From assembly GCF_000018865.1 (NCBI RefSeq), contig NC_010175.1, forward strand, positions 4,030,001 through 4,094,000: DNA of 64,000 bases, written 5' to 3'. Each line of letters opens with the position of its first letter. The first letter of the stretch is position 1. This document shows, piece after piece, positions 1 to 64,000 of this stretch. A model generated the notes under the pieces. The model was not told where the DNA came from. It did no database searches and saw only the letters and a list, made by a program, of their open reading frames with translations. A program made the translations under genes and the position numbers. Origin of the DNA: Chloroflexus aurantiacus J-10-fl. Its GTDB lineage: Bacteria; Chloroflexota; Chloroflexia; Chloroflexales; Chloroflexaceae.

Positions 1-2
1 TG

Positions 3-479
3 CAATCACCATTTCCCCATCTGCTTGAGGAGTTTGTCGTTGTCACCGCCCCGATGGAACGGGTTGAGCGAGTGATAACCGACGAGGCGTTGATGAAACG
101 CTGGATGTCGCCGGCAGTTCAATTCACACCGCTCGATGGCTGGCAATTTGAGCGCGGCGCACGCTGGCGGCTGCGCCTTACCGGGGTTGGGCCGCTGCTC
201 GAAGCCGGTTACGTAGTCGTGGAACGTCGCCCTGGACTGGTGCTGTGGGCATTCGACGGTTTCTGGGAGGGATTCGATGCCTGGCAGTGGCTGCCCTGGC
301 AAGAGCGATCCGATCAAACGCTGATCCATAACCGGGTTGAATATCGGTTACGTGTCCCCGGGCTTGATCTGATCTGGCCGTTGACCGTTGCCCCATTGAT
401 GAAGCTGGACGCCCAGGCCCAAATGGTGCGCTTGCGTCAGATATGTGAGCAGCGAGAGGCTGTGCAGTTTCAGCCATAA
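3..479 (+). CDS. SRPBCC-family protein, 5' end outside the window
   Basis: The reading frame is open to the left edge of the window, so the true start is probably upstream. An ATG at 54 lies inside the first conserved strand (FVVVTAPMERV) and is unlikely to be the start. The pattern of beta strand, short helix (VITDEALMKRWMSP), then a run of strands ending in a long C-terminal helix (MKLDAQAQMVRLRQI) is that of START/SRPBCC polyketide cyclase-like proteins, which bind hydrophobic ligands in a deep cavity. No ligand can be inferred. A 183-bp gap separates it from the rhomboid gene on the same strand. Assignment to the fold is moderate; function is unknown. Confidence 0.6.
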   Translation, partial: QSPFPHLLEEFVVVTAPMERVERVITDEALMKRWMSPAVQFTPLDGWQFERGARWRLRLTGVGPLLEAGYVVVERRPGLVLWAFDGFWEGFDAWQWLPWQERSDQTLIHNRVEYRLRVPGLDLIWPLTVAPLMKLDAQAQMVRLRQICEQREAVQFQP

Positions 480-662
480 AGTGATCGGGCGTGTATCCAG
501 GACTTGTTACAATCGCTGGCGTGTCTGTATCGTATCGGGCGGATTACGTCGCGTTTCGGACAATTCCTCACGTCCAATTCATTGTACGTTCAATATCTCC
601 ATGCCAGACCTGTCGTATCATTGAATGACAATCCAGTACTGGATGGAATAGAAAGGAACCGT

Positions 663-1361
663 ATGCTTCCCCTTACAGACACCGTCCCTTCCCGTACATT
701 TCCGGCAGTGAACTGGGCATTGCTGGCAGCGAATGTTATCGTCTTCCTGTTGATGGTCGGAAATGAACGGCTTACCGAAGCCTGGGTCGCGACCCTGGCC
801 CTCGTACCGGCGCGCTTTCTTGCCAATCCACTCGATCCCACCCAACTACTCACCATTTTCACCTCAATGTTTATGCACGGCGGCTGGTTTCACCTCTTCA
901 GCAATATGCTGGCCCTCTACATCTTCGGCGACAATGTGGAAGATCGGATGGGGAGTCAGCGTTATCTAATCTTCTACCTGCTGTGTGGCGTAGCCGCCGC
1001 ATTTGCTCACATCCTCTTCAATCCGACTTCGCCGATCCCTACCGTTGGCGCCAGTGGTGCGTTGAGTGGTGTGCTGGCAGCGTATCTGTTGTTCTTCCCG
1101 ACGGCACGGGTAGTGACGCTGATACCGATCTTCTTCTTGCCGTGGCTGGTCGAAGTACCGGCTATCGTGTACCTTGGTCTGTGGTTTATTTCGCAACTGG
1201 CAAATGGTCTCTTCTCCATCATCATCGACGTTCAGGAGATGGGTGGCGTAGCGTGGTGGGCGCACATTGGTGGATTTGTGGCCGGGCTGGTGCTGGCACC
1301 ATTGTTTCGGCAGCGGCGTTATGTACGGCGCTACTATCTGGACGAGTATTATCCCTGGTGA
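663..1361 (+). CDS. rhomboid family intramembrane serine protease
   Basis: Integral membrane protease of 232 residues with about six membrane segments. The rhomboid hallmarks are visible: HGGWFHLFSNM (residues 72-82) in the second segment, GASG with the nucleophile Ser131, and the catalytic His201 in WWAHIGGFVAG. The family cleaves transmembrane segments of other membrane proteins; the substrate here is unknown. The frame is open upstream to an ATG at 504, but the ATG at 663 follows a good ribosome site (AAAGGAA) and gives the normal compact N-terminus, so it is preferred. The basic C-terminal tail (RQRRYVRRYY) is presumably cytoplasmic. A serine protease gene of another family follows 21 bp downstream, probably co-transcribed. 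Confidence 0.9.
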   Translation: MLPLTDTVPSRTFPAVNWALLAANVIVFLLMVGNERLTEAWVATLALVPARFLANPLDPTQLLTIFTSMFMHGGWFHLFSNMLALYIFGDNVEDRMGSQRYLIFYLLCGVAAAFAHILFNPTSPIPTVGASGALSGVLAAYLLFFPTARVVTLIPIFFLPWLVEVPAIVYLGLWFISQLANGLFSIIIDVQEMGGVAWWAHIGGFVAGLVLAPLFRQRRYVRRYYLDEYYPW

Positions 1362-1382
1362 GTGTAATGTGAGGAGCGTGGT

Positions 1383-2207
1383 ATGGATTTCTTGTCACTG
1401 CTGTGGTTGTTCTTCATCATTTCATCGTTGCAGCCGGTGATCAGGCAGCGTATGCTCGACGCCGCACGTCAGCGTCTGCTCGAACAGTTGGAACGCAAGC
1501 GTAAGAGTCGGGTGATTGTCCTGATCCACCGTCAAGAGACCATGAGTCTGCTCGGTTTTCCACTGGTACGCTATATCAACATCGAAGACTCTGAAGCGGT
1601 ATTGCGGGCGATTAAGATGACAGATCGCGATATTCCGATTGATCTGATCCTGCACACACCGGGTGGGTTAGTGCTGGCTGCCGAACAGATTGCCCGTGCC
1701 CTCACCAAACACGCCGCAAAGGTAACCGTCTTCGTTCCGCATTATGCAATGTCTGGCGGAACCTTGATTGCGCTGGCTGCCGATGAGATTGTGATGGACG
1801 AGAATGCCGTGTTGGGGCCGGTTGATCCACAGTTGGGCCAGCATCCGGCAGCTTCGATCCTGAGTGTTCTTGAACGCAAACCACTGAGCGAGATTGATGA
1901 CGAGACGTTGATGATGGCCGATATTGCCGAAAAGGCTATTCGCCAGGTGAAGCGCACCGTTTGTGAGCTACTGCGTGACAAGATGCCGGTTGAGCGGGCC
2001 GAAGAAGTGGCTCACACCCTGGCCAGTGGGGTATGGACACACGATTATCCGATTACGGTCAGCGAAGCCCGCGAATTGGGTTTGCCGATCAGCACCGAAG
2101 TGCCAGAAGAGATTTATCAGATTATGGCGCTCTACCCACAAACGGCTCAGCGCCGGCCATCGGTTGAGTATATCCCAGCACCGCGCTCACGTCAGTCGAG
2201 TGTTTGA
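1383..2207 (+). CDS. SDH-type ClpP-fold serine protease, membrane-anchored
   Basis: 274 residues with one N-terminal hydrophobic segment (about residues 3-18) and a ClpP/SppA-like catalytic domain. HTPGG (91-95) forms the oxyanion-side loop and Ser124 in YAMSGGTLIA is the likely nucleophile, matching the serine dehydrogenase proteinase (SDH) family. A membrane-bound cytoplasmic protease is inferred. The start is fixed by GAGGAGCG upstream of ATG. Co-orientation and tight spacing with the rhomboid gene suggest a two-gene proteolysis unit, possibly sequential cleavage of membrane proteins, although that link is inference. A perfect hairpin follows the stop codon. Confidence 0.85.
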   Translation: MDFLSLLWLFFIISSLQPVIRQRMLDAARQRLLEQLERKRKSRVIVLIHRQETMSLLGFPLVRYINIEDSEAVLRAIKMTDRDIPIDLILHTPGGLVLAAEQIARALTKHAAKVTVFVPHYAMSGGTLIALAADEIVMDENAVLGPVDPQLGQHPAASILSVLERKPLSEIDDETLMMADIAEKAIRQVKRTVCELLRDKMPVERAEEVAHTLASGVWTHDYPITVSEARELGLPISTEVPEEIYQIMALYPQTAQRRPSVEYIPAPRSRQSSV

Positions 2208-2239
2208 CGCACATCGGTGATGGCTTCTTCTGTACTTTG

Positions 2240-2271
2240 GGTGAAGAGCGAGACGCTAATCGCTCTTCACC
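2240..2271 (+). terminator. hairpin terminator after the protease pair
   Basis: A perfect 11-bp stem, GGTGAAGAGCG paired with CGCTCTTCACC across a 10-nt loop, lies 32 bp after the stop codon of the SDH-type protease. No U-tract follows, so it may act as an RNA-stabilising 3' end rather than an intrinsic terminator. Confidence 0.6.
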
Positions 2272-2469
2272 AGCTCCTTCTCGCCCGGTATTGAGAACAC
2301 TATCGTCTCCTTGGATCAGACCTGGTGTAATAGCGTTCACAACCCGTGATCCGAGATCACCCTTCTACCACATCCTGGTGCAGAACCGGCGTTTTCGCTT
2401 CGCACGCTGTTAAATCACGTTTCGGGGAGGATGCCGTTTCCATACCGGGTTGCCCGTAGTGCGTGGTGT

Positions 2470-2507
2470 GGAGTGCGGCAGCCATACTGCCGCGCCAGCC
2501 GTGCTCA
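2470..2507 (+). repeat. dispersed palindromic module A, single copy
   Basis: This is a copy of the intergenic module GGAGTGCGGCAGCC-...-GCCAGCCGTGCTCA found many times in the window. The core arms GCGGCAG and CTGCCGC form a hairpin (loop CCATA here, CCATG elsewhere). The gap 2272-3027 that holds it contains no credible gene; short open frames run through repeats. Confidence 0.75.
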
Positions 2508-2579
2508 TAATCCGGTACAGGTCATAGCGGATTCCCTGCGGGCCACGAGAACGACCTGCGCGTAGAGCACATTCATTCG

Positions 2580-2835
2580 GCACACTGGGAGCGCGCGCCG
2601 GAGGCGCGCCAACAGTGCCTCGCGCCCTTGCATCAGATCGCAACAGCGGGAACCACCCTGCCCCGCAGACTCCCGCCCCCAGCGGGGGCGGGTTGGGGGG
2701 CGTGTCTGCATACGCTGGGAGTGCGCGCCTCCGGCGCACCAACAGTGCCTCGCGCCCCTGCATCAGATCGCGACAGTAGGATCGCACCACAGACTCCCTC
2801 CCCTAGCGGGGGCGGGTTGGGGTGGGGGCGTGTCG
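2580..2835 (+). repeat. GC-rich repeat module B, two diverged copies
   Basis: Two roughly 130-bp units share GGGAGCGCGC, a CCGGAGGCGCGCC-like palindrome, GTGCCTCGCGCCC-TGCATCAGATCGC and a CCCCNNCGGGGGCGGG block ending in GGGCGTGTC. The same blocks recur in the array at 55180-55945. No open reading frame is conserved between the copies, so the tract is regarded as non-coding. Confidence 0.65.
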
Positions 2836-3027
2836 CAGATCACAGCCGGATACAGCACCAGCATGCTATGCTCACCACCCATCACCCGGGCACTGCAACA
2901 GAATGCACAGAACCATTCAGTGTACCCCCACCAACCCACCAACGGCTCGCCGATAGCACACCCGGTAGCACTCTTCTTCATTAAGACACCGCTAACAAAC
3001 TGTGAATGTTCAATAAGCAATCTCCGC

Positions 3028-3055
3028 TTGAAATCTGGTATCGACACAATATAAT
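3028..3055 (+). promoter_or_regulatory. sigma-70-like promoter for the GH67-like gene
   Basis: TTGAAA (3028-3033) and TATAAT (3050-3055) are separated by 16 bp, about 45 bp ahead of the start codon. This is close to the housekeeping consensus, in an AT-rich island at the end of a GC-rich repeat tract. Confidence 0.6.
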
Positions 3056-3099
3056 ACTCAGTTAACAATATCTTAACTACGACGTAACGGTGATTGACA

Positions 3100-4980
3100 A
3101 TGCCGCTCGCACTTCGTCTGGTAGACATTAGTGGTCCATTCGTCGATCAGTCTGCGCCGGTGCGGAACTGGTCGTCATTTCCGTTCAGTCAAATAGATAT
3201 ACCCGCTCCGCCTTACGTTGATCAGGCTCGCCTGCAACGTGGCGTTGAGCGCGCCCTGGCATATCTGGACGCGGTGCAGGCTCAGGGCTACACCGGTATT
3301 GTGATCGACAACCTGGCGCACCTGGTGACCTTCGATCAGGCACCCCGGCAATACTATGCACCCGATAGCCCTTTTCGGCTACGGGCACTGGCCTACCGGC
3401 AGGCTTTGTGGCCACTTCTCACTGAGGCGGCGAACCGTGGGATGCCGGTCTACGTCACCACTGATATGCAGTGGATGACCTCTGAGTTGCGCAAGGTCGC
3501 CGGTGCGCTCACTGCCGATAATCCTCGTCTGGCAGCGATCAATCAGGCCGCATTCATCGATCTCTTTTCCGCCCTGCCAATGGTGCAGGGTGTGATAATC
3601 CGGATCGGTGAGACTGGTGGTGCTCATGATCTCGCCGGTTATACCGGCCATCTGCTGTATCACGATGTTGCGACGATCCGTCACCTGATCGCCACATTAC
3701 TCCCGGTGTGCGTAACCTTTGATCGCCACCTGGTCATACGTACCTGGACGCTGGGAATCGGTGAGGCGGGTGATCTCATCTCATCGCCGGCCCGCTATGC
3801 GGCAGTATTTGCCGATCAGCATGATCCACATCTCCTGGTTTCGATCAAACATACACCGGCTGATTTCTTTCGTTTCTTGCCGCCCAATCCAACCCTGGGC
3901 TTGCCCGGCCCTCGTCAACTGGTCGAAGTGCAGAATCGTCGCGAATATGAGTTATTTGGATTGGTTCCGGCTGGTGTGGTTCATTTGCACAGCGCTGCGA
4001 TCCGCCGCGCAGCAACCAGTCCGCAGTGCGTGGGTATCTGGGCATGGAACAGCACCGGTGGTTGGGGTGGCGGGGGTGCGACACTCGGACCAAACGGCTG
4101 GAACCTCTGGACTGAAGTCAGCAGTGCGGTGACCGCAGCCCTTGCCCGTCAGCCCGATATTGATGCTGAAGCTTTCGTGCGTACCTGGTTTGCGCAGCGA
4201 CTGGCGAACTACAGTCCGCCATTTGCCGAAGCTGTTGCGACCGCTTATCTCGTTTCTGAGCAGTTGATCGAAGAGGGGTGGTATTTCGGACGCTTACCGG
4301 CATTGACAAACGTCAAAGGGATGGTGACCCCTTCGTTGCTCTGGGTCTGGTGGATGCATCCCACAGCCGCGCTGCCGGTCTGGGTATACCTTGCCGAATC
4401 GCTGACTGCCATCGAGCCGGTGATAAACCGGGCTGAACAGGCAGTGCAGCAGGCGCAGCGTCTTCGCGATCACGTCGCTGCTACAGCTCCCTCGTCGGAC
4501 CCTCTGGCCCAACAGATCGTGACCAGTCTCGTATATTTGCACGATGCGCTGACAATCGCCTGGCGCACGCGGGCGTTCCTGTTGCCGTTGGCGGCAGCGG
4601 TGAAATCACGCCGGCGTCCTGTACTCGACGCCGCGGCGCAGGCATTGGTCGCGGCCATCCAGCACCACAGGGAACACTGGGGTGAGCGCACCGACTTCCC
4701 GCCACTCGAACTTGATGAACTGACCGATTTTCTCGCTACCTGGCAACGCTCACCTGCCCTGGTCTGGCACCGGGCAAAGCTTGCAGCCTGGATTGTCACG
4801 CTGCTTCGCCGTCAAAGCGCTGGGGTAGTGCGCATTGGCCCAAAGACCGGTGCGTTGCTCCCGCCGCCGGTGCGTCGTCACTTGCTGCAAACTACCTTGC
4901 CCTGGCTGAGCCGACGGCTGAATCTGTTACCTGATATCTTTTTCGAGACCGGGCCGGCGATTGGTGAGTGGGCACGCTAA
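3100..4980 (+). CDS. large GH67 (alpha-glucuronidase)-like protein of unknown substrate
   Basis: 626 residues from the ATG at 3100; an in-frame TTG at 3094 is an alternative start. No signal peptide is visible, so it is probably cytoplasmic. The N-terminal half reads as a TIM barrel (YTGIVIDNLAHLVTF, GMPVYVTTDMQW, VQGVIIRIGETGG). The stretch SIKHTPADFF...VEVQNRREYELFG (about residues 247-290) follows the pattern of the GH67 alpha-glucuronidase segment that in true members reads roughly KNGPxDF...ElQxxqEY. The C-terminal 230 residues are helical. GH67 enzymes remove 4-O-methylglucuronic acid from xylan; here the catalytic acids are not confidently assigned, so hydrolase activity is inference. 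It stands alone, with its own promoter and no sugar genes beside it. Confidence 0.55.
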   Translation: MPLALRLVDISGPFVDQSAPVRNWSSFPFSQIDIPAPPYVDQARLQRGVERALAYLDAVQAQGYTGIVIDNLAHLVTFDQAPRQYYAPDSPFRLRALAYRQALWPLLTEAANRGMPVYVTTDMQWMTSELRKVAGALTADNPRLAAINQAAFIDLFSALPMVQGVIIRIGETGGAHDLAGYTGHLLYHDVATIRHLIATLLPVCVTFDRHLVIRTWTLGIGEAGDLISSPARYAAVFADQHDPHLLVSIKHTPADFFRFLPPNPTLGLPGPRQLVEVQNRREYELFGLVPAGVVHLHSAAIRRAATSPQCVGIWAWNSTGGWGGGGATLGPNGWNLWTEVSSAVTAALARQPDIDAEAFVRTWFAQRLANYSPPFAEAVATAYLVSEQLIEEGWYFGRLPALTNVKGMVTPSLLWVWWMHPTAALPVWVYLAESLTAIEPVINRAEQAVQQAQRLRDHVAATAPSSDPLAQQIVTSLVYLHDALTIAWRTRAFLLPLAAAVKSRRRPVLDAAAQALVAAIQHHREHWGERTDFPPLELDELTDFLATWQRSPALVWHRAKLAAWIVTLLRRQSAGVVRIGPKTGALLPPPVRRHLLQTTLPWLSRRLNLLPDIFFETGPAIGEWAR

Positions 4981-5020
4981 ACAACAGCGTCTGCGTCCAG
5001 GCCGGGCCATGGTCATACAT

Positions 5021-5728
5021 TTATGATACAGACTCGACCGGTCGCCCGAACTGTCGCCATACACGCTCGCGCACCACACCGGCAACCCCGCGCCATCCCC
5101 AATACCTGCCGTGCACCAGCGTAGCACGTCGCTGTAATGCCCGCCGCAGATCGGCTGCGCCGGTGCCGGCAAAGAGCGTGCGCCCGGCACCAATCATTGT
5201 AAGATTGTGTGCATCACTACCGCCGATGTGGGTCAACCCCCATCGCTGAGCACACCGGGCCGCTCGCTCATTGTTCATCGGATTCCACAGACTGGCGTTG
5301 AAGACCTCGATACCGTCAAGCTGCATCCAATCAACATCAGTCCGCTCCGGGCCAAGCAGGTGCCGTCGTCCAATGGAAGGTACCAGCATGCCGAAAGGAT
5401 GGGCAGCGAAAGCCATGCCACCTTGATCATGAATCCGTGCGACGGTTTCTGTAACACTCAGACCCGCCGGAACTGGCTGCTCAATGAACAGTGCCAGCAG
5501 ATGGCCGCTGCGCGTCGAGATTTCACAGCCAACGATCACGTCAATGCCATAGTGCGATGCCCGTTCACGGGCGTAGAGTGCTCCGCGTAGCGTATCGTGG
5601 TCGGTAATCGCAATCACCCGCAAATCGGTTTCGGTTGCTACATACGATAAAACCGCCTCTGGCGAGGCGGTACCATCACTGGCTGTAGTATGAATGTGGA
5701 GATCGGCAGCGGTGAGTAGTGATTCCAC
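5021..5728 (-). CDS. PHP-domain metal-dependent phosphoesterase
   Basis: 235 residues starting with GTG behind GGGAGTG. The polymerase-and-histidinol-phosphatase fold motifs are in order: DLHIHTTASDG (His11, His13), ITDHDT (43-45), GCEIS, AAHPFG and GGSDAH, giving the usual three-metal site. Relatives of this stand-alone type hydrolyse small phosphates such as nucleoside 3',5'-bisphosphates or short RNA ends; the substrate is not predictable here. It converges on the GH67-like gene with a 40-bp gap, and lies 147 bp downstream of the secreted Ig-repeat gene on the same strand. Confidence 0.85.
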   Translation of the reverse strand: MESLLTAADLHIHTTASDGTASPEAVLSYVATETDLRVIAITDHDTLRGALYARERASHYGIDVIVGCEISTRSGHLLALFIEQPVPAGLSVTETVARIHDQGGMAFAAHPFGMLVPSIGRRHLLGPERTDVDWMQLDGIEVFNASLWNPMNNERAARCAQRWGLTHIGGSDAHNLTMIGAGRTLFAGTGAADLRRALQRRATLVHGRYWGWRGVAGVVRERVWRQFGRPVESVS

Positions 5729-5772
5729 GGGCTACACTCCCTCTTGTTCTGTGATGCGGCACACATGTCAAC

Positions 5773-5790
5773 CCTGATCATACGATCAGG
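5773..5790 (-). terminator. short hairpin between the Ig-repeat and PHP genes
   Basis: CCTGATC and GATCAGG form a 7-bp stem with loop ATAC. On the minus strand it comes after the secreted-protein gene and before the PHP gene. It is weak and lacks a U-tract, so it could equally be an operator. Confidence 0.3.
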
Positions 5791-5875
5791 ATATCTTTGC
5801 CGTACTTAGTGTAGCCCGCTTTGTTCAAGAACTTGTGATGAATGGATCAAGCGCAGATAAACAACAGGTAAACAA

Positions 5876-6862
5876 TTAGCGACCCGGAAGCAACGTATAC
5901 TCGGCCACTGCCCGTCGCTCGCTCCGATTACCATACGCACTGAAAGCGTAGCGCCCGGCCGGATTCTGCTCACTCAGATACAGTTCAGTTGTAAACGAAC
6001 CATCGGCTGCTGCCGTCACATCACCGAGCCACTCGGTCGAGTAGTCAGGTCGGGTAGCCCAAATCGTAATCACCTCGCCGGGGAGAAAACCGGTGCCGCG
6101 TAATGACACTGCACTGCGTTGCTGACTGCTGCCCGGTCCTACCTCCAACCCGGCAGTACCGCGTGGGCGGAGAGCATCGCCAACCTGTACCTCAAACTCA
6201 ACGATACCATTACCACCACTCTGCAAGCCGCGTGCCGTCAATGCATACCGACCGACCGGTACACCGTTACTGTCTATTGCCAGCCCAATCCGCCCCTGAC
6301 CATCGGCAATCTGTACACCGAGATCGGCAACTGCGTTGTTCGGATACCGTAACCAGAGTGCAACCCGCTCACCGGGTTTATACCCACTACCGCTGAACGT
6401 GAAGGTATTACCTTGCGTTTGTACTGCCCGATCAACCGTCAATTGAACACCGGCCGTAGTGCCGGGTGCAGGGGCAATGTCAACGTCGATACTGGCGTAG
6501 GCTTCGCGACCACTCTGCCAGCCGCGAGCGGTGTAAGTGTAGCGCCCGGTTGGGGTAAACGTTGCGCCGAGAAAATCGGGAAGGTACGGGTGACTGAATT
6601 GACCACGCTCATCGATGGTGAGCACCGTCACCCCATAGACCGTGTAGTCGGGATAGGTAATCCAGATACTCACCTTCTCGCCGGGCACAAAACCACTGCC
6701 GTACAGCGTCACCGTCGTGTTTTGCCGGGCAACAGTTGGTGAAACAGTGAGACTGGCGGTTTGGGCATTGGCCGACCAGCTCCAAATAGCGATAATGCTC
6801 CCCAGGATACCGGTCAGCAACAGCGCGAAGATGGTAAGGCGTGAACGGTTAATCATCGTCAT
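5876..6862 (-). CDS. secreted protein with three Ig-like repeats
   Basis: 328 residues from the ATG at 6862, which follows TAAGGAG; a longer frame upstream lacks a ribosome site. Residues 1-33 form a signal peptide or anchor (basic MINRSR, hydrophobic core, ANAQTA cleavage-like end). Three homologous units of about 100 residues follow. Each carries the pattern TVTLYGSGFVPGEKVSIW.TYPD then a turn and ...GRYTYTARG, with the central repeat reading SGSGYKPGERVALWLRYPN and the last RGTGFLPGEVITIWATRPD. This is a beta-sandwich (IPT/Ig-like) array typical of extracellular proteins of Chloroflexota. No enzymatic domain is present. Likely surface or matrix-associated; the role is unknown. Confidence 0.75.
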   Translation of the reverse strand: MTMINRSRLTIFALLLTGILGSIIAIWSWSANAQTASLTVSPTVARQNTTVTLYGSGFVPGEKVSIWITYPDYTVYGVTVLTIDERGQFSHPYLPDFLGATFTPTGRYTYTARGWQSGREAYASIDVDIAPAPGTTAGVQLTVDRAVQTQGNTFTFSGSGYKPGERVALWLRYPNNAVADLGVQIADGQGRIGLAIDSNGVPVGRYALTARGLQSGGNGIVEFEVQVGDALRPRGTAGLEVGPGSSQQRSAVSLRGTGFLPGEVITIWATRPDYSTEWLGDVTAAADGSFTTELYLSEQNPAGRYAFSAYGNRSERRAVAEYTLLPGR

Positions 6863-6989
6863 AGGAGTCTCCTTATGGGTCACCGACAAAACGGCTTCAT
6901 CCCTACGAACGATGATGGTTGACGTTCTCACCACCGAAAGATTACAGGGAGTTGAACAACTGTTGGAGGCTCACGTTTCAGAGAGGAGA

Positions 6990-8590
6990 CCGTTCGCCAG
7001 CCAGCATTACCCGTACCGCGAAGTGTGGAGTGCGGCAGCCATGCTGCCGCGCCAGCCATGCTCACGCACAGACACAGGTCGCAGCGGACACCCGTACCGG
7101 TTCGTGACCCGTGACGCATCGCCTGGCGTAGCCGGGAGCGCGCGCTTCCAGCGTGCTTGACCAGAAATGTATCACCAGCCAGTGTTAGAGCGGATACCAT
7201 TTCCAGCCAGCATTGACCGTATCGCGAAGTGTGGAGTGCGGCAGCCATGCTGCCGCGCCAGCCGTGCTCACGCACAGACACAGGTCGCAGCGGACTCCCG
7301 TGCCGGTTCGTGACCCGTGACGCATCGCCTGGCGTAGCCGGGAGCGCGCGCTTCCAGCGTGCTTGACCAGAAATGTATCACCAGCCAGTGTTAGAGCGGA
7401 TACCATTTCCAGCCAGCATTGACCGTATCGCGAAGTGTGGAGTGCGGCAGCCATGCTGCCGCGCCAGCCGTGCTCACGCACAGACACAGGTCGCAGCGGA
7501 CTCTCGTGCCGGTTCGTGACCCGTGACGCATCGCCTGGCGTAGCCGGGAGCACGCGCTTCCAGCGTGCTTGACCAGAAATGTATCACCAGCCAGTGTTAG
7601 AGCGGATACCATTTCCAGCCAGCATTACCCGTACCGCGAAGTGTGGAGTGCGGCAGCCATGCTGCCGCGCCAGCCGTGCTCACGCACAGACACAGGTCGC
7701 AGCGGACTCTCGTGCCGGTTCGTGACCCGTGACGCATCGCCTGGCGTAGCCGGGAGCACGCGCTTCCAGCGTGCTTGACCAGAAATGTATCACCAGCCAG
7801 TGTTAGAGCGGATACCGTTCGCCAGCCAGCATTGACCGTACCGCGAAGTGTGGAGTGCGGCAGCCATGCTGCCGCGCCAGCCATGCTCACGCACAGACAC
7901 AGGTCGCAGCGGACACCCGTACCGGTTCGTGACCCGTGACGCATCGCCTGGCGTAGCCGGGAGCACGCGCTTCCAGCGTGCTTGACCAGAAATGTATCAC
8001 CAGCCAGTGTTAGAGCGGATACCATTTCCAGCCAGCATTACCCGTACCGCGAAGTGTGGAGTGCGGCAGCCATGCTGCCGCGCCAGCCATGCTCACGCAC
8101 AGACACAGGTCGCAGCGGACACCCGTACCGGTTCGTGACCCGTGACGCATCGCCTGGCGTAGCCGGGAGCGCGCGCTTCCAGCGTGCTTGACCAGAAATG
8201 TATCACCAGCCAGTGTTAGAGCGGATACCATTTCCAGCCAGCATTGACCGTATCGCGAAGTGTGGAGTGCGGCAGCCATGCTGCCGCGCCAGCCGTGCTC
8301 ACGCACAGACACAGGTCGCAGCGGACACCCGTACCGGTTCGTGACCCGTGACGCATCGCCTGGCGTAGCCGGGAGCACGCGCTTCCAGCGTGCTTGACCA
8401 GAAATGTATCACCAGCCAGTGTTAGAGCGGATACCGTTCGCCAGCCAGCATTGACCGTATCGCGAAGTTTGGAGTGCGGCAGCCATGCTGCCGCGCCAGC
8501 CGTGCTCACGCACAGACACAGGTCGCAGCGGACACCCGTACCGGTTCGTGACCCGTGACGCATCGCCTGGCGTAGCCGGGAGCGCGCCTC
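6990..8590. repeat. eight-copy tandem array of a 206-bp repeat
   Basis: Successive copies of AGTGTTAGAGCGGATACC begin at 7181, 7387, 7593, 7799, 8006, 8212 and 8418, a period of 206 bp with one of 207. Each unit holds module A (GGAGTGCGGCAGCC...), a block with CACGCACAGACACAGGTCG, a block with CGTGACCCGTGACGCATCG and a block ending in CCAGCGTGC. Copies differ at a few linked positions (for example CCATTTCCAGCC or CCGTTCGCCAGCC at the junction), implying repeated unequal exchange. The last copy breaks off near 8590 into module B-like sequence (to about 8700). The period is not a multiple of three, so the open frames across it are not genes. Confidence 0.95.
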
Positions 8591-8792
8591 CGGTGCGCAT
8601 TACCAGCGGTGTATCGCCAACCAGAACCGGCGCCTGACAGCGGCAGCCATGCTGCCTGAGAGCTGGGAGCGCGCCTCCGGCGCGCATTACCAGCGGTGTA
8701 TCGCAGGCCAGAACCGATGCCCGACAGCAAGCGGCGCGTTGCAGCTTCTGGCAGCGGGCAGATAAAGGGTATTGCATGTTGGCATTCTTTAT

Positions 8793-8832
8793 GTTATCGT
8801 TTTTGATAACGATGTTGAAGTTGATATATCAA
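8793..8832 (+). promoter_or_regulatory. palindromic operator candidates ahead of the ArsR-like gene
   Basis: Two inverted repeats lie just upstream of the regulator start at 8846: GTTATC-6 nt-GATAAC (8793-8810) and the perfect 12-bp palindrome TTGATATATCAA (8821-8832). The tract is strongly AT-rich against its surroundings. Dimeric winged-helix regulators commonly bind such sites at their own promoter, so autoregulation is inferred. Confidence 0.5.
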
Positions 8833-8845
8833 AAAGGTTCTGCCT

Positions 8846-9406
8846 ATGCCACTCAAAAACTTTGCCGTTGTAAATCACCCGGCGCGCATGCGCATCTTTC
8901 AGGCGCTTACCGGGGTTGAACTCTCCATCAATCAATTATCACGTGTCCTACCCGACATCCCTAAACCGTCGCTGTACCGACACGTACACAAAATGCTGGA
9001 AGCAGGCGTGGTGCGCGTTGCCCGTACACGCCACATTCACGGGATCGAAGAGCGCTTCTTCATCGCCGAGGAAGGCTTGATTGACCCGGCAGATGTTTTT
9101 CAGCCCGGCGGGTTAGAGCAGTTCGCCGACCATGTTCAGTTATACGGTTCGTCGGTAGCCCAAGACCTGGCGAATTACGTGCTGGAGCGTGGCGAACCTG
9201 ACCTGAATAACATCATTGCCCGGGAATACACGTTTTACGCAACAGAGGAAGAGTTCATGAAGGTACGTCAGGCAATCTGCGATCTGTTAGAGGAACTGCA
9301 AAAGAATCCCCCCGCTGCAGGACGCACCAAACGTCGCATGTTTGTGATGGGCCATCCACTGCGAGCGGCACTACTGGCAGACCAGGCAAATTCGGACGCA
9401 GGGTAA
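8846..9406 (+). CDS. ArsR-like winged-helix transcriptional regulator
   Basis: 186 residues. The N-terminal 75 residues form a winged helix: VVNHPARMRIFQAL, recognition segment KPSLYRHVHKMLEAGVV, then the wing RVARTRHIHGIEERFF. This resembles ArsR/YdfF-type regulators in which the HTH is followed by a helical effector or dimer domain. The C-terminal part (EQFADHVQLYGSSVAQDLAN..., EEEFMKVRQAICDLLEEL) is helical and has no clustered cysteines, so a metal-sensing role is not supported. The gene is isolated: the 206-bp repeat array lies upstream and no co-directed gene follows for over 1 kb. Its target may be its own palindromic promoter and genes elsewhere. Confidence 0.75.
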   Translation: MPLKNFAVVNHPARMRIFQALTGVELSINQLSRVLPDIPKPSLYRHVHKMLEAGVVRVARTRHIHGIEERFFIAEEGLIDPADVFQPGGLEQFADHVQLYGSSVAQDLANYVLERGEPDLNNIIAREYTFYATEEEFMKVRQAICDLLEELQKNPPAAGRTKRRMFVMGHPLRAALLADQANSDAG

Positions 9407-9716
9407 GTCTTACTTCAGGAGGTTGCTATACCTGAACGGTAGGAGCATGGATGTCGTGCCCCTACCATTGATCGGTCAGCGTGATCTGGCAGGGGTATCG
9501 CATCGGGCCGTGACATACACCTCCCGCTGGCCGACGATGCAGATCAGCGATGTCTCTTTTTTGCTGGTCTGAGACAAAATGAGTCAAGGGTTTGCATGCG
9601 CTGCCGGGATAGGGTGCGCGTCGCTCGCCTGCGTGCTTTGGTAGTCAGAGAGGGTGCAAATCGGTGAAGGGCAATCGCTGCTGGCCGGCAACATGTACTG
9701 CCTGCCACGCCAGTGC
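9407..9716. other. intergenic gap with no gene
   Basis: The gap between the regulator and the convergent tspO gene. A 6-bp inverted repeat (TGTCTC 9551-9556, GAGACA 9571-9576) flanking a T-run is the only structure seen and could serve as a weak terminator. Confidence 0.4.
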
Positions 9717-10487
9717 TCATTTCCTGAGCCTCTTCACTCCCACCATGACCGCCATCCCCGCCGTAAGCAGCGCTACCACCCACGCCATCGTGGCAAGCGG
9801 CACGATAGTTGCTTGCTTAAGCGCGATCCCACTGGCTGCCCAGGCTACCACCAGCGGCAAAATCCCATCTTGCCAGCGGTGGACAAACCACCAGCTCAGG
9901 CCGGCAGCCAGTCCCAGCAGCACCATCGTACTCACAATCCCACCGGTGCCGGTATCGCGCCAGCCCAGCTCGTACAGCAAGACACCACCATTGACCAGGG
10001 TGGCGACGCAAATCCAGCCCAGGTACAGGCTAAACGTTGGCTGTACCAGCCACTGCTCGCCAACCTCTGCCTGGCCGGGACCACGCAGGGCCAGATAGAC
10101 ACCAATCAGCCCACCCAGCACGACCAGCATTGCCGGTAGTGAGAGCAGGGGCAGATTGTAGTGCCAGAAGATGAGCCACGCAATATTGCCGACACAGCTC
10201 AGTCCGAACCAGGGCGCGGCGGCCCGCAGGCGGGGATTGGTTGCCTGCGCCGGGAGAAGCTGATAGATCGCATAACCAATGAGACCGATATAAATCAAGC
10301 TCCAAATCGAGAACACATAGCCGGGCGGTGTGATAAAAAGAGGGTAGCGGTCTGAAATCTCACCGGTGGTCTGGCCGTTGAGTGGCAACGTATTCGCCAG
10401 AACGTTGGTCACAATAGTTGCCAGCAAGCCAATCACCACCCCAATCTGTTGCAAATGAAATATTGGACGAGCAAGTGATGTGTTCAT
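9717..10487 (-). CDS. TspO/MBR-like tryptophan-rich membrane protein
   Basis: 256 residues from the ATG at 10487 behind GGAGATTACG; an earlier in-frame ATG at 10499 is not placed for that site. About seven membrane segments are seen. The TspO family pattern is visible in the first half: ITPPGYVFSIWSLIYIGLIGYAIYQ corresponds to the conserved PPGWVF-W-YilmG.s region, and NIAWLIFWHYNLPLLSL to the Trp-rich fourth segment. TspO proteins bind porphyrins and related ligands, which fits a (bacterio)chlorophyll-making host, but the ligand is inference. The protein is longer than classic TspO (about 160 residues), with two extra C-terminal segments as in the larger bacterial subgroup. It is divergent from the peptidase gene. 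Confidence 0.8.
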   Translation of the reverse strand: MNTSLARPIFHLQQIGVVIGLLATIVTNVLANTLPLNGQTTGEISDRYPLFITPPGYVFSIWSLIYIGLIGYAIYQLLPAQATNPRLRAAAPWFGLSCVGNIAWLIFWHYNLPLLSLPAMLVVLGGLIGVYLALRGPGQAEVGEQWLVQPTFSLYLGWICVATLVNGGVLLYELGWRDTGTGGIVSTMVLLGLAAGLSWWFVHRWQDGILPLVVAWAASGIALKQATIVPLATMAWVVALLTAGMAVMVGVKRLRK

Positions 10488-10567
10488 CGTAATCTCCATT
10501 ATAATGATGGTACCGAGGCGAAGTGCGTAGACTCGCCTACCTGTATTGTATGAGGAGAATGGTCGCC

Positions 10568-11935
10568 ATGCCAGACTGGAAGAGCTATCTTGCCGAACAT
10601 CAGGAACGTTTTCTTGCCGAGTTGGTTGATTTTCTGCGCATTCCCAGCATCTCGGCCATCTCGGCCCACGCTGGAGACGTGCTGCGTGCTGCCGAATGGG
10701 TAGCAAATCGCCTGACTCAGGCCGGCATGGAGCATGTCGCGATCCTGCCTACCGGTGGTCATCCGGTGGTCTATGCCGATTGGCTACATGCGCCGGGTAA
10801 GCCAACGGTATTGATCTACGGCCATTTTGACGTGCAACCGGTTGATCCTCTCGATCTATGGACCCATCCGCCCTTTGAGCCGCATATCGAACATGACCGC
10901 ATTTATGCCCGTGGCGCGAGTGATGATAAAGGCAACATGCTCATTCCAATCCTGGCAGTGGAGGCGTTGCTGCGGAGCAGCGGATCGCTACCGGTCAATA
11001 TCAAGTTCTTCTTCGAGGGCCAGGAAGAGATTGGCAGTCCGCAGATTCCGGCATTCCTGCAACACGAGCGTGAACGGTTTGCTTGCGATCTCGTCTTGAG
11101 CGCCGATGGTGGACAGTGGAGCGAGGATCAGCCTCAAATTCTGGTTGGCCTGCGCGGCGGCTGTGGGTTGCAGATCGACGTTCGTGCTGCAAATATGGAC
11201 TTGCATTCGGGCATGTATGGCGGTGTCGTCCAAAATCCGATTCATGCGCTGGTCCACATCCTCGCCTCGATGCGCTCGGACGATGGTATGATCACCGTTC
11301 CCGGCTTCTACGATCAGGTGCGACCACTGACCCCCGCCGACCGCGAGCGGATTGCGGCCATTCCCTTCGATGAAGAGAAGTTGAAGTCATCCCTCGGCGT
11401 GCCGGCCCTCTTCGGTGAAGCCGGTTTTACCCCGCGCGAGCGTGAGTGGGTACGGCCAACGCTTGAAGTTAACGGTATCTGGGGCGGTTTCCAGCAGGAA
11501 GGCATCAAGACCGTCTTGCCGTCTGAAGCCCACGCCAAAATTACCTGTCGGCTGGTGCCCGACCAGGAACCCCAGGTGATCCTCGATCTGTTGCAGGCGC
11601 ACATCAAGCGCCATACCCCACCCGGCGTAACCGTGACCGTGACACCACTCGCCTTTCAGGCGTTCCCCTACCTCATTCCCGAAGACGATCCGGGCAATGT
11701 TGCCGTGCGTGAAGTCCTGATCGAGCTGTATGGCCGCGAGCCGTATTACGTGCGGAGTGGTGGTTCGATCCCGGTGTGTACCCTCTTCCAGCGCCAGCTT
11801 GGTGCCTATACCAGCAACTTTGCCTTTGGCCTGGACGATGAGCGCTTCCACGCGCCCGATGAATTCTTCCGCTTGAGCAGTTTCCGCAAAGGGCAAACCG
11901 CCTACTGCATGCTGCTTGAGCGGCTGGGACGGTGA
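10568..11935 (+). CDS. M20 family dipeptidase/peptidase
   Basis: 455 residues of the M20 zinc peptidase family. The metal and catalytic motifs are YGHFDVQP (His86, Asp88), RGASDDKGNM (bridging Asp near 119) and FFEGQEEIGS (catalytic Glu then metal Glu). The lid/dimerisation domain is marked by NMDLHSGMYGG, and a late metal His lies in the last 30 residues (DERFHAPDEF). This arrangement matches the dipeptidase-type M20 subgroup that hydrolyses short peptides in the cytoplasm. ATG at 10568 is used because AGGAG lies 10 nt before it; the ATG at 10559 is too close. A hairpin ends the unit. Confidence 0.9.
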   Translation: MPDWKSYLAEHQERFLAELVDFLRIPSISAISAHAGDVLRAAEWVANRLTQAGMEHVAILPTGGHPVVYADWLHAPGKPTVLIYGHFDVQPVDPLDLWTHPPFEPHIEHDRIYARGASDDKGNMLIPILAVEALLRSSGSLPVNIKFFFEGQEEIGSPQIPAFLQHERERFACDLVLSADGGQWSEDQPQILVGLRGGCGLQIDVRAANMDLHSGMYGGVVQNPIHALVHILASMRSDDGMITVPGFYDQVRPLTPADRERIAAIPFDEEKLKSSLGVPALFGEAGFTPREREWVRPTLEVNGIWGGFQQEGIKTVLPSEAHAKITCRLVPDQEPQVILDLLQAHIKRHTPPGVTVTVTPLAFQAFPYLIPEDDPGNVAVREVLIELYGREPYYVRSGGSIPVCTLFQRQLGAYTSNFAFGLDDERFHAPDEFFRLSSFRKGQTAYCMLLERLGR

Positions 11936-12012
11936 GGATAGCCCGGCTGTCAGCATCTGTCCGGTAACTCACGATTCTGTGTGTCTGGTCAGTCGAATGC
12001 AGACTACATCGC

Positions 12013-12043
12013 ATGAGTGCGGAACCTGCACTTCCGCACTCAT
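12013..12043 (+). terminator. hairpin after the M20 peptidase gene
   Basis: A perfect 12-bp stem ATGAGTGCGGAA / TTCCGCACTCAT with a 7-nt loop, 78 bp after the stop codon. No U-tract follows. Confidence 0.55.
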
Positions 12044-12115
12044 AAGCTGCGGATAGAGATTGTGTTGACGATGTCTGATAGGTAACCCGACGTGAGCCTG
12101 CAAAGGAGAGAGTAT

Positions 12116-12691
12116 ATGCTCGATTACGCTGCTTTGTATCGCCGCGAGCGTACCATTCAGCAACTGGTGGATGGTTTAACCATAGCCGATCTCCACGCCG
12201 AGACCGACGAAATGTACGACACAGTGGAACGGCTGATTGCCGACTGCACTGATGCAGATGTGACCTTTCAGCCGGTTGATCCCAAAGCGCACGATCCATT
12301 CGCCAGCGATCCCAATGCAGTTAACCAGGCATGGACACTCGGCCATGTGATCGTTCATCTCACTGCTTCGTGCGAAGAGTCGGCGTTTCTGGCCGCAGAA
12401 ATGGCGCGTGGCGTGCCATTTCATGGCCGTTCGCGCTATGAAGTGCCCTGGGAAACCGTCACAACAATGGCTCAGGTCCGTCAGCGTCTCGCCGAGAGTC
12501 GCCGCATGCTCCATGCCTCATTGAATATGTGGCCCGACCATCCACATCTCGACTACATTGTCGAACCGTGGCCGGGCGCGCCGCCGGTTGATGCGCGTGG
12601 TCGGTTTGTATTGGGGCTGGCCCACGCCTACGATCATCTCGGCCAGATTGCCGAGATTGTGCGTCAGGCAAAGGCAAGTGCCCATTCCTGA
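12116..12691 (+). CDS. DinB-like (DfsB/YfiT-type) four-helix protein
   Basis: 191 residues. The start is set by AAAGGAGAG upstream of the ATG at 12116. The DinB four-helix bundle is indicated by a first helix with [20 protein letters not shown], the metal-ligand motif [15 protein letters not shown], and a C-terminal [17 protein letters not shown] helix supplying two further histidines. Such proteins bind a divalent metal and act as thiol (bacillithiol/mycothiol-type) transferases or have unknown roles. The gene is monocistronic and converges on the large molybdenum hydroxylase gene through a shared hairpin. Confidence 0.75.
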
Positions 12692-12949
12692 CCGGTGTTT
12701 CGCAGTAGCACACACCTGTTGTCCTGAGAACGCCTCTAATTGGTTGGGATGGGAAATATTCCAATAGTGCCGGCAATTCACCAGCCTGGGCACGGCCTGG
12801 GGTACAGCCAGGCGCGATTCGGTGGCAGAGCGATCTACAGCGTATAACCCATGATTACTCGTGAGAGTTGGATACGCACATGCGGTGTCTATACATACGG
12901 TGATAGTGTGTAGGCTTACTGACACTGCATGAGTCTTACCGCAAGTATT

Positions 12950-12982
12950 GATCGGGGTATGGTGAACAACCATACCCCGATC
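12950..12982. terminator. bidirectional terminator hairpin
   Basis: A perfect 13-bp stem, GATCGGGGTATGG with CCATACCCCGATC, loop TGAACAA, between two convergent genes. The remaining gap 12692-12949 shows nothing recognisable. Confidence 0.7.
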
Positions 12983-13006
12983 ATTTGTCACTTGTAGATT
13001 CAGGAA

Positions 13007-15289
13007 CTATTGCTTGTTGACACCCTTCTGCATTGCCCGCCACACCACTTCATCGCGCATCGGCAGTTCGTAGATACGGGCACCGGTGGCATCGCGAATC
13101 GCATTGGCGAGCGCTGCTGCCCCGGCGGTGATCGGTGGCTCGCCAACACCACGTGCGCCAAACGGCCCGTTGGGTGCCGGATTGGTGACCAGAACAGTTT
13201 CAATCGACGGCACATCTGCCGCACGTGGCAGGGTGTAATCCATAAGACTGGCCGTCAATAGCTCGCCATTTTCGTCGTAGCGGAGTGCTTCGTGCAACCC
13301 CCAACCAATTCCCTGCACGGCACCACCGTGAATCTGGCCTTCCACCATCAGCGGGTTGAGCGGAAACCCGACATCCTGGATTGCGACATACCGCAACGGT
13401 TGCACTCGTCCGGTTTCGTTGTCTACCGTGACCTGCACAATATGCGCGACAAAGCCGGGAGCATTTTCGGCGGGTGCTGTTCGTCCTTCACCGACAATAG
13501 GTCCCGGCCCGCCCTGCTGTTCCTGAGCACGCCGGGCAACCTCGCCAATTGGCAGTGTGCGTCCAGGTAAGCCCCGGACATGGATAGCGCCATCACGCAG
13601 GTCGAGATCGTCAATGCGGGCTTCCAACATATCAGCAGCAACCTCCAGAAGCTGCCGCCGGGCTTCCTGGGCCGCCGCAGCTACCGCACCGGCAACACTG
13701 TACGTGATCTGACTGCCGCCACTCGGCCCGGCAAACGGCCCGCTGCGGGTATCACCGGCCACAATCTCGACCTGTTCGGGTGGTACACCCAGAATCTCCG
13801 CCGCCACCAGCACGAAGCTGCTGTTGACACCTGAAATGTCAACCGAGCCGACGTGGACGCGCACGATCCCATCGGTGTCAACCCGACAAACGGCTGCGGC
13901 GGGTGACATCCCACACGGCCAGCCGCCAATCGCCAGGCCGACTCCGCTGCCCGGTGTGCGCTCGCGCCAGAGCGGATGGTTGGCCGCGGCTTCCAGCACC
14001 TGCCGTAGCCCCATCGACGGCCACGGGTCGTTGTTGCCCATCGGGTCGCCGGTCGTCGCTGCGTTTCGCAAGCGTAGCTCAAGCGGATCAAGCTCCAGAC
14101 GGCGAGCCAGCTCGTCAATGCTCGACTCGAGCGCGAACGTAACTTGCGGTGCCCCCGGCGCACGGTATGCGCCGGCCTGGGGTTTGTGGGTGAGGACTTC
14201 AACCACATCAATCTGGACGTTGGGGCAGCGGTAGTAGCCGCCGAGTAGCGTGCTCATGATGCCGCCCAGCGTGAAGGGGTAGACGCCGTTGTCGATCACC
14301 ATCTCGGCCACTATTGCCGTGAGGACTCCTTCACGAGTTGCCCCCAGTTTGATCGTGATGGTACTGGCCGGTGAGGGGGTGGTGGTCAGAAAGTCTTCAC
14401 TGCGGTCAAGGACGATCCGTACCGGACGCCCAACGGCCAGCGCAGCAGCGGCAGCCAGTGGATCGAGAATGCCGTATTTGGCGCCAAACCCACCGCCGAC
14501 CGTCATCGGTACCACCGTTACCTGACTTGTCCGCAGTCCAAGCAAACGAGCGACTTCATCGCGAACCCCAAACTGCCCCTGCGTGCTGGTGTACAGGGTA
14601 ATGTGTTTGCGGATCGGTTCGATATCGGCGACTACGGCGTGCGGTTCCAGGTAGCCCTGGTGGACTATCGCCGTTCGATAGGTGCCTGCGACCACCACCT
14701 CAGCAGTGGCGAGCGCCGCCAGGGCATCACCCCGACTGAAGCGTTTCTGTTCATGGATGTTCGAGGCGACGTGGTCACTCTGCTCTTCGCCACGGGCCAC
14801 GGCGGCGTGGGCCGCAGTTAAATCGGTGTCGGCCTTCGGCGCGCCTTGCGGCCAAATCACCGGTGCCGCCGGATCGAGGGCGGCTTCCGCAGTAACCGGT
14901 GCCGGCAACGGTTCATAATCGATCTGCAAGGCAGCCACACCATCCTCGGCAGCCGCCAGACTGGTGGCCAGAACCAGCGCAACCGGTTCACCACGGTAGC
15001 GAACAACCTCTCTGGCGAGGGTTGTCGTCTGTCGTGATGAGGGCTGCCGATTGCGTGTGGGTAGATCGTCGGCAGTCAATACCGCGACCACGCCGGGAAT
15101 CTTCAGCGCCGCCGCAGTATCGATCCGGGTAATTCGGGCATGGGCGAACAGGCTGAGGGCCAGCTTGCCGTGCAGCATACCCGGCAGGGAAACATCTCCG
15201 GCGTAACGGGCACGACCGGTCACCTTCTCGACGCCATCGACTAATTTACGCGCTTTGCCAAGGTAGCGATGCGGGGCTTGTTGTGTCAT
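13007..15289 (-). CDS. xanthine dehydrogenase-family molybdopterin-binding large subunit
   Basis: 760 residues. The ATG at 15289 follows GAGGAGTTACAAGC, and the open frame further upstream lacks a site. Domain order: small Ald_Xan_dh hammerhead domain (residues about 20-130, starting KVTGRARYAGDV), then two molybdopterin-binding domains with VGGGFGAKYG, AYRAPGAPQ and the C-terminal GARGVGEPPITAGAAALANAI carrying the catalytic Glu. The AYRAPG loop lacks the AYxCSFR signature of form I CO dehydrogenase, so the substrate is some other aldehyde, purine or hydroxylated compound. The FeS and FAD subunit genes that normally accompany it are absent from this window, so partners must be encoded elsewhere. 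Confidence 0.85.
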   Translation of the reverse strand: MTQQAPHRYLGKARKLVDGVEKVTGRARYAGDVSLPGMLHGKLALSLFAHARITRIDTAAALKIPGVVAVLTADDLPTRNRQPSSRQTTTLAREVVRYRGEPVALVLATSLAAAEDGVAALQIDYEPLPAPVTAEAALDPAAPVIWPQGAPKADTDLTAAHAAVARGEEQSDHVASNIHEQKRFSRGDALAALATAEVVVAGTYRTAIVHQGYLEPHAVVADIEPIRKHITLYTSTQGQFGVRDEVARLLGLRTSQVTVVPMTVGGGFGAKYGILDPLAAAAALAVGRPVRIVLDRSEDFLTTTPSPASTITIKLGATREGVLTAIVAEMVIDNGVYPFTLGGIMSTLLGGYYRCPNVQIDVVEVLTHKPQAGAYRAPGAPQVTFALESSIDELARRLELDPLELRLRNAATTGDPMGNNDPWPSMGLRQVLEAAANHPLWRERTPGSGVGLAIGGWPCGMSPAAAVCRVDTDGIVRVHVGSVDISGVNSSFVLVAAEILGVPPEQVEIVAGDTRSGPFAGPSGGSQITYSVAGAVAAAAQEARRQLLEVAADMLEARIDDLDLRDGAIHVRGLPGRTLPIGEVARRAQEQQGGPGPIVGEGRTAPAENAPGFVAHIVQVTVDNETGRVQPLRYVAIQDVGFPLNPLMVEGQIHGGAVQGIGWGLHEALRYDENGELLTASLMDYTLPRAADVPSIETVLVTNPAPNGPFGARGVGEPPITAGAAALANAIRDATGARIYELPMRDEVVWRAMQKGVNKQ

Positions 15290-15485
15290 GCTTGTAACTC
15301 CTCTGTGAACCTCTCCCCGTCTATCGTACCATAATGTGAGTGTGGGATAACGAAGCAGCACAAGCGGCTGCCTGTGCTGCATACATACCGTCAGCGCGGA
15401 ATAAGCCGGCCCGATGCGTGGTTTCTTCACATAGCGCAGTGCCGAACTGACGTTTTCAGAACCGGTCTTTCTCCATAGTGATCGC

Positions 15486-17222
15486 TCAGGAACCAATACT
15501 CAACAACAACGTTCCGCGAAGAGCGCCCTGATTATCCAGGCCAACGGTACCGGTGGATGTGATCGCCTTGAACGGTGCCAGACGTTGTTCGAGGTCGGGA
15601 TCGGCCAGATCGGTACCGACCCGATTGTACAGTTCTCGCACAGCCGTGAGGTTGACGTGAAGGATACCGCTGTTCGGAGAGGGTAATGCCCGCAGCGCGT
15701 CGGCATAGTCGCTCTGGCTTGACAATTTCTGTTCAGCTCCAAATGCCGACTCCATCGCCTGACGACCGAATGCAATCACCAGATCATTCCCGTTGAAGCC
15801 GTAGCCGACAAAGAGATCGCCTTCTTCTATCGCCTGTACCTGAGTACGACCCAGTGATGTGTCGGTAAACACCAGACCGAACGAATCGGCAACAAAAGCA
15901 CTTATCCGCTCCATCCCTTGTTCAGCGGCAGACCGGTCGGCAACTCGTAGCGCGAAATACCCGCCAACCGGCAGGTCGTTGCTGTCAAGCGGTAACACAG
16001 TAATCACACCCTCGCCGTGGAACCAGCGAAACAGATCGCGCTCGAAGTCGATGTTCAGGCTTGCTTCAAGATCGTCGAGCGTATTTGCCGTTTCGGGTGA
16101 GGCGGCAAGCTGATCACGCAATTGCTGCCCCCAGTCTTCGGGAATGAGAAAACTGAACACACCAAGTGCCGCACTATCGACATCGCCCGCCCGTTCTGGC
16201 GAAACGGCAGGCCGTAATTGAGCGATCCGTTCGCGCAAGTCGTTCCCCAGCCGATTCTGATCAAACACCGAGACGGCGTCGAAGCGCAGACCCCGCTCAA
16301 TGACCGCCATCGTTAGCCCTACTCCTTGCAGAGCCTGGGCCGCAGCCTGTGCATCGTTTAAGGTAGCCGTTGGTACCGTATCGGTGGACGACTCAAGCAA
16401 CGCATCGGTGAGGCGGGCGATAGTATCACCAGAAATATAAATGGTTGCCATGCGGTCGCCGGGGAGAGCCTGGATTACTGTCTGAAATGATGTATTGCGG
16501 GCAAGCGTACTGTCATTCTCTTGTTGCACCAACGTAGCAATGTTCTCGGCCTTATTGGCGAAAACGACCGTGTTCCGGGCCAGGGCAAACGCTGCAAACG
16601 GTGTTGTATCGCTTTCGCTGGCGTAAATCGTCACGTTGTTGATAGTGTTTGTCGTAAAGCGTTCGCCTTTCTGTTCGCGGAACGCCCGTTGCTTGTCGAG
16701 AAAAGCCTGCGCAGCCCGTTGATCGCGTACCGCTGCCAGCAAGAGAATGTTCGTTTCCCGATCCAGTGGTGTCGAGAACGGATTCATCGGATCAGCCGGC
16801 TCCAGGCCAGACAGATTAGTCAACTCTTCGATAGGCAGACCGTACAGGGCCAGTGCCATCTCAGCACCGATCCATGGGGCAATATCTTCGGCGAATGTAA
16901 CCCCAAAGCGTTCCGCCAGCAGATCCGAAGTCGTCTCACTCTCCTGATAGTCAAACGTTTCAGGAAATGCCTGCCGCAGGCGTTCGATATTGGGGAGATC
17001 GCTGAGATTGGGGGTGAACGTGGCATATATTTGCGTTTCCGCCGGCAATAATTCGGGCAAGTTATTGGCCCGTTGCGTCAACAGCGTAAATGCCAGTGCA
17101 GCGCCGCCGATCACAATCAGTAAGATGCCTGCCAGGCCACCACCGATCAGGATCGGTAATAGATTGCGTCGGCGTGGTTCAGGTGTAGCAGGCGGTAACG
17201 AAAATGGGTCGGGAGCAGTCAC
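15486..17222 (-). CDS. DUF3352 family membrane-anchored protein
   Basis: 578 residues starting at GTG behind AAGGAGGCAACA. A proline-rich cytoplasmic head (residues 1-20) precedes one membrane segment (about 22-48), then a large extracytoplasmic domain. The features NNLPELLPAETQIYATFTPNL, EDIAPWIGAEMALALYG and ...AAVRDQRAAQAFLDKQ match the DUF3352 family common in filamentous Chloroflexota and cyanobacteria. The function is unknown. It lies 196 bp upstream of the molybdenum hydroxylase gene on the same strand; no functional link is evident. Confidence 0.8.
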   Translation of the reverse strand: MTAPDPFSLPPATPEPRRRNLLPILIGGGLAGILLIVIGGAALAFTLLTQRANNLPELLPAETQIYATFTPNLSDLPNIERLRQAFPETFDYQESETTSDLLAERFGVTFAEDIAPWIGAEMALALYGLPIEELTNLSGLEPADPMNPFSTPLDRETNILLLAAVRDQRAAQAFLDKQRAFREQKGERFTTNTINNVTIYASESDTTPFAAFALARNTVVFANKAENIATLVQQENDSTLARNTSFQTVIQALPGDRMATIYISGDTIARLTDALLESSTDTVPTATLNDAQAAAQALQGVGLTMAVIERGLRFDAVSVFDQNRLGNDLRERIAQLRPAVSPERAGDVDSAALGVFSFLIPEDWGQQLRDQLAASPETANTLDDLEASLNIDFERDLFRWFHGEGVITVLPLDSNDLPVGGYFALRVADRSAAEQGMERISAFVADSFGLVFTDTSLGRTQVQAIEEGDLFVGYGFNGNDLVIAFGRQAMESAFGAEQKLSSQSDYADALRALPSPNSGILHVNLTAVRELYNRVGTDLADPDLEQRLAPFKAITSTGTVGLDNQGALRGTLLLSIGS

Positions 17223-17413
17223 TGTTGCCTCCTTACTTGCGGGTAAGCCTGGTCTGTTGCTGCAATATACGCAGGAGCCACGAAGCGAGTTTCATCTCTG
17301 GAAACTACCTCAAAAAAGATGTTGGGGATTGACGCAATCAGCCATCGCTTGATGGAATACCTGTACTGGAAAGTTCCCTCTGTGCCCTCCGTACCCTGGT
17401 AGTGCAACAAAAA

Positions 17414-17474
17414 CCACCGAGCCACAGAGAACACGGCAGAGTGTACTACCTCTGGGTCCTCTGTGGCTCGGTGG
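17414..17474. repeat. inverted repeat of the CCACCGAG-CACAGAG family
   Basis: CCACCGAGCCACAGAG (17414-17429) and its exact reverse complement (17459-17474) flank 29 bp, giving a 16-bp stem between the gyrB stop and the DUF3352 start. The same sequence family (CTCTGTGTCTC..GGTGGTGAA) recurs at 48095-48385. Its placement could make it a 3' end for gyrB. Confidence 0.75.
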
Positions 17475-17524
17475 TGCAACAGTAACAACCCTACACGACG
17501 TTCACGTACCCGCTGAACATCCTC

Positions 17525-19435
17525 TCAAATATCCAGCTCAACCACCTCGTTCGCGTGGGTTTGAATAAACCGCCGGCGTGGTGGCACCAGGTCTCCCATC
17601 AACATCGTAAACGTCTCATCGGCGCGTGCGGCATCTTCCAGCGTCACCTGAAGAATAACCCGGTTTTGCGGATTCATCGTCGTCTCCCAGAGCTGTTCGG
17701 CGTTCATTTCACCCAGCCCTTTGTAACGCTGGATTTCTACCTTGGTACCGGGTGGCAATTTGCTCAGATACGCATCACGCTCAGCATCAGAGTAGGTGTA
17801 GACCTGCTCGCGACCGTGTTTGATCCGGTAGAGTGGCGGTTGGGCGATGAACAAATGACCGTTGGTAATGAGCGGTCGCATATGCCGGAAGAAGAAGGTC
17901 AACAGCAGCGTGCGGATATGGCTGCCGTCAACATCGGCGTCGGTCATCAGGAAAATGCGGTGATAGCGCAGTTTACTGAGATCAAACTGATCACCGATAG
18001 ACGTACCGATGGCGGTAATTAGCGCACGCACCTCGGCATTCGAGAGCATGCGATCAAGCCGACTCTTTTCGACATTAAGAATCTTCCCGCGCAACGGCAA
18101 AATCGCCTGAAAGCGCCGGTCACGTCCCTGTTTCGCCGTGCCGCCTGCGCTATCACCCTCAACAATGTAGAGTTCACAGCGGGCCGGATTGGGGTCTGAA
18201 CAATCGGCGAGCTTACCGGGGAGCGAGAACCCCTCCATTGCGCTCTTGCGTGCTGTCTCGCGTACCTTCTGTACGGCCAGCCTGGTACGCGCAGCAGAAA
18301 TAGCTTTTTCGATAATACGCCGCGCTTCAGTGGGATTCTCGTCGAGCCAGGCACTGAACGCATCGCTGAACACCGTCGCCACCGCACTGGCCGCCTCCGG
18401 GCTGACCAGCTTCTCTTTGGTTTGCGACGAGAACTGAGGGTCTTTCAGCTTAACGCTGATAACCGCCGTCAAGCCCTCGCGCACATCATCACCGGTCAGG
18501 TTGCTTTCGTTGTCTTTCAACAGCCCCTTTGCCCGCGCATAATTGTTGATGACACGGGTCAGTGCGGTGCGAAATCCTGACAGGTGCGATCCACCATCGG
18601 CGTTGTTGATGTTATTGGCAAAAGTGTAGACGTTATCGGTATCGAACGAATCGGTGTACTGGAGCGCCACCTCAACCATCACATCGTCAACAATCCGCTC
18701 GACATAAAACGGTTGACGATGGAGTACCGTCTTTTCCTTGTTCAGATGGCGGACATAGGAAACGATTCCGCCTTCAAAATAGAAGTTGAGTTCACGGTTT
18801 GTCCGTTCATCAACAAACTTAAAGCGCAACCCCTTATTGAGATAGCTCATCTCGCGGAAGCGCTGGGCCAGCGTATCGAAATTGTAGTCAAGCGTTTGAA
18901 TGATGGATGTGTCGGGCAAAAAGCGCGTCGTCGTACCGTGGCGGTCGGTTGGTTCGAGATCGATTACATCGGTGACCGGCACACCGGCCCGATATTCCTG
19001 GTAGTAGTGGCGGCCATTGCGATACACGTCTACTCGCATATAAGCCGACAGGGCATTAACAGCCGAGACGCCGACGCCGTGCAGGCCAGACGAAACCTTA
19101 TAGCCACCGCTGCCGAATTTACCACCGGCGTGCAGGCGCGTCATCACCAGGGTCAGCGTGCTGATCCCCTCTTTGGGATGAATACCGACCGGAATCCCCG
19201 ACCCATCATCACTGACGGTCACCGAGCCATCACGATGAATGGTAACGCTCACGCTGGTTGCACGACCGGCCATCACCTCATCGACCGAATTGTCAACCAC
19301 TTCACGCACCATCGTATGCAGGCCATTGATGTCGGTTGGGCCAATATACATACCGGGGCGCTTGCGCACGGCTTCCATGCCCTCAAGCACCTGAATCTGA
19401 CTTTCATCGTAGGTTGTCGGTGTCTCGCTTGTCAT
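17525..19435 (-). CDS. gyrB: DNA gyrase subunit B
   Basis: 636 residues, the standard short GyrB length without the proteobacterial insertion. The GHKL ATPase motifs are present: [14 protein letters not shown] (Asn and catalytic Glu), [11 protein letters not shown], and the lid [20 protein letters not shown]. The transducer follows, then the TOPRIM domain with [29 protein letters not shown] and [20 protein letters not shown]. The C-terminus [14 protein letters not shown]...VVELDI is typical. With GyrA, which is not in this window, it introduces negative supercoils. The QTKEKL motif ([12 protein letters not shown]) favours GyrB over ParE but is not decisive. It lies 37 bp after a membrane-protein gene on the same strand. 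Confidence 0.92.
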
Positions 19436-19472
19436 AGTCTGTTTTCCTTATAGTGTCACATTGTGTTTCGCC

Positions 19473-20339
19473 CTACGCCGGCAATAGCGTGGCGGCGTGA
19501 TAGCGATAAAACTGTAAACGAGCGGCACGAATGCCACTGCCAATGCAGGCATTACCGATGATTGCCGGTGCCAGCCAGCCTGGTTGGGTTGCCAGCGAGC
19601 GCCAGAGCTGAGCAAAGCCAACCTCAATCACCGTACAGATGGCTAAAAATGTGGTAATCGCTAACCAACGCTGACGAGCGAATTGCCAGCTTTGGTAAAG
19701 AGCCTGGAGTGGGCGCTCATCACTCAGGGTGATAATTTCTGGCGTGAACCCAAATCCAATCAGGCCGGCGATCACCAGTACGATCCATCCGTAATAGATC
19801 AACGTTGTCGTCGCCGGCATGAGCAGCATTGTCAGCAGACTCAATCCACCGATTGGTGCGATCACACACCCGATCAGTACGAAGACGATGCTCAGGCGCA
19901 GGGCAACGTTAAGCGTTCGTCGCAACACCGTCTGCCAGGGTAAGCGCTCGCGCAGAATGATCTGGCGTAAGCTCACCAAAAACCAGCTACTCAGCGCCAG
20001 GGTTATCACGTTAAGTATCATCACCACCCCTGCAAATTCCATCACCGGCAGAGCGGGTGGTGGTGGTACTACTGCATCCAGGCCAGGAGCCAGGATGGGA
20101 ATGCTGTTGGTTACAACCAGTAAGGTACGGGCATCAACGGCGTGTAATGTCCCGATCCACTGCGCTGCAACACTTTGGTTGTATGAAAAGGGCATCGCCA
20201 GTGTGATTGCACTGCCAAGCCAGAGATAGACACTCAACCCAATTGAGAAGAGCAGAATAAAAGGCTGACGGTGAATGACTGTATAGCCCACCGCCAGTGC
20301 ATCGGTTATATGAAGTGTTTGGCGCATGCGTGTACTCAT
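19473..20339 (-). CDS. integral membrane protein of unknown function
   Basis: 288 residues from the ATG at 20339; an in-frame ATG at 20372 lies upstream of the predicted promoter and is rejected. About six hydrophobic segments are visible (FILLFSIGLSVYLWLG, VVMILNVITLALSSWFLV, LSIVFVLIGCVIAPIGGL, TLIYYGWIVLVIAGLIGFG and two near the C-terminus), interleaved with soluble loops. The segment ITLSDERPLQALYQSWQFARQRW before a final membrane pair resembles proteins with a DUF975/glycerophosphodiester-type membrane domain, but this is not firm. It is upstream of gyrB by 37 bp, so the pair may be co-transcribed. Confidence 0.65.
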   Translation of the reverse strand: MSTRMRQTLHITDALAVGYTVIHRQPFILLFSIGLSVYLWLGSAITLAMPFSYNQSVAAQWIGTLHAVDARTLLVVTNSIPILAPGLDAVVPPPPALPVMEFAGVVMILNVITLALSSWFLVSLRQIILRERLPWQTVLRRTLNVALRLSIVFVLIGCVIAPIGGLSLLTMLLMPATTTLIYYGWIVLVIAGLIGFGFTPEIITLSDERPLQALYQSWQFARQRWLAITTFLAICTVIEVGFAQLWRSLATQPGWLAPAIIGNACIGSGIRAARLQFYRYHAATLLPA

Positions 20340-20360
20340 TCGCTCGCCCGATTCTGCTTT

Positions 20361-20369
20361 ATTATACCA
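20361..20369 (-). promoter_or_regulatory. extended -10 promoter of the membrane protein/gyrB unit
   Basis: On the minus strand TGG-TATAAT is an extended -10 element (TATAAT covering 20366 down to 20361). No good -35 is seen. Transcription would begin about 15 bp before the ATG at 20339, which supports that start. Confidence 0.5.
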
Positions 20370-20475
20370 CATTTCGGTGTTTCATGGTGATGGTTTTAGT
20401 TCATATGTTCTACTATCAGGATCAATCAGGCGACAACTCAAAACCATCCTCAATCAATTGATGCCCCGGCGAGTA

Positions 20476-21547
20476 TAGAAACTATTTCAAAAAACATCTA
20501 CGAGAAGGTATCTTATTCATTACCGACCGATTCCATGTTCGTGACGATCACACCCGGCATCCTCGTGACCAGCAGGTCAACGACGTGACACGCGCCATAT
20601 CGTGTGTACGGCTGGCGCGGCAGCATGGCTGCCGCACTCCAAACGACGCCACACGCGGATGATGAGCGAACAAGGCAACCTATCTAACACGTGATGGCAC
20701 TGGCGATGGCCGGTAACCATCCTCGCTTCCATACCGGCAGACTGGGAGCAGGATCGACTAGAACCTGTTTCAAAAAACATCTACTATGAAGTTGTCTCAT
20801 TGTGACCAGCCGGGTCAACGACGTGACACGCGCCAGATTGTGAGCACGGCTGGCGCGGCAGCATGGCTGCCGCACTCCACACGCTACGCCGTGCACATGC
20901 CAGGCGGATAAGGCATCCTATCCAACACGTGATGGCACTGGCGATGGCCGGCAACCATCCTCGCTTCCATACCGGCAGACTGGGAGCAGGATCGACGAGA
21001 ACCTGTTTCAAAAAACATCTACTATGAAGGTGTCTCATTGTAACCAGCCGGGTCAACGACGTGACACGCGCCATATCGTGTGTACGGCTGGCGCGGCAGC
21101 ATGGCTGCCGCACTCCAAACTACGCCACACGCGGATGATGAGCGAACAAGGCAACCTATCTAACACGTGATGGCACTGGCGATGGTCGGCAACCATCCTC
21201 GCTTCCATACCGGCAGACTGGGAGCAGGATCGACGAGAACCTGTTTCAAAAAACATCTACTATGAAGGTATCTCATTGTAACCAGCCGGGTCAACGACGT
21301 GACACGCGCCATATCGTGTGTACGGCTGGCGCGGCAGCATGGCTGCCGCACTCCAAACTACGCCACATGCGGATGATGAGCGAACAAGGCAACCTATCTA
21401 ACACGTGATGGCACTGGCGATGGTTATTAGAGCGCGATAGTACAGCTTTTTATGAAATAAGTTTTATCTTTGTTGATTGGCAAGCGTTCATGCGCCTGTA
21501 CAGTGGTCGGCTAGCACGACAGAGCAGCTTTTATAAAATAAGTTCTA
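20476..21547. mobile_element. MITE-like element, internally amplified in tandem
   Basis: The left end TAGAAACTATTTCAAAAAACA (20476) and right end GTTCTA (to 21547) are inverted relatives of the ends of the 351-bp element at 49818-50168. Between them lie repeated interior units. AGAACCTGTTTCAAAAAACA begins near 20760, 20998 and 21236, a 238-bp period; the first unit is longer (about 283 bp). Each unit has ACGACGTGACACGCGCC, module A in reverse orientation, and CACGTGATGGCACTGGCGAT. Two relatives of the GCTGTRCTGTCGTGC end appear, at about 21440-21470 and 21510-21547. No transposase is encoded, so movement in trans is inferred. The 238-bp period is not a multiple of three. Confidence 0.7.
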
Positions 21548-22370
21548 TTCTACCTCTTACCTCCCACCTTCTCTCTCCTACCTCCCACCGTCTCGTCCCT
21601 ACCTCTCTCGCTCCTACCTCCCACCGTCTCGCCCCTACCTCTCTCGCTCCTACCTCCCACCGTCTCGCTCCTACCTTCTCCCGTCTCGCTCCTACCTCCC
21701 TCGCTCCTACCTTCTCCCGTCTCGCTCCTCCCTCCTCCTGTCTCGCCCCTACCTCTCTCGCTCCTACCTCCCACCGTCTCGCTCCTCCCTCCTCCTGTCT
21801 CGCCCCTACCTCTCTCGCTCCTACCTCCCACCGTCTCGCTCCTACCTTCTCCCGTCTCGCTCCTACCTCCCTCGCTCCTACCTCCCCCCGTCTCGCTCCT
21901 CCCTCCTCCTGTCTCGCCCCTACCTCTCTCGCTCCTCCCTCCCCCCGTCTCGCTCCTCCCTCCTCCTGTCTCGCCCCTACCTCTCTCGCTCCTCCCTCCC
22001 CCCGTCTCGCTCCTCCCTCTCTCGCTCCTCCCTCCTCCCGTCTCGCTCCTCCCTCCCCCCGTCTCGCTCCTCCCTCTCTCGCTCCTACCTCTCTCGCTCC
22101 TCCCTCCCCCCGTCTCGCCCCTACCTCTCTCGCTCCTCCCTCCCCCCGTCTCGCTCCTCCCTCTCTCGCTCCTCCCTCCTCCCGTCTCGCTCCTCCCTCC
22201 CCCCGTCTCGCTCCTACCTCTCTCGCTCCTCCCTCCCCCCGTCTCGCCCCTACCTCCCCCCGTCTTGCCCCTACCTCTCTCTCCTACCTCCTCCCGTCTC
22301 GCCCCTACCTTCTCCCATCTATCTCCTATCTCCTATTTCCTACTTTCTATCTCCTCCCTCCCCCATCTTA
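21548..22370. repeat. pyrimidine-rich minisatellite, about 820 bp
   Basis: The plus strand is almost entirely C and T, built from short variable words such as TCTCGCTCCTACC, TCCCACCGTCTCGC, TCCTCCTGTCTCGCCC and CCTCCCTCTCTCGC. The few G residues fall mainly in CG of CTCGC and CCGTC, and A mainly in CCTACC. The words tile in many combinations, with longer blocks duplicated (for example the CTCCTCCTGTCTCGCCC block several times). A 293-codon frame (Leu-Ala-Pro-Thr-Ser-rich) crosses it only because pyrimidine codons contain no stops; it has no ribosome site and is not called a gene. Confidence 0.9.
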
Positions 22371-22499
22371 GGCCAGATTCAGGTTTGCGGAATTGCCGAT
22401 ACTGTTGTATACTGTCTACGGCTAGGGTACAGCCACAGGGTATTAGTGTGTACTAAGCCCATGGCCCGAACCCTGACGAGCAGTAGGTTGTCAATGCTT

Positions 22500-22700
22500 T
22501 GTTGAAACTGGCGACAGGTATACCAACCCATTACAGGCAAAGACAACCGTCGTATGGTTTGTAACCTGGCTGGCAGTTGGTATGGGCGGTAAGCTTATCA
22601 GGCTGTTCAAGGTTGTCGTATGAATCGTCTGTGAGGGCTATTCACAAGCCGCTTCCGCTGCCTCTGTGTAGTGGCTTATCGCAGCAGTCTGCGTTGTTCG
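22500..22700 (+). ncRNA. candidate structured leader or small RNA before nusA
   Basis: The stretch upstream of nusA contains nested complementary segments. ATACCAAC (22520-22527) pairs with GTTGGTAT (22576-22583). GACAACC (22542-22548) can pair either with the nearby GGTTTGT or with GGTTGTC (22611-22617). AAGCCGCT and AGTGGCTT form a third hairpin near 22647-22677. These are followed by an intrinsic-type terminator at 22706. Alternative pairings followed by a terminator suggest a regulatory leader or a small stable RNA. It matches no family I recognise, and the expected rimP gene is absent here. Confidence 0.35.
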
Positions 22701-22705
22701 GGTGG

Positions 22706-22730
22706 AAAGTGGGTTGAACCCACTTTTCTT
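22706..22730 (+). terminator. terminator/attenuator hairpin 22 bp before nusA
   Basis: AAAGTGGG and CCCACTTT form an 8-bp stem with loop TTGAA, followed by TCTTATT. It sits between the structured leader and the nusA start at 22752, where it could attenuate the operon or end a small RNA. Confidence 0.55.
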
Positions 22731-22751
22731 ATTATCAGGCGAGTTACAGCG

Positions 22752-24080
22752 ATGAAAAGCGATTTTTACGCGGCAATTACTCAGATTGCATCCGAGCGCG
22801 GTATTCCAAAAGAGGCCATCATCGATGTGATGGAACGGGCATTGGTGAGTGCGTATCGACGTTTATTAGGCCCGAATCCGCCGGCTATCGATGTGGTTGT
22901 CAAGCTCGATCCGGTAAGTGGTGTGGCGCGGGTGTACGCTGAGAAACAGGTTGTTGATGAAGTGTACGATGAGCGTTTTGAGATCGATCTCGAAGCGGCT
23001 CGCCGCATTAAACCTGATGCGCAGATCGGCGAGGCAGTCCTGGTCGAGAGTACCCCGCGTGATTTCGGGCGGATTGCTGCTCAAACCGCCAAGCAAGTTG
23101 TCTTGCAGGGCATCAAGGATATTGAGCGCAATTACATCTACAGCGAGTTTGAGGATCGCGAAGGGGAATTGCTCACGGCAACCGTTCAGCGCAATAACGG
23201 CCCGCGCGGTAACGTGATTCTTGAACTTGGGAAAGCCGAAGCCATCATTCCACCGAAAGAGCAGGTAGCGAATGACCGCTACTACCACGGGCAGCGGCTG
23301 AAAGTCTATTTGATGGAAGTCAAGAAGGATGAGCGAGGGCCACGCCTGATCGCCTCTCGTGCGCATAAGAATTTGATCCTCCGTCTCTTCGAGATGGAGG
23401 TGCCTGAAATCTACAATGGCGCCGTTGAGATTAAGTCTATCGCTCGCGAGCCGGGGCTGCGCACGAAGGTCGCCGTCGCCGCTCGTCAAGAGGGGATCGA
23501 TCCGGTTGGTTCGTGTGTCGGTATGCGCGGTATCCGCATTCAGAATATCGTGAACGAGCTGAACGGCGAGAAGATCGATGTTGTGCAGTGGTCGTCTGAT
23601 CCGCGCGAGTACATTGCCAACGCACTTTCGCCGGCTCAGGTGGTCGAAGTTCATCTTAATGATCACGAGCACACCGCCCTGGTTATTGTGCCCGATAAGC
23701 AATTGTCACTGGCAATTGGTAAAGAAGGGCAAAATGTACGCCTGGCCGAGAAGCTGACCGGTTGGCGAATCGATATCAAGAGTGCCTCGGTGCTGCTTGA
23801 AGAGGAACGAGCAGCGGCTGAGGCGCGTGCGGAGGCGGAAGCTGAACAGATGGCGATTGAGGCTGAGCTGGCAATGGCTCCGATAGAGACACGAGTGGTG
23901 CAACCGGATGGTACCATTCGCTACCGTGGCCATCGCTATGGCCCTCTTGGTTCCGATCTGGTCGGTAAGACGGTACAGGTGCGAGCGACCTCGCAGAAGA
24001 TTTTTATCTATTACAATGACCGCCTGTTCGCTTCCTACATTTTGCTGGAAGGTGGACAGGTAGTGCCCGATGAGGAGTAA
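22752..24080 (+). CDS. nusA: transcription termination/antitermination factor NusA
   Basis: 442 residues. The N-terminal RNA-polymerase-binding domain ([20 protein letters not shown]...) is followed by an S1 domain (around residues 135-200, [23 protein letters not shown]). Two KH domains come next: [23 protein letters not shown] is the GxxG-type element of KH1, and [28 protein letters not shown] that of KH2. The C-terminus is an Ala/Glu-rich helix (about 355-380) and a short beta-rich tail not found in E. coli NusA. The ATG at 22752 starts the domain; the open frame before it lies over the terminator. Spacing to ylxR (4 bp) indicates an operon nusA-ylxR-infB. Confidence 0.95.
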
Positions 24081-24084
24081 GGTC

Positions 24085-24411
24085 ATGGCGGCCAACCCTA
24101 AGACCGCTACACCACGTCCACGGCACGTACCGAAGCGTATGTGCATTGTTTGTCGCCAGAGTGATGCCAAACGTGCATTGATTCGGCTGGTACGCAATGC
24201 TGATGGGCGCGTGGTGATCGATCCGACCGGGAAGCAACCCGGACGAGGTGCGTATCTGTGTCGCAATCCATTATGTTGGGCGCAGGCGTTGCGTCGCAAT
24301 GCTCTCGAACGGGCATTGAAGATTGCGACACTGCATCCAGATGATCGGGCAGTCATCGAAGCAATGGGGCAACAGTTGCTTCAGGAAACGGAGTCAACGG
24401 CGTCTGCGTAA
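24085..24411 (+). CDS. ylxR: YlxR family (DUF448) RNA-binding protein
   Basis: 108 residues from the ATG at 24085, whose ribosome site AGGAG overlaps the nusA stop. The family signature is clear: KRMCIVCRQSD, LIRLVRNADG, DPTGKQPGRGAYLCRN and a C-terminal ALERALK helix. YlxR proteins are small nucleic-acid-binding proteins, usually between nusA and infB; in some bacteria they act as transcription regulators or on RNase P. Position here is canonical. Confidence 0.9.
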   Translation: MAANPKTATPRPRHVPKRMCIVCRQSDAKRALIRLVRNADGRVVIDPTGKQPGRGAYLCRNPLCWAQALRRNALERALKIATLHPDDRAVIEAMGQQLLQETESTASA

Positions 24412-24570
24412 ACGCTTTTGCACGCATCGAAGAATTCAGAGGCTCGTCTGCGTGTGATTGGCTAGTCTGTAAGAGACAACTGCTCTAAGCGCCGTTGACG
24501 TACACGTGCCTGAACAATGCAGGAGATCGATGGCGGTTTACCATTGCTCTCCTCAGAAAGGAAGTTGATA

Positions 24571-26808
24571 ATGAGCGATAAACCACGACGTGATACAGGC
24601 AGTACGGGCACAGGCAGTGGACGCAGCACAGGCCAGTCTGGCAGTAATCGAGCCGTTGGCGCGCCTAACCCTGGTACAGGACGTAGTCCAAATGCTTCGA
24701 CCGGTGGGAACCGGTCGGCTGGGAATCAAGCCGGCAATAGTGGTCGTCCGGCTTCCGCTGGACGTAATCAGGCGACTACACCGGCTCCTAATCGAAATAC
24801 ACCTCCTGCTGGCGCCCGGCAGGGTGGTGCTGCCAATGCGCGTACCGGTACACCACCGGTTGCGCGTGGTGGTGGTGGCGGGGTAACGCCGCCGACCGGA
24901 CGCGGTGGGAACAATCCACGCGCAGCACGTAATCAGCCACGCAGCCGCCAGCAACCTGAAGAACGCGAGCGCGAGCACGTCTTGCGCCGTCCGCCACCTC
25001 AACCGGCAGCGCGCCCGGTGGTGCGCCCGCGTGGCCCGGTTGCCTTGCCTCCGGTAATGACCGTGCGTGAACTTTCGGAAGCGACCGGTATTGGCGCGGC
25101 AGATATTCTCAAGGCGATGCTGAAAGCGGGGATGCTGGCGAATATCAATCAGCAAATTGATTATGAAACCGCTGCACTGATTATGGCCGACTTTGGCATT
25201 GAGACGACCGAAGATGTGCCTGAGCAGATGGCCGGTATCGTTGAAGATGTCAAAGAGGTTTTGCGGGCACAGCCACCCGAAGAGATGCGGCCACGACCAC
25301 CGGTGGTGACCATTATGGGTCACGTTGACCACGGTAAGACCAAGCTGCTCGATGCGATCCGCTCAACCCGTGTCGCCGAGGGTGAGGCCGGTGGCATTAC
25401 GCAGCATATTGGCGCGTATCAGATTGAGGTTAATCACCGCAAGATCACCTTCCTGGATACGCCGGGTCACGAAGCATTTACCGCAATGCGTGCCCGTGGT
25501 GCTCAGGTGACGGACATTGTGGTGCTGGTGGTGGCTGCCGATGACGGTGTGAAACCGCAAACCGAAGAGGCGATTGCGCACGTGAAGGCTGCCGGTGTGC
25601 CGATGATTGTGGCGATTAATAAGATTGATCTGCCCACGGCCAACCCTGATCGGATCAAGCAGCAGTTGGCAAACGTTGGAGTGATTGTTGAAGAGTACGG
25701 CGGAAATGTGCCTTGTGTTCACGTTTCGGCACGCCAGAAAATCAATATTGACGGTTTGCTAGAGATGATCTTGCTGGTTGCCGATCTCGAAGATCTGCGC
25801 GCCAATCCAAACGCTCCCGCTGTGGGCACCATCATTGAGGCCAAACTCGATAAGAGCCGCGGCCCGGTGGCGACTGTCTTGATCCAGAATGGAACGCTCC
25901 ATCTGGAGGATAATGTTCTGGTGGGATGCGTGGCCGGTAAGATCAAGTCGATGTTCAGTGATAGTGGCAAACGTCTGCGCCATGCCGAACCGTCTACACC
26001 GGTAGAGATTGTTGGTCTGGAAGGTGTGCCACAGGCTGGTGATATTTTGCAGGTCATGGATGACCTGGTTGTAGCCCGTGAAATTGCTCTGCAACGTCAA
26101 CGCCAGCAACGGGCAGAGGTTATGGCCGCTGCTGCGCGCGGTACCAGCCTCGAAGAGTTGTTCGGCAAGGTGAAACAGGGCCAGGTGAAAGAGTTGAACC
26201 TGATCCTGAAAGCCGATGTCCAGGGTTCGCTCGATGCTATTGCCCATTTGATCGAGCAGTTGAACCAGTCGCAGCAGGCCGTACAGACCCGCATCATCCA
26301 TCGCGGCGTAGGAGCAATTACTGAGGGTGATGTCAACCTGGCCCTGGCCAGTCACGCGATCATCATCGGCTTTAATGCGCGCCCCGACCCGGCAGCGCGT
26401 CGCCACGCCGAGCAGCACGGGATCGATATTCGCTTCTACAATATCATCTATCAGTTGCAGGATGATCTGAAGAAGGCGATGGCCGGTATGCTGGCCCCCA
26501 CTGTCAAAGAGGTGGTCGAAGGCTATGCCGAGGTACGCAATACCTTCCGCTTGCCAACCCGTGAGGTCGTCGCCGGTGTCTACGTTTCCGATGGAAAGAT
26601 CACCCGTACTGGTCAGAATGTGCGTGTGCTACGGCGAGGCGTGGTGATCCACGACGGTAAAATCTCGTCACTCAAACGGTTTAAAGATGATGTGCGCGAG
26701 GTGACTGCCGGCTACGAGTGCGGTCTGATTGTCGAGGGCTTCAACGATATCGAAGTCGGTGATGCCCTGGAGTTCTACCGCCAGGAGACGGTTGCCGCCT
26801 CGTTGTAG
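24571..26808 (+). CDS. infB: translation initiation factor IF-2
   Basis: 745 residues starting at the ATG behind AAAGGAAG. Residues 1-155 are a low-complexity Gly/Ser/Asn/Pro/Arg-rich extension. An IF2_N domain follows (about 160-210, [23 protein letters not shown]). The G domain carries GHVDHGKT (250-257), DTPGHE (296-301) and NKID (350-353). Domain II, domain III and the C-terminal fMet-tRNA-binding domain ([20 protein letters not shown]...) follow. The GTPase positions initiator tRNA on the small ribosomal subunit. It is separated from ylxR by 159 bp; a strong hairpin follows the gene. Confidence 0.96.
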
Positions 26809-26837
26809 GTGCGATAATCGGCAAGATGTTCGCCCGC

Positions 26838-26873
26838 CTCTGACGCACACCTCACGAGGGGTGTGCGTCAGAG
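26838..26873 (+). terminator. hairpin between infB and rbfA
   Basis: A perfect 14-bp stem (CTCTGACGCACACC with GGTGTGCGTCAGAG, 8-nt loop) 29 bp after the infB stop. No U-tract is present. It could separate infB from rbfA or stabilise the upstream message. Confidence 0.65.
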
Positions 26874-27019
26874 TGACTCGCTGCGTATAACGACAGAATC
26901 ATGACTGGTAATCTCCTATCATTCGTGATACCCTGAGAAGAGTATCTGTCGAACCCAAGGCAATCCCTGGCGATCTGTATGCCCGGACTTACCAGGGTAG
27001 CTAGAAAGAGAAGAAGCAT

Positions 27020-27403
27020 ATGGCAAAACACCGCTTGCAACAGGTTGCCGATACCATGCAACGTGTGCTTGGTGATGTCATACAGAAAGAGCTAAAAGAT
27101 CCGCGGGTCGGTTTTGCAACAGTAACCGGCGTTGAGGTCAGCGCCGATCTGCAACACGCAAAGGTGCGCATTTCGGTCATGGGTTCACCAGAAGAACGTG
27201 AAGCGGCAATGGCTGCGTTACAGCGCGCACGAGGCTTTTTGCGCAAACGAGTGGCCGAGGAGATGAGTTATATGCGCTTTGTTCCTGAATTGCACCTGAT
27301 TCAGGACACCTCTCTCGACTACACGATGCATATGGACGAAGTATTCCGCGCTATTCAACACGAGCGGTTAGTCAATCCGCCCAAACTTGACGATGAACAG
27401 TAA
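27020..27403 (+). CDS. rbfA: ribosome-binding factor A
   Basis: 127 residues with the KH-type RbfA fold: [29 protein letters not shown] at the N-terminus, [18 protein letters not shown], then [28 protein letters not shown]. It assists maturation of the 16S rRNA 5' end in the small subunit. It opens a tightly packed group in which the next gene overlaps its stop by 11 bp, so translational coupling is likely. Confidence 0.93.
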
Positions 27404-28016
27404 TCTCGTTCCGTTCGATCCCTATTACAAGAAGCGGATCACGTATGTATGGCGTGGTCAGCAGTTTGCATTCGATGTGGCGCATACGATCTTCTCTTCG
27501 TTTCAGATCGATGAAGGGACTGATTTACTGCTGCGTCTGATCGAGCCGGCATTCCCGGAACCACAGCGTATTCTCGATGTGGGTTGCGGTTGCGGAGTCA
27601 TCGGGATTTGCCTTGCCCGCCGCTTTCCGCAGGCTGATGTGACTCTAGTCGATAAAGACCTGCTTGCCGTGCGCTACGCTCGTCACAATGCCGAATTGAA
27701 CGCCACAACGAATGTAACCGTCCTTGGCAGCGTCGGTTTGAGCGAGGCGCCTCCCGGCCCATACGATTTAATTGTCTCGAACATCCCGGCAAAGATTGGT
27801 GACTACGCTATCGAGCATGAGTTCATTCTGGAACCGTTGCGCCATTTACGTCCCGGCGGCGAATACTGGTTTGTTGTTGTGAGCGGCCTCAACCACCTGA
27901 TACCCCGCCTTGGGCCGCGCCACAATCTGCGTCTCAAAGAGATCAAGAAGCGGGCTGGTCATTCGGTGTACCGCATTATCGCGCCAGCAGCTACGGTACC
28001 AACAGGAGGCTTATGA
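27393..28016 (+). CDS. RsmC-like class I SAM-dependent methyltransferase
   Basis: 207 residues from the ATG at 27393, which overlaps the rbfA stop (ATGAACAGTAA); a TTG two codons earlier is possible. Motif I is [19 protein letters not shown], motif II VTLVDKD, and motif [15 protein letters not shown], the NPP-like variant of the methyltransferase-small family that includes RsmC and PrmC-type enzymes. The substrate is probably RNA or a protein of the translation apparatus, inferred from its neighbours rbfA, nrnA and truB. IPAK instead of NPP[FYH] makes the target amino or exocyclic group uncertain. Confidence 0.8.
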
Positions 28017-29011
28017 TCTACACCGATCCCCGGCAAGCGGTCGAACCGATCCGGTCACTGCTGGATCAGACTCAACGGATTCTGGTGCTGAGCCACGTGA
28101 ATCCTGATGGTGATGCGATTGGGTCAATGTTGGCAACTATGCACGTCTTGCGTGCATTGGGTAAAGAAGCGATTGCAGTCGCTTCCTCTCCGCCGATTGA
28201 CTACTGTGCTGTTTTGCCCGGTTTTCCCGATTTGCTCGTGTATCAATCCGGCACCAAGCTCCCGGCCTGCGATCTGATCTGGATGGTAGATGTGGCCCAT
28301 CTCTCGCGCGCCGGTCTGATCTACGATGAGCACGCAGCGTTTCTCAACAATCGGCCACTCATCATTGTTGATCACCATGCCACCAATGACGGCGGTGGTA
28401 CGGTGAGTCTCATTCAGCCGCAGATCCCTTCCTGCGCTGAGGTTTTACTCGATCTGTTTACCGCACTCGCCTGGCCGATCTCGGCTGACGCAGCAACATG
28501 CCTCTACCTGGGCATGCTCACCGACACGCAGAGCTTTCAGACACCAAATGTTGCTCCTGCAACGATGCGTCGCGCTGCAATGTTGCTGGAAGCCGGTGCT
28601 GCCAAACAACCGGTCATCGATGCTGTCTTCTTTTCGATTCCACCGTCTACCCTGCGTTTGACCGGTATGGCAATGGCGCAGCTCCAGCAGGAAGATGGTA
28701 TCTTCTGGACGGTCGTTTCCCAAGAGATGTTGCAGGCGGCGAATGCTGATGAGTCGGCAACCGATGATACGGTCTCCCGCCTCCAACGGGTGGCCGGCAT
28801 GCGGGCCTGTGTCCTCTTTCGCGAACGTCCTGATGGAACGGTAAAGATCAGTTTGCGTTCGGTACCGGGGGTTGACGTGGCGGCAGTTGCTCAGCGTTGG
28901 GGTGGTGGTGGTCACCGTCAGGCTGCGGGGGCAACGTTGACCATGAGCCTCACTGCGGCAGTGGATGCAGTCCTTCCCGCCCTACGCGAAGCTGTGCATG
29001 GGAAGCAATGA
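28013..29011 (+). CDS. nrnA: DHH phosphoesterase, NrnA-type nanoRNase/pAp phosphatase
   Basis: 332 residues. The DHH domain has SHVNPDGDAIGSM (residues 27-39) and VDHHAT (119-124, D120-H121-H122). The C-terminal DHHA1 domain ends in WGGGGHRQAAGAT, the substrate-binding motif. This matches bifunctional oligoribonuclease/3'-phosphoadenosine-5'-phosphate phosphatases, which degrade 2-5-nt RNA and recycle pAp. It overlaps the methyltransferase by ATGA after AGGAGG and overlaps truB in the same manner, so the three are translationally coupled. nrnA beside truB and rbfA is a common gene order. Confidence 0.9.
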   Translation: MIYTDPRQAVEPIRSLLDQTQRILVLSHVNPDGDAIGSMLATMHVLRALGKEAIAVASSPPIDYCAVLPGFPDLLVYQSGTKLPACDLIWMVDVAHLSRAGLIYDEHAAFLNNRPLIIVDHHATNDGGGTVSLIQPQIPSCAEVLLDLFTALAWPISADAATCLYLGMLTDTQSFQTPNVAPATMRRAAMLLEAGAAKQPVIDAVFFSIPPSTLRLTGMAMAQLQQEDGIFWTVVSQEMLQAANADESATDDTVSRLQRVAGMRACVLFRERPDGTVKISLRSVPGVDVAAVAQRWGGGGHRQAAGATLTMSLTAAVDAVLPALREAVHGKQ

Positions 29012-29880
29012 CAGCATTAACAGGATTTCTGGTTGTCGATAAACCGGCTGGTCTGACATCGCACGATGTGGTGGCCCGCGTGCGCCGACTGGCAGGGCGG
29101 GCGGTAAAGGTTGGCCACGCCGGTACCCTCGATCCGGCAGCAACGGGTGTATTACCCGTTGCCCTGGGCAGTGCGACGCGACTGATCGATCAGTTGGTCG
29201 ATGCCCGGAAGGGCTACCGTGGCGTCGTGCGCCTCGGTGTGCAGACAACGACCGATGATGCCGAGGGTGAACCGGTAGCGACCCTGCCGGTACCAGTATT
29301 CACGATCACGGAAATCGCCGCTGTCCTGGCCCAGTTTCGGGGTGACATTCTCCAACAACCTCCCGCCTTTTCGGCCTTGCATGTCGCCGGTCAGCGCGCC
29401 TACGCCCTGGCCCGCGCTGGTGATCAGGTGACGCTAGCGCCGCGCCTCGTGCGGATTGATCGTCTGGAGCTGCTTGATTGGGCCTCACCCGATCTCACCA
29501 TCGAGGTCGAATGCGGCAAAGGGGTCTACATTCGCGCACTGGCCCGCGACATTGGCGCTGCCCTTGGCTGCGGTGGGCATCTGGTCTCATTACAGCGTAC
29601 CTTCGTCGGCCCCTTTCGTCTCGCACAGGCGGTACCGCTGGCAAACTTGACCGATCAGTCGTGCTTACTCAACCATCTCCTGCCGCCGGAAACGGTTCTG
29701 CAAGACTGGCCCCTCGTCCAGGTTGATGCCGACGATGCCAACCGACTACGTCATGGAATGGCCATTACGGCAACCGAACCCGACGCACCGCATGCACGGG
29801 CACACGATCCAGCCGGTAAGCTCATCGCACTCCTCAAACGTGATGGTGACAACTGGCGACCGGTAAAGGTGTTGGGGTGA
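29008..29880 (+). CDS. truB: tRNA pseudouridine(55) synthase TruB
   Basis: 290 residues from the ATG overlapping the nrnA stop; the longer open frame upstream lies within nrnA. The family motifs are GFLVVDKPAGLTSHD, KVGHAGTLDPAATGVLP with the catalytic Asp42, and the tRNA-contact segments FSALHVAGQRAYALAR and CGKGVYIRALARDIG. A short C-terminal PUA-like tail (HGMAITATEP...LIALLKRDGDNWRPVKV) is present. It converts U55 of the T-loop to pseudouridine and helps tRNA folding. Confidence 0.95.
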   Translation: MTALTGFLVVDKPAGLTSHDVVARVRRLAGRAVKVGHAGTLDPAATGVLPVALGSATRLIDQLVDARKGYRGVVRLGVQTTTDDAEGEPVATLPVPVFTITEIAAVLAQFRGDILQQPPAFSALHVAGQRAYALARAGDQVTLAPRLVRIDRLELLDWASPDLTIEVECGKGVYIRALARDIGAALGCGGHLVSLQRTFVGPFRLAQAVPLANLTDQSCLLNHLLPPETVLQDWPLVQVDADDANRLRHGMAITATEPDAPHARAHDPAGKLIALLKRDGDNWRPVKVLG

Positions 29881-29951
29881 ATATCCGAAACAATCCATAA
29901 GCGCGAACGCCTATCCTGCAAGGTACCTGCAACTGATACAAGCCAAAGCCT

Positions 29952-31184
29952 ATGAACGCCACTACGCGCCTCTACTACGACGACTCCTACCTGACAACGT
30001 TCAACGCGCAGGTGATCGCCACGACCGAACGTCAAGGGCTGCCTGCGGTCGCCCTCGATCAGAGCGCCTTCTACCCAGAGGGTGGTGGTCAACCCGCCGA
30101 TCAGGGCTGGCTATCTGCCGCCACCGATCCTGACCGGCGCTGGCCGGTGATTGACGTGCAGAGTGACAACGGCGTTGTCTGGCATATCCTGGCGACCGGC
30201 GTTCAGCTTCCCGAACCGGGAACTATCGTCACCGGTCAGATCAACTGGGAACGCCGCTTCGACCACATGCAACAACACTGTGGTCAGCACATCCTCACCG
30301 CAGCCTTCATCGCGACGTGCAATGCACCAACCGTCTCCTTCCATCTGAGCGAGCGCAGCGTCACCATTGATCTCAGCATCGGCGAACTCAGCCTGGATCA
30401 GGTCCAGGCTGCCGAAGCCTGGGCCAATCGTGCCGTGTGGGCAAACCTACCGATCCATGCCCGCTTTGTATCGCCGACCGAACTGGCTCAGATCCCGCTG
30501 CGCAAACCACCGACCGTCAGTGACGCAGTGCGCGTAGTCAGCATTGGTGACATCGATCACTCAGCGTGTGGCGGCACCCATCCGGCCCGCAGTGGTGAAG
30601 TCGGCGCGATTGCCGTTCTGGGGTGGGGGCGACAACGTGGCCTGATCCGGGTCGAGTTTGTGTGTGGGAACCGCGTCATTACCGCCCTTCACGAACGGGA
30701 TACCGCTGTGCGGACGGCTGCCGCAGCGTTGAGCGTGGGCTGGGCAGAACTTCCGCAGACCGTCAATCGCTTGCAAGAGACCCAGCAATCGCTTCAACGC
30801 GAACTGCGCCAGACCCAGCGCGAACTCGATGCACTGCGGGCAGCGCAGTGGTATGCGCAGACCCCACCCGTCAACGGGCGGCGTATCGTGACCGCCACCC
30901 TTCCCGCTGCCGACGCCGAGCGCCTGCGCACCATTGCCGGCTTTATCGCTGAACTGCCGGGTGGCATTGCCATTGTCGCCGGCGGCAGCGAACGACCGCA
31001 GATCGTCGTTGCCTGCGCCGAAGACAGTGCCGGCGACGCCCGGCAAATCCTGGCCGCCGGGATGGCCGTCCTCGGTGGGCGTGGCGGTGGCAATGCCCGC
31101 CTTGCTCAGGGCGGTGGCGGCTCACCCGACGCCCTGGCTGCGGCAATGGCAGCGATGATCGAGCGTGCGGGGGCATCTGAATAG
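29952..31184 (+). CDS. AlaX-type alanyl-tRNA editing hydrolase with DHHA1 domain
   Basis: 410 residues. An OB-like N-terminal part (TRLYYDDSYLTTFNAQV...YPEGGGQPADQG) leads to the second additional domain with zinc ligands HMQQHCGQH (residues 105-113) and SACGGTHPA. These are the HxxxH and CxxxH pair of AlaRS editing domains. A coiled linker (about 265-300, RLQETQQSLQRELRQTQREL) and a C-terminal glycine-rich DHHA1 domain (GGRGGGNARLAQGGG) complete it. There is no aminoacylation domain, so this is the long AlaX form that hydrolyses Ser- or Gly-mischarged tRNA-Ala in trans. It follows truB by 71 bp, in keeping with the translation cluster. Confidence 0.88.
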   Translation: MNATTRLYYDDSYLTTFNAQVIATTERQGLPAVALDQSAFYPEGGGQPADQGWLSAATDPDRRWPVIDVQSDNGVVWHILATGVQLPEPGTIVTGQINWERRFDHMQQHCGQHILTAAFIATCNAPTVSFHLSERSVTIDLSIGELSLDQVQAAEAWANRAVWANLPIHARFVSPTELAQIPLRKPPTVSDAVRVVSIGDIDHSACGGTHPARSGEVGAIAVLGWGRQRGLIRVEFVCGNRVITALHERDTAVRTAAAALSVGWAELPQTVNRLQETQQSLQRELRQTQRELDALRAAQWYAQTPPVNGRRIVTATLPAADAERLRTIAGFIAELPGGIAIVAGGSERPQIVVACAEDSAGDARQILAAGMAVLGGRGGGNARLAQGGGGSPDALAAAMAAMIERAGASE

Positions 31185-31186
31185 GG

Positions 31187-31285
31187 AACGCGGATCGGCG
31201 CGGATTTGGCGGATAGACGCGGATGATCCGTGAGTATCCGCGTCAACCCGCGTGTATCCGTGTTCTATAAACAGGACACGCGGAT
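31187..31285. repeat. CGCGGAT-rich repeat with inverted arms
   Basis: Repeated words ACGCGGAT and ATCCGCGT include the 9-bp stem GACGCGGAT (31216-31224) with ATCCGCGTC (31236-31244), plus partial outer arms (GAACGCGGAT with ATCCGTGTTC). It fills the space between two convergent genes and may serve both as a 3' hairpin. Similar CGCGGAT repeats are known from many unrelated bacterial genomes. Confidence 0.65.
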
Positions 31286-31294
31286 CGGTGCGCA

Positions 31295-32161
31295 TCACCT
31301 CGCCGGTGTAAATCCCTCTCCCAACACCTCTTCGACTTCGCCGATAATGACGAATGCGGCGGGGTCTATATTGCTCACAATGTTTTTCAAAGCACCGATT
31401 TCTGTGCGTGCTACCACGCATAGCAACACCGCTCTGGTTGCGCCGGTATAACCACCAATTGCTTCAAGCTGCGTGACTCCGCGTCCGATGCGGTGCAATA
31501 CCGCCTGGCGAATCGGTTCAGGCGACGAGGTGATGATGAGCGCCTGGCGAGCACCTTTGCCTGCTGCCAGGACGGTGTCGATGGCACGACTGGCCGTGAA
31601 CGCGACCAGCAGGGCGTACAGAATCTTCTCCGGCCCGTAACTGAACAGTGCAGCCGTGAACACCATGGTGTCGAAGCCGAGCAGGCTACGCCCCGGTTGC
31701 ACGCCAAAGCGCCGCTCAATGAGCCGGGCCAGAATGTCGCTGCCGCCGGTGGTGCCTCGCGCCCGCAAGACCAGGCCAATACCAATGCCGTCAATCACGC
31801 CGCCGTAAAGACTGTAGAGCAGGGGATCATTCGTGATCGGACGCGCAAATGGCGCCAGACCATCGATTGCCAGCGACATGACAACTACGGTGTAGAAGGT
31901 ACGGACGCCAAACACTGCTCCACCCAGATAGCGCCAGCCGGCAATCAGCAGCGGAATGTTCAATATCAAAACGACCACGCCAACCGGGGTTCCAATAAAG
32001 GTGTTCAGTAGTTGCGCGACACCGGTCAGACCACCGGTGACTACCTGATTAGGAACCAGAAAAAAGCGTACTGCCGTGGCACTTAGCAAGGCACCAACCG
32101 TGAGCAGGGCATAGTCGGTGAGGGTACGGGCGATATGTCGCCAGCGTGGCGATGTTGTCAT
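31295..32161 (-). CDS. YitT family membrane protein (DUF161/DUF2179)
   Basis: 288 residues from the ATG at 32161 behind TCTGGAG. About five membrane segments occupy residues 15-190 (ALLTVGALLSATAVRFFLVPNQVVTGGLTGVAQLL is the family signature start). A soluble C-terminal DUF2179 domain (SSPEPIRQAVLHRIGRGVTQLEAIGGYTGATRAVLLCVV) folds like a small regulatory ligand-binding domain. These proteins are widespread; a transport role is suspected but the substrate is unknown. The gene follows metK on the same strand but is separated from it by an intrinsic terminator. Confidence 0.88.
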   Translation of the reverse strand: MTTSPRWRHIARTLTDYALLTVGALLSATAVRFFLVPNQVVTGGLTGVAQLLNTFIGTPVGVVVLILNIPLLIAGWRYLGGAVFGVRTFYTVVVMSLAIDGLAPFARPITNDPLLYSLYGGVIDGIGIGLVLRARGTTGGSDILARLIERRFGVQPGRSLLGFDTMVFTAALFSYGPEKILYALLVAFTASRAIDTVLAAGKGARQALIITSSPEPIRQAVLHRIGRGVTQLEAIGGYTGATRAVLLCVVARTEIGALKNIVSNIDPAAFVIIGEVEEVLGEGFTPAR

Positions 32162-32230
32162 AATCTGGCTCCAGATGGAATGGTTACCTGGCAAATGGAT
32201 ACTACAGGACTATTCTGTATAACACAGGAA

Positions 32231-32273
32231 AAAGGTGTGATGCATCTCTGATTGACAGATACATCACACCTTT
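32231..32273 (-). terminator. intrinsic terminator of the SAM cluster (after metK)
   Basis: AAAGGTGTGATG and CATCACACCTTT form a 12-bp stem. On the minus strand it is followed by TTTTTCC, a true U-tract. It lies 78 bp after the metK stop. Confidence 0.85.
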
Positions 32274-32350
32274 CGGCGTGCCGGTACGTTCCGGTTTACA
32301 TCATCCTCTTCAGGAACTACCCGAAACATCCTGCCGGGTGGGGTAGAAGC

Positions 32351-33562
32351 CTACAAGCCGGCAGCGCGGCGCAGCTCTTCCACCCGATTCGTGCGCTCCC
32401 ATGGCAGATCGATGTCAGTCCGCCCGAAATGTCCACCAGCCGCCGTCTTGCGGTAGATCGGACGCCGCAGATCAAGATCGCGGATAATCGCACCTGGCCG
32501 CAGATCAAAGACCTCATTCACCGCTTTGAGGATGACTTCATCGGGAACGGCAGCGGTACCGAAGGTTTCGACGCTGAGCGAGAGCGGGCGGGCGACGCCG
32601 ATAGCGTAGCTCACTTGCAGTTCGACCCGACGGGCCAGTCCAGCGGCGACAATGTTCTTCGCAACCCAGCGGCAGGCGTAGGCAGCACTGCGATCAACTT
32701 TTGAGGGGTCTTTGCCGCTGAAGGCACCACCACCATGGCGGGCAACGCCACCGTAAGTGTCCACAATGATCTTGCGCCCGGTGAGGCCGCTGTCACCCAT
32801 TGGCCCACCGATCACGAAGCGACCGGTTGGATTGATGAAAATTTTGGTCTGGCTATCCAGCCATGCTTCGGGAATTTCTGTCTTGATGACGTGCTCGATC
32901 AAATCGGCGCGGATTTGATCCTGAGTGATGTCCGGTGCATGCTGGCTGCTGATCAGCACAGTATCAACCCGCACCGGTTTGCCAAAGCTGTACTCAACCG
33001 TCACTTGCGATTTGGCGTCGGGACGCAGATAGGGTAGTGTGCCATCTTTGCGTACCCGCTCCAGCCGACGGATCAGGCGATGGGCCAGGGCGATGCTGGC
33101 CGGCATCAGTTCCGGCGTCTCATCACAGGCGAAGCCGAACATCATCCCTTGATCGCCGGCCCCAACCGCTTCCACGTCATCGGCCATAGCGCCGATCTTG
33201 GCTTCAAGCGCTTTATCAACACCCATCGCAATATCGGGCGATTGACCGTGAATGGCGACCATCACGCCACAGGTGTCGGCGTCGAAGCCATATTCGGCGC
33301 TGGTATAGCCAATCTCTTTCACCGTGCGGCGGACGATCTCTTCAATCGGAATGTAGCCGCGTTCGTAAGTTACTTCACCCAGCACCACGATCAGACCGGT
33401 GGTTGTCGCCGTTTCCACTGCCACCCGTGCCTTCGGGTCGTGACTCAGGAACGCATCGAGAATTGCGTCGCTGATCTGATCACACATTTTGTCGGGATGG
33501 CCCTCGCTGACACTCTCACTGGTGAAGTAGAAGCGAGGCGAGTTCATAAATGTGTTTGCCAT
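32351..33562 (-). CDS. metK: S-adenosylmethionine synthase
   Basis: 403 residues, the normal length. The substrate motifs include [21 protein letters not shown] (ATP and methionine site), [15 protein letters not shown] (methionine-binding loop) and the glycine-rich [16 protein letters not shown]. The [21 protein letters not shown]-loop-like motif is also complete. It makes SAM from ATP and methionine as a cytoplasmic homo-oligomer. It is the last gene of the SAM cluster, 161 bp after ahcY. The leader contains a 6-bp hairpin but no second S-box, so control probably comes from the mtnA-proximal riboswitch or a promoter in the gap. Confidence 0.97.
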
Positions 33563-33664
33563 AGGTAACCTCTGTTGTCGTTCTGGAGCTTATTTCTTCA
33601 GCGCCCTACTGCGCTGTACGTCACTTGTTAATGGAAGGCTGCAACGAGGCAATGATGGTTGCTT

Positions 33665-33706
33665 GCGGCGTGGCGATGTGATGCACCGATCACACCGTCA
33701 CGCCGC
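33665..33706 (-). terminator. long hairpin between ahcY and metK
   Basis: GCGGCGTGGCGATGTGAT pairs with ATCACACCGTCACGCCGC over 18 positions with two imperfect pairs and a 6-nt loop. It lies 18 bp after the ahcY stop, with no clear U-tract, and may be a partial terminator or a processing/stability element that sets metK levels apart from ahcY. Confidence 0.55.
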
Positions 33707-33723
33707 TGTAGAAGAACAACGAA

Positions 33724-36043
<2,320 letters not shown>

Positions 36044-36047
<4 letters not shown>

Positions 36048-37018
36048 GCTGCCTCCCGTAGTGAAAAGAGGTCGTGCGGCAGATCGTGACCAAATGCCTC
36101 TCGATAACGCTGCGCGAATTGGGTGGGGGTAAAGCGATGTTCCTGGCAGCCACGCTCTTCAATCGCATACGCTGCACAGAGGGCCGCAATCCGTCCGGTG
36201 ACGTCAAGTGGCAATTGTCGGGCCAGACCAAAGGCAATCCCGGCCAGATAGGCATCACCGGCACCGGTTGGATCGCGCACTTCAGCGACCGGTGCAACCG
36301 GAATAGTGGCAGCCAGTTGTCCATCCACGTAGATGTGCGATCCTTCGACACCACGAGTGACCACAGTGATTGGGGCCTGGGCGATCAACTCCGCTTCACT
36401 GATGCCGAGACATTTTGCCATCATCCCAAACTCATAGTCGTTGCTGATCAGGACGCGCGCCCCTTTCAGGCCCACCGTCAGCAAATCAGCATCGAGGCGG
36501 GGTGTTTGCTTGCCCGGATCGAAGATGTACGGTACCCCCATCTGCTGGCATTCAAGCGCAAAGCGACGCATAGCGTCTGGATTGGTCGGCGAGATGAGCA
36601 CCAGATCATCAGCAGTCAGACCACGATTGATCAGGGTGTTATGGTGATCGTGCCCCATGGCGCCGGCATAAAATGCCACAATCTGATTATTTGCCTGATC
36701 GGTATTAATAAAACACGAGGAGGTAAACTCATGTTCAATAATTGTAATTCCGCTGGTGTCAACCCCGTGTTCTTCTAAGAGTTCGCGGTAAGCACCAAAA
36801 TCATGGCCGGCGGTACCAACGATGAGTGGGCGTTCACCGAGAAGCGCTAAATTATATGCAATATTTCCGGCTACTCCACCGCGCAACTTGCGCATCGAAT
36901 CTACAAGAAAACTAACCGAAATGATATGTGCCTTATCGGTTAGCATAAAATCTTTAAAATAACCGGGAAAGTCCATAATGTAATCAAAGGCCAGGGAACC
37001 GGTGACTACAATTTTCAC
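36044..37018 (-). CDS. PfkB-family kinase, probable adenosine kinase
   Basis: 324 residues with a GTG start behind AGGAGCAGACGCT. The ribokinase-fold features are the N-terminal GSLAFDYIMDFPG, the substrate-lid RKLRGGVAGNIAYNLALLG, and the anion hole/catalytic base DPTGAGDAYLAGIAFGL. Context (ahcY releases adenosine two genes downstream, metK and mtnA alongside) points to adenosine kinase, turning adenosine into AMP. A ribose- or methylthioribose-type substrate cannot be excluded. It is translationally coupled to the oxidoreductase gene. Confidence 0.8.
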
Positions 37019-37066
37019 AGCGTCTGCTCCTCATGCTCAGCCCGCACCAGGCGGAATTTCGATATT

Positions 37067-38128
37067 TTATTGATTGCTAACACTTATTGCCTGCTGCATC
37101 AAGTGCGCTGTTTCGCTACAAAGCTGCAACGCCTGCTCAGCATAGGCTGGACTCATATAGCTCAAGCTACCGGTAAATGAGAGAAATGATTGTTGCTGCA
37201 CAATGTGCAAGGCGACACCGGTTGTCTCTGCCACCTGCTGCATTCCCTTTAACACCTGATCGCGCAAATCGGTTGCCGTTGCGGTGTCGATCTGCCGATG
37301 TTCAGTTGGAATAATGCCCCAGGCCAGACAGCCACCATCGGTCAGGAATTCGGTGAGCGCCGACGTAGCTTTCAATAATGAGTCGAGCTGCTCTGTTACA
37401 TGCAGACCGATGACATCAACCGGCAAATGCAGTATCTCTGACCAACGCACGTGACCGCTCAGAAAGATGCCACGCCAGGAAGGTAAGTCGGCCAGAAAGC
37501 GGTTAAGCATGTCGAGGCCATCCTCCCAGGTCAATGGACATAACGGTGTGGAGAGCGCATCAAGGAATGGCTCCTCAATCATTGCCAGACGATGATCTGC
37601 ATAGCCCTGGACTTGTTCGTGTTGCCAGATGACGCGCAGGCTACAGAATTGGAGAATGATCTCGCGCCATCCCGGATCGTAAGCCAGTGGTCGCTCGTGA
37701 TCATCGGTTAAAGCCAGACTCAGGCTCACCGGGCCAATGGTCTCATATTTCAACAGTAGGGGTTGGCGGTCTTCTGCGTTCAATCGACGCAAGATCTCTT
37801 CCAACGCGGTGTAGGCCGAACCGGTCAGGGCAGCCGGCTGTGTATCGCCGCGCAGGTATGCCAGACTCACCTTTGTTGCTTCCTGCTCCAGGATAGCCTG
37901 ATCGACCATCAAACGGTCACGCTCAATATCAATCTGAATGCCCGGCAAGCCCTGCGCTGCCAGAGCGAATGGGGTATCGGCCAGTGTCCGGGGAGGCGGG
38001 AGTGGCCATGCCGGCGTTTGCGGTTGATAGCGACAGATCAATTGTGCAGCCTGCGCCAGGCTCTGGTGAGGGAGACCACCGCGCAAGAGTGGCTGACAGG
38101 CCGGTAACAGTGCTCCGAACCTGCTCAT
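37067..38128 (-). CDS. MetE/UroD-superfamily protein with degenerate zinc site
   Basis: 353 residues. The TIM-barrel superfamily of cobalamin-independent methionine synthase and uroporphyrinogen decarboxylase is recognised from LLLKYETIGPVSLSLALT (compare MetE KgxxxGPvT) and PFLDALSTPL. GHVRWSEILHLPVDVIGLHVTEQL follows, at the place of the MetE HxC...DADVI.iE segment. In place of the HxC pair there is His-Val-Arg, the expected Glu position reads as His, and the C-terminal Cys position (QSFLSFTGSLSYMSP) has no Cys, so the MetE zinc site appears lost. It overlaps the mtnA stop and leads into the kinase gene. A role in methyl or methylthio metabolism is inferred from context only. Confidence 0.6.
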   Translation of the reverse strand: MSRFGALLPACQPLLRGGLPHQSLAQAAQLICRYQPQTPAWPLPPPRTLADTPFALAAQGLPGIQIDIERDRLMVDQAILEQEATKVSLAYLRGDTQPAALTGSAYTALEEILRRLNAEDRQPLLLKYETIGPVSLSLALTDDHERPLAYDPGWREIILQFCSLRVIWQHEQVQGYADHRLAMIEEPFLDALSTPLCPLTWEDGLDMLNRFLADLPSWRGIFLSGHVRWSEILHLPVDVIGLHVTEQLDSLLKATSALTEFLTDGGCLAWGIIPTEHRQIDTATATDLRDQVLKGMQQVAETTGVALHIVQQQSFLSFTGSLSYMSPAYAEQALQLCSETAHLMQQAISVSNQ

Positions 38129-39168
38129 CGCCCACTCTCAAGCTGACGCAATGCGGCCAGATATGGCGGTCGCACGATGCCCCGTTCCGTAATAATCGCT
38201 GTCACCAATTCGTTTGGTGTCACATCAAAAGCCGGATGCGCAGCTCGCACACCCTGGGGCGCAATTGCTACGCCGGCAATGTGGGTGACTTCGGCAGGAT
38301 CACGCTCTTCAATCGGAATATCGGCGCCGCTTGCTGTCGCGAGATCGATGGTTGAAGAGGGTGCAGCGACGTAGAAGGGAATATTGTGGTAGCGTGCGAG
38401 TACTGCCAGGCCATATGTACCAATTTTGTTTGCGACATCCCCATTAGCTGCAATGCGATCCGCACCGACAATCACGCAATCTATCTGCCCACGCTGCATC
38501 ATAAAGGCAGCCATATTATCGGTGATCAACGTCTGCGGAATGCCGGCTTGCAAGAGTTCCCACGCCGTCAATCGGGCACCTTGCAGGAATGGCCGCGTCT
38601 CATCAACAAAGACATGGACAGGCCGCCCCTGGGCAAAGGCGGTGCGGATCGGGGCCAGGGCAGTACCATAACCGGCTGTTGCCAGCCCACCAGCGTTACA
38701 GTGGGTGAGGACGTGACCTCGTGGCGGGATCAATGACGCCCCATGCTCACCAATGGCGTGACACATTGCCAGGTCTTCAGCAAAGATCGCTTCTGCCTCA
38801 GCGTGCAGCGCGTGTTTGATCGCTTCCACTCCTTCGCTTGCCACCGCCTCCGCCCGGCGGAGCATGCGGCTGGTGGCCCACGCCAGATTGACGGCGGTTG
38901 GGCGTTGCGAATCGAGCGTTGCTTTGGCCTGGACGAGTTCGGTCAGGAGTGCTGAAGGGGTAAGCGCAACACTTTGCTGCGCGACGAGGGCCATACCGTA
39001 TGCGGCAGTGCAGCCAATGGCTGGTGCACCACGTACTTGCATACTCCGAATCGCGTATGCAACTGCTGCCAGATCGGTGCAGCGCACAACCTCCATCGTG
39101 TGTGGTAACTTGCGCTGATCGATCAGGCAGACTGCGTCATTTTCCCACCAGACTGTGCGGAGTTCCAT
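38125..39168 (-). CDS. mtnA: S-methyl-5-thioribose-1-phosphate isomerase
   Basis: 347 residues related to eIF2B-alpha. Motifs are CLIDQRKLPH, AIRSMQVRGAPAIGCTAAYGMAL, ILTHCNAGGLATAGYGTAL with the catalytic Cys (written here as VLTHCNAGGL), and VIVGADRIAANGDVANKIGTY with the catalytic Asp. It isomerises methylthioribose-1-phosphate to methylthioribulose-1-phosphate in the salvage of 5'-methylthioadenosine. It is the first gene after the SAM riboswitch. No other salvage gene (mtnP, mtnB and so on) is in this window. No Shine-Dalgarno site is obvious between the riboswitch hairpin and the ATG. Confidence 0.94.
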   Translation of the reverse strand: MELRTVWWENDAVCLIDQRKLPHTMEVVRCTDLAAVAYAIRSMQVRGAPAIGCTAAYGMALVAQQSVALTPSALLTELVQAKATLDSQRPTAVNLAWATSRMLRRAEAVASEGVEAIKHALHAEAEAIFAEDLAMCHAIGEHGASLIPPRGHVLTHCNAGGLATAGYGTALAPIRTAFAQGRPVHVFVDETRPFLQGARLTAWELLQAGIPQTLITDNMAAFMMQRGQIDCVIVGADRIAANGDVANKIGTYGLAVLARYHNIPFYVAAPSSTIDLATASGADIPIEERDPAEVTHIAGVAIAPQGVRAAHPAFDVTPNELVTAIITERGIVRPPYLAALRQLESGR

Positions 39169-39185
39169 AGGCGTCGCAATAAGAT

Positions 39186-39337
39186 GGAGCCACTCGCACG
39201 GCGAGAGGCTCCGATAGACTTCGTTCCTCTCATCTTTCGGCCAATGATATCCATTGCCGCTGGATTTGGCACCTTCCCTGGCGGGGGTTGCCGGGCGTCA
39301 TCGGGCCAGTCCCTCAGCCCATCTCGATGAGCATCTG
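39186..39337 (-). promoter_or_regulatory. SAM-I (S-box) riboswitch controlling the SAM cluster
   Basis: Read on the minus strand, the aptamer shows the S-box signature in order. GCTCATCGAGATGGGC opens it (P1 5' strand CTCATC). TGAGGGACTGGCCCGATGA and CGCCCGGCAACC give P2 and the conserved core, GGTGCCAAATCC the J3/4-P4 region, and AAAGATGAGAGG the P1 3' strand, ending near 39226. Just downstream GGAGCC-A-CTCGC folds with GCGAG-A-GGCTCC (39186-39212), then ATCTTATT, the presumed terminator of the expression platform. Class known from S-box biology: bound SAM turns the operon off. The fit of the core leaves little doubt about the family. Confidence 0.93.
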
Positions 39338-39382
39338 AAGTTCGCCGACGCACCATGGCGCCGCACGCGAACGTTGTCTGCG

Positions 39383-39411
39383 ATTATAGCATGATTGCGG
39401 GTTTGCAGCAA
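39383..39411 (-). promoter_or_regulatory. promoter of the SAM cluster
   Basis: On the minus strand TTGCTG (39411-39406), a 17-bp spacer and TATAAT (39388-39383) with an extended TGC just before it. Transcription would start near 39376, some 40 nt before the riboswitch aptamer. Confidence 0.7.
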
Positions 39412-39543
39412 GTAGTATCGCCTCACACCTCAATCTATACTGCACGCGGCTGGGCCATTCCTCCGATACGATCAGTGTGTCGGGGTATTTTGGCGTACAG
39501 AAGCCAGGTTTTCACTCACGTCGTTGTTGCCGGTGACAGAAAA

Positions 39544-39566
39544 GGGGCAGGTCGCGAACCTGCCCC
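39544..39566 (-). terminator. intrinsic terminator of secDF
   Basis: GGGGCAGGT and ACCTGCCCC form a 9-bp GC-rich stem. On the minus strand it is followed by TTTTCTG. It lies 28 bp after the secF stop. Confidence 0.85.
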
Positions 39567-39594
39567 GTACTGAAGGTAACTTTTATACTCTGTT

Positions 39595-40602
39595 CTATGC
39601 TCCTGAGCGAACCTCTACTTCATCCTGGCGGCCACGCTTAAACCAGTTGCGCCACTCGCGATGCTCCCACACCACCAGCAATTGCGCCGCGTTGAAGATC
39701 GACGAGTACGTTCCGCTGACCAACCCGATAAGCAGGATTAAGACAAAATTGCGGATGGTATCGCCGCCAAACAGCAGCAGCGCTGTCAGGGTGAAGAAGG
39801 TCGTCAACTGCGCATTGATCGACCGTGGCAGGGTTTGCACCAGACTGTGGTTCACGATGTCATCGAACGTCTCGGCGGGATGACGATTGATTAGATTTTC
39901 ACGGATGCGATCAAACACCACAATCGTATCGTGTACCGAGAAGCTCAGTGTGGTGAGCAAGGCCGTCAGGAAGAGAGCATCAACCTCTAACCCGATGGTA
40001 GCTCCCAGGATAGCAGCAATGCCTAGCACGACTAACACATCGTGCAGCATCGCAATCAGGGCACAGACACCGTAACGAAAAGGATGTGGCGCCTTGCGAA
40101 ACGCCCATGTCAGGTAGAGCAGAATGATCAACGAAGCCCCGAGCACGGCAATGATAGCGCTGCGCGTTGACTCGGCACTGACTGTTGGCCCAACGCTCTC
40201 TAGCCGCTCACGACTGACTGTGCCAAAAGCGTCGGTCAGGGCTTTCGTAACGGCATCGATTTCGGCATTTGGGTCAGACTCGCTCAATGGTCGTGTTCGC
40301 ACCAGCGCGGCAGCTACCGGTTGGCCGTCAATCACCGTTGGGCTGAGCTGAACCTGTGCGCTCTCGAAGCCGGCCTCCGCAAAAGCCTGCGCGATCCGGT
40401 CGGTGCTTAATGTCTCAGGCGTAACATCGGGAAAGCGCAATTCCCACAATGCGCCACCGGCGAAGTCAATGCTCGGTCGTAAGCCAATTCCCGGTCGTCC
40501 CGTCGTCAGCAACGGGTGCAGGAAGAGCATATACAGGCCGGGCAAGATAATCAGCAGTGAAAAGGCAAACCACCAATAACGACGGCGGACGAGATGTTCC
40601 AT
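39595..40602 (-). CDS. secF: protein translocase subunit SecF
   Basis: 335 residues, six membrane segments. The family features are SIDFAGGALWELRF after the first segment (the D..GG motif), the periplasmic domain to about residue 140, and FSVHDTIVVFDRIREN in the membrane half. SecD and SecF use the proton gradient to pull secreted proteins from the SecYEG channel. It lies 57 bp downstream of secD and ends at an intrinsic terminator. Confidence 0.93.
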   Translation of the reverse strand: MEHLVRRRYWWFAFSLLIILPGLYMLFLHPLLTTGRPGIGLRPSIDFAGGALWELRFPDVTPETLSTDRIAQAFAEAGFESAQVQLSPTVIDGQPVAAALVRTRPLSESDPNAEIDAVTKALTDAFGTVSRERLESVGPTVSAESTRSAIIAVLGASLIILLYLTWAFRKAPHPFRYGVCALIAMLHDVLVVLGIAAILGATIGLEVDALFLTALLTTLSFSVHDTIVVFDRIRENLINRHPAETFDDIVNHSLVQTLPRSINAQLTTFFTLTALLLFGGDTIRNFVLILLIGLVSGTYSSIFNAAQLLVVWEHREWRNWFKRGRQDEVEVRSGA

Positions 40603-40659
40603 ACAGGCGTTACTCCAGTATTGCGCGGTGTCCGTGTGATCGACCGAATTCGTTTCCTG

Positions 40660-42051
40660 TTACGCGGCGGTCTGTACCGTTGGTGATGGCTCGCGGCGAT
40701 CTACACCAAACCACCAGGCTCGTTCATCGCTGAACAGAGGCAGTACCAGCCGCAGGAAGGTTCGCGACACAACAAGCGCCGTAAACAGACTAACGACGAT
40801 GCCAAGTCCCAGGGTCAGGGCAAAGCCCTTAATCAGGCTGACGCCGAAGCTGTTGCCAAACATAAACAGGACAATGCTGGTAATCAGCGTTGAAACACTC
40901 GAGTCCCGGATGGCTGGCCACGACTCGACAAACCCTAGTTCGAGCGCACTGCGAATGTCACGACCGCGACGGTACTCTTCGCGTAGACGGGCGAAGATCA
41001 AGACGTTGGCATCAACCGCCAATCCAATCGAAAGGATGAAACCGGCAATGCCCGGCAGAGTCAGGGTGACTGGGATCAGACGGTAAATCGCGAAGCTGAT
41101 AATCGTGTAAATCAGCAGCGCCACCGTTGCAATCAATCCTGGGCCGCGGTAGAACAAGATCATGAAGATAGCGACTACTGCCAGCCCAATAATTCCTGCA
41201 GTGATACTGGCCTGTACACTCTCCTGACCGAGGGTTGCCGTCACAGTACGACTTGTCTCGACTACCAGGGGTACCGGCAGGGCACCGTATTTCAACTGAT
41301 TGAAGATACGGGTTCGCTCGTCCTCGTTGCTCACTTCAATGATTCCAGAACCGTCCGTCAGCGCAGCATTAATCACCGGGCAACTCACAACTGTGTTGTC
41401 GAGCACAATACACATTGGCCGGCCAACATTCGCTGCGGTAAAGGATGCCAGCCGCTGTGCTGACTCACCCCGGAAGGCAAACGAGACGGCCGGACGACTG
41501 CCGAGGGTGCCACCCTGCGAGAAGGTCGGTTGTACGGCACTGGTGTCCAGATCGGCACCATCAGTAATGCTCTGGTAGATAGGGCCGAGGGTGGTAGGAT
41601 CGGTAATGTTTCTGCTTTCGAGCAACTGAGGTGGCGGAATGGGGCTACTCGATGTCCGCACAATGGCGCCGTCGGCCAGGAATTCCCCTTGCGAGTCGAT
41701 GAACTCGAGCCGGCCGGTGCCGCGCAGGGTCTCGATAGCCTGTTCGGGATTGGCTACCCCTGGCAGCTCAACAATAATGCGGTTATTTCCCGCTTGCTGA
41801 ACAACCGTTTCGCCAACACCGAGACCATTAACCCGCTGCTCGATAACACGCGCCGCCGTGGCAATCTCGTCGGCAGTGGCATCGGGATCGGCTGAGCGCA
41901 ACAGCACCTGAATCCCACCCTGTAAGTCAAGCCCAAGCCGCACACTGACATCGCGGCCCAGGAAGGTGTTGTTGGGTGCGAAATTAATCGCCAGTGCCAG
42001 ACCAGTCGCAATGATCGTGATGATAAGCGCTAGAATGTTACGGTTCTGCAC
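40660..42051 (-). CDS. secD: protein translocase subunit SecD
   Basis: 463 residues with a GTG start behind GAGGAGCACGCAACC. The N-terminal segment is followed by VRLGLDLQGGIQVLL, the large P1 head domain (residues about 60-270), and five further membrane segments with the signature GIAGFILSIGLAVDANVLIFARLREEYRRG, which carries the conserved Asp. Normal length for a Gram-positive-type SecD separate from SecF. A near-consensus promoter precedes it. Confidence 0.94.
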   Translation of the reverse strand: MQNRNILALIITIIATGLALAINFAPNNTFLGRDVSVRLGLDLQGGIQVLLRSADPDATADEIATAARVIEQRVNGLGVGETVVQQAGNNRIIVELPGVANPEQAIETLRGTGRLEFIDSQGEFLADGAIVRTSSSPIPPPQLLESRNITDPTTLGPIYQSITDGADLDTSAVQPTFSQGGTLGSRPAVSFAFRGESAQRLASFTAANVGRPMCIVLDNTVVSCPVINAALTDGSGIIEVSNEDERTRIFNQLKYGALPVPLVVETSRTVTATLGQESVQASITAGIIGLAVVAIFMILFYRGPGLIATVALLIYTIISFAIYRLIPVTLTLPGIAGFILSIGLAVDANVLIFARLREEYRRGRDIRSALELGFVESWPAIRDSSVSTLITSIVLFMFGNSFGVSLIKGFALTLGLGIVVSLFTALVVSRTFLRLVLPLFSDERAWWFGVDRREPSPTVQTAA

Positions 42052-42089
42052 GGTTGCGTGCTCCTCACTCGTATCGAAAAAGCCGGCCC

Positions 42090-42118
42090 ATTATAGGCCG
42101 ACAGCGACAGCGCGTCAA
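42090..42118 (-). promoter_or_regulatory. promoter of secDF
   Basis: On the minus strand TTGACG (42118-42113), spacer of exactly 17 bp, TATAAT (42095-42090), about 40 bp before the secD GTG. Confidence 0.8.
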
Positions 42119-42216
42119 GATAATCCCGGCAAAGAATGACAAAGTTATCTCTGTACAGCACTCGCACAGGTATGAGATAACTTCTCTCTGCTCTGCCTGA
42201 AGATCGTCGCCACATT

Positions 42217-42256
42217 CCTGACAGCGGGATCTCACAGACTCTTCACCTCTGTCAGG
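42217..42256 (-). terminator. weak hairpin after the DsbA-like gene
   Basis: CCTGACAG and CTGTCAGG pair over 8 bp around a 24-nt loop, 14 bp after the stop of the thioredoxin-fold gene. The loop is large and there is no U-tract, so the assignment is tentative. Confidence 0.3.
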
Positions 42257-42270
42257 AAGTGGCGTGTTGT

Positions 42271-42969
42271 TTATCGTCCCGCCGCTCGTAACGCTGCGTC
42301 GATAGCGGTAAACAGGCGACCCGAGTCGACAATCTGACCATTGACGCTGAATGACGGCGTCGCCTGCACACCGAGGGCTGCGGCCTCTTGGGCGGCGGCC
42401 AGAATTGCTTCGCGGTGCGTGCCGGCCTGCATACAGGCGTCAAATGCCGCCCGGTCGATACCGATACGTCCTGCGTAGCCACTAAACACATTCAGCGGCG
42501 AGCTTAGCTGGGCCCACAGGCTCTGGTTGGCAAAAAGCTGATCGTGCATTTCCCAATACTTACCCTGATCGCCGGCACAGCGGGCGGCTTCGGCGGCGGC
42601 AACGGCGTTGGGGTGAATATTGGTGAGCGGAAGTTCGTGATAGATAAACTGTACCCGACCGGTATTGATGTAGTCGCGCTCAAGGATAGGGGCCAGATTA
42701 CGGCTGAAGTAGGCACATCCCGGACACTGGTAATCCTCGAAAGCGATTACCTTGACCGCTGCGTTTGGATCACCTTTATAGTAAAATCCCTCTTCCGTCC
42801 GTCCAACCGGCGCTGTCGGCGCCTTCACCTCGGTGTTGTTGCGAGTCAGCAGGACGACCAGACCCGTAATGGCAATCACTGCAACGACGCCAACTGCAAT
42901 ATACAAGTAGAGAAGGTTGTTCTGCTTTGCCGTCTTCACACGACGACCGCGGGTGCTCTGCACGCTCAT
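42271..42969 (-). CDS. DsbA/BdbD-like thiol-disulfide oxidoreductase, membrane-anchored
   Basis: 232 residues. A basic head and one membrane segment (about 20-42) anchor a thioredoxin-fold domain in the extracytoplasmic space. The active site is FEDYQCPGCAYF (Cys82-Pro-Gly-Cys85), followed by the helical insert of DsbA-like proteins, and the cis-proline loop reads GVQATPSFSVNG. Family members oxidise or isomerise disulfides of exported proteins. Two further Cys (CAGDQGKY and DACMQAG) may form a structural pair. The location beside secDF on the same strand fits a role in folding exported proteins, but it has its own promoter. Confidence 0.85.
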   Translation of the reverse strand: MSVQSTRGRRVKTAKQNNLLYLYIAVGVVAVIAITGLVVLLTRNNTEVKAPTAPVGRTEEGFYYKGDPNAAVKVIAFEDYQCPGCAYFSRNLAPILERDYINTGRVQFIYHELPLTNIHPNAVAAAEAARCAGDQGKYWEMHDQLFANQSLWAQLSSPLNVFSGYAGRIGIDRAAFDACMQAGTHREAILAAAQEAAALGVQATPSFSVNGQIVDSGRLFTAIDAALRAAGR

Positions 42970-43007
42970 AATCGGCTCCTGATCTGATGCCTTATAAAAC
43001 TCGCGTT

Positions 43008-43036
43008 ATTATAGCGACTGCCTGATCACTCGTCAA
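43008..43036 (-). promoter_or_regulatory. promoter of the DsbA-like gene
   Basis: On the minus strand TTGACG (43036-43031), 17-bp spacer, TATAAT (43013-43008). The -35 box abuts the stop codon of the upstream yceI-type gene. Both hexamers are identical to those of the secDF promoter. Confidence 0.8.
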
Positions 43037-43843
43037 TTACCCGATCAGGGTTGCTACAAATTCTAACTCCAGCCGTACCTCATCGGCTACGGTATCCACC
43101 GACGGTGAATCGGGAATGGTCAGGTTGAAGTCGCGATAAAGAATGGTGGTTGTGGCCAGGCCACTGATCTCGCTCTGACTCACCGGAGTCACGGTGACGG
43201 TAAACGTTACCGGACGGGTTACATCGGTAATCGTAAGATCACCCTCAATGGTAAACTCGAACGGTACGCCAATTGTTACCGTGTCGGGCAAACCGGTAAT
43301 CACTCGTGGCGTAAATGTGATCAGCTCAAACTGATTGGTACGCAAAATGGCATTCTTGATGGCCCGGTTACGAAGTTCGTTATCGGTGGTCAGGGTTCGG
43401 GCATTAATCTGGATCACACCAACCTGAGCCGCTTGCGGATAATTGGGATCGAGCGCAATCTGGCCGGCAACCTGATCGGTTACGCCGACCACAGTGATCG
43501 GACTACCGCGCAGAACTTCATCGATCAGAAAACGTGCTTCAGAGCGGTTCTGATCAATCGCAAAGAGCTGGAGGACCGGTCCGCTGCTTGCAGCAGGTGT
43601 CGTTGCAGTGGCCTCCGGTGCCGCAGTTTCTGTAGCCGCCGGAGCGACGGTAGGTACATCCTGCGCAGCGGTGGGAACGGCGGTAGGAGCAGCTAACGTA
43701 GGAGCTGTGGTTGGCAGAGCCAGCGGTACCGCTTCCAGTGGCCCGCTTGCCGCCTCTGGCGGTCGAAAGACATACGCGATCAAGCCGCCGGCAATCAGTA
43801 CAATGATAGCTCCGACAATTAATGCAATGCGCCGAATAGACAT
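43037..43843 (-). CDS. YceI-like lipid-binding protein, membrane-anchored
   Basis: 268 residues from the ATG at 43843 behind AGAGGTG. One N-terminal membrane segment (about 5-27) is followed by a Pro/Ala/Thr-rich linker (about 35-85) and a YceI beta-barrel domain. The pattern FAIDQNRSEARFLIDEVL, QIALDPNYPQAAQVGVIQINARTL, NELRNRAIKNAIL and TFTPRVITGLPD matches the YceI fold, which binds polyisoprenoid chains in the periplasm. The low-complexity linker suggests the domain is held away from the membrane or crosses a wall layer. The true ligand is unknown; isoprenoid quinones or carotenoid precursors would be plausible in this host. Confidence 0.82.
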   Translation of the reverse strand: MSIRRIALIVGAIIVLIAGGLIAYVFRPPEAASGPLEAVPLALPTTAPTLAAPTAVPTAAQDVPTVAPAATETAAPEATATTPAASSGPVLQLFAIDQNRSEARFLIDEVLRGSPITVVGVTDQVAGQIALDPNYPQAAQVGVIQINARTLTTDNELRNRAIKNAILRTNQFELITFTPRVITGLPDTVTIGVPFEFTIEGDLTITDVTRPVTFTVTVTPVSQSEISGLATTTILYRDFNLTIPDSPSVDTVADEVRLELEFVATLIG

Positions 43844-43964
43844 AACGATAACACCTCTTGTTAGCTCAGTATCTGTGTAGCGTTCCACCAATTATCATAC
43901 CGGATCAGTGATGGCAATGGCAGGTTTCTCATCAAATACTTAATTTTTATGTTGTGACATATAA

Positions 43965-43993
43965 ACACAATTTGTGTCAAAAAGTGTTATACT
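43965..43993 (+). promoter_or_regulatory. palindrome and extended -10 ahead of the doxX-like gene
   Basis: ACACAA-T-TTGTGT (43965-43977) is a near-perfect odd palindrome located where a -35 box would be. It is followed by TGT-TATACT (43985-43993), an extended -10. The start codon is at 44027. The palindrome could be an operator of this divergent region. Confidence 0.45.
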
Positions 43994-44026
43994 TTCTGGG
44001 CAACGCGCTTCGCACGGAGGTGAACA

Positions 44027-44494
44027 ATGAGACGCTCAATCCCGTGGCAACGGATAGGCCGCATCACATTACTGATATTACGTTATGTATTCGGGGCAAC
44101 CTTTGCGTATGGGGCGTACCACAAACTTACCCGCCGATGGATGACCTCTACAGTTCTGCGCGAACATTTTGAACAACGGCTGTCCGAGATTGACCCACAC
44201 AGTTTCAGTGCCGCTTATCTGCGCTTTTTTGCCATTCCGTTCTACCGACCGATTGCATGGGTGCTGACCATCGGTCAAATCATTGTGGCTTTCAGTATGC
44301 TGACCGGGATTGGGGTGCGGCAGAGTGCAGCACTGGCCCTGTTTTTGCTGGTGAATATCAGTGCCGGTTCGTACTTTAACGCCAGTATGCCACCGTATCT
44401 GATAACGGCAGTTTTGCTGATGCTTGACCTTGAACGTGGTCGGGAGGGGGATGATAAGCCGGTTTCATCAATTCGTGAGCGTTTGCTCGAATAA
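44027..44494 (+). CDS. DoxX-like small membrane protein
   Basis: 155 residues, ATG after GGAGGTGAAC. Four hydrophobic segments are seen: LLILRYVFGATFAYGAYHKL, PIAWVLTIGQIIVAFSMLTGIGV, SAALALFLLVNISAGSYF and YLITAVLLMLDLE. The first matches the DoxX/DoxD family start (helix with R.. .G. .Y.K). DoxD members are subunits of thiosulfate:quinone oxidoreductase in archaea; most bacterial DoxX proteins have no proven function. It is divergent from the yceI-type gene. Confidence 0.65.
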   Translation: MRRSIPWQRIGRITLLILRYVFGATFAYGAYHKLTRRWMTSTVLREHFEQRLSEIDPHSFSAAYLRFFAIPFYRPIAWVLTIGQIIVAFSMLTGIGVRQSAALALFLLVNISAGSYFNASMPPYLITAVLLMLDLERGREGDDKPVSSIRERLLE

Positions 44495-44513
44495 TCTCAC
44501 AGATCGCATCTGC

Positions 44514-44910
44514 GGAGTGCGGCAGCTTGGCTTCCGCACCTGCCGTACTCTGCGCCGACCGTGCGGCACTGCGCCAAAACGCTGGTCACTGTCGCCTGGC
44601 CTGTCAACATCGTGGTCGCAGCATCTCTGACAAGATTGCGAAGTGTTTGGTGTTCTATTCAAATCTGGTGTCAGTCATCGCTTGTGATCGCATTATCACG
44701 GCGGTGACCTGAGTGCGGGTAGGAGAACGACGTGGTATCACCCACCGATGTGGAGACGGTTTCCCGGTTGGGTTGTCCGTAACGCATGGTTTGGAGTAAG
44801 GCAGCCATGCTTCCGCACCTGCCGTACTCTGCGCCGACCGTGCGGCACTGCGCCAAAACGCTGGTCACTGTCGCCTAGCCTGTCAACGCCGTGGTAGAGG
44901 CATCTCTGTC
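44514..44910 (+). repeat. direct repeat pair carrying a module A variant
   Basis: About 105 bp (from CTTCCGCACCTGCCGTACTC to CCTGTCAAC) occurs at about 44531-44635 and again at about 44810-44905, 279 bp apart and nearly identical. Each copy is preceded by a module A-like hairpin (GGAGTGCGGCAGC at 44514, GGAGTAAGGCAGCC at 44793). The gap 44495-44988 has no supported gene. Confidence 0.75.
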
Positions 44911-44988
44911 AATGAGATGCATGCAGTGTTATACGCTTTGCTACCGATGGATTAAGATAATTTCTCGCAGAAATATCCTTACACCATC

Positions 44989-45016
44989 TTGCAGTCAGCA
45001 AAGACGGTATTATAAT
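44989..45016 (+). promoter_or_regulatory. promoter of the ABC exporter operon
   Basis: TTGCAG (44989-44994), 16-bp spacer, TATAAT (45011-45016). Transcription would start near 45023. Confidence 0.65.
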
Positions 45017-45035
45017 GACTCGCGTCACCACTAAT

Positions 45036-45060
45036 CGCCGGCATCGTGTCGGCGGTTTTT
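45036..45060 (+). terminator. intrinsic terminator directly downstream of the ABC operon promoter
   Basis: CGCCGGCA and TGTCGGCG form an 8-bp stem (one G-T pair) with loop TCG, followed by GTTTTTG. It begins only about 13 nt after the predicted transcription start and lies 19 nt before the ATG at 45079, so it looks like an attenuator. Confidence 0.6.
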
Positions 45061-45078
45061 GTCTTGCGTGAGGATGCG

Positions 45079-45942
45079 ATGTCTGAACCTGCCATTGTTG
45101 CCGATTCATTGACCTACCGTTACGGTGATCTGCTCGCTGTCGATCACATCAGCTTCACGGTAGAACGAGGCGAAATCCTTGGGTTTCTGGGACCAAACGG
45201 AGCCGGTAAATCAACCACGGTGAAGATGCTGACCGGCCAGCTCCGCCCGTTGAGCGGGCGGGCCCTCTTGTTGGGAATTGACGTGTCCCGCCATCCCAAG
45301 CAGGTCCAGGCCCGGATTGGCGTCTGCTTCGAGCAACCAAATCTCTACGAGGAGTTGAGCGCCGCCGATAATCTGCGCCTCTTTGCCCGTCTCTTCAATG
45401 TCCGCGATCTTGATCTGACGGCCTTGCTGCGGCGCGTCGGTCTCGATGGACGTGGGAATGATCTGGTCAGTCACTATTCCAAAGGCATGAAACAGCGCTT
45501 GATGATCGCCCGCGCGCTGGTCAATCGGCCTGATATTCTCTTTCTGGATGAACCTACCGAAGGTCTCGATCCAACATCTGCCGAGGCGATCCGCCGTGTG
45601 ATTCGCGAAGAACAGGAGCGCGGCGCGACCATCTTCCTCACCACCCACGACATGTACGAAGCGGATCGGCTCTGTCATCGGGTTGCCTTTATCAACAGTG
45701 GACGGATTGTGGCCCTCGATACGCCTCACAACCTCAAGCAGCAGTACGGTAAGCGGATGGTGCGGGCCGAAGTGGTTGGCCCCGATGGTTCGCTGCTGAC
45801 CCGCGAGATTATTCTTGACCAACCGGAGACTGCCGCCGAGATGGCGAACCTGCTTCAGCACGAAAAGGTGATTACGTTGCACAGCGAAGAGGCTACGCTG
45901 GAAGATATTTTCATTCAGCTTACCGGACGCGGGCTGGCTTGA
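45079..45942 (+). CDS. ABC transporter ATP-binding protein (drug/daunorubicin type)
   Basis: 287 residues from the ATG after TGAGGATGCG. Walker A is GPNGAGKST (residues 38-46), the signature reads YSKGMKQRL, and Walker B with the catalytic Glu is ILFLDEPTEGLD; the switch His is in FLTTHDMYEADRL. The extra C-terminal 80 residues (VVGPDGSLLTREIIL...EATLEDIFIQLTGRGLA) are those of the DrrA/CcmA-type exporter ATPases. It energises the two permeases encoded downstream; the substrate is unknown. Confidence 0.92.
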   Translation: MSEPAIVADSLTYRYGDLLAVDHISFTVERGEILGFLGPNGAGKSTTVKMLTGQLRPLSGRALLLGIDVSRHPKQVQARIGVCFEQPNLYEELSAADNLRLFARLFNVRDLDLTALLRRVGLDGRGNDLVSHYSKGMKQRLMIARALVNRPDILFLDEPTEGLDPTSAEAIRRVIREEQERGATIFLTTHDMYEADRLCHRVAFINSGRIVALDTPHNLKQQYGKRMVRAEVVGPDGSLLTREIILDQPETAAEMANLLQHEKVITLHSEEATLEDIFIQLTGRGLA

Positions 45943-45975
45943 TTATTGTCCGCTTCGAGTGAAGGAATACCCGCT

Positions 45976-47034
45976 ATGAATATCGCTGCGCTCTGGGCAT
46001 TGATAACGAAAGACGCCCGCCTCTACTTCGCGAATCGGCTCTTCGCCCTGGTGACGGTGCTGGGCCTGGTGGCGTACATCGCGATCTATTTTCTGTTGCC
46101 GGCAACGGTTGATGAGACACTGCGGCTGGGTATGGTGATTCCCGAATTGCCACCAGCCCTGGCTGAAGCCCTGACCGACGATGCCGTCCAGATCGAGCGC
46201 TTCACCGATGCGACGGCCTTACGTGCTGCTGTAGCCAGCGGTGAAGTGACCGTTGGCATTGCCTTTCCCGCCGATCTCTTCGATCAGCTTCGCCAGGGAT
46301 CACGCCCAACAGTTGAACTGTTCCTGGCACCTGAAGTACCGCCGGATTTTGTGTCCGTCTACGAGGCTGCGGCCCGCGAATTGAGTTTCAACCTGGTCGG
46401 GCAAGAATTGCCGGTCGTCATCAGCGAAGAGATTCTCGGCCCCGATATGGCCGGTGCGCAGATTGCCCCCCGGCAGCGGATGTTGCCACTCTTCGCAGTG
46501 CTGGTGTTGATGGTCGAATGCCTTGGCCTGGCCAGCCTGATCGCCGCCGAGGTCGAACAGGGCACGATCCGCGCCCTGCTGGTGACCCCTCTCTCATTGC
46601 GCGGCCTCTTCGTCGCCAAAACACTCTTCGGCTCACTCTTTGCCTTTGTCCAGGCAGTCCTGCTACTGGCGGTTACCGGTGGCCTGGTGCGCGAACCGCT
46701 GCTCAACCTGACCGCACTGTTCATCGGATCGGTGCTGATGACCGGCACTGCCTTTCTCATCGCCTCGCTTGGCCGTGACCTGATGTCGGTGATGGGCTGG
46801 GGCATGCTGGCCCTGCTGATCATGGCGTTGCCGACCTTTACCGTTCTCCTGCCCGGCTTAGCGGCGGACTGGGTGCAATTCATTCCCACCCACTATCTGG
46901 TAGACACCATCTACCGCTCACTCAACTTCGGTGCCGGCTGGAGTGAGGTCGGCGGAAACCTGCTGCCACTAACGGCTTCCGCCCTCTTGTTCCTGGCTCT
47001 GGGCATGGCCATTTTGCAACGGAGGTTCGTATGA
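45976..47034 (+). CDS. ABC-2 type transporter permease
   Basis: 352 residues, ATG behind AAGGA. The first membrane segment (about 25-45) is followed by a 130-residue extracytoplasmic domain and then five C-terminal segments (VLVLMVECLGLASLIAAEVEQGTIRALLVTPLS is the coupling-helix region with EQGT). This is the ABC2 membrane domain with a large external loop. It pairs with the following homologous permease, overlapping it by ATGA, to form a heterodimeric channel for the ATPase encoded upstream. Confidence 0.88.
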   Translation: MNIAALWALITKDARLYFANRLFALVTVLGLVAYIAIYFLLPATVDETLRLGMVIPELPPALAEALTDDAVQIERFTDATALRAAVASGEVTVGIAFPADLFDQLRQGSRPTVELFLAPEVPPDFVSVYEAAARELSFNLVGQELPVVISEEILGPDMAGAQIAPRQRMLPLFAVLVLMVECLGLASLIAAEVEQGTIRALLVTPLSLRGLFVAKTLFGSLFAFVQAVLLLAVTGGLVREPLLNLTALFIGSVLMTGTAFLIASLGRDLMSVMGWGMLALLIMALPTFTVLLPGLAADWVQFIPTHYLVDTIYRSLNFGAGWSEVGGNLLPLTASALLFLALGMAILQRRFV

Positions 47035-48074
47035 GTCTGCGCCGCATTCTGGCTCTCCTCTACCGCGAAGCGGTCCAGGGGCCAAAGAACTTTATCTTCA
47101 TTTTCACGATTGTGGTTCCGTTGGGCTTAAGTCTCGCCCTCGGCCTGATCTTTGGCACCTTCTTCAGCGGCAAACCGCGGCTGGGCATCTTCGACAACGG
47201 CTCGTCGCAGATCACGCAATTTGCCGAGGCCATGCCCGGATTGATTGTTCAGCGCTATACGAGCGAGGCTGAACTGCGGACAGCGACTGCCAGAGGTGCG
47301 GTGGATGTTGGTATTGTGTTGCAGGACGGATTTGATCAACGTCTCCTTAGCGGCCAACGGGGCAGCCTGACCGTCTACGTGTGGGGCGAGAGTTTGTTAC
47401 GCGACCGAGTCTTGATCGGTACCGCACTTGCCGACTGGCTACGTGCGCTGGCCGGTCACGAGTCGCCGGTGGTCATCACCACCTCCGTCCTGGGCGCTAA
47501 CAGTGATCTGACCTGGCAGCAGCGTTTGCTACCGCTACTCGTGCTGATGACAGTCGTGTTTGGCGCGTTAATGTTGCCGGCCTCCTCATTGGTGAGCGAA
47601 AAACAACGTCGCACACTGACTGCCTTGCTGGTAACACCGGTGACCCGCGCTGAAATCTATGTTGCCAAGGGTATGCTGGGAGTTGCCCTGAGTACGGTGA
47701 TAGCGTTGCTAGTACTGGCGCTGAATGGTGCCTGGAGTGATCAGATTGGCCTGGTGTTACTGGTGCTCTTGCTGGGGGCAATCTTATCGGCAGAGTTTGG
47801 GGTGCTGTTAGGCGTGTTGGTGAAAGATATCAACTCGCTCTTTGCCACCGTGAAAGCGCTGGGTCTACTGCTCTACGCTCCGGCGTTGATCGCACTCTTT
47901 CCGGTAATTCCGCAGTGGATCGCCCAAATCTTCCCGACGTACTACATGGTCGATCCGGTGATTGCGATTGTCCAGCGCGGTGCCACCCTGAACGATATTG
48001 CTCCGCATCTGGCAGTACTGGTGGCCATGATTGTGGCGCTGGCGGCAGGTTTACGGGTGGTTCGGGAACGATAA
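47031..48074 (+). CDS. ABC-2 type transporter permease, second subunit
   Basis: 347 residues, with the same layout as the preceding permease: one N-terminal segment, an external domain (about 45-170) and five C-terminal segments, with SSLVSEKQRRTLTALLVTPVTRAEIY as the coupling region. It is translationally coupled to the upstream permease through a 4-bp overlap after GGAGG. The two permeases are clearly paralogous in architecture. Confidence 0.88.
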   Translation: MSLRRILALLYREAVQGPKNFIFIFTIVVPLGLSLALGLIFGTFFSGKPRLGIFDNGSSQITQFAEAMPGLIVQRYTSEAELRTATARGAVDVGIVLQDGFDQRLLSGQRGSLTVYVWGESLLRDRVLIGTALADWLRALAGHESPVVITTSVLGANSDLTWQQRLLPLLVLMTVVFGALMLPASSLVSEKQRRTLTALLVTPVTRAEIYVAKGMLGVALSTVIALLVLALNGAWSDQIGLVLLVLLLGAILSAEFGVLLGVLVKDINSLFATVKALGLLLYAPALIALFPVIPQWIAQIFPTYYMVDPVIAIVQRGATLNDIAPHLAVLVAMIVALAAGLRVVRER

Positions 48075-48094
48075 TCACCGGCAAAAGAGAGCTG

Positions 48095-48385
48095 GTTTAT
48101 TATCACCACAGAGGCACAGAGAGGATGATTGAATCAATCCCTCTGTGTCTTCTGTGTCTCGGTGGTGAACATACCCAAACCACAATTTTGTCGAGCAAAG
48201 TTGACATAAATACCTCCTAAAACCTCTGTGCTCTCCGTGTCTCTGTGGTGAATACATCCGTGTTGCGGTGGGGAACATATCCAAACTACAATTATGTCGG
48301 GTAAAAGTTGACATAAAATCCTTTGTCTCCTCTGTGTCTCTGTGGTGAATACATCCATGTCTCTGTGGTGAATACAGACGTGGTA
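48095..48385. repeat. CACAGAG/CTCTGTG repeat cluster
   Basis: Several copies of CTCTGTGTCTCTGTGGTGAA and its complement (CACCACAGAGGCACAGAG) alternate with two copies of a block containing CAAACYACAATT-TGTCG and AGTTGACATAAA. It is related to the inverted repeat at 17414. The gap between the ABC operon and the MFS gene (48075-48479) holds no gene apart from these repeats. Sequences of this CTCTGTG type are scattered in many bacterial genomes. Confidence 0.8.
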
Positions 48386-48479
48386 CAATAGCCACGCCGT
48401 GCAGGTTTATATCTAAATCCCTTCTCCCGGTACTGGCTTTGTCCATCGGTACGTGAGTGCTGACTACGAAGGAGTTTGC

Positions 48480-49820
48480 ATGACCACGCTTGCTGCCTCG
48501 ACCGATAATCGTCGCGAACAGGTTGGCTGGTATTTTTACGACTGGGCCAATTCGGCATTTTCGACCACAGTAGTGACCGTTTTCTTAGGGCCATACCTCA
48601 CCTCAATTACCCGTAATGCGGCTGATGCGAATGGATTTGTCTATCCGTTTGGGATACCGGTGGCAGCCGGTTCTTTTTTTCCTTACATGGTTTCGCTCTC
48701 GGTCTTGTTACAGGTCTTCTTTTTACCCATCCTTGGTGCCATTGCCGATTACTCCAACGCTCGCAAGCAAATGCTGGCGATCTTTGCGTATGTAGGGGCA
48801 TTTGCCACTATGGGCCTCTACTTTCTTGAAGGCACCAACTATCTGCTGGGTGGAATCCTGTTCCTGATCGCCAACCTCACCTTTGGCGCCTCGATAGTCT
48901 TTTACAACGCTTTCTTGCCGGATATTGCCAGTCCTGATCGGCGAGACGCCGTTTCTTCACAGGGATGGGCGCTTGGATATCTGGGCGGCGGCTTATTACT
49001 GGCGGCCAACCTGGTCTTCTTTTTAAATGCCGGCTCGTTCGGGGTTGAGAGTGGGATGGCGGTGCGAATCAGCCTGGTGTCCGCCGGCATGTGGTGGGCC
49101 ATTTTTACGCTCATTCCAATGTGGACGCTACGGAACCGTGGTGCAGTTCGGCGCTTACCGCCTGGCGAGAACTATTTGACGGTCGGCTTCCGTCAGTTAG
49201 CCCACACATTTCGGCAGATGCGCGGTTATCCACAAACCCTGCTCTTCCTGGCGGCGTATCTACTCTACAACGACGGTATTCAGGCGGTCATTGCGCTGGC
49301 TGCGCAATTCGGGGCCGAAGAGCTTGGCATCGGCGAGTCAACCCGGATTGCCACTATCTTGATGGTACAGTTCGTCGCTTTCTTCGGCGCCCTGATCTTC
49401 GGTGCTCTGGCAACACGGTTGGGTTCAAAACGAGTGTTGCTGGGTAGTCTGGTCATTTGGACACTGGTCGTCAGTTATGCCTACATTATGCCGGCCAACA
49501 ACGATGTGCAATTCTTTGCACTCGGTGCGGCAATTGCCCTGGTGTTGGGGGGGAGTCAGGCAATCAGTAGGTCGCTGTTTTCGCTCATGATCCCTGATGG
49601 TCAGGAGGCAGAGTACTTTAGCCTGTACGAAGTGGGTGAGCGCGGCACGAGCTGGCTGGCGCCACTCTTGTTCGGGGTTGCCTACCAGATGACCGGTAGC
49701 TACCGGATCGCCATTGTCTCACTGATTATCTTTTTCATCAGTGGGTTTATCCTGCTCTTGTTCGTGAATGTACGGCGGGCGGCTGCCGAAGCCGGTAATC
49801 AGGCACCGGCGCATGTGTAG
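48480..49820 (+). CDS. UMF1-family MFS transporter
   Basis: 446 residues, ATG after AAGGAGTTTGC. Twelve membrane segments are apparent. The N-terminal QVGWYFYDWANSAFSTTVVTVFLGPYL is the hallmark of the UMF1 (Atg22-like) branch of the major facilitator superfamily, with PDIASPDRRDAVSSQGWALGYLGGGLLL and QAISRSLFSLMIPDGQEAEYFSLYE as further family blocks. Yeast Atg22 exports amino acids from the vacuole; bacterial substrates are undefined. The stop codon TAG is at the very edge of the MITE-like element, so the last residues or the stop may derive from that insertion. Confidence 0.88.
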   Translation: MTTLAASTDNRREQVGWYFYDWANSAFSTTVVTVFLGPYLTSITRNAADANGFVYPFGIPVAAGSFFPYMVSLSVLLQVFFLPILGAIADYSNARKQMLAIFAYVGAFATMGLYFLEGTNYLLGGILFLIANLTFGASIVFYNAFLPDIASPDRRDAVSSQGWALGYLGGGLLLAANLVFFLNAGSFGVESGMAVRISLVSAGMWWAIFTLIPMWTLRNRGAVRRLPPGENYLTVGFRQLAHTFRQMRGYPQTLLFLAAYLLYNDGIQAVIALAAQFGAEELGIGESTRIATILMVQFVAFFGALIFGALATRLGSKRVLLGSLVIWTLVVSYAYIMPANNDVQFFALGAAIALVLGGSQAISRSLFSLMIPDGQEAEYFSLYEVGERGTSWLAPLLFGVAYQMTGSYRIAIVSLIIFFISGFILLLFVNVRRAAAEAGNQAPAHV

Positions 49821-50168
49821 AACTCATTTCAAAAAAGCTGTGCTGTCGTGCGTCCAGACAGTTGCCCAGGCGTCTGAATGCTTGCCAATCGTCAACAACA
49901 GTCTACCCGGCTCCTGGCCTGTTGGCAGAGCGCAGCTCCGGTCGTATCATCACGTGCTGAATTGGTTGCCTTACCCGCTCGTTATGCCTGTGTCGTAGCG
50001 TTTGGAGTGCGGCAGCCATGCTGCCGCAACAGCCGTGCTCATGATCCGGCGCGTGGCACGTCGTTGACCCTACTGGTCACGGAGATGCTGGATGTGCTCG
50101 TTACAATCATAGAGACGGTCAAGAATGAATGAGATAACTTCTCGTAAATGTTTTTGAAACAGGTTCTA
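49818..50168. mobile_element. 351-bp MITE-like element with inverted ends
   Basis: The ends read TAGAACTCATTTCAAAAAA inward from 49818 and TAGAACCTGTTTCAAAAAC inward from 50168, giving terminal inverted repeats with outer TA. The interior carries module A (50004-50041), GGCGCGTGGCACGTCGTTGA and GAGATAACTTCTCGTAAATG, all matched in reverse orientation at 20476-21547. No protein is encoded. A TA target and short TIRs suggest mobilisation by an IS630/Tc1-type transposase, which is inference. Confidence 0.65.
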
Positions 50169-50205
50169 AATATCGACGTTCTGCCATTCACGCTTGAGCC
50201 AACCC

Positions 50206-50235
50206 GGGAGGGGCAGCCCACGTGGTGCCCCTCCC
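50206..50235 (-). terminator. hairpin at the 3' end of the sensor kinase gene
   Basis: A perfect 10-bp stem GGGAGGGGCA / TGCCCCTCCC with a 10-nt loop directly abuts the kinase stop codon. No U-tract is present. Confidence 0.6.
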
Positions 50236-52416
50236 TCATGGTTCCTGACCCTGTTCATTGGCTGGTGCTGTCCAGATTGGCAGCGTGAACGAGAAGCTGC
50301 TGCCACTCCCCTCAACACTCTTCACCCAGATTCGACCACCGTGGAGTTCGACCAGCAAACGAGAGATATACAATCCCAAACCAACCCCACTCTTCTGGCG
50401 GGTATTGCTGTTATCAACGCGCTGAAACCGCTCAAACAACCGGGCCTGATCTTCAGGTTTGATACCGATTCCTTCATCGCGCACCACAATTAACATCCAC
50501 TGACCGGGCGGATGCGTCGCCGGCAAGTCGTCTGCGTTGGCTCTGCGCACGGTGAGCTGAATTTCACTTCCTTCCGGGCTATACTTGATGGCGTTGCTCA
50601 GCAGATTGAAGATAATCTGTTTGACCTTGTCACGGTCGGCAAAGACCGGTGGTAACGGCGTTCGGGCATCGATCAAGAGTTTGTGATGGATCAATTGAGT
50701 ATGCAACTGGAGGGTCAGCTCTTCAATCACCTGCCACAGACCAACTGCCCAGCGGTTCAGCTTTACGACACCGGCCTCCAGCCGTGACACATCCAGCAAA
50801 TCTTTGACCATCTTAAACAATCGCTCTGCCTCATTAGAGACCGTCTGCAAAAACTCGCGCTGGCTCTCGTAGTCGAGGTCTTGCCGGTTCAGCAGAATCT
50901 CGGTATAACCGAGAATTGAGGTCAGTGGTGTGCGCAGTTCGTGCGACACAATGCCGATAAACTCATCTTTGAGCCGGTCAGACTCGCGCTCGCGTGTACG
51001 ATCACTGACCACCCACAATCGTCCGGTAAGCTGTTGCTGACTATCGCGGGTTGGTACTGAGAGCACGTGTAATTCCTGGTATGGGTTGCGGAGCTGGAGG
51101 CTCGTTTCAAACGTCTGATCAGGGGTGCGCTGACCGAGATCACAAAATTCGCTGAGCCGGAATGGATCGTTGAGCCGCGCCAGCAAATGCTCAACCAGAT
51201 CAATCCCGACGTAGAACGACGGCCGTTGTGGCTGCGCATCTAAGCGCCAGACCTGATTCCAGGCCGGATTGGCCCGAATAACTCGTCCATTCAAATCGAG
51301 GAGCGCCAGCCCTATCGGTAGACTGCTGAAGACCTGACCGAGATGGTACGATGTTTCGTAAGCGGCCTGATAAGACATCGCACGGGCCAGCGGGTGGGCA
51401 GCGCGCTCGCAGAGGGTGGTAATGAACGCCAGCACCTCTTCGGTAAAGGTTGTCGACCGACGACTATGCAGGATGAGCACTGCCAATACCCGATCATCGA
51501 CGATAATCGGGGCTGCCAGCTCGGCCAGAAATGGCATCGCGTTCGGCAATCCCGGCTCGCGTCCTGCATCACGAACCAGCAAAGGTCGTCGCATCTGAAC
51601 TGCCTGACCGGCCAGGCCTATCTCCCAACTCCAACGCTGCCGCGGTAGAGCGGGCAGTGCGCGTCTGGAACGCTCGGCTTCGTACCCTTCGTACAGGTGC
51701 AGCACCAGTTCACGTTTGTCATAATCGACCAGTGCAACTGCTCCTGCTTCAGCACCGCTCCCCTCTAATGCCCGACGCAAGATGACTCCGGTCAGCTCGT
51801 GCAGGTCAATAGTACGGTCGAGCTGTTCATTAAGAGCGATCATCTTTTGGCGTAGTGAAGGGGTGAGCGTCAGGCCAATCGGTGTTTCACCGGCAAAGCG
51901 TGGTGTCGGTAACTGGGGGAGCCGGGCACCCTCTTGGGCAATAGCAGCCGCCAGCAGCGGCTTCAGTGCCTCGATAAGCTCGCTGATTCTGCCGGTAAAT
52001 CGTCGTAGATCGTCGTTGCGTAGTTCGAGAACCCCCCACAATCTGCCGCCCCAAAAGATCGGTGCTCCCAGATAACCGGCAGGGATCACGGGCAAGTTTT
52101 TATCTGGCTGACCGGCACTACCGAGCGCAATCGTCTTGATAACCGTCTTCCCGCCAAGTGCTACCGAACGAGTCAGGGTATCGTCCCACGGATAAGCCCA
52201 CGACTCCGGCGAAAAAATCTGCTGGCGATGCGCACCGGGTCGTGCGGATTGTAACCAGCAGGTCAGGCGTGCATCCCGGTAGCGGATTGCGAGACGCAAA
52301 AGCCCGAAGAGCCGATGGATACGTTGTACCAGCGGCAATTCCTCCTGCAATAAACGGGAAGCCGCACTCAGTACACTCAAGTAGCCGGTTGTGATGTCTT
52401 CTGGTTCGTGTGTCAT
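50236..52416 (-). CDS. GAF-GAF-PAS sensor histidine kinase
   Basis: 726 residues without membrane segments. A degenerate GAF-like domain (about 20-155) and a clear GAF domain (about 195-345, ELTGVILRRALEGSGAEAGAVALVD) precede a PAS domain (about 360-480, IGLALLDLNGRVIRANPAWNQVW). HisKA follows, with the phospho-acceptor His in IVSHELRTPLTSILGYTEIL, then HATPase_c with N box NLLSNAIKYSPEGS, G1 VRDEGIGI, F box ARLFERFQR and G2 GVGLGLYIS. It is a soluble kinase that senses a small molecule or redox cue through its GAF/PAS modules. No response regulator is adjacent. The message appears leaderless: the -10 box lies 8 bp from the ATG and no ribosome site is seen. Confidence 0.93.
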   Translation of the reverse strand: MTHEPEDITTGYLSVLSAASRLLQEELPLVQRIHRLFGLLRLAIRYRDARLTCWLQSARPGAHRQQIFSPESWAYPWDDTLTRSVALGGKTVIKTIALGSAGQPDKNLPVIPAGYLGAPIFWGGRLWGVLELRNDDLRRFTGRISELIEALKPLLAAAIAQEGARLPQLPTPRFAGETPIGLTLTPSLRQKMIALNEQLDRTIDLHELTGVILRRALEGSGAEAGAVALVDYDKRELVLHLYEGYEAERSRRALPALPRQRWSWEIGLAGQAVQMRRPLLVRDAGREPGLPNAMPFLAELAAPIIVDDRVLAVLILHSRRSTTFTEEVLAFITTLCERAAHPLARAMSYQAAYETSYHLGQVFSSLPIGLALLDLNGRVIRANPAWNQVWRLDAQPQRPSFYVGIDLVEHLLARLNDPFRLSEFCDLGQRTPDQTFETSLQLRNPYQELHVLSVPTRDSQQQLTGRLWVVSDRTRERESDRLKDEFIGIVSHELRTPLTSILGYTEILLNRQDLDYESQREFLQTVSNEAERLFKMVKDLLDVSRLEAGVVKLNRWAVGLWQVIEELTLQLHTQLIHHKLLIDARTPLPPVFADRDKVKQIIFNLLSNAIKYSPEGSEIQLTVRRANADDLPATHPPGQWMLIVVRDEGIGIKPEDQARLFERFQRVDNSNTRQKSGVGLGLYISRLLVELHGGRIWVKSVEGSGSSFSFTLPIWTAPANEQGQEP

Positions 52417-52424
52417 TGTCGTGT

Positions 52425-52452
52425 ATTGTAGCTAACCGTGAGTAGCTGTCAA
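52425..52452 (-). promoter_or_regulatory. promoter of the sensor kinase gene, leaderless geometry
   Basis: On the minus strand a consensus TTGACA (52452-52447), 16-bp spacer and TACAAT (52430-52425). The distance to the ATG (52416) places transcription start at or beside the initiation codon. A divergent extended -10 (TGCTATGAT, 52472-52480) serves the epimerase gene. Confidence 0.7.
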
Positions 52453-52524
52453 TTATCTCGTAATAACTCTGTGCTATGATATGCTACATCCATCGGTATT
52501 ACGGTGGAACACAAGGAGCAAACT

Positions 52525-52944
52525 ATGTTTACGGCAATCGATCATATCGGGTTGGTGGTAGCCGATCTCGACGCTGCCATCGATTTTTATCGCACTGCAT
52601 ACGATGTGACCGAATGGGAGCGGATTGAACTCCCTGAACGCCATGCGCTGATCGGTGTTGCTCGTTTTGGTGATGTCTTGATCGAATTAATTGCCCCAAC
52701 CAGCGATCAGGCCAGCTTTGCCCGCTTCCTGCGCGAAAAAGGGCCGGGTATGCATCATATTGCCTATCGGGTTGATGATATTTATGCGGCGTTAGCTACA
52801 TTGCAGGCGCGTGGTTTACCATTGATTGACCGTGAACCTCGCCCTGGTATCCACGACACACTGGTTGCGTTTGTCCATCCGAAAGCCGGCGGACAGGGTG
52901 TATTGGTTGAGCTAGTGCAACATCGTTCCCCACATCACAGGTAA
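52525..52944 (+). CDS. mce: methylmalonyl-CoA epimerase
   Basis: 139 residues of the vicinal-oxygen-chelate fold, ATG after AAGGAGC. Two beta-alpha-beta-beta-beta modules carry the metal ligands: IDHIGLVVADLDAAIDFY (His), HHIAYRVDDIYAAL (His) and the C-terminal VLVELVQ (Glu). It interconverts (S)- and (R)-methylmalonyl-CoA with a divalent metal. In Chloroflexus this step belongs to the 3-hydroxypropionate bi-cycle and propionyl-CoA metabolism; that role is known for the genus, and its application here is inference. No mutase gene is in the window. Confidence 0.9.
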   Translation: MFTAIDHIGLVVADLDAAIDFYRTAYDVTEWERIELPERHALIGVARFGDVLIELIAPTSDQASFARFLREKGPGMHHIAYRVDDIYAALATLQARGLPLIDREPRPGIHDTLVAFVHPKAGGQGVLVELVQHRSPHHR

Positions 52945-52973
52945 GTCAAGAAAACAGATTTGGAGCAGCATGT

Positions 52974-53954
52974 ATGACATGGAATGACGAAGAACATCGT
53001 CGCTTGCTGGTAAGCACGAGTATCGGGTATACGGCGTACACTGCCTGGGCACGGCAGGCTCGCCGTGAACGACTGTTTAACATCGCCCGTTTGCTTGATG
53101 CGTCGGCAGCGGTTAAACGGGTTCGTGCCGAGCAGTCGTTGCGGCGTCTGGGTGAAGTCGCGAAGACGACGACCAACATTGAGCGGGCACTTGCCGGTCT
53201 CGAACCAGAAGCCGTTGTCACCGGCCCTGTCACCGGTACCAGCGCATTTCAACGCGAGTTACTGGAGCGTGCAGCACGAGCACTGGCCGCGGGACGCGAT
53301 CTGATCTACACCGAGTTAGGTGATCTCTTTGTATGCAGTATGTGTGGTCAGTTGATGGAAGGTGATCCACTTCCATTCTGCTCCATCTGTGGCACGGTGC
53401 GTGAGGGGTTTCTGGATTTTCGGATTGTCGATTGTATGGGGACATTAGGCCCCTCTACAATTGTACGTCGCCTCGAACAGGGCCTCCGCACTGTGCAGGA
53501 TCTGGTTGTCGATCTGACTGAAGAGCAGCTTTCAACCCCGGTGAATGGCTTTCCTGCCTGTAAAGACCTGATCGGCCATCTGACCGACATGGACATCGTC
53601 TTTCGCGAGCGGGCATGGATGATTCTTGAGACGAACCAGCCCAGGCTGCCCTCAGCCCATCCGCCAACCTTGCAGCACGCCGTGAAGTATCGCACGGTAC
53701 CAATTGCTGATCTCCTCGAACAGTACACCTCAAGCCGACAACAGACACTCAACCTGCTTCGCGGTTTGACCCAGGCTGCCTGGCAGCGCATCGGCTACCA
53801 CGCGATATTCGGCCCGGTCCCCCTGCTGCATCAAGGAAACTGGGTGGTCACACACGAACAGGGGCATCTGATTGAACTGGCGCAAATGCGGCACAATTTG
53901 TTGCATGGCGGCAATCAGATGATCGAGATTGCGCAGGAAGTGCTGCATCCATAG
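52974..53954 (+). CDS. rubrerythrin-like / DinB-like fusion protein
   Basis: 326 residues, ATG after GGAGCAGC. Residues 1-115 are a helical ferritin-like segment (TSIGYTAYTAWARQARRERLFNIARLL). It resembles rubrerythrin but lacks the usual spaced ExxH iron ligands. Residues about 118-142 (FVCSMCGQLMEG..PFCSICG) are a rubredoxin-like CxxC..CxxC metal knuckle. The C-terminal 180 residues form a DinB-like bundle with GHLTDMD and HEQGHLIELAQM as metal ligands. Such a fusion joins a redox-type metal module to a possible thiol-transferase fold. It follows mce by 29 bp and may be co-transcribed with it. Confidence 0.7.
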   Translation: MTWNDEEHRRLLVSTSIGYTAYTAWARQARRERLFNIARLLDASAAVKRVRAEQSLRRLGEVAKTTTNIERALAGLEPEAVVTGPVTGTSAFQRELLERAARALAAGRDLIYTELGDLFVCSMCGQLMEGDPLPFCSICGTVREGFLDFRIVDCMGTLGPSTIVRRLEQGLRTVQDLVVDLTEEQLSTPVNGFPACKDLIGHLTDMDIVFRERAWMILETNQPRLPSAHPPTLQHAVKYRTVPIADLLEQYTSSRQQTLNLLRGLTQAAWQRIGYHAIFGPVPLLHQGNWVVTHEQGHLIELAQMRHNLLHGGNQMIEIAQEVLHP

Positions 53955-53982
53955 CCGGCACCGGCAATTGTCAGAAATAGTA

Positions 53983-54008
53983 ACGGGGCGACCTTCCAGT
54001 CGCCCCGT
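53983..54008. terminator. bidirectional hairpin between the fusion gene and mreB
   Basis: A perfect 10-bp stem ACGGGGCGAC / GTCGCCCCGT with a 6-nt loop between two convergent genes. Confidence 0.7.
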
Positions 54009-54034
54009 CATGCATGAGAGTGTTTCAGTTGCGC

Positions 54035-55045
54035 TTACGTTAAATCTAACCCACTCAGACTATCGTAGAGCACATCAAGATTTTCCAGCGCCAGCCCGGT
54101 ACCGATGGCAACGCACGAAGCCGGCTGATCGGCGACATAGCAGGGCACACCGGTGACATCGGTCAGGAGATCGTTAATGCGCCGCAGCATCGATCCACCG
54201 CCGGTCATCACCATGCCCTTATCGATAATGTCCGAGCTTAATTCAGGTGGGGTTTCGACCAGTACTGCTCGCACAGCATTGATAATAGCTTCCAACGGTT
54301 CCTGAATCGCCTCAGTAATCTCGTTGCTATCAACCTGGATTGTGCGCGGCAGACCGGTGACCTGATCACGGCCACGTACCTGCGTCACCAGCGGCTTATC
54401 AAGTGGCAGCGCCGAGCCAATCTCAATTTTAACCGCTTCGGCAGTCCGCTCACCGATCAAAAGATTGTATTTGCGCTTGATATACGCAGCAATCGCTTCA
54501 TCGAACCGGTTGCCACCGACACGCACCGAGGTGCTGACTACAATATCGTTCAATGAAATCACCGCTACTTCAGTGGTGCCACCGCCGATGTCAATCACCA
54601 GGTTGCCTGACGGCTGGGCGATGGGAATGTTCGCCCCAATGGCGGCGGCCAGTGGTTCGCGGATGAGATAGGCCTTGCCGGCACCTGCTTCGAGTGCGGC
54701 ATAGCGTACTGCTCGCATCTCAACACTGGTCACGCCGGCGGGAATACAGATCATCACTTCAGGCCGTGAAAAGCGGAAGCGCCCTGCGGCGCGGCCAATG
54801 AAGTGACGTAACATCTCTTCGGTAACAACGTAATCGGCGATCACGCCGTTGCGCATCGGACGCACTACTTCGATACTCTCCGGCTCACGGCCCAACATCG
54901 CCATCGCCTCTGCGCCAACGGCGCGAACCCGGCCATCGCGGGTGCTCAGTGCGACCACCGATGGTTCCGAGAGAACGATCCCTTTACCTTTGACATAGAC
55001 TAAGACATTGGCAGTGCCAAGATCAATCCCGATTTTGCGGGCCAT
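54035..55045 (-). CDS. mreB: rod shape-determining protein MreB
   Basis: 336 residues, actin fold. Phosphate 1 is [19 protein letters not shown], phosphate 2 [18 protein letters not shown], and the adenosine motif [22 protein letters not shown] and the connect residues fit MreB rather than DnaK. It forms membrane-bound filaments that guide cell-wall synthesis in elongated cells, fitting a filamentous rod-celled host. mreC and mreD do not accompany it, so this is a single-gene unit. Confidence 0.94.
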
Positions 55046-55125
55046 ACGTAATATTCCTGCTGTGATGTGTTTGGTTACGGACGCTACACCTCGACAGAAT
55101 AAGGCAGCGTATATAATCGCGCCGT

Positions 55126-55134
55126 ATTATAGCA
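55126..55134 (-). promoter_or_regulatory. extended -10 promoter of mreB
   Basis: On the minus strand TGC-TATAAT (TATAAT covering 55131-55126), about 80 bp before the mreB ATG, in a short AT-rich tract. No convincing -35 is visible. Confidence 0.5.
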
Positions 55135-55179
55135 AATTTACGTCAGTTTGTGTTGAGCATATGGGTGATGAAAAGCTCG

Positions 55180-55945
55180 CTGGGGGCGGGGACTACCGGT
55201 ACCGGATGACTCCCGCTGCCGCAAGCTGGTTCCAGCTTGCAATACCTCGTTGGACGAAGTCACCGATATGTTGCAGGTGGTGAGCGAGCAGCGCGCCGGA
55301 GGCGTGCGCTCAGTTGGGCGCGCTCAGTGTCCCAGGGACGCGGGTCAGCGGCGCGCGCTCCCGGTACTCCCAGGCGATGCCTGACGGTGACCGTCCGTAT
55401 GGATAGCAAGCATTGATATTGGGGCTGATGCCAGCAGTGCGTTGCGACACGCCCCCACCCTCACCCGCCCCCGCTGGGGGCGGGAACTAGCGGTACCGGA
55501 TGACTCCCGCTGCCGCAAGCTGGTTCCAGCTTGCGATACCTCGTTGGACGAAGTCACCGATATGTTGCAGGTGGTGAACGAGCAGCGCGCCGGAGGCGCG
55601 CGCTCCCAGCGCTCCCAGGCGATGCCAGACGGTGACCGTCCGTATGGATAGCAAGCATTGATATTGGGGCTGATGCCAGCAGTGCGTTGCGACACGCCCC
55701 CACCCTCACCCGCCCCCAGCGGGGGCGGGAACTAGCGGTACCGGATGACTCCCGCTGCCGCAAGCTGGTTCCAGCCTGCGATACCTCGTTGGACGAAGGC
55801 ACCGGTATGTTGCAGGTGGTGAGCGAGCAGCGCGCCGGAGGCGCGCGCTCCCAGTTGGGCGCGCTCAGTGTCCCAGGGACGCGGGTCAGCGGCGCGCGCT
55901 CCCAGCGCTCCCAGGATATGCCTGACGGTGACCGGCAGTCATGCT
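55180..55945. repeat. three-unit tandem array of module B
   Basis: GATGACTCCCGCTGCCGCAA recurs at 55205, 55499 and 55744. The last two units are 245 bp long and the first 294 bp, because an extra block with GTCCCAGGGACGCGGGTCAG is present. Units include CCCCCACCCTCACCCGCCCC, GGTTCCAGCYTGCGATACC, GAGCAGCGCGCCGGAGGCG and GACGGTGACCGTCCGTATGG. GC-palindromic blocks match those at 2580-2835. The rest of the gap 55046-56070 has no supported gene. Confidence 0.85.
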
Positions 55946-56070
55946 ACGACACCAGTTTGATATAAACCTGGCTTCCGCACACCAAATCTGCGACACGGGC
56001 AGCTCTGACGTGAATGGTATTCACTCCGGCGTGTGATGTCTGCGAGTTACTCCTGCTCCACTTACACAAC

Positions 56071-56100
56071 AAAACCCCTTCCCCGAAGATCGGGAAGGGG
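56071..56100 (-). terminator. intrinsic terminator of the atp operon
   Basis: CCCCTTCCC and GGGAAGGGG form a 9-bp stem. On the minus strand it is followed by TTTTGTTGTG. It lies 33 bp after the atpC stop. Confidence 0.88.
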
Positions 56101-56132
56101 TCACCAGACTGGAAAAGCGTGGTAGATACCTG

Positions 56133-56552
56133 CTACGACTGTCGCCGCTTGATTTTATGGAGCTGCGCAACCCGCAGGCGCACCATCTCTTTGCGCAACT
56201 TGGCTTCGGCCAGCGCCATATCGCGTTCGCTCTGAGCTTCGCGCCGGCGGGCTTCAGCTTCTGCCCGCGCCTGTTCAGCTCGTGCTTCATCAATCTCGTC
56301 GGCCCGCTCGACCGTATCGGCCAGGATGGTAACCCGATGGGGAAGTACCTCCATAAAGCCGCCGGATACAGCAAACGGTGTGCGCTCGCCATTCTTAATA
56401 ATGTCTAGCTCGCCTGGTTCGAGAATCGTCATGAGCGGAGCGTGGCGCGGCAGAATACCAACGCGGCCATCTTTCGTTGGTGCACTAATCATATCAACGT
56501 CATCCGAGAGGATAACGCGCTCGGCGGTGACAATCTCCAGATGGATGGGCAT
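56133..56552 (-). CDS. atpC: ATP synthase F1 subunit epsilon
   Basis: 139 residues from the ATG behind AAGGAGCAGTCC. The beta-sandwich domain (MPIHLEIVTAERVILSDDVDMISAPTKDGRVGILPRHAPLMT) is followed by the two-helix C-terminal domain (EIDEARAEQARAEAEARRREA...) that can inhibit ATP hydrolysis. It forms the central stalk with gamma. Last gene of the operon. Confidence 0.95.
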   Translation of the reverse strand: MPIHLEIVTAERVILSDDVDMISAPTKDGRVGILPRHAPLMTILEPGELDIIKNGERTPFAVSGGFMEVLPHRVTILADTVERADEIDEARAEQARAEAEARRREAQSERDMALAEAKLRKEMVRLRVAQLHKIKRRQS

Positions 56553-56621
56553 GGACTGCTCCTTCTGCCTGCCGTAGATGTGAACCGGCGACAACACAGA
56601 CTGGCCGTCGCCGGTTTAACC

Positions 56622-58052
<1,431 letters not shown>

Positions 58053-58055
58053 TCA

Positions 58056-58928
58056 TTAACTGGTGAGAGCAGCGGCGCCCGAAGCGATTTCGCTGACCTC
58101 TTTAGTAATGGCGGCCTGCCGCGCTTTGTTAAACGACAGGGTCAAATCGCGGACCAGATCTTTGGCGTTGTTCGTTGCATTACGCATCGCAACCATTCGT
58201 GCACTGTGTTCACTGGCGATGCTTTCAAGAACTGCCTGATAAATCTGGGTTTCGACATAACGCGGCAGAATGCTATTGAGAACTTCTTCTTCTCCCGGCT
58301 CGTAGGTATAATCAACATTCGTCGTGGTCGAGATGTCAGGACTCTCTACCGGTAACAATTGCTTGATAGCCGGACGTTGCACCAACGTATTGATGAACTC
58401 ACTATAAATAATGTAGAGTTCATCATACTTGCCCGACTGAAACCCATTAATGGCGCTAATTGCGACACCCAGGATTGCTTCGAGCTTTGGTGCATCGCCG
58501 AGACGGGTTGCTTCACCTGCCGGGGCAAAACCGGTTCGTAAGAAGAAATCGCGCCCCTTACGACCGAACGTATACACATCAACGGTGCGTCCCATAGCGC
58601 GTTGCTCGGTGATAAAGCGACCGGCGCGACGTAGCACATTCGCCACCAGGCTCCCGCAAAGCCCTCGATCAGGCGTTACAACTAGCAGTGCAACACTTTT
58701 CACCGTCTCGCGCTTTTCAAGCAACGTACCGCGACGTGCCGCTCCCACGACTCGAGCAGTAAGATTGGCCATAACCTCCCGCATCCGGTCGGCATATGGC
58801 CGGGTAGCTAACACATTCCGTTGGGCGCGCCGCATCTTCGATGCTGACACCATCTCCATCGCTCGCGTAATCTGAGCAACATTCTTCACAGAGCGGATGC
58901 GGCGCTTAATCTCGCGACTACTCGGCAT
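58056..58928 (-). CDS. atpG: ATP synthase F1 subunit gamma
   Basis: 290 residues. The N-terminal helix [33 protein letters not shown] and the C-terminal [43 protein letters not shown] form the coiled rotor shaft, and [15 protein letters not shown] is the conserved central-domain start. It turns inside the alpha3beta3 ring. No regulatory Cys pair of the chloroplast type is seen. Confidence 0.96.
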
Positions 58929-58993
58929 ATCGAACCCTTTGCAGTCTGGATTCCGGCGAGCGCTTCAGAGGGACGCTCGCCGGTAGCCTTCTG

Positions 58994-60562
58994 CTAGCTA
59001 TAGTTGCTGGTTGCCTTAAATTCCTTAATCGCCGCTTCCAGCGCCTCTTTCACTTCAGGCGTCGGGAACTTGCGATCAAGGCGATTGTCGTAGATCAGCT
59101 TCCGCACCTCGGGGTGAGCGGTGCGCAGGAAGGCCAGAAAGTCATCGCGCCACTTGGTGATCAACGGCACCGGTACATCATCGAGATAGTTGTTGGTTGC
59201 TGCGTACAGCACGGCTACCTGGTCTTCGACCGGAAGCGGCTGATACTGTGGTTGCTTCAGCAATTCTTGCAGACGCTGACCGCGCTCGATTTGCGCTTTG
59301 GTCGTCGCATCGAGATCGCTGGCAAACTGGGCGAATGCAGCCAGGTCACGGAACTGTGCCAGCTCACCTTTCAGCTTACCGGCAACTGCCCGCATTGCCC
59401 GGGTCTGTGCAGCACCACCGACACGCGACACCGAGATACCGACGTTGAGCGCCGGACGTTGACCGGCATTGAACAGGTCGGACTCCAGATAAATCTGGCC
59501 GTCGGTGATCGAGATGACGTTCGTCGGAATGTAGGCCGACACGTCGTTTGCCTGCGTCTCGATGACCGGCAACGCGGTCAGCGAACCACCACCGTACTCT
59601 TCATTCAGACGAGCGGCGCGTTCAAGCAGACGCGAGTGCAGGTAGAAGACATCACCGGGATAGGCTTCGCGGCCGGGTGGGCGGCGGAGCAAGAGAGATA
59701 CCTGGCGATAGGCAACAGCGTGCTTGCTCAGGTCGTCGTAGACGATCAGGGCATCCTTGACCAGTTGCCCATTGAGCATAACGCCGTTTTCCATAATCTC
59801 TTCGCCCATCGCACAACCGGCGTAGGGGGCGATGTACTGCAACGCAGCGCTCTCGGAGGCGGTTGCCGACACGACGATGGTGTACTCCATCGCGCCAAAT
59901 CGTTCGAGCGTTCCGACCACCTGGGCAACCTGTGCCCGGCGCTGACCAATGGCAACGTAGATACATACCATCCCCTGGCCCTTCTGGTTGAGGATGGTAT
60001 CAATGGCCACCGCCGTCTTACCGGTCTGGCGGTCACCGATAATCAGCTCACGCTGACCGCGTCCAATCGGAATCAGCGCGTCAATGGCAATGATACCGGT
60101 TTGCACCGGTGTATCAACCGACTTACGGGTAATCACACCAGGGGCAATGCGCTCGATGGGGCGGGTCTTCTCGTAGACGATTGGCCCCTTACCATCGATT
60201 GGTTGCCCAAGTGGATTCACCACTCGTCCCAACAACCCCTGCCCAACCGGCACCGAAATCACCCGGCCGGTTGAGGTAACCATATCCCCTTCCTCAATCG
60301 TCTCATCGTCACCAAGGATAATGGCGGCGACGCTATCCTGTTCGAGGTTCAGGGCAATACCGTAAATCGACTCATTGCGACCGGCTTTCGGGGGAAATTC
60401 AACAATCTCAGAGGCGACGACCTGATCAAGGCCGGACAGCCGCGCGACGCCGTCTCCGACGGCAATCACCGTACCGACATTGACCTGGCGCGGCTGAAGG
60501 TCGACGCCGCTCGTGATCCCCTGCTTCAGCCGGGCGATCAATTCCTCAGTAATCGTCGTCAT
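58994..60562 (-). CDS. atpA: ATP synthase F1 subunit alpha
   Basis: 522 residues. The P-loop is [13 protein letters not shown], with [20 protein letters not shown] in the N-terminal barrel and the family signature [16 protein letters not shown] near the catalytic-interface Arg. The C-terminal helical domain ends at [18 protein letters not shown]. It is the non-catalytic nucleotide-binding partner of beta. ATG after GGAGTAGAGC. Confidence 0.97.
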
Positions 60563-60614
60563 GCTCTACTCCGTCGCGCTGGTAGCCGGCGATACCGGGC
60601 CAGCGAGCTGGACT

Positions 60615-61088
60615 CTAACTTGCCTGTAACACACGCTGAATGGCGCTCAGGCGGGCACGCAGGCTATTATCAAGCACCTGATCGCCAACCCGAATAATCA
60701 AACCACCAATCAACGTTGGATCGACATGATATGTGACATGGACATCGCCGTAGCGCTGCTGCAATTCGCGGGTAATCCGCTCTTTCTGCTCGGCGCTCAG
60801 CTCAATCGCGCTGGTGACACTGGCATCAACTGCGCGGCTACCGGTTTCAAGATACCCCGGCAGAGCAGCGGCCACCGCATTAAGTTCACCGGTCAGCCCC
60901 TCTTTAGCCATGGTGAGCAAGAAATTGCGCACCTGTGGCAGCAGGTCGGCCGGCAAGACGGCGGCTGCCTCGCTGGCTGAAAGACCGGCAATGCGTGGAG
61001 CAGCAGCGCGTATCTGTTCAGCGGCCGTTGTTAAGAGCGCCTCTACCAGCGGCGCAGCCAGCGCTCGTGCGTCAATGGTCGTTGCCAT
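60615..61088 (-). CDS. atpH: ATP synthase F1 subunit delta
   Basis: 157 residues, slightly shorter than the usual 175-180. The C-terminal signature is clear: [51 protein letters not shown]. The N-terminal helical bundle is compact and diverged. It ties the peripheral stalk to the top of F1. It sits between atpF and atpA as in most bacteria. Confidence 0.93.
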
Positions 61089-61133
61089 ACTCTCGTTTCC
61101 TCACGCAAACCAGGCACCTGCCAGTCTGCGACG

Positions 61134-61628
61134 TTAGTTGCGGCGATCCAGTGCTGCCAGCGACTCAGCAATCAGAGCATCGTGACCACGCGCTTGCAGC
61201 TCTGCACCGAGCACACGGCTGGCGGTCAAGGTAACCAGATCGGCAATCTGGCTCTTGGCCTCGCTCAACATCCGAATGCGCTCTTGCTCGGCCTGGGCGC
61301 GAGCCTCTTCCTTCAGACGCTCAGCCTCACGACGCGCCTGGGCAATGATCTCAGCCTCCTGCTGCTTGGCTCGCTCCTGCGCCTGGGCCACGATTTTAGC
61401 GGCCTCCTGGCGTGCCCGGGCAATTTCTGCCTCGTAGTCACGCCTGGCATTTGCCAATTGTTCGCGCACCTTCTCGGCATCCCGTACACTCTCTTCAATC
61501 CGCCGGGTGCGCTCATTCAGCAGGTTCATCACCGGCCGGTATAGCAGCGCGCGCAGAATGAAGATGAGCAACAGGAAGTTGATCAGTTGCGCAATAAACA
61601 GGGTCGGATTAATACCTAATGCTTCCAC
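61134..61628 (-). CDS. atpF: ATP synthase Fo subunit b
   Basis: 164 residues with a GTG start behind AGGAGGTTTGAAGG. One N-terminal membrane segment ([21 protein letters not shown]) is followed by a long charged helix (about 35-150) rich in Ala/Glu/Arg, which dimerises as the peripheral stalk. Only one b-type gene is present, so b is a homodimer rather than the b/b' pair found in many other phototrophs. Confidence 0.95.
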
Positions 61629-61657
61629 CCTTCAAACCTCCTGTAACGCGCAATCGC

Positions 61658-61888
61658 TTACTGCAACACGCCGAAACCGATCAAGAATGCAATCACCAAA
61701 CCGAAGATTGCCAGTGCTTCAGTAAAGGCGATACCGATGAACATGTACGTCACGACACGGTTTTCGATCTCAGGATTGCGGCCAATCGCCTGCACCGCAC
61801 CCGATACAATGATACCGATGCCGACACCTGGCCCAATTGCGCCCAAACCCACAGCGAGCGCGGTAGCGACGAGATTCAAACCCTCCAT
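61658..61888 (-). CDS. atpE: ATP synthase Fo subunit c
   Basis: 76 residues forming a two-helix hairpin. The first helix has the glycine-rich GLGAIGPGVGIGIIVSGAV, the polar loop is RNPEIENRV, and the second helix carries the ion-binding carboxylate in MFIGIAFTEALAIFGLV (Glu). The residues around the Glu (no Gln in helix 1, no Ser-Thr next to Glu) favour proton rather than sodium coupling. Confidence 0.96.
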   Translation of the reverse strand: MEGLNLVATALAVGLGAIGPGVGIGIIVSGAVQAIGRNPEIENRVVTYMFIGIAFTEALAIFGLVIAFLIGFGVLQ

Positions 61889-61968
61889 GATTGAGATGCC
61901 TCCTTAAAAGCAGACTCTGCGACGAACCCAATATCAAACATTCTAGCGGATAATTCCGCCCGAACTCA

Positions 61969-62907
61969 TCAATGTGCGTGCTCCTCATCGTGGCCGGTGA
62001 CGGCAATATTCAGGAACGCATAGGTTAACAGCGCAAAGATCAGCGCCTGGATGAAGCCAACGAACACTTCAAAGCCGTAGAAGGGCAGTGGTAACAGGAG
62101 TGGCACCAGGAATGCCATCACGACCAGCAACACTTCACCGGCAAAGATATTGCCGAAAAGACGGAAGGCCAACGCGAAGGGCTTGACTAGCTCTGAGATA
62201 AACTCAATGATCCCGACAAACGACATGATGCCATTTGTGTTGAAGAACTTCTTCAAATACCCTGGGCCAAGCGCCCGGAAGCCCCAGTACTCGATGAAGA
62301 CGAACGAGATAACAGCAATTGCGAAGGTAAAATTGAGATCGGCTGCCGGTGCCCGGAAGAGCGGAACCAGCTTCTTGCCCTGAGCAGCACAGGTATCGTG
62401 AATCTCCTCACCCTCGGCGGCTGCAACACTGCTCAGCGGAGCAGCCGGTGCTGCCAGCGCCAGACGCTCATCGACAACCGCGTGCTCTTCTTTCTTCTCG
62501 TGGCAAACGCCAATTGAGCCTACTCCGGGCAGCAAACCAAACCAGTTGCCGAAGAGCACGAAGAGGAAGATCGTTGCTACCAGCGGAAAAGCAGTGGCAA
62601 CATATTTGGCGTTAATGTTGCGGAAGAGATTGTAGAGTGACTCGAGGATGAACTCCATGACGTTCTGCAACCCGCGTGGCACCATTTGCAAGTTGCGGGT
62701 AGCAGCCACAGCCAGAGCGATCACGAAGATGTCAATAATAATCGCAACAACGAATGAATTGGTGATTGGAAAGCCGGGAATACCGTCGAAAATGACCTCA
62801 GCGGCGACTTCTACGTGCGGTGGGCCGGTGTAGAGGAAGAAGCGACTGGCAATCGAAATGATGAGCGCTCCTACAATAATGAGAATGTTTCGAGTCCGCG
62901 TTGACAA
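61969..62907 (-). CDS. atpB: ATP synthase Fo subunit a with a long loop insertion
   Basis: 312 residues with a TTG start behind AGGAGGTAGGCG. Membrane segments bear the family motifs MEFILESLYNLFRNI, ELVKPFALAFRLFGNIFAGEVL (essential Arg249 of the proton half-channels) and GFIQALIFALLTYAFLNIAV. Between NWFGLLPG and the next segment a soluble stretch of about 50 residues (135-187) is inserted. It is charged and Ala-rich and bears two Cys (Cys135 and Cys173) with nearby His. The C-terminus is HDEEHAH. First gene of the atp operon; no atpI or atpZ precedes it. Confidence 0.94.
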   Translation of the reverse strand: MSTRTRNILIIVGALIISIASRFFLYTGPPHVEVAAEVIFDGIPGFPITNSFVVAIIIDIFVIALAVAATRNLQMVPRGLQNVMEFILESLYNLFRNINAKYVATAFPLVATIFLFVLFGNWFGLLPGVGSIGVCHEKKEEHAVVDERLALAAPAAPLSSVAAAEGEEIHDTCAAQGKKLVPLFRAPAADLNFTFAIAVISFVFIEYWGFRALGPGYLKKFFNTNGIMSFVGIIEFISELVKPFALAFRLFGNIFAGEVLLVVMAFLVPLLLPLPFYGFEVFVGFIQALIFALLTYAFLNIAVTGHDEEHAH

Positions 62908-63018
62908 CGCCTACCTCCTGCTCGACAACGTCGGAACTATGCAGCGCCCGGGTATTGCTCTCTGTGCGCTGCTGCCCGATGGACGAACAACAACTTCCTT
63001 GTTCGATCTTTCACAATC

Positions 63019-63047
63019 AGTATAACGCACCTCGCAAAATTTCGCAA
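63019..63047 (-). promoter_or_regulatory. promoter of the atp operon
   Basis: On the minus strand TTGCGA (63047-63042), 17-bp spacer, TATACT (63024-63019), about 110 bp ahead of the atpB start codon. Confidence 0.6.
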
Positions 63048-63427
63048 CTTGCCTGCCCCATTGATGGCCGGTTCACTTGCAGTTCTACGAGGCCGACGCG
63101 AGTATACCATAGCTACGCGGGATGGGCAACTGATGTTATGGCAGGGTGCAGTGGTGGAGTTCTCCCCTTCCTGTGTGTTGCGGTCTTTCACTCGTTTGGC
63201 CGGGCGGGCTGGTGTGTCGGTGGTTGTAAAATCCTTCACCTCAAGGTATTGAGGTTTCCGTGTGGCTGTTCTCAGGCTTGATCACGTTCTCAACAGTGTG
63301 GGTAAGACGACAAGGGCGTTGTATCAAATCTTGCGTGATTGTGCATTACTGCCTGCCATCGGCTATGCGGTGATCGGTGATTGTCCTTATCCCTTGGATA
63401 GTCAGGTGAACGGTACAGGTACCGTCC

Positions 63428-63456
63428 GTAGGGGCGGGTTATCAACCCGCCCCTAC
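63428..63456. repeat. perfect palindromic repeat of the GTAGGGGCGGGTT type
   Basis: GTAGGGGCGGGTT and AACCCGCCCCTAC form a 13-bp stem around ATC, followed by a further half-site (AACCCGCCCCTA). Palindromes of this kind are known as abundant intergenic repeats in several phyla. Confidence 0.8.
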
Positions 63457-63582
63457 CGAACCCGCCCCTATGCACCACCGGCACCAGCACGCTGAGGGGC
63501 AGGCTGCCGGCCTGCGTTCAGCCATCCCCATTATCAGAGTCACGTACCGGCACGGGAGTCCGCTGCAATTCGCGTCGGATCA

Positions 63583-63620
63583 TGAGTACGGCTGGCGCGG
63601 CAGCATGGCTGCCGCACTCC
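63583..63620 (-). repeat. dispersed palindromic module A, reverse orientation
   Basis: A copy of module A with the conserved GCGGCAG-CATGG-CTGCCGC core, followed by GCGCGACACGCGCATAACGAGCG as in the amplified element at 20.5 kb. The region 63048-64000 otherwise shows no supported gene. The open frame near the right edge has no ribosome site and no family pattern. Confidence 0.75.
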
Positions 63621-64000
63621 AAACTGCGCGACACGCGCATAACGAGCGGGTACGGCAATCCATCCAGCACGTGCCGGCACGGCTGGAGCGGTGCCCTGTC
63701 ACCTGGTCAGTCGACCAAAACAGCATACATGGCGATCATACCGCTGATACACCCATGGTTGACACCAGTTGTGGGTAATGCATAGCGTATCGCGGGAGAG
63801 GGGAGGACTGAGGTTTGATTCAGGTCTTCCTGATGACGTAGACGCTATGTTAGTTTGTATTTTCTGTCCACCCTTAAACGCGACAATCCATGGGGATCAG
63901 CGATACGATCCGACCGAACGTAGCGATGCCGTCAGCGGTGGCGCCATATGCACCTGGCGGTGGTCATCACGCGGGATATGGCGCACGAGGGGGTAGGGGC

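Follow-up and report, generated by a model that had tools for sequence, protein, structure and literature searches.

Tandem 7-bp intergenic repeats are known from cyanobacteria as STRR heptamers, which are built like the arrays described here and have other sequences. In Chloroflexus aurantiacus itself, (GATAGRA)n satellites are already in print: the 2019 survey of Subirana and Messeguer (PMC6749651) gives them as Fam_1_14_23 and regards them as probably transposed. In the main text of that survey, a word search returned neither "stop codon" nor "orientation". A polar arrangement has been described by Rehm et al. (2015, PMC4692102) for dispersed G-rich heptamers of Xanthomonas (GGGAATC) and Nostoc (GGGGAYT), whose G-rich strand lies either close to a stop codon in the sense direction or, in antisense, ahead of an ORF. 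The TAACTGA heptamers of Beggiatoaceae (MacGregor 2015, PMC4679880) are also arrays tight on gene borders, although they stand upstream of start codons and are not purine/pyrimidine in make-up.

The window analysed here is a stretch of 64,000 nucleotides of the C. aurantiacus J-10-fl chromosome (NC_010175.1, positions 4,030,001 to 4,094,000). Its top-scoring pyrimidine segment lies on the forward strand at 21543-22369, with a score of 419 against 20 for the best among 20 Markov copies, so that the long one-sided pyrimidine tract noticed in a sequence-only reading of this DNA does exist. The description "nearly pure C/T" was a little strong: positions 21548-22370 are strongly C/T (721 of 823), with 102 purines. 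Instead of the shuffled words of 10-18 bp proposed there, cutting at TCGC gives 21 pieces of 21 bp and 13 of 15 bp, plus four odd pieces (62, 19, 36 and 77 bp), the first (62 bp) and last (77 bp) of which are the tract ends. A 21-bp word such as TCGCTCC-TACCTCC-CACCGTC reads as three 7-bp units. TRF finds periods of 36 and 57 across most of the tract, and the higher-order portion of 21-bp and 15-bp words (TRF period 57) covers 21606-22314 on the forward strand. It is followed at 22315-22369 by a border end of plain heptamer-type units (TATCTCC, TATTTCC, TACTTTC), with a pattern match at genome 4052332-4052356 (window 22332-22356). Overall, the best period is 21 and the lag-7 identity 0.54; there are 30 CTAYYT words, 52 GGG+ runs and one G3N1-7 quadruplex motif. 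No Rfam RNA family was found up to E 0.5 within 20400-22800, and the tract is very probably a non-coding satellite.

The tract ends 382 bp before the ATG (22752) of a coding sequence (22752-24080, forward strand; our own gene call, conserved in relatives) which we take, with the sequence-only reading, to be nusA; that reading's placing of the tract upstream of this gene is borne out. The purine strand is the minus strand, and its 5' end at 22369 points toward the nusA promoter. That promoter is a predicted one: a promoter-like TTGCGG-N17-TATACT was read by eye at 22385-22413 on the forward strand, its -35-like box 15 bp past the tract, and resembles by eye the TTGCAA-N17-TATACT of six relatives; it is absent from the list of a stricter promoter scan. 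The tract would thus leave a good nusA promoter intact. Six Chloroflexus species share a strongly conserved leader (22414-22751), which has no Rfam match and ends, just ahead of the nusA start, in a terminator-like hairpin (22704-22728), a possible attenuator.

Directly left of the tract lies a MITE-like element with TAGAA.../...TTCTA ends (20476-21547, forward strand), which contains 3.6 tandem copies of a 238-bp unit (20568-21423, forward strand, TRF). The tract starts where this element ends, its GTTCTA ending at 21547, as the sequence-only reading had said of the mobile element. We rejected the idea that the tract is a tail of the MITE, because most MITE right ends lack it: among 11 right ends in the sampled stretches, one (at nusA) abuts an array and two lie at 11 bp from one. 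On the far side of the arrays, the nearest MITE piece is in the pyrimidine-strand orientation in 15 of 18 cases. The window also holds a 206-bp satellite of 7.7 copies (6997-8587, TRF), which at genome 4037018-4038510 has short stretches in common with the MITE-like element, and a 245-bp unit in 2.1 tandem copies (55350-55854, TRF).

Such a tract had been called exceptional in a bacterial chromosome, which does not hold for this genome. In its single contig of 5,258,541 bp, 55 matches to the tract were found, itself included and several within the same arrays, and three copies of the pattern YCTAYYT matched 487 times against 31 for the reversed control. We sampled the arrays in 44 stretches (43 around matches, one at the contig start), which together with the window make 939,000 bases. 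There, 52 tracts reach a score of at least 35 (median 140 bp), at densities that differ from those of the genome because the stretches were placed mostly around matches; some shorter pattern-matched arrays fall under this score and are left out of the count. The tract is therefore not singular, and the 52 arrays compare with 22 satellites counted by Subirana and Messeguer (PMC6749651). At 827 bp it is the longest of the 52, the second measuring 677 bp. In 49 of the 52 tracts, the period that fits best is a multiple of 7, and the pyrimidine strand of the arrays averages 45% C and 1% G. A scan of public genomes returned at least 120 stretches scattered across many phyla and was little informative. 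The nusA tract is a heptamer-based tandem array of the (GATAGRA)n unit type, alike to Fam_1_14_23 in species, heptamer type and genome-wide scatter (PMC6749651). Within a dispersed family of polar 7-bp purine:pyrimidine arrays, with GGAGATA and variants on the purine strand, it is the longest member seen and the most elaborated; it counts as elaborated because most of its units have diverged.

Placement of the arrays was scored against genes called by a hexamer model trained on the sampled stretches, after discarding calls with over 20% of overlap with arrays and shifting starts out of arrays. Scorable arrays numbered 49 of the 52, two at stretch edges and one within a called gene being excluded. 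The purine strand's 5' end is the gene-nearer end in 47 of these 49, and the median distance from array to gene is 3 bp at this end against 495 bp at the 3' end (KS against uniform, p 1e-17). Of the 49 arrays, 28 have this 5' end toward the stop of a purine-strand gene, at 6 bp or less in 26 of the 28; a separate listing of 26 stop junctions has 21 TAG and 5 TGA, with the stop at the array edge or a few codons inside. Another 21 have it toward a pyrimidine-strand start codon, at distances of 3 to 1018 bp, and the nusA tract is of this class, its purine 5' end just upstream of the promoter. A strong -10-like box lies within 70 bp of 13 of 22 start-class arrays, against 18% of shuffles, and none was found near the 30 stop-class arrays. 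One start-class array (genome 4632754-4632887) really stands 43 bp upstream of a tRNA-Gly gene and not of a protein gene.

The border end is also the more regular one. Among the 49 arrays of at least 80 bp, its lag-7 identity is 0.728 against 0.640 at the other end (p 6e-4) and it carries 0.097 canonical words per base against 0.064 (p 8e-5); G runs, in 17 against 9 of the 49, do not differ significantly (p 0.13).

This is the polarity of Rehm et al. (PMC4692102), since 47 of 49 arrays have the G-rich 5' end near a sense stop or antisense-upstream of an ORF. The nusA tract corresponds to their antisense-upstream type, but outside their 50-bp class because it lies 382 bp from the start codon. 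Their arrays differ in having another unit, mostly about four units in number, with the G-quadruplex runs that GGAGATA, having no GGG, lacks. Among open-licence papers we found no description of such polarity for Chloroflexus. What would be new here is the placement rule in Chloroflexus, whereas the repeat family (PMC6749651) and the polarity in two other groups (PMC4692102) had been published before. That arrays nearly always run in one direction, pressed to a gene or promoter edge, hints at an unexplained directional process.

A purine-strand frame that enters an array soon hits a stop, which could mimic flush stops. All seven genes with a clear orthologue in the related genome G008 terminate no more than 8 residues away from the stop that the array supplies, four of them at the same length; these were the genes checkable against 1.12 Mb of G008, and four further matches at 24-35% identity were treated as paralogues and dropped. 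On the same evidence, truncation by array insertion was rejected for these seven genes. Among 70 REP/MITE-like elements dispersed through the same DNA, 2 directly abut the stop codon that they face, against 26 of 50 arrays, and these elements show no asymmetry between 5' and 3' ends (p 0.17). Nor is there polarity in the purine-rich intergenic segments of G008, where the two ends count 185 against 167 (of 352) with the loosest cut and 81 against 100 (of 181) with the following one; this led us to reject generic purine-rich seeds as its source. Flanks resembling another array's flank occur on the far side in 27 of 52 arrays and on the border side in 3 of 52, which is what unique genes at the borders and repeat-rich DNA on the far side would produce.

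The nusA site measures 170 bp from one matching flank to the other in G008, and 2.2 kb in this genome. The heptamer pattern was found in none of seven other members of the genus, one of them only 82% complete. We nevertheless withdrew the statement that the sister species are empty, as 8-bp arrays of the GGGAGATA kind occur in three of the seven. Four of six octamer loci inspected are flush with a purine-sense stop, that is, three of five sites (two of the loci being one site in two species). At the site shared by two species, a frame of 348 residues ends against 26 bp of octamer in G010 and 402 bp in G007, between closely similar flanks. This is direct evidence of length change in place, for the 8-bp analogue and at a site other than the nusA tract.

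In the family, the heptamer is present in 9 of 41 genomes, this one included. In three of them (G015, G039 and G040; 30 loci sampled of 59 matches), a purine-sense stop lies at the start of 11 of 27 arrays outside ORFs, and at the opposite end of 1. For a GGATGAA heptamer in G001, G034, G036 and G037 (30 loci of 52 matches), the figures are 10 of 23 against 0. The start-codon half of the rule is not seen in these related genera (5 against 5 in the first group, 3 against 8 for GGATGAA), and the end closer to a gene is the border end in 13 of 20 and 11 of 20 arrays, respectively, so that either the rule is weaker outside the species or plain ORF calls blur it. Two loci, L336 and L343 in G036 and G037, consist of inward-facing GGATGAA array pairs with a short gap, an arrangement expected to fold into long hairpins. 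In L336, convergent frames have their stops directly against the two arrays.

To account for the family, its polarity and flushness, the regularity gradient and the one in-place length difference seen in the 8-bp analogue, we favour, at a probability of about 0.5, a scheme in which units are seeded at borders and amplified in place while selection guards genes and promoters. A few units would first settle where their purine 5' end touches the limit of a transcription unit: for a gene on the purine strand its stop codon, or, on the pyrimidine strand, the upstream edge of a promoter. Slippage during replication or repair, chiefly toward the border end, would then lengthen and renew the array where it stands, and selection would keep coding sequences and promoters free of it. 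In the nusA case, amplification of a secondary 21/15-bp unit between the MITE and the promoter would have led to the 827 bp. We infer both slippage as the means and the dispensability of any function. Slippage acting independently at each site is not enough to explain why a single heptamer occupies so many places, or why the arrays are polar. Against this scheme stand also the missing start-codon half of the rule in the related genera and the fact that, with gene calls of our own, arrays that end purine-strand frames favour flush stops.

The same geometry could have been selected. In a reading that we find doubtful, arrays are one-way transcription barriers: C-rich, G-poor transcripts running toward the border would load Rho, or purine-rich outgoing transcripts would stall in R-loops, and transcription would stop before invading a promoter or running antisense into a gene end. 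This geometry suits all border types, the composition of the pyrimidine strand (45% C, 1% G) and the median length of 140 bp are in keeping with it, and two Rho-domain genes are present. However, Rho is also present in G008, which lacks the heptamer pattern, and arrays stand at only some dozens of genes. To our knowledge, cyanobacteria such as Nostoc lack Rho. Yet the same polarity occurs in Nostoc (Rehm et al. 2015, PMC4692102). The sharp border junctions and the recurrence of one unit at many sites might instead point to a dedicated enzyme that copies or inserts units at borders, for instance a reverse transcriptase or a single-strand transposase priming on the purine strand. We consider this unlikely, and rejected these two agents, as matches to reverse transcriptase (PF00078) and Y1 transposase (PF01797) do not track the arrays among 10 genomes; nor could a target duplication be established.

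Readings confined to the tract fare worse. Its strong purine/pyrimidine asymmetry had suggested a triplex or a replication-stalling element to the sequence-only reading. We hold this to be very unlikely: no pyrimidine run of the tract exceeds 15 bp before a purine breaks it, where H-DNA calls for a long, uninterrupted, mirror-like homopurine:homopyrimidine run, and 51 other sampled arrays have no special link to nusA. The tract is thus a weak triplex candidate. The 293-codon frame mentioned in that reading exists (21490-22371), and both word lengths, 21 and 15, are multiples of 3. Stops are not expected in the tract anyway, because nearly all its purines stand in contexts like TCGCT, CTACC and CCGTC. 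The start codon of the frame lies inside the MITE, and 6 of the 8 variable columns of the words fall on codon positions 1 or 2, on which ground a coding repeat protein was rejected. An assembly artefact is opposed by the genome paper, which reports a finished JGI assembly of 5.3 Mb at 11-fold coverage (PMC3150298). Both a repeat protein and an artefact are scarcely credible, and the two objections that the sequence-only reading had raised against itself, a translated product and misassembly, do not apply.

Border seeding followed by amplification in place may itself be a case of something wider. It is possible, though we propose it tentatively, that a general, unit-independent bacterial process sets short G-rich repeats with fixed polarity at transcription-unit borders, where they would then grow in place; it would cover GGAGATA, GGGAGATA and GGATGAA in this family, GGGAATC in Xanthomonas and GGGGAYT in Nostoc, and the nusA tract would be its most extreme product seen here. 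We found no described mechanism for such polarity and flushness. Neutral slippage would hardly produce polarity together with flushness to stops at the single base, and this in more than one repeat unit.

In summary, the tract alone is a curiosity, and what matters is the rule to which it leads. The rule poses the question of whether a mutational process is tied to the borders of transcription, or whether the arrays are a selected barrier to it.
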